DNA from: a virus
Direction: 5' to 3' (one strand)
Virus record (IMG/VR): IMGVR_UViG_3300047378_000511
Location: 1-29,781 of that record
DNA length: 29,781 nucleotides
Numbering within the stretch: the stretch's first letter is position 1; each line of letters begins with the position of its first letter. The notes beneath the pieces are model-generated. The model was not told where the DNA came from. It saw nothing but the letters and a program-made list of their open reading frames with translations, and did no database searches. This document shows positions 1-29,781 of the stretch, piece by piece. Both the position numbers and the translations under genes were made by a program.

Positions 1-120
1 TACGCGCGTCTTAAAGCGCGTATGGCTAAGACTGAAACCTTTGTCATTGGCGGCGGTGAGCCAGACGGCATGTATCGCCCTAAAGGCCCACCATTGATTG
101 CCACAACAGGAAATAGCTGA
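1..120 (+). CDS. C-terminal fragment of a virion (tail) protein
   Basis: The first 39 codons are open from the window edge and end in TGA, which shares its last base with the ATG of the next gene. The visible tail is basic at first, then Gly/Pro-rich (GGGEPDGMYRPKGPP). In T7-like gene order the gene before tail tubular protein B encodes tail tubular protein A, so that is the positional guess. The fragment is too short to identify from sequence alone. The tight overlap shows it belongs to the same structural operon. Confidence 0.55.
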   Translation, partial: YARLKARMAKTETFVIGGGEPDGMYRPKGPPLIATTGNS

Positions 121-2186
121 TGCCTTATATTTTGGTCGAAGACTTCCGTGGCGGCTTAGATCGTCGGCGCATGAATGTCACAGCCGCTCCGGGTACTTTG
201 ATCGAGCTAAAGAACGCGCACATCACGCGAGGTGGTGAGATCGAGAAGCGCCCAGCGTTTGTTGAGCTTGTTACTTTGCCAACTAATACCATTGGTCTAG
301 CCGCTTCTGCTGGCCAGATTTACACCTTCGGGTCTGATGCAGCGTCTAGCGTCACTTTCCCAGCTGATACGCCGTCTAACGTGACTTACATTAGGTTGCA
401 GCATCCTAGTGGCGAAGAACTGACTAACGTTTTAAAAGCAACGTTTTATAACGGTAAGGTATATGCAGCTGCGCAATTTGCCGATGGCCGAATATACCAT
501 TACTTTGATGGTGTGCGGATTACTGATTGGTTTGATGGTCGTGCGCGCAATACATTCGAGGTGACTGCCGGTACTGCTGGCGGGACTGCCGCTACAGCTT
601 CTTTCGAGGTGACTGGCGGCACAAGCAACCCTGGTGACGAGTTGCGGATTTTGCGGATTAACGCTGTCGATCTAATTAGTAGCCCTGTGTCTCACAACGG
701 CTCGAACAACCTAACAGCGTCTAATGTTGCAGCGGCTATTACCTCTGGCCCTAGCGACTACACAGCTCAAGCGGCTGGCAACGTGGTTACGATTACAGCG
801 CCTGCGGTCGGCATTACATATAACGGATACCAGCTTACTGCCGAAGTTGATGGGGCATTTACTGTTGGCAACATTTCTCACGCCTCTGGCGGTATTGATA
901 ATGCTATAACAGCTATTACCGTCGATGGCGTTAACCTTATCGGAAATCAGGTGACTTGGGAGACTTCGCATACCTACACAGCACTAAAAATTGCGGAAGC
1001 TATAAATGATTTTGCATCTGGTCCTGAGTACGAAGCGACAAGCGTTAACCAGTTTGTAAACATAATATCTAAAGAAAGCGGATCGTCTCAAAACAACAAG
1101 GCGGTGTCTATCACAACGAGCGGAAACGTCACTACAGCGTTTGACCCTGTTTCGCAGACTTACTTAGACGGCGGCGCTGATGCCTCTACAATCAACGCAT
1201 ACAGCCCTGGGGCTTTTGTCATCCCGGTCAAAACAAAGATGTACGCGCTGTCAGACAGTTTGCTTCACTTTTCCGCGATAGATGATCCGACAGAGTGGAA
1301 CGACACAACGTTGGGCGCGGGTTTTATCAACCTTGCTAACCACTCACGCGGTTCTGAAGACCTCAAGGCGATTGCGACATACTTTGACAATATTGCCGTT
1401 CTTGCTGAAGAGGCGATACAGATTTGGTTTGTTGATGCTGACGAAGCCCTCAATCAACAAATACAAGTTTTGCAAAACACTGGAACGATTGCGCCGGATA
1501 GTGTTGTCGAGTTTGGCGAGAACGACGTGTTCTACTTGTCGCTGTCTGGACTGCGCAGTTTGCGTTCACGCGACAGCTCCAACGCCGCGTTTGTTGGTGA
1601 CATTGGCAACCCTATTGACGAGCTGATTGTTGACCAAATCCAAGCAAACCGATCTGTTGCAGAGCTGGCAAAGGCGACGCTCGAGCAACGTGACGGACGT
1701 TACATACTCGCTATCGGCAGCAAAATGTATGTGTTTAGCTTCTTTCCTTCATCTAAAGTGTCAGCTTGGTCCGTTTACGAGCCTGGGTTTGTTGTGGATC
1801 AATGGGCATATGATGGTCGGCAGACTTTATGCAGAAGCGGCAACAAGCTCTACTCATTGGGCGGTGAGAACGGCAACATTTATGACAGCTGCGAGGTTGT
1901 TGTTCAGATGCCGTTCTTGGATGGCAGCAGCCCAGCAACGTTTAAGGATTTAACGGGTATTGACGTCACTTGTGAAAACGTCTGGACAGTTTCGATAGCC
2001 ACTGATCCGCAAGATATAACGGCGTTGGAGGAAGTGGCGACAGTTTTCAAGACGACTTACGGGTTGGGGCGCGCAGCGGTCAACGGTTATACTACGCACG
2101 TTGCTCCCAGATTGACGTGTGAAAAGCCAGGTCCAGCAAAGCTAGGAAACCTGGCAGTCCACTATACATCAGCGGAGAGTGGTTAA
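120..2186 (+). CDS. Tail tubular protein B-like / tail nozzle protein (688 aa)
   Basis: Probably the nozzle of the short tail, attached below the tail tube ring. The N-terminus has the layout usual in this family: a short YILVEDFRGGLDRRR segment, then a statement of 'arguments' resembling ITRGGEIEKRPAF, followed by beta-rich propeller-like sequence. Residues about 146-355 form an inserted Gly/Thr/Ala-rich beta region with two similar modules, each containing a phrase like ITAPAVGITYNGYQL or VNIISKESGS. The propeller-like sequence resumes afterwards (IYDSCEVV near the C-terminus). It overlaps both neighbours by one base (TGATG upstream, TAATG downstream), so it is translated with the ejection-protein operon. 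Assignment rests on family resemblance plus position before a gp13-like gene. An alternative label is P22-type phage stabilisation protein. Confidence 0.65.
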   Translation: MPYILVEDFRGGLDRRRMNVTAAPGTLIELKNAHITRGGEIEKRPAFVELVTLPTNTIGLAASAGQIYTFGSDAASSVTFPADTPSNVTYIRLQHPSGEELTNVLKATFYNGKVYAAAQFADGRIYHYFDGVRITDWFDGRARNTFEVTAGTAGGTAATASFEVTGGTSNPGDELRILRINAVDLISSPVSHNGSNNLTASNVAAAITSGPSDYTAQAAGNVVTITAPAVGITYNGYQLTAEVDGAFTVGNISHASGGIDNAITAITVDGVNLIGNQVTWETSHTYTALKIAEAINDFASGPEYEATSVNQFVNIISKESGSSQNNKAVSITTSGNVTTAFDPVSQTYLDGGADASTINAYSPGAFVIPVKTKMYALSDSLLHFSAIDDPTEWNDTTLGAGFINLANHSRGSEDLKAIATYFDNIAVLAEEAIQIWFVDADEALNQQIQVLQNTGTIAPDSVVEFGENDVFYLSLSGLRSLRSRDSSNAAFVGDIGNPIDELIVDQIQANRSVAELAKATLEQRDGRYILAIGSKMYVFSFFPSSKVSAWSVYEPGFVVDQWAYDGRQTLCRSGNKLYSLGGENGNIYDSCEVVVQMPFLDGSSPATFKDLTGIDVTCENVWTVSIATDPQDITALEEVATVFKTTYGLGRAAVNGYTTHVAPRLTCEKPGPAKLGNLAVHYTSAESG

Positions 2187-2692
2187 TGTTTTTACGCCAT
2201 GCGGAGCCTCAAGACATTTTCACAGTCGCTCGAAATATGCGTGAACGTGACTTCCAAGAAATATCAGCACTTAGATATGACGATGATCGAAATGAAATGG
2301 CATACAACATTACCAATCAAATTGCAGAGTTTGAAACAGTATATGTTGTTGGAGATACGGAGCCAGTTGCAATTGTTTCATATCTTCCTGTTCGACCTGG
2401 TGTCTGGAATTTGGGGATGTTTGCGACTGACAGGTTCAAAAGTGTAGGACTTTACCTGACAAAGCGCATCATTCGAGATATAATACCAGCATTAGATCGA
2501 GCCAAAGCGCATCGGGTCGAGGCGTTCAGTATCGAAGGTTACGACGAAGTACACAGTTGGCTGGATTTTTTGGGGCTTGAAGAGGAATGCACGTTGGAAA
2601 GCTACGGAAAAAACGGTGAGGATTTCAAGGTTTTTTCTTGGGTGCGGTCAACAGAAGACAGTGTTGTCTGGCGCAATCGGAGGTTGAATTAA
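2186..2692 (+). CDS. T7 gp13-like / GNAT-fold virion-associated protein (168 aa)
   Basis: A short acidic and aromatic protein resembling the T7 gp13 / DUF2833 group, which sits between the tail nozzle and internal virion protein genes in T7-like phages. The N-terminus (FLRHAEPQDIFTVARNMRERD) and the later strand-helix sequence (PVAIVSYLPV, then WNLGMFATDRF, then a helix with LTKRIIRDIIPALDRAK) look like a GNAT acetyltransferase fold. I see no clear acetyl-CoA pyrophosphate loop of the R/Q-x-x-G-x-G/A type, so enzymatic activity is doubtful. ATG overlaps the upstream TAA by one base. In T7, gp13 is needed for proper virion maturation; the same role here is inferred. Confidence 0.6.
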   Translation: MFLRHAEPQDIFTVARNMRERDFQEISALRYDDDRNEMAYNITNQIAEFETVYVVGDTEPVAIVSYLPVRPGVWNLGMFATDRFKSVGLYLTKRIIRDIIPALDRAKAHRVEAFSIEGYDEVHSWLDFLGLEEECTLESYGKNGEDFKVFSWVRSTEDSVVWRNRRLN

Positions 2693-2693
2693 T

Positions 2694-3308
2694 ATGTGTT
2701 TGGGTGGTGGCGGAGACGACTTTCTAAAAGACGAGTACGCTCGGCAAAGAGCCGAAGAGGAAGCTCGGCAAGGGCGGATAACTGAAGGCAAGGCGGCTAT
2801 CGACGCCGCAATGGCTGGTTACGACGATGACTTTTATGCCGGTCAAGCGCAGAATTACATAGATTACGCGACACCTCAGATTGAGGATCAGTACACGGAT
2901 GCGATGGGGGGCTTGATCCGCGCTTTGTCCAGAAGTGGCATGTCACAAAGTTCTGTTGCCGCAAAACGTAAGGCTGATTTGCAAGAGAAGCTTAACAACG
3001 CCCAAGTTGATGCAGCTCGACAAGGTGAAGCATTTGCTAACGACACGCGATCAGCGCTTGCAGGTGTGAAGAATAACCTCATAGCCCAGAACCAATCTTT
3101 AGCTGATCCGACTTTGATTGCCAGTATGGCGGCAAACCAAAGTAATGCAGCTTCTCAATTGCCGTCTTACAATCCAGTTGCTCAGATATTTGCCGATGCG
3201 ACTTCAGGCTTGGCGACGCAGAGCCAGTTAGAAGCGCGCGGTAAAAATAGATATAATATGGCTGAATTGTTCAGCCTCGACGGCGGGTCAGCGAGGAACG
3301 TAGGCTAA
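2694..3308 (+). CDS. Small internal virion protein, gp14-like (204 aa)
   Basis: Starts MCLGGGGDDF. A Cys at position 2 followed by a Gly-rich stretch is common in gp14-type ejection proteins and would allow membrane or lipid contact. The rest is Ala/Gln/Asn-rich and predicted helical, with an RAEEEARQGR segment and no transmembrane helix. Residues near 140 read ADPTLIASMAANQSNAA and the C-terminus contains YNPVAQIFADAT. Similar phrases occur in the protein two genes downstream (MCDPTLIAS, YSPMAQILSGAG), suggesting the two are related. It starts two bases after the upstream stop and shares one base with the next ATG. Role in genome ejection is inferred from position and composition. Confidence 0.5.
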   Translation: MCLGGGGDDFLKDEYARQRAEEEARQGRITEGKAAIDAAMAGYDDDFYAGQAQNYIDYATPQIEDQYTDAMGGLIRALSRSGMSQSSVAAKRKADLQEKLNNAQVDAARQGEAFANDTRSALAGVKNNLIAQNQSLADPTLIASMAANQSNAASQLPSYNPVAQIFADATSGLATQSQLEARGKNRYNMAELFSLDGGSARNVG

Positions 3309-5011
3309 TGAAGATTATGCAACTTTCTAAGCGCAAGGGTGAGACTGGCGGCGCTCCACGTCAGACTGAAATCATGGGTCAGCCGCACATGCTGGCGTAT
3401 ATAAATGAAGCTGAACGCCAGATGCTTAAACGGGCAGGGGGTAGCGAACTGCCCGGCCCAGAAGGCGTACCTTCATATATAAGCTGGTCAGATATTGGCA
3501 ATGCCATTAAAGATACTTTTTCTGAAATCACATCCGGTGGTGCAGCGCATACAGAGACCTACAACGGTAGCAATGACAGCAAAATTGCGCCAAAGACATC
3601 GATTAGACCTAGACCAAGACCCGCATCAATCGAAAACAACAACAACGACAATGATAGCGATTCCACAATACCGGTAGAGCAGCAAGCTGTCATTCCGACG
3701 GCTCAAAATCAAGGCGTTCGTAAGGATGCTGTGGACAAGATACTTGTTGAAAAGTACGGCTGGACGATGGGTCCAAACGGGGATGCGTTAAGTCCCGCCC
3801 AGGCTGCTGCACTACCCCAAACAAATCCGTCTACTGGAGACGCAAACAAGGGGATGGCTGAAAGTATGTTGGGAGTTGGTGTGTTAAACGCCGGCGGAAA
3901 AACTGTCCCAGAAGAACCAGCCAATCCGGGCAACCCGCCAATTCTTCAAAACGACGGTTCTACCGGAAAATATACAGTCGCTGGCGCACTCGATCCCAGT
4001 CAGCCAGCAAGCGTGGCTACGAATGAGGATGGATCGATTTACTACCCGACCGATAACGAAGTTAACAATGCAAATACTCGAGGTGTTGATAACCTTATTA
4101 ACACTGGTGATGATAGTGGTCTGATACGGATAGATGCTCCAACCGGCCCCGGTGGTAATGTGACATATACAAACGGAAACGGTGTCACAATCGCCGGTCC
4201 AGAAAAGCCAATAAATACAATTAATGAAGATGGCGATTACACAGCCGGAGGCGGATCAACAGTTACTACTGGCGGCGGTGGCGGTACAACAATTACCGGC
4301 GGAGGCGGTGAGGACAGCACTCCAGCACCGCCCCCAGTCAACCAGGCACTCCTAGACGCATTAGCAAGACGTGATGCTGCATTATCGACACAGATGGGCA
4401 ACATTGGAACGGCATTCGGCTTCTCGAATGACGATTACTACAATCAGCTAGGTACAGATTACCGAGAAGGTGGACTATCAGAAGCATTTACAACGGCTTA
4501 TGATGATGCCACTCGCGGTATTTATGATACCTTTAAATCTGCTGGTATGCTTACGCAGCAAGGTGTTGACGACTCTATGGGTATCCTGGCTAGTGCCGAA
4601 GGTGGCGAAGAGGGCCGCATCGATGGTATTGTCAATCAGTACACCACAGCCAATCGCAATTTTGTTAATGACGGGCGCACCGGCATGGAAGGTACGTTGT
4701 CTGGCTTTGTTACTGAAACTGAAGACATACCGACCATCGATGCGCAGACTGCTCAAATCCTTGGCTATGATGTTGCAGGCAATGCGCAGCCGTTCAAGAC
4801 ACCCAAAGAACAAGAGGTTGTGGATTTCTTCACTGACTTCGTGAAGCGGTCCTACGATCCAAGTTACAATGTTGATCCGACAGCGGTTGCCAGTGGTGGC
4901 CCAAGCCGAGTTTCCGGCTCCGTTGACCAGCTTGGCGCTGGTACTCAACCCTCGACTATTGCTGGTATTTTGGACCCAGTGGCAGGCGGCAGCGTGAAGG
5001 TGATAGGCTAA
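3308..5011 (+). CDS. Gly/Asn-rich structural protein of the ejection operon (567 aa)
   Basis: I do not recognise a catalytic domain. The N-terminal 60 residues are basic. Next come low-complexity stretches: a PRPRP run and an Asn/Asp run at about residues 97-120, and two Gly/Thr-rich runs at about 310-340. Residues about 345-510 are acidic and helical and contain several Tyr-Asp-Asp phrases (NDDYYNQLG, TAYDDATRG). Such architecture is typical of virion proteins that are extended or partly unfolded. It lies between two gp14-like genes with one-base overlaps at each end (TAATG), so it is very likely co-assembled with them. It could be an ejection protein or a scaffold-like component. Confidence 0.45.
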   Translation: MKIMQLSKRKGETGGAPRQTEIMGQPHMLAYINEAERQMLKRAGGSELPGPEGVPSYISWSDIGNAIKDTFSEITSGGAAHTETYNGSNDSKIAPKTSIRPRPRPASIENNNNDNDSDSTIPVEQQAVIPTAQNQGVRKDAVDKILVEKYGWTMGPNGDALSPAQAAALPQTNPSTGDANKGMAESMLGVGVLNAGGKTVPEEPANPGNPPILQNDGSTGKYTVAGALDPSQPASVATNEDGSIYYPTDNEVNNANTRGVDNLINTGDDSGLIRIDAPTGPGGNVTYTNGNGVTIAGPEKPINTINEDGDYTAGGGSTVTTGGGGGTTITGGGGEDSTPAPPPVNQALLDALARRDAALSTQMGNIGTAFGFSNDDYYNQLGTDYREGGLSEAFTTAYDDATRGIYDTFKSAGMLTQQGVDDSMGILASAEGGEEGRIDGIVNQYTTANRNFVNDGRTGMEGTLSGFVTETEDIPTIDAQTAQILGYDVAGNAQPFKTPKEQEVVDFFTDFVKRSYDPSYNVDPTAVASGGPSRVSGSVDQLGAGTQPSTIAGILDPVAGGSVKVIG

Positions 5012-5640
5012 TGTGTGATCCAACTCTAATAGCAAGTATCGGCGCTCAAGTGATTGGGCAGCAAGTGCAAGGCAATGCGATCAAAGACGCAAACGCTGGC
5101 AAAGCCCTTCTTATGCGAGAAAACGCAGAACAGAACCGGCAGCTGGAAGATACCCAACGCGCGGCGATCCAAGAAGCTGTTGTCGCAGCCGACTCCACAG
5201 CTGGGAAGCCGGGCATGGAGGCTGCTGCTGTTGATTTATCCAACATACTAAAAGCCGCAATAACGGGCGGTGGAGCGCAGACAAACACAAGAACCAGCTC
5301 TGCGCCCCAAATTGTGCGTGATGCAGAGGCAGCTGCGGCTCAAACGGCTATGATGAAAGCGAACCAACGAGCAAGTGCAATCGCAAGCCTGGACGCCACA
5401 AGTAAATACTTAGGAACAACCATTGCGCCTAAGATTGCCGATGCAGCCGCTATAGGCGGCATGACTGGCAACTTCATGAGCGGCAACAGCGCCGTTACTG
5501 ACACCGGCCTTCAATATGCAGCATCCAAGGCATACTCACCGATGGCTCAAATACTTTCTGGTGCAGGCCAAACAGGGATGGCCTACGGCATGTATGACCC
5601 CGACAAAGTTCCAACCGATAAAATAGTCTCGACAGCGTAG
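5011..5640 (+). CDS. Internal virion protein, gp14-like (209 aa)
   Basis: The MCDPTLIASIGAQVIGQQ start is characteristic of internal virion protein B (T7 gp14) homologues in marine podoviruses, which begin MCDP or MCEP followed by a short apolar helix. The remainder is Ala/Gln-rich helix, a Gly/Thr patch near residue 88 (TGGGAQTNTR), then another apolar Gly-rich helix at residues 140-155. In T7, gp14 is the outer-membrane part of the ejection conduit. The same role is inferred here from the N-terminus and from its place just before larger ejection-type genes. ATG shares a base with the upstream TAA. Confidence 0.6.
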   Translation: MCDPTLIASIGAQVIGQQVQGNAIKDANAGKALLMRENAEQNRQLEDTQRAAIQEAVVAADSTAGKPGMEAAAVDLSNILKAAITGGGAQTNTRTSSAPQIVRDAEAAAAQTAMMKANQRASAIASLDATSKYLGTTIAPKIADAAAIGGMTGNFMSGNSAVTDTGLQYAASKAYSPMAQILSGAGQTGMAYGMYDPDKVPTDKIVSTA

Positions 5641-5650
5641 AGGATTTACA

Positions 5651-6922
5651 ATGCCACGCCAAAACCCCTACATGATGGACCCTTTGCTGGCTCAAGGCTT
5701 TTCGAATTTGACGAAGGCTCTGATCGGTGATCCCGAAACAGATTATCAGGTGGCTAGGACAAACCGGGTCAACGAGCTTTTGCCTTTGGAAAAGCAACAA
5801 ATGCAAGCGCAAATAGGTGGTACTAATGCTAGTGCAGCTGCGGCTAGGGCTTTGGAGACACTCCGTCAAGCGCAAACGTTGACTGAAAACCAGTTGCGCG
5901 ACCCCCGTGTGCAGACGGAACTTGCCAACGCGAAGGCGACATTAGCATTAGCAGGCGAAAGGGACGCAAGTGCGGCATTCATCGGATCGCAGCGAGCTAC
6001 AGAAGAGGCTCTTCGCACTCCAAGAGTCGACAAAATTAACGCAGAAGGCGCTGCCGCTACTGCTTTGGAGCAATCTAGGTTAGCGGATGCAATGTTTAGG
6101 GGAGCGCAGACCGCTACAGAAACTGCTCTTCGTACTCCAAAAGTTGGTAAAATTAATGCAGAAGGCGCTGCCGCGACTGCTTTAGAGCAATCTAGGTTAG
6201 CAGATGCAGCGCTTGCGGGAGCGAAGACTACTACAGAAACTGCTCTTCGTACTCCAACAATTGGTAAAACTAATGCAGAAGGCGCTGCCGCGACTGCTTT
6301 GGCTGCCGAAAGAAACTCCGCAGCAGACCTTAACAGAGCCAAGGCCGAATCCGAAGGCCGAATAATTCTTAACGCCGGTCAGACAATCGTGACTACAGGT
6401 GCTGATGGGCAGCAACAAGAATACACTGCTCCAGAGACTGTCGAGGTAGTTTTAGAGCCTGGGGAGGAAGCCGTTGTTATAAATGCAGACGGCTCACAGA
6501 CACGGCTAAAAGGACCGGCAGGGACCGGAGACCCGAAAGATGCTGCTGCTCTTCTTGAAGGCATCGACGGCCAGTTAAATACATTCTTTGAATCAGAGGC
6601 ATGGAGTAAAGTAAGCCCAACTTTACTACGGCGCATTCGATCTTCGATGACAGCGGCAAGTAAAGGACAAAACCTTACAGATGCTGCGGAAAAAATACAG
6701 GCACTAATGTCTGATACCTATAAGGGCCAAAACATTGTCGAGCTTCAAGGTGGTTGGGGTGACGGTGCAGCATTTTACGTTCCAGGATACATTCTTAATT
6801 TTATTTCAGATGCGATTGCGGACAACAGCACTCCTAAAGCAAGTGCAATTGCCAAGGAATACGGGCTTTCACTTCAAGAGTCTGAATCTGTATTGAAGTT
6901 TTTAGGGGTTGAAAATGGCTGA
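5651..6922 (+). CDS. Internal virion protein with triplicated 39-residue module (423 aa)
   Basis: Sits where T7 gp15 would be, between gp14-like and giant gp16-like genes. An AGGA box lies 6-7 bases before the ATG. Residues about 109-225 are three tandem 39-residue units ending ...TALEQSRLADA, nearly identical at the level of motif EALRTP / INAEGAAATAL, so this segment is a repetitive Ala-rich helix or coiled coil. A more degenerate copy may precede them. The C-terminal part (from about residue 230) is different: a beta-like segment with VVTTGADGQQQEYTAPE, then a helical domain. Its TGA overlaps the ATG of the giant gene by eight bases, indicating coupled translation. Exact function is not visible. 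Confidence 0.5.
   Translation: MPRQNPYMMDPLLAQGFSNLTKALIGDPETDYQVARTNRVNELLPLEKQQMQAQIGGTNASAAAARALETLRQAQTLTENQLRDPRVQTELANAKATLALAGERDASAAFIGSQRATEEALRTPRVDKINAEGAAATALEQSRLADAMFRGAQTATETALRTPKVGKINAEGAAATALEQSRLADAALAGAKTTTETALRTPTIGKTNAEGAAATALAAERNSAADLNRAKAESEGRIILNAGQTIVTTGADGQQQEYTAPETVEVVLEPGEEAVVINADGSQTRLKGPAGTGDPKDAAALLEGIDGQLNTFFESEAWSKVSPTLLRRIRSSMTAASKGQNLTDAAEKIQALMSDTYKGQNIVELQGGWGDGAAFYVPGYILNFISDAIADNSTPKASAIAKEYGLSLQESESVLKFLGVENG
5975..6325 (+). repeat. Three tandem 117-bp in-frame repeats
   Basis: Units run 5975-6091, 6092-6208 and 6209-6325; each encodes 39 residues. The second and third are especially alike at DNA level (GCAGAAGGCGCTGCCGC occurs at exact 117-base intervals from 6041, 6158 and 6275 with small changes). 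The last unit diverges at its end (AAERNSAA). The pattern indicates recent in-frame duplication, and copy number could vary between related phages. Confidence 0.9.
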
Positions 6923-9900
6923 CGGGTTTGGCAATCCATTTCTTGAAGAAGAAGATAAAAGCACTGATCCGTTTGAGAACCCTTTTTTAAAGAAAAAGAA
7001 AGATGGTTTTTCTAACCCATTTGTTAGCGACCTACCGGCGGAAACTGCAATCCCTCCTGTTGCGGCGATCAGTGAACCCTCCCCAAAAACTGACATGCCG
7101 CCGGTAGACCCGACAGGTGGTTTCCGCAGCCCGACGTCTGGAGTGACTGAAACGAATGCGTTGCTGGCGCAGCAGATTGCAGATCAAAACCGCGCAGCGC
7201 AAATTGCTAATGCGCCTAATACAACTGAACTGGATTCTGTGTTTTACCCTAAGACTTTCGACCCGGCTGTTACCGGGCAGCAAGCATTAGAAACAGAACG
7301 CCAAAGGCTTGCAGATGTGATGGAACAACCGGGTCCAACGATTGCAAAGGCAGAAGCAAACGTAAACCCAAGCATATCACAGGTGCAAGGTCTTCCAGGA
7401 AACTACACCACGACCAGACAACCAGTTAGCGGGATGCCTATAAGTGATGCTGCGGCAGTAGACGAGATGGCTTTCGGCAACACCTACCAAATGCCGAACA
7501 ATGCCGTTTCTCGCGGCACAGGACGGATGCTAGGTGTGTTCAATTTGTTTGCGCAGCAACTGGGTTTGAAAGATACCGGCGATTACATAGACCGTATGCA
7601 AGAGCTTAATAGGATAATTCCAGAAGCTCCAAAAGACGTGCAAGATGGGCTGCGCGCAATCACAGACGAAAACAATACTTGGGGCGAAGCGTTCCGCGCT
7701 ATGAAGGACAACCCTGGCGCTGTTCTCAGCGTTGTTGGCGAAAGCATTCCGCAAATGATCCCGAGCCTTTTAGCGGCTACAGGCACTACTCTGGCAACAG
7801 GTGGTAACATCTTTGCTGGAGCGGCAGCTGTTGGCGCAACGTCTGGCGCTATAGAGTTTGGTAATGTCCTTGATGAAGAGATTAGATCATCAGGCGTTGA
7901 TTTAAACGATGATGCAGCAGTGCAAGAGCTGTTCGACAATCCAGAGTTTTGGGGTCGTGCTAGAGAGCGTGGCGCACGTCGCGGTATTGCAATCGGTCTC
8001 TTCGATGCTTTGTCGATGGGCATGGCTGGTAAGTTAGTCAACATGGCTAAGGTTCGCGGCAGCGGTCGCTTGGGGGTTGGCGGTGCGGCCACAGCTGAAC
8101 TAGCCGGTGTGCAAGGCCCGTTAGGCAGTGTTGGCGAGTTTAGTGCGCAACTACTGGAACAGCAGGGCGGTTTCCGTGATGGCTTAAATCTTGGAGAGAT
8201 TGCCTTAGAGGGCGTTGCTGAGATTGTTCCTGGCGCTGGTGAAGTTGCGGTTTCAACAACTGCGGGTGGTGATCCTGTCGCTCTTGCCGCAAAGCAAACC
8301 ATGCTTGACATCGACAATGCTGAGTTTGCGACTACGCCAGAGCAAGAAGCTATTGCACTGTTGCAGCCGCAAGACATGCTTTTGGAAGAGCAAATTGTTG
8401 ACATGCAGATGCGCCTAAGATCACTGGGGCTGGATAAACTTGCATCAGTTTATGGAAGTTGGCTTGATCGACTGGACACAATAACCCCCAAAAACCTAAC
8501 GTTCTTGCGCACAAAAGTAGAAGAAGAAGAGCGCAAGGCAGCTGGCGTTGCCTCCCTAAACCCTCGAGTAGAAAACGTCATGCAGGATTATCTTGCAAAA
8601 GACGACTTAGAGCTTGCGCAGTTCAATGCAGCAATGAGCGACCCACGCACTAAGGACGTAATGGAAGACTTGGGGCGGAAGATGCAAATGATTGGGGACC
8701 GGCTACATGAGCTTGGCTATGACTATAAAACGGTTGCGTCAGACCCTAACGCTCCAGCTGCCATAAAGAAGGCAAGAGAGTTCCTGTCAAACGGCGGCAT
8801 TGCAATGCGCCTGATGAAGCAGCTTAACGCTAACGTCAAAGGTTACAAAGGAAATCGCCAGGTCACAGATGAAGACTTAAACAAAACAATCGGAAGACTG
8901 CAAACCGCTTTAACCGTTGACGTTAAACCCCTTATTGAATCTGCCGTTCCCAATCCGTCAGTTCAGAGCACCATTGAAACGCCCACAGCTCCCGTAGCCG
9001 ACGGTCCAATCCAGCCACCGTCGGCCAACTCGCAGCCGGTTAACGCGGCAAACCCTCCAGACTTGCCACCGCAATCGGCTGCACCTTCTTCTCCAAACGT
9101 TAAAACCGATGCACCTACAGCACCAGCGGTGCAAGAAACTGCGCCACCGCAGCCAGCGGCTCCTGTTGCAGAAGAGGCTCCAACCGTTAATCCGCAAGAG
9201 GCAGAGCCAGTGGGCCGAGAGGTTCCATCGAAGCCCGTCACCAGCGTACAAACGCCAGACGGACAGGCAAATTTCAATGTGCAGGGCAGGGTGATCGAGC
9301 TTGCCGATCTAAAGCAGGCAACTGGCGACCTTCAACCGCGTGATCGATCAAGAAAAGAAAGCGCAGCATTAGCCAAAGAACGGGCAGGGTCCATGTTCAA
9401 CCCAGCCCGGTTGCTGGATGATCCGACGTCTGGATCAGGAGCGCCGATCATTGCGCGTGACGGTACAATCATGTCTGGCAACGGGCGCGTCTTAACTATG
9501 CAAGAGGTGTACGCAAGCCAATCGGATAGTCTCGCAAGCTACCGCGCTGCGTTAGAAGATGCTGGAATAAACACAGAAGGCTTTTCCCAACCAGTGTTTG
9601 TTCGGCAGCTGGCAGATGACATGACTGTGCAAGAGCTGAAGCGGTTTGCTGATTTGTCGAATACTGAGGCTCAAGCGCAGATGTCGATGACTGAACGCGC
9701 AAGTCGTGACTCTACAAGATTAACGGATAGCAAGATCATCGATCTTTATCGCGGAGACTTTGACATCGATGCTGCCCAAAACCGGGGGTTTGTTAGCGAG
9801 TATGCAAAGAAAATTCTGTCACCTACGGAGCAAGGTGCATTCTTTAATAGTAAGGGCGAAATTAGCCAGGAGGGCATATCTCGCGTCAAAAATGCGATAC

Positions 9901-12900
9901 TAGCATCCGCATTCGACAATCCAGATACGCTGGCAACCATGCTGGAAAGCAGCGACGAAAACATTAAAGCTATTAGTAATGCCTTCATGGCCGCTGCGCC
10001 TAAATTCGCACAGCTGAAAAAGCAAATTGCCGATGGTCGGACTGATGCGCAATTCGATATAACATCTGATCTGGCGGAAATGGCTAACTTAGTCAGCCGT
10101 TTGCGCCGTGAAGGGACTAAGCTGCAAGACTATTACAATCAGTCAGATATGCTTTCGCAACCGGACCCAGAGGTTCAGAGACTTGTTCGCGCTTTTTACA
10201 ACGAAGGTCTTACCCGCGCAAATTCGACCAAGGCAATGAAGGATTTTCTGGATTTCTACACAACAGAAGCGTTACAGAAGGAAAGCGGCGGTCTGCTGCC
10301 AGATGAAACAACGGCATCAGATATAATTGAAGCTGGACGTCAACGTACTGAGGAGAAGCGCAGTGAAGCAAAAGGACAAAACCAGCCAGGACTTGAGCTT
10401 GCGGCATCAGGCAATGTCAAACGCGATGATGCGCGTGGCGAACAAGTACAAAAACGAAGAGATGCGGAAAGTGGCGAAAGAGCTGAAGCAGTTAAGCCAA
10501 GAGCCGAAAGCAAAGTAGATGACGCCCGATCCGAAAGTGAAGTGGAGCAAAGTCTCGAAGGTGTTGCAGAACTACGGGACACCGAAAGCACAAGCCCAGC
10601 CAATGCCGACACTCGAGAAGAAAACACAAGAGGCACAAAAGCTGGCCGCGTCACGATTGCGCAGTCCCAAACACTAAGGCAATCGCTTTACCGGGATGCG
10701 TTTGATGATGCTGGATTTGACGTCAATACCGCAGTCAACCTACCAATTACCAATCAGTACAGAATATTGTCAAAACTGGTCAAAGAAAAGTTTGGCCTTA
10801 GTTTTGTTGAGAAGCCACAGCAAGGCGCTGGTTACGACCAAGTGAATGCTTTGCTCGATGCTTACCACAACTTACAGTGGATGACGCATACAATGGCAAT
10901 GCCGAACAAAGCTATCGGCCTGGACGGTACGCTGGGCTTGGCGCTCCCGCAAAACGCTTGGGGCGGATACTTGGCCGCTTATGTGAATAAAGAAGCAACT
11001 ACACCAGACTCATACCAGTCTGACGTGAACCCCGTAACTGGTCCAGTCATCTTAATGCCCGGTCGCTCGAACAGCTTCGCTCACGAATGGGGCCATGCGC
11101 TAGACTACCATATCTTAGACCGGATCGGGAAAAACTGGGACCGAGGTGTCACTGGTCGTATCCGTACCAACCTTAAAAGTGGCGAAATGGTTTACGCTGA
11201 CAACGCGCCTCAGAATGTTGTCGAGGCAATGGGCGATCTTATGAACGCCATGTTTATGGACAACGCCGAGGTATCTGCCGAGATAATGAAGTTGGAAAGC
11301 GAAGTCGCAAGACTGCAAGCCAAGCAAGACAAGCGTACTAGCGGCAAACCTATTAAGAAGCTGGCCGACACGAAAGAACAGCTGCGGAAGTTACGCGAAG
11401 GTAGCACTAAGAAACCAATAGCTAAGTCGCAATACCGAAAGGATGCGGAGACATTTGCCACCGCAAACAAAAGTGACGTCAACTACTGGACCCGCCCAAC
11501 AGAAATGTTTGCTCGAGCATTCGAGGCTTACATCGCCCGAAACGTGGAAGCGGCTGGCGGCAACACAGAGTTTATTTCATTTGAGAACGAAGCATACGAA
11601 ATGGCTATGGATAAAGTTAAGGGTGGCGATGACCGCTTGGCGCTAACCTATCCTAACGACACTGACCGGATGCGGATATTCATGGCAATGGATCGGTTGA
11701 TGGAGGAGTTGCGCGCTGACGTTATTCAAGAGGGTAAAGCCGCAGATGCACCCGGCGATACCGACATGATCGATGCGCAGGCAGAGTTTTACAAAGAAGT
11801 CGATCTGACAAAGAAAGAGCGCATCGGGATTATTGCCGATCAAAAGAGAGCCTGGAACGAACACAAGGTTATGCGGCAGAAGATTAGAAGCCGCCCACAG
11901 CGTTACAAGTCTGACTTAGCGCGCTTTCAAGATACAGCTGGTGTTGTCTTAATCAATACGAAGCGCGGCATCCTGTTTAACATGGCGAGTAGATACAAAG
12001 ATAATGCTCGCGCAAAAGCATTGATCGAGAGTGTCATCGCGCGGGTTGCTACCGATCCCGGCTCAACTGATAACCGCGTTACGGTATCGGGTGGAACTTT
12101 TGAAGAGGCTGTGCGAGGCGCGTCTAGGCGTTACGCTGGTATATGGGCGGGATTGCTGGAGAAGCACAAGCTAGACAGCTTTGGCGCTTTAGATAACAAG
12201 GAGCTCCGACTGTTCCTAACAAGTGATGAAACAACACAAGCAAATGCGCCAGACAGAATTAAGCGCGCAGCTGGTGACATCCGCAACAAGTTGCTGAACC
12301 CTATGTATGATTACATGCGTAAGAATGGTTTGGATGTAAATTACTTGCCAGAAGGCGGGTTCATGCCTCGCATGATGGACGCTCTTCTTGTTGCTGACAG
12401 TAAGGAAAACTTTGTAAACGGTAAGCCAGGAGAGAAAAAGCGCGGGGCAAAAGCGCTTTATTCTGACGTCATTTACGAAAATGAACTAGGCGTAATCGAC
12501 GTAGACGACGCAGAGCAAGCGTCGGCTTTGGTTAAAATGGCGAGAAGCCTTGAAGGCTCATTAGATGGAAGCACCGCAGATGCGGCTGCGGAACTAAAGT
12601 TTAAGCTGAAGCAAATAGAACGCGAAAGCGCAAAGCTGGATGATCCAGAGGTGGACCCAGGTGATGTTGAAGCCAGCATAATGCAGCTTCAAGAGGAAGT
12701 GGTGGACTTGCACCAACAGCTTTATGAAGATTTGCGTGATCCTTACAGTACAGAAGCTGCAAATGACTGGTATGATCGAATTGTGCGCCGTCAAGTTGGC
12801 GACATATCGCGTCACGGAGTGCAGGGTAGCTTCGCTAAATCTCGTAAGCTACCGCCAGAAGCCGACACATACATGGTGGATTTCTACCTCGATCCAACAG

Positions 12901-14546
12901 AAGCAATAACAAATTACATCTCAGGCGTTACGCGCAAGGTTGAGTATGAAAAACGCTTTGGCACAAAGACCGTTCCAAAAGGTAAGCGCCAACGGACCAG
13001 TGGAAACTCTATCGATCCGGCAAGCAATGTTCACGACTTTATGAGCTACGTTTCTGAGGAAATGGCCGCAGCTGGCATGAAGGAACACGAAGTACGCCAA
13101 ATACAGAACATTGTACAAGTGGTTACTGGAACTGGAGCGCCAGCTGATTTTGCACTAGAAACCGTTTTAAATGCGCTTAATACGTTTGGCACTATGGCTT
13201 TGCTTCCGAGGGCTGTCATATCCAGCGTTGCTGAACCGATGACGGCAGCTATTACAACTGGAAGCGTGACTGACGGGTTCCGTTCTTTTGCTTACGCTCT
13301 GGACGAGTTTGCTACTTTTGTCAGAGGCCGGACAGCCAGAGAGCGCAAGCAATACTACAAACAGCTGGGCAGCGTATTGGGTGTGATCGATCTTCCAGAG
13401 AGCGGAGAAGTCATTGCAAACCGTGTCGGAGGTACAGCAGAGGACGATTCGAAAAACGCGCAGCGCCTTGGTCGATTCTTTTTTAGAACGGGTTTGGTCT
13501 CTATAACTAACGCGCAACGTCGTGGCAGCTTGCGGGTTGGAATACGCTACCTTGGTCAGCTTGGAGAGCAATACGCAAAGCCTGCCAGCCCAAGAATGAA
13601 AGATCGAGCGCGTGAAGTTCTGCAAGACTTCGGAGTGCGTCCAGACGACATGGATCAGTTCGCAGATTTCATGATGAACCTGGAGAAGAATGAGAAAGGC
13701 ATGTACGAAATTGACAGCATCATAGATCGATCTGGTGAGCTGTCAGACATGGGCGAGATACTGGCTCTTGCTACACGCCGGTTTACAGACCAAACAATTC
13801 AAGACCCTAAGATCATTGACAGACCAATGTTTGCAGACAGCCCCGTGGGTAGAATTGTATTCGGCATCCAGTCGTTTGTTGCTGCATTCCAGCGCAATGT
13901 GCTGATTGCATCAGCAAAGCGTGTTCAGCGTGAATACGAAAATAGAGGCATAACGTCGGCAGCGCCTTACGCGGCCCTAAATGTTGCACTACCTCTTGGC
14001 GCGTTGTACTTGTCGCACACTCTTGTTTCTGCTGTACGCGAAATGCTGTTAAACCCCGACAAGTGGGAGGAAGAGAAAGAAGCCGACAACCTTGAAATGT
14101 ACTTGCTTACTCTTGGCCTTTCTCGTTCTGGCTTCACTGGACGCATGGACCCGTTAATAAACGCAGCTACATCTTTAAAATACCAGTCAGACTTGTCGAA
14201 CATGCTGGTAGGGGCTTCAGCTTCCTATTATGCCAGAGCCTTGCAAAGAATGATTTACCCGGCGTTGGGCACAAACAGTCCAAACACGGTATCTGCCGAG
14301 TACCAATTTGCCCGTGGTACTTATGATATGATTGTTCCGTTTGCTTTGAGTATCCTTGCCACGCACTCTGGGCTTGGCGGGGTTGCGCAAGCCGCAGCCG
14401 GCGCAACGGCAGCTGCTGGTTCGTCGCCGGGTGTTAAGCACTGGGTGCTGCGCAACGTAATATATCAACTTTATGATGAAGAGTATCGACCTGGGCGATC
14501 TGGGCGGAAAAAGAAGTCAGAGGAAAAGAAAGGCTTCAATCGTTGA
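6915..14546 (+). CDS. Giant polyvalent ejection protein: ParB/DdrB-like domain, HEWGH metallopeptidase, gp16-like C-terminus (2543 aa)
   Basis: One uninterrupted frame; ATG 6915 is preferred over an in-frame TTG at 6909. Order: three F-x-N-P-F motifs (residues 5-36); an apolar Gly/Ala-rich segment about 265-310; a Pro/Ala linker about 675-785; a DdrB-like ParB-superfamily domain about 800-946 with SGNGR at 854-858 and LSNTEAQ downstream; a charged linker about 1139-1249; a zinc metallopeptidase domain with H1390-E-W-G-H1394 and a TEMFARAFE motif whose Glu1530 is the likely third ligand; then helical regions and an apolar C-terminus from about 2090 with candidate membrane segments. This mix matches 'polyvalent proteins' described by Iyer, Aravind and colleagues, which are delivered with phage or plasmid DNA. 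The operon position matches T7 gp16, so it is probably packaged and ejected. Substrates are unknown. I saw no lytic transglycosylase motif. Confidence 0.8.
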   Translation: MADGFGNPFLEEEDKSTDPFENPFLKKKKDGFSNPFVSDLPAETAIPPVAAISEPSPKTDMPPVDPTGGFRSPTSGVTETNALLAQQIADQNRAAQIANAPNTTELDSVFYPKTFDPAVTGQQALETERQRLADVMEQPGPTIAKAEANVNPSISQVQGLPGNYTTTRQPVSGMPISDAAAVDEMAFGNTYQMPNNAVSRGTGRMLGVFNLFAQQLGLKDTGDYIDRMQELNRIIPEAPKDVQDGLRAITDENNTWGEAFRAMKDNPGAVLSVVGESIPQMIPSLLAATGTTLATGGNIFAGAAAVGATSGAIEFGNVLDEEIRSSGVDLNDDAAVQELFDNPEFWGRARERGARRGIAIGLFDALSMGMAGKLVNMAKVRGSGRLGVGGAATAELAGVQGPLGSVGEFSAQLLEQQGGFRDGLNLGEIALEGVAEIVPGAGEVAVSTTAGGDPVALAAKQTMLDIDNAEFATTPEQEAIALLQPQDMLLEEQIVDMQMRLRSLGLDKLASVYGSWLDRLDTITPKNLTFLRTKVEEEERKAAGVASLNPRVENVMQDYLAKDDLELAQFNAAMSDPRTKDVMEDLGRKMQMIGDRLHELGYDYKTVASDPNAPAAIKKAREFLSNGGIAMRLMKQLNANVKGYKGNRQVTDEDLNKTIGRLQTALTVDVKPLIESAVPNPSVQSTIETPTAPVADGPIQPPSANSQPVNAANPPDLPPQSAAPSSPNVKTDAPTAPAVQETAPPQPAAPVAEEAPTVNPQEAEPVGREVPSKPVTSVQTPDGQANFNVQGRVIELADLKQATGDLQPRDRSRKESAALAKERAGSMFNPARLLDDPTSGSGAPIIARDGTIMSGNGRVLTMQEVYASQSDSLASYRAALEDAGINTEGFSQPVFVRQLADDMTVQELKRFADLSNTEAQAQMSMTERASRDSTRLTDSKIIDLYRGDFDIDAAQNRGFVSEYAKKILSPTEQGAFFNSKGEISQEGISRVKNAILASAFDNPDTLATMLESSDENIKAISNAFMAAAPKFAQLKKQIADGRTDAQFDITSDLAEMANLVSRLRREGTKLQDYYNQSDMLSQPDPEVQRLVRAFYNEGLTRANSTKAMKDFLDFYTTEALQKESGGLLPDETTASDIIEAGRQRTEEKRSEAKGQNQPGLELAASGNVKRDDARGEQVQKRRDAESGERAEAVKPRAESKVDDARSESEVEQSLEGVAELRDTESTSPANADTREENTRGTKAGRVTIAQSQTLRQSLYRDAFDDAGFDVNTAVNLPITNQYRILSKLVKEKFGLSFVEKPQQGAGYDQVNALLDAYHNLQWMTHTMAMPNKAIGLDGTLGLALPQNAWGGYLAAYVNKEATTPDSYQSDVNPVTGPVILMPGRSNSFAHEWGHALDYHILDRIGKNWDRGVTGRIRTNLKSGEMVYADNAPQNVVEAMGDLMNAMFMDNAEVSAEIMKLESEVARLQAKQDKRTSGKPIKKLADTKEQLRKLREGSTKKPIAKSQYRKDAETFATANKSDVNYWTRPTEMFARAFEAYIARNVEAAGGNTEFISFENEAYEMAMDKVKGGDDRLALTYPNDTDRMRIFMAMDRLMEELRADVIQEGKAADAPGDTDMIDAQAEFYKEVDLTKKERIGIIADQKRAWNEHKVMRQKIRSRPQRYKSDLARFQDTAGVVLINTKRGILFNMASRYKDNARAKALIESVIARVATDPGSTDNRVTVSGGTFEEAVRGASRRYAGIWAGLLEKHKLDSFGALDNKELRLFLTSDETTQANAPDRIKRAAGDIRNKLLNPMYDYMRKNGLDVNYLPEGGFMPRMMDALLVADSKENFVNGKPGEKKRGAKALYSDVIYENELGVIDVDDAEQASALVKMARSLEGSLDGSTADAAAELKFKLKQIERESAKLDDPEVDPGDVEASIMQLQEEVVDLHQQLYEDLRDPYSTEAANDWYDRIVRRQVGDISRHGVQGSFAKSRKLPPEADTYMVDFYLDPTEAITNYISGVTRKVEYEKRFGTKTVPKGKRQRTSGNSIDPASNVHDFMSYVSEEMAAAGMKEHEVRQIQNIVQVVTGTGAPADFALETVLNALNTFGTMALLPRAVISSVAEPMTAAITTGSVTDGFRSFAYALDEFATFVRGRTARERKQYYKQLGSVLGVIDLPESGEVIANRVGGTAEDDSKNAQRLGRFFFRTGLVSITNAQRRGSLRVGIRYLGQLGEQYAKPASPRMKDRAREVLQDFGVRPDDMDQFADFMMNLEKNEKGMYEIDSIIDRSGELSDMGEILALATRRFTDQTIQDPKIIDRPMFADSPVGRIVFGIQSFVAAFQRNVLIASAKRVQREYENRGITSAAPYAALNVALPLGALYLSHTLVSAVREMLLNPDKWEEEKEADNLEMYLLTLGLSRSGFTGRMDPLINAATSLKYQSDLSNMLVGASASYYARALQRMIYPALGTNSPNTVSAEYQFARGTYDMIVPFALSILATHSGLGGVAQAAAGATAAAGSSPGVKHWVLRNVIYQLYDEEYRPGRSGRKKKSEEKKGFNR

Positions 14547-14644
14547 GCAAAATAGATTTGGCCGGCCTAATTGGATTTGTGCTGGGAGCTGTTGCTGGAT
14601 CATCGATCACCGTGGGCGCCCTAATGCTGCTTCACTGGTGGTGA
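14543..14644 (+). CDS. Possible 33-residue single-span membrane protein (TTG start)
   Basis: A TTG codon overlaps the TGA of the giant gene (TTGA), with GAAAGG nine bases upstream. The 33-residue product starts SKIDLAGLIGFVLGAV and has one strongly apolar Gly/Ala-rich helix covering most of its length, ending LLHWW. Such micro-proteins at the end of a late operon can be holin- or pinholin-like, but nothing beyond the membrane segment supports that here. The coupled overlap is the main argument that it is translated. Confidence 0.4.
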   Translation: MSKIDLAGLIGFVLGAVAGSSITVGALMLLHWW

Positions 14645-14743
14645 TGGTGTGGCAAAGACAGCGTTTCGACTTAAGCGCAAACAAAAGGTTAGTGCCGCCA
14701 ATGCCACGGCCCTAGTTACGAAAATACGAATCAAATTTCAAGA

Positions 14744-14793
14744 GCGCAAATTGCGCCAAAAAACGAAAAACGGCACAATTTGCGCCGCTTTTT
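14744..14793. terminator. Bidirectional intrinsic terminator between late operon and integrase
   Basis: A GC-rich hairpin (CGGCACAA / TTGCGCCG, 14771-14787, seven of eight pairs) is flanked by CTTTTT on the right and by A-runs on the left (14758-14770). It can therefore stop plus-strand structural transcripts and minus-strand integrase transcripts. A wider perfect 10-base inverted repeat, GCGCAAATTG (14744-14753) with CAATTTGCGC (14776-14785), overlaps it and could form an alternative fold. Confidence 0.75.
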
Positions 14794-14985
14794 GTCCGTT
14801 CCTGTCGATCATATGTGGACCTCGATGCTCTGAAGTCCCTTATTTTAGGCTGTCGATTGTCGATCAACAACAGACAATCTGGTCGGGCTAGAACTATCTA
14901 CAAGATAGCACAACCGATTGAAGTTAATGTCGATATAAGCGATCAACAACATTTTTTTGCGCCACTTTTTGGGCCAGCTTGGCAG
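14794..14985. other. Repeat-rich noncoding stretch beside integrase; candidate attP
   Basis: About 190 bases without a convincing gene lie between the terminator and the integrase stop. TGTCGAT occurs four times (14803, 14851, 14858, 14928), CGATCAACAACA occurs twice (14861-14872, 14940-14951), and a perfect inverted repeat CTATCT-aca-AGATAG lies at 14894-14908 between the two copies. Direct repeats around a short inverted repeat next to an integrase gene are what arm-type and core-type sites look like in phage attP regions. No host attachment sequence is available to confirm the core. Confidence 0.5.
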
Positions 14986-16041
14986 TTACTCATGGACGTC
15001 ATCCAGATAGTCGGGAGCAAGATGCTCGTAATTTTTCCTGACTGTCTCAACCGTATCCCCCATGAATTTAGCTACTTTCTCGATTGGAACGCCACGAGTA
15101 ATAGCGCGCGTAGCCCATGTATGTCGAAACACATGCGGATGCAAATCATCTATGTTGAGGCTCTGACCCAAAGACCGCACCGCCTCGTAAAGTGACGACG
15201 GCTTATCCAGCACATAATCGTTTATCGCCTCGCTCTTGGCGCGCTCCAGGACTGGTTTCAACATGGGGCTGATGGACAGGGCTGGCCGTCGTTTGATCGA
15301 TTGCAAGCGCCCCTGCGGATTAAACTGTATCTGGTTGCGCTCGATGCTGACTTGATCCCAGCGCAGCTGCTCGATGGCCGTCTTGCGCTGTGCTGTTTCC
15401 ATTGCCAGCATAACGAACCGCCCAACCCTCGACATACGATTGGAAGGGCGTCGTCCAGGTCCGTTGATGACGTGGTTTGAGCAAGTATCCCGCAGTAACT
15501 GCACCTCGTCTTCAGTCAGCACTCGATCTCTAGGTGGCGACGGAGGCGGTAGATCGATATATGGGATGATCTCGCTAGAAATCCGCTGCTCTTTAGGCTC
15601 CACGCGCTCATTCATAAAGCGCAAGCAAGCGCGCAGCCGTTGCAGCTCACCGCGTATAGTGCCAGATGCTGCCTTGTTGGAGCCGATAATACCATTAGCG
15701 CGCAGCTCAATAAACTTCTTAGCGTGTTCGCGTTCAATGGTGCTGACAGGCATGTTGCCAAAATACGCATTCAAGTTGTTTACGATAGCTGGGTATCGGA
15801 CCTCACTAAGCATACGCCCCTCGATCCACTGAGACATCCAAAGGTCTAAGCAAAACTCAACCGTTGGGTCTTTAACGACCTCAGTGTGCAGCTTGTAGTC
15901 CTTCAACCAACCCGAAAACCGCAGCGTTGCGACTTCCTGATCTGTCGTCCTAAGCGATACTCTTTTGCTGCGTCCGTCTTCTCGGAACGCGACATACCAC
16001 TTTTCGTTTTTGTGTTGCTTGAGTTCTGGTGGCTTTGACAT
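14986..16041 (-). CDS. int: Tyrosine recombinase, phage integrase (351 aa)
   Basis: Would catalyse site-specific integration into and excision from the host chromosome. The C-terminal catalytic domain shows the family residues: the first Arg in ETAQRKTAIEQLRW, the HVFRHTWATRA box (H-x-x-R, with a later Trp standing for the second His), and the nucleophile Tyr in VRKNYEHLAPDYL near the end. The N-terminus (KNEKWYVAFREDGRSKRVSLRT) looks like an arm-binding domain, followed by a helical core-binding domain. Length is normal for the family. The 5' end overlaps the excisionase-like gene by 139 bases in another frame. The neighbouring direct repeats at 14794-14985 are the likely binding region. Confidence 0.93.
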   Translation of the reverse strand: MSKPPELKQHKNEKWYVAFREDGRSKRVSLRTTDQEVATLRFSGWLKDYKLHTEVVKDPTVEFCLDLWMSQWIEGRMLSEVRYPAIVNNLNAYFGNMPVSTIEREHAKKFIELRANGIIGSNKAASGTIRGELQRLRACLRFMNERVEPKEQRISSEIIPYIDLPPPSPPRDRVLTEDEVQLLRDTCSNHVINGPGRRPSNRMSRVGRFVMLAMETAQRKTAIEQLRWDQVSIERNQIQFNPQGRLQSIKRRPALSISPMLKPVLERAKSEAINDYVLDKPSSLYEAVRSLGQSLNIDDLHPHVFRHTWATRAITRGVPIEKVAKFMGDTVETVRKNYEHLAPDYLDDVHE

Positions 16042-16202
16042 CGTGATACCTCTATAAATTTCTCAACCGCTGCCTGGGGAATGCGAACAGCGGTGTTTGT
16101 CAGTCGAATGGTGGGGAGAAATCCGTTTGTTCTGTATCTGGTGATCGTCTTGATCGACACTGACAGCAAACGTGCAGCCTCCTTTTGCGTAAGAAGCTGC
16201 AT
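15903..16202 (-). CDS. Excisionase-like / MerR-type HTH DNA-binding protein (99 aa)
   Basis: The first 50 residues (LLTQKEAARLLSVSIKTITRYRTNGFLP, then IRLTNTAVRIPQAAVEKFIE) are a clear winged-helix 'helix_turn_helix_17/excisionase' domain: a Q-K-E-A-A-R-L-L helix, a recognition helix and a basic wing. Such proteins act as recombination directionality factors or small repressors. ATG follows the repressor stop by four bases, with AAAAGGG upstream. The last ~46 residues are encoded in a different frame of the integrase start, have no domain character and may simply be a read-on tail. Confidence 0.7.
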   Translation of the reverse strand: MQLLTQKEAARLLSVSIKTITRYRTNGFLPTIRLTNTAVRIPQAAVEKFIEVSRCQSHQNSSNTKTKSGMSRSEKTDAAKEYRLGRQIRKSQRCGFRVG

Positions 16203-16206
16203 CGGT

Positions 16207-16620
16207 TTACCCTTTTAATATATTCATGACCTCGAGAGCCTTGGCTGCGGGAACCTTCATGTTCACGCGCAACCAGAAATTTTCGGCATCGCTCTCGATA
16301 GATTTGATTTCAAGCGTTGGCTGCTCGGCAGCGTTTGCTTGCGCGTCATAGTTAGGAAACAGCACGTCAACCTCAACATCTAGTGCGTCGGCCAATTTGG
16401 TAAGGTTCTTTGGCGAAGGCACTGAACGGCCTCGGACGTACTGGCTGATCGAATCTCGACCCATCCCAGACGCGCGCGATAGATCGCTTTGTGACATGCG
16501 CTTTTGCATCATAAAATTGTACAGTCTTTTGCCAAATTCCTGTCTAGTGAGAATTTTTTGGCTGTAATCTATACTGTTGTCTGGGCTATTACCGCCCCTG
16601 GTCATTATCGATTTTGTCAT
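16207..16620 (-). CDS. Short HTH repressor, CI-like (137 aa)
   Basis: Likely lysogeny repressor. An XRE-type HTH lies at about residues 27-90: LTRQEFGKRLYNFMMQKRM, then SQSDLSRASGMGRDSISQYVRGRSVPS as the turn and recognition helix, then LTKLADALDVEVDVLF. The C-terminal ~45 residues (LEIKSIESDAENFWLRVNMKVPAAKALEVMNIL) form a small alpha/beta domain seen in other alphaproteobacterial phage repressors, probably for dimerisation. No S24/LexA-type Ser-Lys autoprotease is present, so RecA-driven self-cleavage is not expected. I chose ATG 16620 because GGGGAG stands just before it and the upstream extension is unlike a repressor. It is the first gene of a repressor-xis-int run and faces a Cro-like gene across an operator-like region. 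Confidence 0.8.
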   Translation of the reverse strand: MTKSIMTRGGNSPDNSIDYSQKILTRQEFGKRLYNFMMQKRMSQSDLSRASGMGRDSISQYVRGRSVPSPKNLTKLADALDVEVDVLFPNYDAQANAAEQPTLEIKSIESDAENFWLRVNMKVPAAKALEVMNILKG

Positions 16621-16773
16621 CTTACTCCCCAAGCAATCGACATCTTTTGACAGACAATGTGCATATATCTGCCAAATTGGCAATGTAATTTTTTTTAATA
16701 ATTTACATTGACCCGCCACATGGGCTGTGCTTTTAATCACCAAATACGAATTTCTAACTACAAATGGCGCGTC
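16621..16773. promoter_or_regulatory. Divergent switch region with palindromic operators
   Basis: This is the gap between the repressor and Cro-like starts. It contains a perfect palindrome GCCAAATTGGC (16671-16681), an inverted pair CAATGTAA (16681-16688) / TTACATTG (16703-16710) and a further CAATGT (16655-16660). Rightward, TTGACC (16708-16713) and TTTAAT (16732-16737) with an 18-base spacer form a plausible promoter whose -35 box overlaps the inverted pair, so repressor binding would block it. A leftward promoter is less clear: TATATG on the minus strand (16667-16662) with only a weak -35 (TTACAT). Seen: repeats. Inferred: operators. Confidence 0.55.
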
Positions 16774-17007
16774 ATGAAGACAAACATATCTATTAATACC
16801 AGACTTCTTGTCCGTGACTTCGGTGGGCTTACCGCAGCAACACACGGGCTAAACGAAGTAGGGCATCAAATCACTAAAAATGCAGTCGACAAGTGGCGCA
16901 GGCGTGAAAGCCTGCCGTCGGAGTCGATGCTGGCGTTTGCCGTGCTGGCAAAACAAAAGAACCAGCGTTTCGACTTGCTGGATTACTTAATAAGAAAGGG
17001 AGAGTAA
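16774..17007 (+). CDS. Cro-like HTH regulator (77 aa)
   Basis: A small protein divergent from the repressor. Residues about 10-60 (LVRDFGGLTAATHGLNEVGHQ, then ITKNAVDKWRRRESLPSESMLAFAVLAK) look like an HTH fold, with VDKWRRRESLP as the recognition helix and following turn, as in Cro, YdaS and similar antirepressor-side regulators. ATG 16774 is chosen because the upstream codons are not domain-like and it lies about 35 bases after a likely promoter; the Shine-Dalgarno is weak. It is first in the plus-strand early operon and ends two bases before a GTG of a small ORF. Confidence 0.65.
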   Translation: MKTNISINTRLLVRDFGGLTAATHGLNEVGHQITKNAVDKWRRRESLPSESMLAFAVLAKQKNQRFDLLDYLIRKGE

Positions 17008-17008
17008 C

Positions 17009-17161
17009 GTGACTTTTTTTCAACGCAGCATCAACACCGTGCTTAGCACAGCGAGGATACCTTCTAAAACTCGCGGCGGAAGCTGGTGGCCCACTTCAAG
17101 CTGGGCTTTTTCGACACGCGGCCCCACACAGCGGGGTTCGAGCAAATGGACGACAACGTAA
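17009..17161 (+). CDS. Possible small Ser/Thr/Trp-rich protein, GTG start (50 aa)
   Basis: A GTG codon with GGGAG six bases upstream begins a 50-residue frame right after the Cro-like stop. The product has an N-terminal TFFQRSINTVLSTARIPSK segment, then an S/T/G/R-rich stretch with four Trp. I recognise no family. Its 3' end overlaps the next gene start (17146) in another frame. The good ribosome-binding site is the main support; composition is odd and it may be a leader ORF or not be a gene. Confidence 0.35.
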   Translation: MTFFQRSINTVLSTARIPSKTRGGSWWPTSSWAFSTRGPTQRGSSKWTTT

Positions 17162-17442
17162 TAAAATTAGTCAAAAACCAATTTGACGTAAGCTATGATA
17201 TAGCTGAGTTTGAGCAAGAGATGAAAGAACTAGAGATTCTTAGTCCAGCAAAAGTGCACATACAAACCTTAGTAGCTGACATCGCAACAAGCGAAAATGT
17301 TGACCTCGAGGTACGGCTGGACGCTGCGCGCGTTTTGCTAGAAAGCTCAGACCTATTTCCAATATTTTTTGAATTGGAAGGCGGTCACGAAATGCTCCAA
17401 CAGATCATAAAGGATAAATTGCGTGATAGTGTATGGCATTGA
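17146..17442 (+). CDS. Hypothetical acidic early protein (98 aa)
   Basis: From ATG 17146 the product is acidic and helical: DDNVIKLVKNQF, an EFEQEMKELEIL helix, then VDLEVRLDAARVLLESSDLFPIFF. I do not recognise the family. No membrane or Cys motif is present. A GTG at 17086 would add 20 residues of less typical sequence, so the later ATG is preferred although its Shine-Dalgarno is weak. It overlaps the RuvC-like gene by 20 bases, which points to coupled translation within the recombination operon. Confidence 0.6.
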   Translation: MDDNVIKLVKNQFDVSYDIAEFEQEMKELEILSPAKVHIQTLVADIATSENVDLEVRLDAARVLLESSDLFPIFFELEGGHEMLQQIIKDKLRDSVWH

Positions 17443-17899
17443 TCCTGGCTTGTCTGGCGCAATAGCGCGCTTTGATCTGACGGAGGGCTTTCTTGAAATT
17501 CACGACATGCCAATCATGGAAGTGAATAAAAAGAAATCTGTATCTCCGCAGCTCGTTAGCGATATATTGCGTCAGCAACACGCTCCAGTTTACATTGAAA
17601 AGGTGGGCGCTATGCCTGGGCAGGGTGTCTCTTCGATGTTCAGCTTTGGCCGCAGCTACGGTGTATTGCTGGGGTGTGCTGCTGGATTGCAAATGCCGAC
17701 CACTGTTATAACGCCTGTCGAATGGCAGCGCGCGCTTAAATGCCAAAAAGGCAAAGACGGCAACAGGCAACGAGCCTGTGAACTATTCCCCGCATACAGC
17801 CAGCTGTTCGCCCGAAAGAAGGACGACGGCAGAGCGGATGCAGCTTTACTCGCCTATTATGGCGCTTTATTTGTCGAGAGTGTTGATTATGACGGATGA
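17423..17899 (+). CDS. RuvC-like Holliday junction resolvase (158 aa)
   Basis: Probably cuts four-way junctions formed during phage replication and packaging. The RNase H-like fold is marked by GIDPG with Asp7 as the first metal ligand, Glu59 in PVYIEKVGAM, and the C-terminal acidic cluster DDGRADAALLAYYG with Asp135 and Asp139. Length matches RuvC (about 160-170 aa). Between them, MPGQGVSSMFSFGRSYGVLLG is the usual helix of phage RuvC-like proteins, and PVEWQRAL is also typical. GTG start with AAGGA nine bases upstream. It overlaps the following nuclease by 11 bases, forming a tight replication/recombination block. Confidence 0.88.
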   Translation: MIVYGIDPGLSGAIARFDLTEGFLEIHDMPIMEVNKKKSVSPQLVSDILRQQHAPVYIEKVGAMPGQGVSSMFSFGRSYGVLLGCAAGLQMPTTVITPVEWQRALKCQKGKDGNRQRACELFPAYSQLFARKKDDGRADAALLAYYGALFVESVDYDG

Positions 17900-18707
17900 C
17901 ATAAACGGATTTATAACGCATGGGATCAAGCGGATCAGCGTGTCAAACGTGAACAAATTCAGAGAAGCCCCTGATGCGTGGGCTTGTCAATACTTGGGCG
18001 GTCATCGCTTTCCGACTGGCTGGGCTGCGGTCCAAGGCCAAGCCGTTGAGAGCGGTGTTGAGCTTGGACTGTTCGGCGGTGGCGGCATCGATGATTGCGT
18101 CAAGGAAAGCATCGATCAACTTAAAAGCGCTTCGATGGTGCTGAACAACAGACCAGAGGAACTGGAAAAGCGCATTCCGATTGTCACGCGGATGACTGAA
18201 ACCGCACTCGAAAACCTTATGCCGCTCGGCGCACCAGAGAAGCCGTCAGAAGGCAAACGGCAGCACAGCGTTGGTATCGATGTGAGATTTCGAGAGGGTC
18301 CAGGCGGCACTGTACCTTTGTTGGGTTTTCTCGACTTTTACTATCCACAGCACAACCTCGTTGTTGACCTCAAAACGACGTCGAAATCGCCGTCAAAGTG
18401 GTCACTGGGGCACGGAATACAAGCTGCCGTCTATCAAAAAGCCATCGAAAGCATGACCGGCAAGAAGCCTGCCGTCAAATTCGCATACGCGCTGACGCGA
18501 AAGAAAGACCCCTACGTCGAGTTGGAGCTGACCGACGAAGATGCGGCCGACTTTCTCAAGCAATTTAAACAAACGGTAATCCAAATGGAGGCTCTACTTA
18601 GCATGACGGACGACAGCCAGAAGATCATTAGTGTGCTGCCGCATAATCCCGACACCTTCTATTGGAACAATGCCGAAGAAATCCGCAAGACATTCTACGG
18701 CTCCTGA
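17889..18707 (+). CDS. PD-(D/E)XK nuclease, Cas4/RecB-like exonuclease (272 aa)
   Basis: A RecB/Cas4-type nuclease likely to resect DNA for recombination or to degrade host DNA. Core features: N-terminal SVSNVNKFREAPDAWACQYLGG (the family 'S-x-S-x-L..f..CP' helix), QGQAVESGVELGL as the first acidic helix, Asp149 in LLGFLDFYYP, Asp160 and Lys162 in VVDLKTTSKSP, and the following Q-A-x-Y helix (GIQAAVYQKAIE). No Fe-S Cys cluster was seen. I place the start at ATG 17889; 37 codons upstream are only the resolvase gene in another frame. Ends inside the next gene start region. Confidence 0.85.
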   Translation: MTDDINGFITHGIKRISVSNVNKFREAPDAWACQYLGGHRFPTGWAAVQGQAVESGVELGLFGGGGIDDCVKESIDQLKSASMVLNNRPEELEKRIPIVTRMTETALENLMPLGAPEKPSEGKRQHSVGIDVRFREGPGGTVPLLGFLDFYYPQHNLVVDLKTTSKSPSKWSLGHGIQAAVYQKAIESMTGKKPAVKFAYALTRKKDPYVELELTDEDAADFLKQFKQTVIQMEALLSMTDDSQKIISVLPHNPDTFYWNNAEEIRKTFYGS

Positions 18708-19014
18708 TGCGTATTGGTTCACCGTCCAAAGCGACACAGAGCCTACGGTCTTAGAAGTGCTGTGGCTGCGGGTCATAGAACAAGCGTGGCGCGACTGTCA
18801 CGACATAGACAACAACGATGTCTACAAGGCGCGCGATGCTCAAGAAGCGCTTTGGTGGGTCATCGAAAACGACAATGACTTTGACGCTGTGTGCAACCTC
18901 GCTGGCGTCAATCCAGACCAATTTCGTGCAGTCACGCTTAAATCTGTGACTGAACGATATGACCGGGCTTTCCTGGCCCAAGTGTTCGCCCAACACTTTA
19001 ATTTTGGGCGCTAA
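18670..19014 (+). CDS. Hypothetical early protein (114 aa)
   Basis: From ATG 18670 the product reads PKKSARHSTAPDAYWFTVQSD, then LEVLWLRVIEQAWRDCHDIDNNDVYKARDAQEALWWVIEND, then FDAVCNLAGVNPDQFRAV and ERYDRAFLAQVF. The middle is acidic helix with many Trp; the end resembles a small HTH-like fold. I do not know the family by name. Similar architecture occurs in phage proteins beside a nuclease and an ssDNA-binding gene. Its 5' end overlaps the nuclease gene by 38 bases and the true start could lie slightly downstream at a non-ATG codon. Confidence 0.6.
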   Translation: MPKKSARHSTAPDAYWFTVQSDTEPTVLEVLWLRVIEQAWRDCHDIDNNDVYKARDAQEALWWVIENDNDFDAVCNLAGVNPDQFRAVTLKSVTERYDRAFLAQVFAQHFNFGR

Positions 19015-19038
19015 ACAACGGACTGCAAAGGATACTCA

Positions 19039-19632
19039 ATGCCGTTAAATTTTGTAAACGAAGGTGGTGGAGGCGCATTTGTGCGTTTCTCAGTAGAAGA
19101 TAACGAGTGGCTGCGCTCAAGCGAAGGTGGCGATCTTAAAGAATTTGATCCGTCAAGCGGCGTTGTCGTTGACATTGCAAACGTTCAACTGGGCTGGCTC
19201 AAGCTATCCGGCGGACGTGATTGGGTTGAATGGCCCAGCAATGATCCGACAAAAGCACCTCGCCCCAGCGATCAGCACAAGCAAGGCTTTCTCGTAAAGA
19301 TGTTCAGCAGCAAGCTGTTTGGTGACGAGCCTGTGCGAGAGCTTTGCACCAGTCAAACCGGCATGAATATCTTTATCAAGAAATTGTACGAAGAATGCGA
19401 AGCCTCGCCTGACTTTAAGGCTGGCAAAGTACCAGCCATTGCAATCACCAAAGCCAAAGAAAAAATGAAGATCGGCGCTGGTTCCACGCGCGTCCCGCCA
19501 TACGAAATCAAAGCATGGATGGACCGACCTTCTGAGTTAGCTGGCGGTTCGCCTGTGGCCGCAGCTCCAGCTCCTGATGTTTCGACCTCTTCCGCATCAG
19601 GAGCCGACGACGACGTTTCCTTCGAAATCTAG
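19039..19632 (+). CDS. Putative ssDNA-binding protein (197 aa)
   Basis: AAAGGA precedes the ATG by six bases. The body (residues 1-165) is mixed beta/alpha with conserved-looking aromatic and basic positions (VQLGWLKLSGGRDWVEWP, KQGFLVKMFSSKLFG). It is followed by an Ala/Pro/Ser linker and a short acidic end, SGADDDVSFEI, which is the layout of phage single-stranded DNA-binding proteins. It lies between the nuclease block and the primase-helicase, as expected for such a protein. No OB-fold signature was proven; the call is from layout and neighbourhood. An intrinsic terminator follows, so its dosage can exceed that of the primase. Confidence 0.55.
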   Translation: MPLNFVNEGGGGAFVRFSVEDNEWLRSSEGGDLKEFDPSSGVVVDIANVQLGWLKLSGGRDWVEWPSNDPTKAPRPSDQHKQGFLVKMFSSKLFGDEPVRELCTSQTGMNIFIKKLYEECEASPDFKAGKVPAIAITKAKEKMKIGAGSTRVPPYEIKAWMDRPSELAGGSPVAAAPAPDVSTSSASGADDDVSFEI

Positions 19633-19643
19633 TCGTCATCACT

Positions 19644-19671
19644 GGGGGGCGGTTCGCTGTCCCCCTTTTTT
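19644..19671 (+). terminator. Intrinsic terminator after the ssDNA-binding gene
   Basis: GGGGG (19645-19649) pairs with CCCCC (19661-19665) across an 11-base loop and is followed at once by TTTTTT (19666-19671). It lies 12 bases after the stop and before the primase-helicase ATG, so it probably attenuates transcription into the next gene. Confidence 0.7.
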
Positions 19672-19689
19672 ACTAACTTGGGGTCAATC

Positions 19690-21852
19690 ATGGCAGATAA
19701 ATTAAGATGGGCGAAGTTCTGGGCCGACAAAGGCTTCAGTGTTGTACCAGTCCACTATGTAAAAGAAGGCGGATCATGCAGCTGTTCGGCTGGCGCGGGT
19801 TGCGACAGTCCAGGTAAACACCCAGCACCCTCACGCTGGAAGCGGTATCAAGAAAAACGTGCCGACGACGACCAGCTAGAAATGTGGTTCGAGGGTCGAT
19901 TCAAAGATTACAATATCGGTGTGGTCACTGGCTCCATCAGCGGCAACGTGTATGCCGTGGATGTTGACGTCAGCGAAGGAAAAGTAGGGCAAGAAACGCT
20001 CGACGATCTGTCGATGGCAAATGACGACATCCCAGAAACCTTTGAGCAGCGCACCGGATCAGGTGGAAAGCATATCTTTCTGCGCGCACCCGAAGGAACG
20101 GCAATCATTACAGGAAAAAACGTCCTGGGCGATGGTATAGACACGCGCGGCGAAGGCGGGTTCGTCGTCGTCGCACCATCTAATCACAAATCAGGTGGTA
20201 AATACCGCATCGAAGACTGGGCGCTGAACAACGAAATCGCAGACAGTCCCGAATGGGTGACGCAAATCAGCAAGACAGACGCAGCGCGATACGACGACAC
20301 AACCATTCAAGACAAGAAAACGGATATGTTTGGCGACCTCACGGATGGCCGCGAAGGTTACATGGTCGAGCTGATCTTGGGAACCATCCGAACATGGTGG
20401 GTAACAAAAGGTGTGCTGCCGACAGTCGAAGAGCTGGTCGACGACGCTTGGCCCACGTTTGAGCTAAAAGCGAAAGCCCGTGGCTCGTCACTAGCAGACG
20501 ATGGCCGTGGCAAAGACCTGTTCCAACGAAAGGCGTGGTATCAGCTCAAACGCGCAAACAACAACGAACTCCGCATCCTGCAAAACGTCGAGCCAGGATC
20601 GGAAGCAAATACTGGGGTGCAGTCGTTCACTGCTGCCTCCGGTATGTCCGAAAGCCCTTCGTCAGTGACCCCAAGTACGGACGAGGGCTTTCGGATTTCA
20701 GATTGGGGCATGAACCGATACGTCGGGGAACCGCCAGAAATGGAATGGCTGATCGATGGCGTCCTCCCAAGGCGCGTACCCGGCCTTATTTCTGCGATTG
20801 GCGGTTTGGGTAAGTCGTTCATGCTCTTAGACCTTGCCATGAAAGTCGCGGGTGGCGATCAAGGAATGCACCGCGAAGACGCCCTTGGAGGGGACGTCGT
20901 TCATAATGGCAAGGTCGTTTTTTTCGGGGCAGAAGACAGCGCCAATAGTATGCACAGACGCATATCGAGTATCGGAGGCCCGAACCTCAGAGATCGAGCA
21001 GCCGGAAACCTGTTTGTCGTACCAATGCCAGACGCAGGGGGGCCAACGCCGCTCATTGTCAACGCAATGGGCCAATACAGCGTGACACCCGCATTCGTAG
21101 AAATACGCAGGCAGTTGCTCGATCTTGGAGACATCGCGCTAATCATCATCGATCCGCTCCAAGCCTTTGCAGCTGCCGACATCAACACCGATCCAGCAGC
21201 AGCGCAATACTGGTGGTCGCTCATGTCCCACCTATGCGTCGAAACAGGCGCAAACATCCTAATCGCGCACCACATGCGAAAGGATGGCGCGTTCAACATA
21301 ACAAAGGCCAGCCAAGCCAGAGAAGCAATCAGAGGCACAACGGCGCTCGTTGATGGCGCAAGGTGGGCATACAGCCTCTGGGCAATGAATGAAGCTGACG
21401 AACTGGTCCTGGCGCAAAAGTTAGACATTGAAGCGGGTGTCGGCCAATGCGCCCAGGGTGCAGTCGTCAAGACAAACGACCAATGCGACATGCACATCCG
21501 CAGCTTCATTAGAGGCGAGACTGGACTGCTGGTTGATCGAACAATGGAAATCAGTGGAATCCTAGACGCGTCAACCAAGCTCGACAGAGGCCAGACGCAA
21601 GCCGTTTTCGACGAAATTTATCGTCGCTGGAACACGTCAGAGCCGTTTTCAATGGCCGTCAACACGCAGCGCAGCCTCCAGAGCTTCCTGCACTCCGACT
21701 ATGGAATGCCAAAACGCGCAGCCAAGTCATACATCAAGGCGTGGAGCGACCAAGGCTTCATAGAAAGCGCAGTCCACGACAGCAAAACAAAGACAAAGGG
21801 CATTAAAGTAATAAAGACGCCCGACCAGCAACAATGGAGGGCATACTCATGA
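19690..21852 (+). CDS. Bifunctional primase-polymerase / RepA-like helicase (720 aa)
   Basis: Main replication enzyme visible here. N-terminal PrimPol (AEP-type) domain at about residues 1-200: Cys30, Cys32 and Cys38 in CSCSAGAGC followed by SPGKHP, catalytic Asp91 and Asp93 in AVDVDVS, GSGGKH with His128, and GIDTRGEGGFVVVAPSN. The C-terminal domain is a RecA-fold, RepA/AAA_25-type helicase at about 345-570: Walker A GGLGKS at 371-376, Walker B LIIIDP with Asp488, and ILIAHHMRK. A small wHTH-like tail (about 640-700) follows. ATG 19690 is preferred to TTG 19678. It ends ATGA with the next gene. No replicative DNA polymerase is seen in the window, so fork synthesis may use host Pol III. Confidence 0.9.
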   Translation: MADKLRWAKFWADKGFSVVPVHYVKEGGSCSCSAGAGCDSPGKHPAPSRWKRYQEKRADDDQLEMWFEGRFKDYNIGVVTGSISGNVYAVDVDVSEGKVGQETLDDLSMANDDIPETFEQRTGSGGKHIFLRAPEGTAIITGKNVLGDGIDTRGEGGFVVVAPSNHKSGGKYRIEDWALNNEIADSPEWVTQISKTDAARYDDTTIQDKKTDMFGDLTDGREGYMVELILGTIRTWWVTKGVLPTVEELVDDAWPTFELKAKARGSSLADDGRGKDLFQRKAWYQLKRANNNELRILQNVEPGSEANTGVQSFTAASGMSESPSSVTPSTDEGFRISDWGMNRYVGEPPEMEWLIDGVLPRRVPGLISAIGGLGKSFMLLDLAMKVAGGDQGMHREDALGGDVVHNGKVVFFGAEDSANSMHRRISSIGGPNLRDRAAGNLFVVPMPDAGGPTPLIVNAMGQYSVTPAFVEIRRQLLDLGDIALIIIDPLQAFAAADINTDPAAAQYWWSLMSHLCVETGANILIAHHMRKDGAFNITKASQAREAIRGTTALVDGARWAYSLWAMNEADELVLAQKLDIEAGVGQCAQGAVVKTNDQCDMHIRSFIRGETGLLVDRTMEISGILDASTKLDRGQTQAVFDEIYRRWNTSEPFSMAVNTQRSLQSFLHSDYGMPKRAAKSYIKAWSDQGFIESAVHDSKTKTKGIKVIKTPDQQQWRAYS

Positions 21853-21998
21853 CCGACTTCGAAAAACTCATGGTCGAAGCAATCAAGCGCCAAGCCGAAA
21901 TCATGGTGCTGGACCTCAAAAAAAAGCCACAACGCCTCACGCAAGTTCAACGCGCGGAAAACATCGCCGCAATCGCAGAGAAGCTGATCCGTGACTAA
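21849..21998 (+). CDS. Small hypothetical protein (49 aa)
   Basis: ATG overlaps the primase-helicase TGA (ATGA), so translation is coupled. The product, MTDFEKLMVEAIKRQAEIMV followed by a Lys-rich stretch and TQVQRAENIAAIAEKLIRD, is two amphipathic helices without Cys or membrane segments. No family is recognised. Its stop is preceded by an overlapping GTG start of the next small gene, continuing a string of mini-genes. Confidence 0.6.
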   Translation: MTDFEKLMVEAIKRQAEIMVLDLKKKPQRLTQVQRAENIAAIAEKLIRD

Positions 21999-22158
21999 GT
22001 GGATCGATTGCCCGACATGCGACGGCGAAGGCGAATACCTCGTTGAAGTGCCAATGCGCCAGAGCTTCACCCGTGACGTCGGTGAATACGAAACCGAATG
22101 GGAAACCTGTGAAGACTGCAACGGAGAAAAGCAGATCGAAGAAGAGGCAGACGAATGA
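21991..22158 (+). CDS. Mini zinc-finger protein, DnaJ-type Cys repeats (55 aa)
   Basis: GTG start inside the end of the previous gene. Two C-x-x-C-x-G motifs, CPTCDGEGEY at residues 7-16 and CEDCNGEKQI at 40-49, match one zinc site of the DnaJ cysteine-rich domain, where paired C-x-x-C-x-G repeats bind zinc. No J domain is present. Phages often carry such stand-alone fingers near replication genes, where they may bind DNA or protein partners. TGA overlaps the ATG of the next Cys-containing gene. Confidence 0.7.
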   Translation: MTKWIDCPTCDGEGEYLVEVPMRQSFTRDVGEYETEWETCEDCNGEKQIEEEADE

Positions 22159-22520
22159 ACGAGATTTGTAGAACGTGCGGCATAAAGAACGAAAACCCAG
22201 AATACAAAAACTGCGAAACTTGCCGGAAATACTGGAGAGAGCAGCAGCGGAAAGTCGATGGAAACGCCGCGAAGGTGGACCGGATGCAGTCGAAAATCGC
22301 AACGCAAAGAAACGAAATTGCAATGCTAACGCGCAAGCTCGAAGCCGCAACAAAAGAGAAATTGCAGCTCCTAAACGACATCAAATGGATGCGGGGAGAA
22401 ACACCCGAAAATCGTCACTTCCGCCAAAAATCTCGCACTTCCGCTGGCGGAAGTAACGCAGGGGAACCCTCGAAATTGGCGGAAGTGAAGGGGGGGAACC
22501 CCGAAAAATGGCGGAAGTAA
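22155..22520 (+). CDS. Zinc-ribbon plus coiled-coil protein (121 aa)
   Basis: N-terminal C5-x-x-C8 and C20-x-x-C23 form a compact zinc ribbon (CRTCGIKNENPEYKNCETCRKY). Residues about 25-80 are a long charged coiled coil (QSKIATQRNEIAMLTRKLEAATKEKLQLLND). The C-terminal 35 residues are low-complexity and are encoded by the left part of the GGCGGAAGT repeat array, so this tail is probably shaped by DNA-level needs rather than by protein function. ATG overlaps the upstream TGA. Function unknown; DNA binding or oligomerisation is plausible. Confidence 0.65.
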   Translation: MNEICRTCGIKNENPEYKNCETCRKYWREQQRKVDGNAAKVDRMQSKIATQRNEIAMLTRKLEAATKEKLQLLNDIKWMRGETPENRHFRQKSRTSAGGSNAGEPSKLAEVKGGNPEKWRK

Positions 22521-22626
22521 GAAATGAGACAGCTTCAAAATATGGGAAAAGTGGCGGAAGTGGGCGGAAGTGGGGCGGAAGTAAACCCCCGTACCCCCTA
22601 TACATTACTTCCGCTACGGCGGAATT
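22416..22626. repeat. Iteron-like array of GGCGGAAGT motifs
   Basis: Nine exact copies of GGCGGAAGT or its 8-base core GCGGAAGT, plus one partial copy. Plus-strand copies start at 22446, 22478, 22510, 22553, 22563 and 22574; minus-strand copies lie at 22416-22425, 22436-22444 and 22606-22614; the partial GGCGGAA is at 22618. Copies at 22437-22444 and 22447-22454 form a perfect inverted repeat with a 2-base gap. A second motif, GGGGAACCC, precedes two of the copies 32 bases apart (22461, 22493). Spacings of 32, 32, 43, 10 and 11 bases are near whole helical turns. This looks like a protein-binding array: replication origin iterons or operator sites. Confidence 0.85.
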
Positions 22627-22637
22627 GTAATGAAAGG

Positions 22638-22645
22638 AAGGAGGT
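22638..22645 (+). promoter_or_regulatory. Full-length Shine-Dalgarno AAGGAGGT
   Basis: An eight-base match to the 16S rRNA 3' end, six to seven bases before GTG 22651. It is the strongest ribosome-binding site I saw in the window and decides the start of the following gene as the GTG rather than ATG 22630, which lies upstream of it. Confidence 0.8.
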
Positions 22646-22650
22646 ACGAC

Positions 22651-23262
22651 GTGACGACGAAAACAAGATATAGCGAACCAAAGAAGAGCCGAAAAAAAGT
22701 TGTAGCGGATGACAGCTGGAAAGCACCAAAGATGTTTTCGGATAAACGATCTGACATTTGTTACGCAGCTGTTCGATCCGTTGACAAGGTTGCCCGTGAC
22801 TTGGAAATGAAATGGGGGATCGGAAAGCTGGAAGAACTAGCACCGCCTAAACTTGCCGTCGCATTCGAGCAAGCCAGACAAAACTTCTCTGATGCTGCGC
22901 TAGGCGATGATCACAATTACCTCGTCCAAAAAGCCGACAACCTGATCCAAGGATGGAAAGCCGTCGAAGCATACGCGATCAAAAATGGAAACAACCCCGG
23001 TGATGCCGACGTCTGGTACGCAATCGCGCCGCCGGATGCCGGTGGTCACAAATTCGCAATCGTAAAACATGAAGCCGACACCGCAGCCGTAGATCGAACA
23101 GAATACCCAAAAGTCTACAGCCTCGACGAAATAGCGCGGATCATTAAGGCATTCGAAACTGACATGATTGCCAAAACCAAAGAAATATTCCCCGACGCCA
23201 AAATTACAAAGATCACACCAACCACAAAAAAGGTTATACTCGATGACGAAATTCCCTTCTGA
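22651..23262 (+). CDS. Unknown helical protein with SSB-like acidic C-terminal tail DDEIPF (203 aa)
   Basis: Starts at GTG after a full Shine-Dalgarno. The N-terminus is basic (KTRYSEPKKSRKKVV). The body is mostly helical (CYAAVRSVDKVARDLEMKWG, LAVAFEQARQNFSD, YLVQKADNLIQGWKAVEAYA) with a short beta part (DVWYAIAPP, HKFAIVKH) and no clear OB fold. The last six residues are DDEIPF, almost the DDDIPF tip by which bacterial SSB recruits PriA, RecQ, RecO, the Pol III chi subunit and others. It lies directly after the GGCGGAAGT array in the replication region. I infer that it either is an unusual ssDNA-binding protein or mimics the SSB tail to recruit host replication factors. The family is not recognised. 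Confidence 0.6.
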   Translation: MTTKTRYSEPKKSRKKVVADDSWKAPKMFSDKRSDICYAAVRSVDKVARDLEMKWGIGKLEELAPPKLAVAFEQARQNFSDAALGDDHNYLVQKADNLIQGWKAVEAYAIKNGNNPGDADVWYAIAPPDAGGHKFAIVKHEADTAAVDRTEYPKVYSLDEIARIIKAFETDMIAKTKEIFPDAKITKITPTTKKVILDDEIPF

Positions 23263-23659
23263 CGAAATGGACGCAACACCATCACCCCGACAACAGATGC
23301 TCCGTGAAGCCGAACAGCTGGTGGCAAACGGACGAAACAAGGAATATGGAGACCCCACCACCAACATGCAAAGAACCGCAGAAATGATGGCGGCATATCT
23401 GGGACATCGAACAGGCAGAGAGCTAGAGGCGCACGACGTTGCTGCATTCGGCATCATCCTCAAACTCGGCAGACTGGCACACGATCCAACAAAACTCGAC
23501 AGCTGGACCGATGTGGCCGGATATGCCGCTATTGGTTACGAGGCAATAAAAAAGGCTGACACGAATGCCAGCCTCTTCGATGCCCTTGCTGATGCGGTCA
23601 ACTCTACTCCTCTTCCAAAAACACCTCGTCGCCAATCTCCTCCGGCAGCTCAACCGTAA
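23243..23659 (+). CDS. DUF6378-like phage protein (138 aa)
   Basis: Contains the characteristic pattern of this family: a helix with LREAEQLV, then NKEYGDPTTNMQRTAEMMAAYLG, then EAHDVAAFGIILKLGRLAHDPTKLDSWTDVAGYAAIGYEA. The family is widespread in phages near replication and nucleotide genes; its reaction is unknown, although the helical EYGDP / KLxRLxxxP layout recalls MazG-like all-alpha folds. ATG 23243 overlaps the upstream gene by 20 bases; ATG 23267 is an alternative. The 3' end runs 56 bases into the convergent minus-strand zinc-ribbon gene. Confidence 0.75.
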   Translation: MTKFPSDEMDATPSPRQQMLREAEQLVANGRNKEYGDPTTNMQRTAEMMAAYLGHRTGRELEAHDVAAFGIILKLGRLAHDPTKLDSWTDVAGYAAIGYEAIKKADTNASLFDALADAVNSTPLPKTPRRQSPPAAQP

Positions 23660-23786
23660 CGACGCGATAACGGCACTTCTTACAGCGCCGCACTCGCCGG
23701 ACAGTCGCAAACCCATATTTGAAATGGTGGCGGCTTTCTTCCGTGCCGGTTCTCGTCTTGCATTCTGGGCAGAGGATTATTGACAT
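23604..23786 (-). CDS. Stand-alone NrdR-type zinc-ribbon protein (60 aa)
   Basis: The pattern is CPEC-KTRTGTEES-R, then VRRVRRCKKCRYRVVTVEL: two C-x-x-C pairs with the R-R-x-R-R-C-x-x-C-x-x-R-x-x-T-x-E sequence seen in the zinc ribbon of the NrdR repressor and in Ogr/Delta-type phage activators. The ATP-cone domain of NrdR is absent. It may bind DNA as a small regulator. Start ATG 23786 shares a base with the upstream stop (TAATG), so it is coupled to the preceding minus-strand gene. An acidic tail (EEIGDEVFLEEE) follows the ribbon. The 3' end overlaps the convergent plus-strand gene. Confidence 0.65.
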   Translation of the reverse strand: MSIILCPECKTRTGTEESRHHFKYGFATVRRVRRCKKCRYRVVTVELPEEIGDEVFLEEE

Positions 23787-24172
23787 TATTGGCCCCAGTA
23801 AAACAAACCGGCAAACCAATCGACCGCCGCTTGCTCTTTCTCGTTTAAGTAAATTACTTGCTCCGGCTCATACCAATCTTGGTGAAACGCCTTTACGCCT
23901 GTTGGCTCGTCGTGCTGGTCGAGATCACCGGCAATCCAGTAAGCAGGCCCACCAGTGCCAAGCATGATGCGAAACTCTAACGCTGTAAACTTTGACGAAT
24001 GGGCTTCCCATCCGCTGCGCACCTCACAGCTCAAAGGCAACTCACGCAGCCTGTCGCAGAGGCTCTCGGCCTTCTCATATTCGTCATATGCTATTTTCTT
24101 CTGGTATTCTTCGTAATCGGCAACCAGATCGGAAATCGTGCTGCGTAGTGTTGTTTTGCTATTGTCGCTCAT
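23786..24172 (-). CDS. Conserved phage hypothetical protein, GGPAYWI family (128 aa)
   Basis: AAAAGGA precedes the ATG. The N-terminal 40 residues are a charged helix (LVADYEEYQKKIAYDEYEKAES). The second half carries a pattern I recognise from many phage and plasmid accessory proteins of unknown role: LPLSCEVRSGWEA, EFRIMLGTGGPAYWIAGDLD, then EPTGVKAFHQDWYEP. The last residues (AAVDWFAGLFYWGQ) are aromatic. It is likely cytoplasmic. Its leader shares the GCGCAAACAAAAGGAA sequence with the first gene of this minus-strand block and carries a hairpin (24217-24232). Confidence 0.65.
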   Translation of the reverse strand: MSDNSKTTLRSTISDLVADYEEYQKKIAYDEYEKAESLCDRLRELPLSCEVRSGWEAHSSKFTALEFRIMLGTGGPAYWIAGDLDQHDEPTGVKAFHQDWYEPEQVIYLNEKEQAAVDWFAGLFYWGQ

Positions 24173-24245
24173 TGTGTGTTCCTTTTGTTTGCGCTCGATG
24201 TGATAACATCTAGGAACGCCCCCAGAGGGGCGCTCTCCGCTGTTG

Positions 24246-24377
24246 TCAGCCGCCAAATGCCAAAAGAGTGACCAGCATGACGCATAGCGCCAATATGCCC
24301 ACCAAATCCCCCAGCAGCTCCGCCGGGTTGCGTGTGTAATACTCAAAGGCTTCTTTGATCTGTTCCATAGTGGTCAT
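24246..24377 (-). CDS. Small single-span membrane protein (43 aa)
   Basis: Starts MTTMEQIKEAFEYYTRNPAE and continues into an apolar segment, LLGDLVGILALCVMLVTLLA, ending FGG. This gives an N-terminal cytoplasmic helix and one transmembrane helix. GAGG lies just upstream of the ATG, which follows the stop of the preceding gene by four bases. Function unknown; small membrane proteins in phage accessory blocks can be superinfection or lysis modulators, but nothing here shows that. Confidence 0.6.
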   Translation of the reverse strand: MTTMEQIKEAFEYYTRNPAELLGDLVGILALCVMLVTLLAFGG

Positions 24378-24381
24378 GTCC

Positions 24382-24597
24382 TCATACTCCGGCATTGTCG
24401 CTCGTATCTGTCAACAATGTTTCGATGTTTGCTTTGATCTGCTCAACGGTTGCGTCTGGCACAGTTGACGCAAAGCGCCCGACTTGCTCCATTGCATCGG
24501 CAAAACGTTCATTGTTCGGCGCAGTGATTGCCAAAATTAACGCGTTGTGAAGTCCGTCGGACGGTGTTCTGAGCGGTTCGATCAAATGGTCTAGCAT
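24382..24597 (-). CDS. Hypothetical helical protein (71 aa)
   Basis: AAGGA six bases before the ATG. The product is acidic and helical: LDHLIEPLRTPSDGLHNALILAITAPNNERFADAMEQVGRF, then VEQIKANIETLLTD. No Cys or membrane motif. It overlaps the end of the methyltransferase gene by seven bases and is followed after four bases by the membrane mini-gene, so all three appear to be one transcript. Family not recognised. Confidence 0.55.
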   Translation of the reverse strand: MLDHLIEPLRTPSDGLHNALILAITAPNNERFADAMEQVGRFASTVPDATVEQIKANIETLLTDTSDNAGV

Positions 24598-25346
24598 GAT
24601 AATTCCTTTCTAGTGATTGATGCGGCCCGACCCCACTGGTCGGCCATTGCTGCGGCCAATGCCGGGTAAAACTTGCTGCGGATCTTCCAGCGATCTTTGC
24701 CGGGGGATGCCTTGTGGATGTCGTCCCGCGCTGTCGAGCCGTCCAGCGTCCCGGTCTTCTTTAGGTTGGGTAGGTTGCGCGTCCAAAAGCATGTGCGCTT
24801 CTTTACATTGTCCGGGCCATCTGGATCGGTGGCAAACTCCCAAGGCTGAACAGACTGCGCAAATGGCTCATAGTTGCGGATGCGCTCTTTTGCATGTTTG
24901 TGCATCACTGGGTTTTCTATCGCCAAGCAAGGCACGTCAGCATTCCAAAGGTCACTAAACAGCTCCGCGCCTTCCTCAAGCTGCCGCCACATTTCTTCCA
25001 GCGTCTTGTTGGGTGGTGGGACGCTCAACCATCTGACGCCAGAGTTGCAAAGGCGAGTGCATGGCGGGTGGCCGATGAATACTAAGTCAAAATCGTCCTG
25101 GCTAATTACGTCCCGCACGTCGCCTTGGATGTGGCGATTACTTGGCGTGTCGCTGGGCAGAATGTCACAAGACCAAGTGTCGTAACCTTGGTCAAGAAAA
25201 GCCTGACGCACGATGCCGCTAGTCTCGCAGCCAACTAAAACCTTTGTGTGCCGCTTGGTTTCCTCAATCAGTTCTTCGAGGTCGGTCTGACGCTCCCCAA
25301 CTTGGGAAGCGCTGCCTTGGTCAAATATATCGAATTGGTATCCCAT
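24591..25346 (-). CDS. Cytosine-C5-methyltransferase-like protein, variant motifs (251 aa)
   Basis: Rossmann-type methyltransferase resembling phage Dcm-like enzymes. Motif I is KVLVGCETSGIVRQAF in place of the usual FxGxGG; motif II is near SCDILPS; motif IV reads GHPPCTRLCNSG, with the catalytic Cys kept but PCQ changed to PCT; motif VI is AIENP. The C-terminal FYPALAAAMADQW matches motif X. At 251 residues there is little room for a target-recognition domain. It could methylate DNA as protection against host restriction, or act on a different base or nucleotide. ATG 25346 overlaps the upstream stop (TAATG). Confidence is high for the fold, lower for base specificity. Confidence 0.75.
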   Translation of the reverse strand: MGYQFDIFDQGSASQVGERQTDLEELIEETKRHTKVLVGCETSGIVRQAFLDQGYDTWSCDILPSDTPSNRHIQGDVRDVISQDDFDLVFIGHPPCTRLCNSGVRWLSVPPPNKTLEEMWRQLEEGAELFSDLWNADVPCLAIENPVMHKHAKERIRNYEPFAQSVQPWEFATDPDGPDNVKKRTCFWTRNLPNLKKTGTLDGSTARDDIHKASPGKDRWKIRSKFYPALAAAMADQWGRAASITRKELSC

Positions 25347-25648
25347 TACATCACCGCCAATTCTAGCGCGTGTGACTGTATGCGCTCGATGCTTTCCCAG
25401 TTGCGCACGTCGCTGTGGTCGCAAGTGCGCTCGGTGTAGTTCCATTCGATGCTTTGAGCCTTGCATGTCGTGTGCAGCTTGTAGGCGTCACAGTCTTCTT
25501 CGAGTGCGAATACTCTCTCGCCATCGATCACACTGGTATAAGAATAGTGGGTGAAGTCGTTGGCTGTCAGGCCAAGGGCTTTGACTGCTGATGCTGATAC
25601 GATCAACCAGCCGTGGCCTGCGTCGCTTTCGTGTAGTACATTTAACAT
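25346..25648 (-). CDS. Conserved small phage/plasmid protein, GHGWL family (100 aa)
   Basis: First gene of the minus-strand block, with AAAGGA six bases before the ATG. The pattern HESDAGHGWLIVSASAVKALGL, then THYSYTSVIDGERVFALEEDCDAYKL is one I recognise from many uncharacterised phage and plasmid proteins (GHGWLxV ... Y-x-Y ... LEEDCDA). The later part has three Cys and a TERTCDHSDVRNWESIERI segment. Function is unknown. Its leader is part of the divergent 25649-25779 region, which also holds the terminase promoter. Confidence 0.65.
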   Translation of the reverse strand: MLNVLHESDAGHGWLIVSASAVKALGLTANDFTHYSYTSVIDGERVFALEEDCDAYKLHTTCKAQSIEWNYTERTCDHSDVRNWESIERIQSHALELAVM

Positions 25649-25721
25649 AGTGTTTCCTTTGTTTGCGCTTGTTGATGCCTACGGTCGGCACCTGTCGACA
25701 AACTGCCAAAATGGCCGTTAG

Positions 25722-25750
25722 TTGTCAACACAGTTGTGCAATAGTATTAT
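25722..25750 (+). promoter_or_regulatory. Sigma70-like promoter for the terminase small subunit
   Basis: TTGTCA (25722-25727) and TATTAT (25745-25750) with a 17-base spacer, about 30 bases before the GTG start. The 131-base divergent gap 25649-25779 also contains the palindrome TGTCGACA (25693-25700). No equally good minus-strand promoter was found, though TTGACA reads leftward at 25728-25723. Confidence 0.6.
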
Positions 25751-25779
25751 TGAGGCGGGAAACAGACAGGAGCGCAGCC

Positions 25780-26232
25780 GTGGGAATGATTAGGCAGAGA
25801 CAGGCGACGGACCAACAAAAGTCCTTCGTGCAGTATTTGGTCAGAGAGAATAAGAAGCCCACTGAAGCCGCACGAATGGCAGGCTATCTGCACCCAAAGC
25901 AGTCAGCCTATGATTTAACCCGCAATCCTTCCGTGATGCTGCTTATTCGGCAGGCAAGACAAACCCTCTATCAAACCGACCTTGCCAACTTGGCAGCTGA
26001 TACGCTGCGCGTGGTGATGGTGGACCCTGATGCACCGGCGTCGGCCAAGGTTTCAGCCGCCCGCACGGCGCTCGAGCTGGCCGGAGACCTCAACAAGAAC
26101 GGTGACGGTGCAGCTGATGGCCGCAGCCTCGCCGAAATGACACCCGATCAGTTGGCAAGTATGATCGATCGTTGGGAAGCAGAGCGCGCCGATATGGCAA
26201 AAGACGTGACAGCGGCGCAAAACGACGAATAA
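25780..26232 (+). CDS. Terminase small subunit-like DNA-binding protein (150 aa)
   Basis: Likely recognises phage DNA for packaging. The N-terminal HTH is of Terminase_2 type: TDQQKSFVQYLVRENKKPTEAA, RMAGYLHPKQSAYDLTRNPSVMLLIRQARQ. A helical oligomerisation region follows (LANLAADTLRVVMVD, ASAKVSAARTALELAGDL), then a charged tail. AGGAG stands seven bases before GTG 25780, which fits better than ATG 25786. The large subunit is not adjacent; an unusual 233-base noncoding stretch follows. The call is by domain pattern; a regulatory HTH protein is the alternative. Confidence 0.65.
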   Translation: MGMIRQRQATDQQKSFVQYLVRENKKPTEAARMAGYLHPKQSAYDLTRNPSVMLLIRQARQTLYQTDLANLAADTLRVVMVDPDAPASAKVSAARTALELAGDLNKNGDGAADGRSLAEMTPDQLASMIDRWEAERADMAKDVTAAQNDE

Positions 26233-26404
26233 ACGTAATCAAAACAACGGATCGAATGGTGCAAGTGGGACCATTTGCGCTGCGGGGGATAGTAGTGCGG
26301 CCCCCGACCGACCCCACCCCCCGGCATGGTCCGACACCCTGGCCTCAGTGTATTATGGACGTCTCTACAAATTTTGTGGAATTTTGAACATTTCACTCGT
26401 TTTG
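26233..26404. other. Noncoding stretch with hairpins, possible packaging site
   Basis: No gene is seen between the terminase-like stop and the next promoter. It holds an inverted repeat GCAAGTGG-ga-CCATTTGC (26261-26278, seven of eight pairs), an overlapping perfect AATGGT / ACCATT pair (26255-26260, 26270-26275), and a strong CGGGGG / CCCCCG hairpin (26283-26288, 26301-26306) without a T-run. C-runs follow to about 26332. Such structures next to a small terminase gene could be a pac or cos element, an antisense-RNA region or mRNA structure. Confidence 0.35.
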
Positions 26405-26433
26405 TTGATTGCTGCGCGCAACAGCGGTATAAT
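26405..26433 (+). promoter_or_regulatory. Strong sigma70-like promoter for the tail-fibre operon
   Basis: TTGATT (26405-26410) and a consensus TATAAT (26428-26433) with a 17-base spacer, about 33 bases before the first gene start. The spacer contains TTGC-tgcgc-GCAA, which could serve as a small operator. Confidence 0.7.
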
Positions 26434-26465
26434 GCAAGCAACATTAACGGATAATGGCGGACGTT

Positions 26466-26642
26466 ATGGGTTTGTACGATAACATGAATGCACAGAAGAA
26501 GTCTGGCAAGTCTCGGTCCAAGTCGAAGTCGACGATCAGCCCCGCGGCATACGCCGATATGAAGGCTGGTTTTCCGAATAGCAAGAAGAACAAGGCCAAG
26601 AAGGCGGCATCACGGACCAGCAAGGCTATGGGGTACAGCTGA
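26466..26642 (+). CDS. Small basic virion-operon protein, MGLYDN-type (58 aa)
   Basis: Starts MGLYDNMNAQKKSGKSRSKSKS and is very rich in Lys and Ser, with an AAYADMKAGFPNSKKNKAKKA second half. A short protein with the MGLYDN start is common just before tail or head genes in marine podoviruses; its role is not known, and DNA or RNA binding is suggested by charge. I chose ATG 26466 with GGCGGA five bases upstream over ATG 26454. Its TGA shares two bases with the next ATG. Confidence 0.65.
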   Translation: MGLYDNMNAQKKSGKSRSKSKSTISPAAYADMKAGFPNSKKNKAKKAASRTSKAMGYS

Positions 26643-26794
26643 TGCAGTCTAACCCACGTCGTCTTATGGATAAGCGCGTTGAGGATTTAGGTGTTGTTTC
26701 GCCTAGTCGCCGGCATACTGGCAAGCGTGTCACATTGAAGCGTTTAGGCAAGCTGTTGGGTTCGTCTGGACTGAAGAGCAAGCGGAGAGCTTAA
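26642..26794 (+). CDS. Small basic protein before tail fibre (50 aa)
   Basis: Overlaps both neighbours by one base (TGATG and TAATG), which argues strongly for translation. The product, QSNPRRLMDKRVEDLGVVSP followed by SRRHTGKRVTLKRLGKLLGS and KSKRRA, is very basic and has no membrane or Cys motif. It might bind nucleic acid or be a minor virion or assembly factor. Family not recognised. Confidence 0.6.
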   Translation: MQSNPRRLMDKRVEDLGVVSPSRRHTGKRVTLKRLGKLLGSSGLKSKRRA

Positions 26795-29781
26795 TGGCAC
26801 AACCACGAGATTACACACGGCAGTATAACTTCAACGATTATCAGGCTACGAGCCCCAGCGATCCTTTGCGCGGTTCTGAGGTTGACGGTGAGTTAAACGC
26901 GATCAAGCTGACGTTGGATGATTTGAATGCGAACATTGCGAAGATACAGCGCGACGATGGTAAGTTGGGCAACGTTTCTGTTCACAAGGATGCGTTTGAC
27001 CAGGGTGCGTTAGCGATTATCAACAGTACGTTTACGCCACGCGGAAATTGGTCTGCGGCCGTTTCTTATGTTGTGAATGATGCTGTAAACTTCAACGGTG
27101 CGACGTACGTTGCGACTGTTGCGCATACATCGAGCGCGGCTTTTGCGACTGACACGGCTGCATCACGTTGGTTGTTGATTGCGAATGCTGCTCTTGCTGG
27201 GACGAGTAGTTCTGTTGATAAATTTGAGGGCGACGGTTTAACGACTGCGTTTACGTTGTCGAACACTTATGCGAGTGAGACATCGTTTTTTGTTTTTGTT
27301 AATGGGGAGTTATTGAACCCTGTTGATGATTATACGTTATCCGGCACGACGTTAACGTTATATACGGCTCCTGGTTTGCCGACTGTTGCTGGCAATGAGA
27401 ATTTGATTGTTTGGGGTTCTAATGTTGTTGCGCAGGCGTCTCAGGATGCTGCGGAGGCTGCCGAATCGAATGCGAGTGGTTTTGCTGACGAGTCTGAGAG
27501 CTGGGCGTCGAAGACGAATGGCATTGTTGAGAGTACGGATTATTCGTCTAAGGCATGGGCGACGGGTGGTACTGGCGTTGATGCTGGTTCTGGTTCTGCG
27601 AAGGACTGGGCTACGAAGACTAGCGGTACGGTTGGCAACACGACTGAGTATTCATCGAAGTATTGGGCTACGCAGGGTGATGTACCCATTGTTGCGACGA
27701 ACATTGCTGACGTTAATACTGTTGGCACGAATATCAGCAGTGTGAACACGGTTGCTGGTATTGACGCTAATGTTACGACTGTTGCGGTCATTTCGTCTGA
27801 TGTTACCACGGTTAGCGGTATATCTGGTAATGTTAGCACTGTAGCTGGTATTTCGTCTGACGTGACCACGGCTGCGGGTGACAGCGTTGATATTCAGACG
27901 GTTGCTTCGAAGTCTGTAGAGATTGGTCGTCTCGGTACGGCTGATGCTGTTTCTGACATGAACACGTTGGGCACTGCTGCGATTGTTTCTGACCTTGATA
28001 CTTTAGCTGACATATCGACTGACATTTCTACGGTTAGCGGAATTTCTGCTAATGTTACTACGGCTGCTGGTATTTCTGCTAATGTTACGACTGTTGCTGG
28101 TATTGCGTCTGACGTTACTACGGTTTCGGGTATAAACACTGCGGTTTCGACTGTCTCTGGCATAGCGTCTGATGTTAGTACGGTTTCTTCGAACAACGCT
28201 AATGTTACGACTGTTGCTGGGAACAATGCCAATATTTCCACGGTTGCGGGTGTAAGTACGGACGTCACTACGGTCAGCGGGATTTCTGGCAATGTTACGA
28301 CTGTTGCCGGTGTTTCTGGAGATGTTACGACTGTATCGGGGATAGCGTCTGATGTTAGTACGGTTTCGACGAATAATGCTAATGTTACGACGACTGCTGG
28401 CTCGATCACTAGCGTCAACACGGTTGCTTCGAGCATAGCGGATGTAAACACGGCGGCTTCTAACATTGGTGATGTGAGTACCGTTGCTGGCGAGATTGGT
28501 GTAAGTGGTGTTGTTACGATAGTTGCGGCTGCGATTACTGACGTTTCCACGGTATCTGGTGATATAGCTTCGGTTATTACGGCTGCTAATGACTTGAATG
28601 AAGCGGTGTCTGAGATTGACACTGTATCCAATAGCATTGCGAATGTTGATACGGTTGGCATTAATATTAGCGATGTGAACACGGTTGCTGGTAACAATGC
28701 GAATGTTTCCACGGTTGCGGGAAATACGACTAATATCAATACGGTTGCTGGAATTGACGCTAATGTTACGACTGTTGCGGGGATTTCCAGCGATGTAGCT
28801 ACGGTTTCTGGTATTTCGAGCGATGTCACAACTGTAGCGGCTGATGTGACTGACATTGGTACTGTGGCGGCGAGCATTGCCAGTGTGAATACGGTTTCTG
28901 GTTCAATCAGCGACGTCACCACTGTTGCTGCAAATATCAATAACGTAAATGACTTTTTTGATGTTTATCGCGTCGGAACTTCAGACCCGTCTACTGGCAA
29001 TGATAACGGCGATTTATTTTACAACAGCTCTTCTGGTATTTTAAAGGTTTACAATTCCACGACGGCTGCGTGGGAGCAGGGCGTAACTGCTGGTTCTGGT
29101 TTTTTAGCCCTTACTGGTGGGCAACTTACTGGCAACCTTACCTTCTCTGGATCGGAAACTGTTGATGGCCGTGACTTGTCCGTTGATGGGGCGAAGCTGG
29201 ATGGCATCGAGGATGGTGCTAAAGCCGATCAAACAGCGGCTGAAATACGGGCGCTTGTTGAAAGTGCTACTGATAGCAATGTATTTACAGACGCAGACCA
29301 CACGAAACTTTCTGGCATCGAAGCTGGCGCTGATGTCACTGATACACCAAACGTGGTTGCAGCACTAACTGCGGGTTCAAACATTACCATTGCCGCTAAC
29401 GGTACTATCTCTGGCGCTGCTCAGTACACCCACCCATCTCACCCTGGCGATGACATCAATATAGATACTGGTGCGTTGAGTGGTGCGACAGTTATCTCTG
29501 ACCTAGACTTTAACGTAACCACCGACACTTTAGGTCACGTTACGGATGCTAATGCTACTTTTTCTACCCGAAACATAACCCTAGCAAACTTGGGCTACAC
29601 TGGCGCAACTAATGCCAACCATATAACCAATAACAACCAGCTAACCAACGGCGCTGGCTACACAACGTACTCGGCAAACCAGAGTTTAGATACGAGCAGC
29701 GCCCCTACATTTAATAATATCTATAACAACGATTGGTTCCGCAATAATGCAGCTAACGAAGGTCTATATAACCAAGCTACA
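26794..29781 (+). CDS. Tail fibre protein with 41 decapeptide repeats, 3' end outside window (996 aa visible)
   Basis: Host-recognition fibre. The frame is open from ATG 26794 to the window edge. Order: an N-terminal virion-attachment region (RDYTRQYNFNDYQATSPSDP, then ELNAIKLTLDDLNANI), a carbohydrate-binding-module 5/12-like segment at about residues 79-130 (RGNWSAAVSYVVNDAVNFNGATYVA), a beta segment, SWA-S/T-KT repeats about 225-295 as in many phage fibres, 41 decapeptides at residues 300-720, then the phage-fibre motif VDGAKLDGIEDGA at about residue 800 and THPSHPG. The C-terminal receptor-binding tip and any chaperone lie outside the window. The repeats likely form an elongated trimeric shaft. 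Confidence 0.88.
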   Translation, partial: MAQPRDYTRQYNFNDYQATSPSDPLRGSEVDGELNAIKLTLDDLNANIAKIQRDDGKLGNVSVHKDAFDQGALAIINSTFTPRGNWSAAVSYVVNDAVNFNGATYVATVAHTSSAAFATDTAASRWLLIANAALAGTSSSVDKFEGDGLTTAFTLSNTYASETSFFVFVNGELLNPVDDYTLSGTTLTLYTAPGLPTVAGNENLIVWGSNVVAQASQDAAEAAESNASGFADESESWASKTNGIVESTDYSSKAWATGGTGVDAGSGSAKDWATKTSGTVGNTTEYSSKYWATQGDVPIVATNIADVNTVGTNISSVNTVAGIDANVTTVAVISSDVTTVSGISGNVSTVAGISSDVTTAAGDSVDIQTVASKSVEIGRLGTADAVSDMNTLGTAAIVSDLDTLADISTDISTVSGISANVTTAAGISANVTTVAGIASDVTTVSGINTAVSTVSGIASDVSTVSSNNANVTTVAGNNANISTVAGVSTDVTTVSGISGNVTTVAGVSGDVTTVSGIASDVSTVSTNNANVTTTAGSITSVNTVASSIADVNTAASNIGDVSTVAGEIGVSGVVTIVAAAITDVSTVSGDIASVITAANDLNEAVSEIDTVSNSIANVDTVGINISDVNTVAGNNANVSTVAGNTTNINTVAGIDANVTTVAGISSDVATVSGISSDVTTVAADVTDIGTVAASIASVNTVSGSISDVTTVAANINNVNDFFDVYRVGTSDPSTGNDNGDLFYNSSSGILKVYNSTTAAWEQGVTAGSGFLALTGGQLTGNLTFSGSETVDGRDLSVDGAKLDGIEDGAKADQTAAEIRALVESATDSNVFTDADHTKLSGIEAGADVTDTPNVVAALTAGSNITIAANGTISGAAQYTHPSHPGDDINIDTGALSGATVISDLDFNVTTDTLGHVTDANATFSTRNITLANLGYTGATNANHITNNNQLTNGAGYTTYSANQSLDTSSAPTFNNIYNNDWFRNNAANEGLYNQAT
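27691..28953 (+). repeat. 41 tandem 10-residue (about 30-bp) repeats in tail fibre
   Basis: Consensus V-[AS]-G-I-[SA]-x-[ND]-V-[TS]-T, with apolar residues at positions 1, 4 or 5, and 8. Thirty-six of 40 units up to the last are exactly ten residues; four are longer (12, 12, 13 and 14 residues). DNA of neighbouring units is often near-identical (such as gttacgactgttgct), which favours unequal recombination and length change. Confidence 0.9.

Follow-up and report, generated by a model that had tools for sequence, protein, structure and literature searches.

We observed that the PrimPol-helicase gene of this virus is followed by an array of short repeats (iterons; 22416-22626), which begins about 0.56 kb after the stop of the gene (21852) and runs into a hairpin. 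The array and hairpin are best explained as the iteron replication origin of a temperate phage, which would be bound by a winged helix predicted at the C-terminus of the PrimPol-helicase, with the hairpin serving for loading or priming. We give this reading a probability of about 0.78. It is built on the array, its conservation, the compensatory hairpin, the linkage to this helicase family in phages and in bacterial genomes of different groups, and an association between winged helix and repeat, and it is from these sequence comparisons that we infer origin activity. The features are listed in Table 1; the window is the whole stretch of viral DNA that was analysed (29,781 bases).

Table 1. Features of the window around the array, with positions in the window.
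Feature	Position	Strand	Remarks
Integrase	14986-16041		
PrimPol-helicase gene	19690-21852	+	720 aa, counted from ATG 19690; start in the ORF list, TTG 19678
Predicted C-terminal winged helix, proposed iteron reader	21661-21825	+	From AlphaFold2, Foldseek and the iteron association
Zinc-ribbon-like small ORF	22155-22520	+	3' end enters the array; full length in close relatives only
Left block	22417-22454	both orientations	Inverted boxes 22417-22425 and 22437-22445 and one direct box, making inverted pairs
Three direct boxes, 32-bp steps	22446-22518	+	Small GGGGAACCC inverted repeats in between
Three tandem direct boxes, 10-11 bp steps	22553-22582	+	Adjoin the C-rich element
C-rich element CCCCCGTACCCCC	22586-22598	+	Conserved
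Outer stem, CGTACCCCCT with AGGAGGTACG	22590-22648	+	Formed by the C-rich element; the inner stem is the stronger
Inner hairpin	22603-22632	+	Inverted box ACTTCCGC in the 5' arm; loop TACG; the 3' side has a 2-nt bulge
203-aa protein gene	22651-23262	+	GTG start; DDEIPF tail; directly 3' of the array in marine phages
Possible small terminase	25663-26232		Terminase_2 E 0.003, below cut-off

The repeat array

The core of the repeat is the 8-mer GCGGAAGT, which occurs in both orientations, with nine copies at 22417-22614 (six on the plus and three on the minus strand). A leading G is present in seven of the nine, which makes them the full 9-mer GGCGGAAGT. These seven (six on the plus strand, one on the minus strand) are the only exact 9-mers in the whole window, and they form a single cluster in the 29,781-base record (which may be a fragment). 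The one-mismatch form AGCGGAAGT was seen on the minus strand at 22437 and 22607, and a degenerate tenth copy, GGCGGAATT, on the plus strand at 22618. A preliminary description of this DNA had counted nine copies and a partial one, in both orientations, within 211 bases; its coordinates were right, and the nine are 8-mers, of which seven extend to the 9-mer.

When up to one mismatch to the 9-mer was allowed, 17 matches were found in the whole window as against 6.7 expected (none of 100 shuffles reached 17), and 10 of the 17 fell in the array. A scan that presupposed no motif also gave the array as the strongest 8-mer cluster of the window (9 copies; the maximum in 100 dinucleotide shuffles was 4). 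The next-strongest clusters lie at 27768-28519, with TCGTAACA five times and TAACATTA four times, and there are long repetitive ORFs there.

The plus-strand copies follow each other at steps of 32, 32, 43, 10 and 11 bases, exactly as had been described, and at a further 44 to the degenerate copy. The earlier suggestion that these steps are close to whole DNA turns held in part: on a 10.5-bp turn the seven plus-strand copies, including the degenerate one, are phased (R = 0.77; p ~0.01 against random positions), but the effect is modest and the 44 step fits worst. The second motif that had been noted at a 32-base offset is GGGGAACCC (22461-22469 and 22493-22501). Small inverted repeats in the spacers (boxes 30-34 b apart) showed a partial trend, with 24 of 91 distinct spacers at p<=0.05. 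The spacer at 22519-22552 is A-rich by eye, and composition, computed coarsely, established no AT-rich stretch for melting. On the minus strand, the left inverted boxes are followed by a T run (22436-22455), giving a terminator-like site; in 22000-23000, two such sites were found as against 2.0 expected. The cumulative GC skew has a small local peak at 22.2-22.8 kb, and the coding strand switches shortly after; the skew speaks neither for nor against an origin here.

The array overlaps the end of the zinc-ribbon-like ORF and covers its 3' end, as the preliminary description had pointed out together with a distance of 0.6 kb from the PrimPol-helicase, which agrees with our measurement. As the full ORF is limited to close relatives, the array is not there for the protein of this ORF. 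The proposal that selection acts on the DNA itself is supported by the finding that the upstream gene varies between phages while the array stays; we would word it as selection that seems to act on DNA or RNA rather than on the overlapped protein.

Genes and proteins next to the array

Pfam detected only the Prim-Pol (residues 11-189; PF09250, E 1e-34) and AAA_25 helicase (residues 334-534; PF13481, E 3e-35) domains in the PrimPol-helicase. When phage records were searched with this protein, 80 of 50,697 matched some part of it. Among the best 20 of these 80 were the primase/helicase of Rhizobium phage RHph_Y3_1 (41% identity to the helicase half) and gp5 of Wolbachia WO (36.5% identity to the helicase, over query residues 310-673), and the latter is annotated as 'similar to RepA of plasmid RSF1010'. 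The last 113 residues were modelled by AlphaFold2 as H-H-H-E-E (mean pLDDT 75, with blocks of 74-91 over residues 21-100). Foldseek on this C-terminal model gave the winged helices of MarR and KAT6A as top matches (best E 0.026, none at E<=0.001).

The GTG of the 203-aa gene (22651) is preceded by a good ribosome-binding site; in the ORF list the gene starts at an earlier ATG and encodes 210 aa. The protein had no Pfam or PHROG family above cut-off. Its AlphaFold model is a helical bundle with a small sheet, for which no PDB structure was matched at E<=0.001 (best 0.22), and the best E against PDB sequences was 0.24. We take its DDEIPF tail to resemble the tails of SSB proteins. Relatives were confirmed in none of the genome contigs and seen in none of the phage collection. 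In long contigs the gene order is RuvC-like, PD-(D/E)XK exonuclease-like, two small genes and the PrimPol-helicase, followed by variable small genes, the array, the 203-aa gene and a DUF6378 gene.

Conservation of the array in marine phages

The array and its spacing are kept in related phages. Loci related to the 203-aa protein numbered 33 in IMG/VR, and in 32 of them an array (judged by motif count or by eye) lies upstream of the gene; the remaining one, L025, begins inside the gene. In the groups that resemble the window, spacings such as 32, 31-32, 43, 10 and 11 are kept and the DNA between the boxes varies. A profile search with the 203-aa protein gave 57 loci, many of them identical to the 33, and an array was seen by eye in 20 of the 21 upstream regions viewed. 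The exception, L093 (a 31% relative of the 203-aa protein), lacks a clear array, and its locus gave no PrimPol match. One pattern match (L043) had no related genes and was set aside as chance.

We also searched with the PrimPol-helicase and kept 80 loci from the 122 related stretches that this gave. Among 35 helicase loci (34 of the 80 and the Rhizobium phage, L094), 28 showed a single 8-mer four or more times within 330 b, at most 2.5 kb 3' of the match; these locus counts are not independent events, since many loci are near-duplicates and some are the same contig twice (e.g. L033 and L072). In three of the seven loci without four exact copies the contig is limiting (L099 and L117 have less than 380 b of 3' DNA, and L103 ends at the left edge of the array), and in the other four (L110, L128, which is the same as L076, L141 and L144) the array is short or degenerate by eye. 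The start of L015 and the end of L103 are contig breaks that fall in the array or at its edge, as though the assembly or the genome ended there. PrimPol-helicase phages of this kind are recurrent in the metagenome collection searched.

The repeat itself differs between phages. Arrays are made of GCGGAAGT, ACGGAAGT, GCGAAAGT or TCCGGAGGT, with most copies of an array changing together, and the forms recorded are, depending on the phage, GGCGGAAGT, TGCGGAAGT, TACGGAAGT, TGCGAAAGT, TCCGGAGGT, TCCGGTGGT or TGCGGGKGGT. In some arrays (e.g. L152), GCGGAAGT and GCGAAAGT are mixed. Right behind the last box most arrays carry CCCCRTACCCC or a close form, and then an inverted box. Arrays of the L148 type do not have such a form directly after the array, and in L075-L077 the inverted box matches neither the usual pattern nor the repeats closely. 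This change of the repeat as a set, as well as the compensatory hairpin with its C-rich element, was absent from the preliminary description.

A compensatory hairpin at the end of the array

The hairpin stems show compensatory changes. The DNA fold of 22585-22650 had a z of -5.1. For the hairpin class of the window, 14 rows with hairpins of equal length (13 of 46 rows and L056) were compared, and 89.1% of cells pair, as against 30-50% in slid pairings. Cells changed on both sides, which count sequences and not events, numbered 16 as against 5.1 in shuffles (0 of 500 reached 16). Two other measures were not beyond the shuffles, the count of pairs changed on both sides (5 vs 3.0; 29/500) and that of further pair types (7 vs 8.2; 477/500). 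By helix, 93.4% of cells pair in the inner stem and 83.6% in the outer stem, three pairs of which fail in at least half of the 14 rows.

A second hairpin class was seen in 12 of 40 distinct rows. Here the anti-box is an 8-nt loop between stems of 5-6 bp, for example GTTGTT/AACAAC, GGTGTT/AACACC and GGCATT/AATGCC. We evaluated 8 of the 12 rows, those with stems of at least 5 pairs; 95.8% of their cells pair (far fewer in slid pairings), a percentage that is biased upwards as the rows were chosen as stem-forming. Cells changed on both sides were 10 as against 2.7 (none of 500 shuffles reached 10), while pairs changed on both sides (3 vs 1.9; 134/500) and pair types (5 vs 4.2; 199/500) again did not exceed the shuffles.

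For the window and phages closely related to it, the outer stem has its 3' arm (22639-22648) over the ribosome-binding site of the 203-aa gene. This stem could also damp translation of the gene. In L017-type relatives, the outer stem stops well short of the start codon.

The same layout beyond marine phages

In the cultured Rhizobium phage RHph_Y3_1, we observed eight copies of CGTTCCCA within 189 b, in both orientations, directly 3' of the primase-helicase gene (9 copies in 10.8 kb as against 0.46 expected). The array sits in a 306-b gap after the helicase gene that carries no annotation, and a hairpin there is flanked by inverted copies. Since the N-terminus of the RHph_Y3_1 protein is not PrimPol by Pfam (a weak Toprim match was below cut-off), the layout follows the helicase half.

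Fourteen further helicase loci came from a scan of bacterial genomes, several of which are MAGs, and these loci are presumably prophages. The genomes were those of Shinella, Neorhizobium, Endobacterium, Pseudaminobacter, Ochrobactrum, Brucella daejeonensis, Caulobacteraceae, Brevundimonas, Mesenet, two Thalassospira, Geminicoccus, Thauera and one alphaproteobacterium. In 11 of the 14 (12 of 15 with RHph_Y3_1), 4-9 copies of an 8-mer were found 3' of the helicase match, the repeats being CGTTCCCA, CGGGAACG, GCGTTCCC, CGGAACGA or AGTTGGCA. Upstream control stretches had 0-4 copies, and the 4 copies found 3' of the match in L159 do no more than equal the highest control. The array starts about 0.76 kb from the helicase match in L164 and within 190 b in the other ten. 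Tandem iterons, a C-rich hairpin and an inverted iteron make up, by eye, the end of several of these arrays; in L160, L162 and L163 the repeats are weak or degenerate.

A search for the 203-aa protein at E<=1e-3 gave no relative in the 14 genome loci, RHph_Y3_1 or Wolbachia WO (L095); the best value was 0.004, in L164. As the like layout occurs at helicase loci where a 203-aa relative was not found, the array goes with the helicase. The idea that such an array could be the phage origin is supported by this layout 3' of related helicase genes elsewhere and by the conserved array and spacing.

In L164, from the Wolbachia relative Mesenet, seven AGTTGGCA lie 3' of a RepA-type helicase gene (6426-6635). 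Wolbachia WO itself has a related helicase, and no repeat cluster was found within the 4 kb examined. We also evaluated the arrays for what we take to be the IHF consensus, and the best site had 0-1 mismatch in 9 of 14 arrays (perfect in L114, L159, L161 and L168; one mismatch in L094, L146, L156, L158 and L165), often as TAAGTCATTGA-like stretches. Only the four perfect sites were rare in shuffles and the best site in the window had three mismatches, and IHF sites were therefore dropped as a part of the finding.

Association of the winged helix with the repeat

Among 45 distinct loci, pairs that share an iteron were, at equal helicase identity, 3.6 points more alike in the winged helix than other pairs (4 of 2000 label shuffles), in a test whose statistics ignore phylogeny and which left out any locus that had under 4 copies, a stop in the helicase match or no long 203-aa match. 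The corresponding difference was +2.1 points for the 203-aa protein (23 of 2000) and -0.3 points for the neighbouring linker (1300 of 2000). The association favours the winged helix as the likely reader of the repeat.

Three loci behave otherwise. The helicase proteins of L075, L076 and L077 are 93-96% identical, yet their repeats differ; in L076 and L077 the C-terminal part is 97% identical. These counter-examples stood outside the association test, arrays of the L076 type being without 4 copies of one 8-mer. Either reading is not strict at the variable positions, or homogenisation of arrays outpaces change in the protein. With these three loci, a simple co-evolution of the repeat with the whole protein was not clean.

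The proposed origin and its alternatives

The arrangement fits an origin, since a helicase gene is followed by iterons 3' of the gene and then by a structured single-strand element. The PrimPol-helicase made from the upstream gene would bind the duplex iterons through its C-terminal winged helix, and sites about whole turns apart would align several protomers on one face of the DNA. The helicase may then open the DNA at or beside the C-rich element, and the exposed single strand would fold into the hairpin, which could mark the place for helicase loading and/or for the first PrimPol primer.

A more far-reaching proposal, which we hold only tentatively and consider rather doubtful, is that the RepA-type-helicase phages have a distinct class of origin in which the duplex iterons and the hairpin with its inverted iteron are read as one unit. 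The initiator would bind the duplex iterons, melt the DNA and recognise the iteron again in the hairpin to position the helicase and the primer. If this were true, the repeat could drift as a set provided that duplex and hairpin copies change together, and the origin would be private to each phage, which would avoid cross-firing, titration and origin-directed nucleases.

The preliminary description had also suggested an operator, and here the array would control transcription or translation of the 203-aa gene, with the repeats, as DNA or mRNA, bound by the 203-aa or another phage protein and the ribosome-binding site hidden by the hairpin, much as T4 gp32 reportedly controls its own mRNA. The place of the array directly before this gene in marine phages, the outer stem over the ribosome-binding site and the weaker association of the 203-aa protein with the repeat all speak for it. 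However, arrays lie 3' of helicase genes in loci where a 203-aa relative was not detected, and on this ground it was dropped as the main reading. The outer stem of L017-type relatives, which ends well before the start codon, the boxes in both orientations and the result that no promoter-like site was found by simple consensus in 22000-23000 also stand against it. We consider it unlikely as the main role of the array, although an extra control of the gene may be added to the origin.

The compensatory changes, the 8-nt anti-box loop and the folding of the array region as RNA (z -4.35) would also suit a structured RNA, in which hairpins and inverted boxes act in the transcript, for example by boxes pairing with a complementary box in the hairpin loop; the array and hairpin do sit inside an operon. 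This seems quite improbable, as single-stranded DNA of either strand folds as strongly (z -4.35 and -4.94), no Rfam family reached gathering score (one match below it had E 0.62) and the near-whole-turn spacing points to duplex DNA. Repeats with inverted copies occur at packaging, attachment and partition sites too, and the array could accordingly be a cos/pac, attachment or partition site with iteron-like protein sites. The chance of this is very slight, for the position of the array tracks the helicase gene and not the integrase or the possible small terminase (Table 1), and in RHph_Y3_1 the terminase genes are 2.5 kb from the array. An origin read by the PrimPol-helicase is the explanation that we prefer.

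Comparison with known origins

To our knowledge, the origins of PrimPol-helicase phages have been little mapped. In open-access PMC, judged on titles and the beginnings of abstracts, the array or its repeats were not found described as an origin, which does not prove their absence from print. Uncultured marine phages and a cultured Rhizobium phage would share a recognisable origin signature, and origins in related phages would become predictable. One conserved initiator family here meets many iteron sequences in a natural series. The element would also allow a direct test of how a winged helix on a RepA-type helicase recognises iterons.

Clustered short repeats near an initiator gene, as expected of an iteron origin, are present here, the PrimPol-helicase being the presumed initiator. 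In SaPI Rep and SCCmec Cch2, as far as PMC7581432 describes them, a C-terminal domain reads iterons that lie just downstream of the helicase gene or operon. The same arrangement is seen here, with the array downstream of the helicase gene and, as the proposed C-terminal DNA-binding domain, the predicted winged helix. In contrast to those elements, the AAA_25 helicase is fused to a PrimPol in our virus (RHph_Y3_1 being not PrimPol by Pfam), and the array ends in a compensatory hairpin with an inverted iteron.

According to the accounts in PMC4234260 and PMC4538821, RSF1010 divides the work between RepC on the iterons, RepA, which opens the duplex, and RepB', whose priming is 3' to the ssi stem-loops. 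The oriV of this IncQ plasmid resembles our element in the iterons, in an AEP-type primase, in a helicase that may be RepA-like in our case (by the annotation of the WO relative) and in stem-loops, which mark priming in RSF1010 and may do so here. It differs in that there is one fused protein here, and one compensatory hairpin per array as against ssiA and ssiB; priming at our hairpin is a proposal.

Both RSF1010 and pRN1 use stem-loops with AEP primases, as outlined in PMC4234260. The ORF904 protein of pRN1 is a PrimPol-helicase with a C-terminal winged helix, and its stem-loop origin, in which structure is kept rather than sequence, lies directly 3' of the gene (described in PMC4234260). A PrimPol-helicase, a C-terminal winged helix (predicted in our case), an element 3' of the gene and a structure-conserved stem-loop are thus common to both. 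However, pRN1 has an SF3 helicase and, in the account given by PMC4234260, no iterons, whereas the helicase here is AAA_25 and was not found to be SF3.

Phage P4 and our virus both have a multidomain primase-helicase and repeats at the origin (a proposed one in our virus), with binding by a winged helix being proposed here. The P4 origin has a second, distant repeat cluster, for which this record, possibly incomplete, showed no counterpart among the exact 9-mers. As PMC4234260 presents it, the P4 alpha protein is a multidomain primase-helicase whose winged helix binds the origin repeats, and its primase, unlike ours, is a Toprim. The case of the PLE origin of Vibrio cholerae satellites and the nuclease Odn, described in PMC8263062, shows that iteron origins attacked by a nuclease directed at them can diversify, and the likeness to our arrays would lie in this ability. 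By analogy with these systems, the element appears to combine features of SaPI/SCCmec, RSF1010 and pRN1 on a fused PrimPol and RepA-type helicase.
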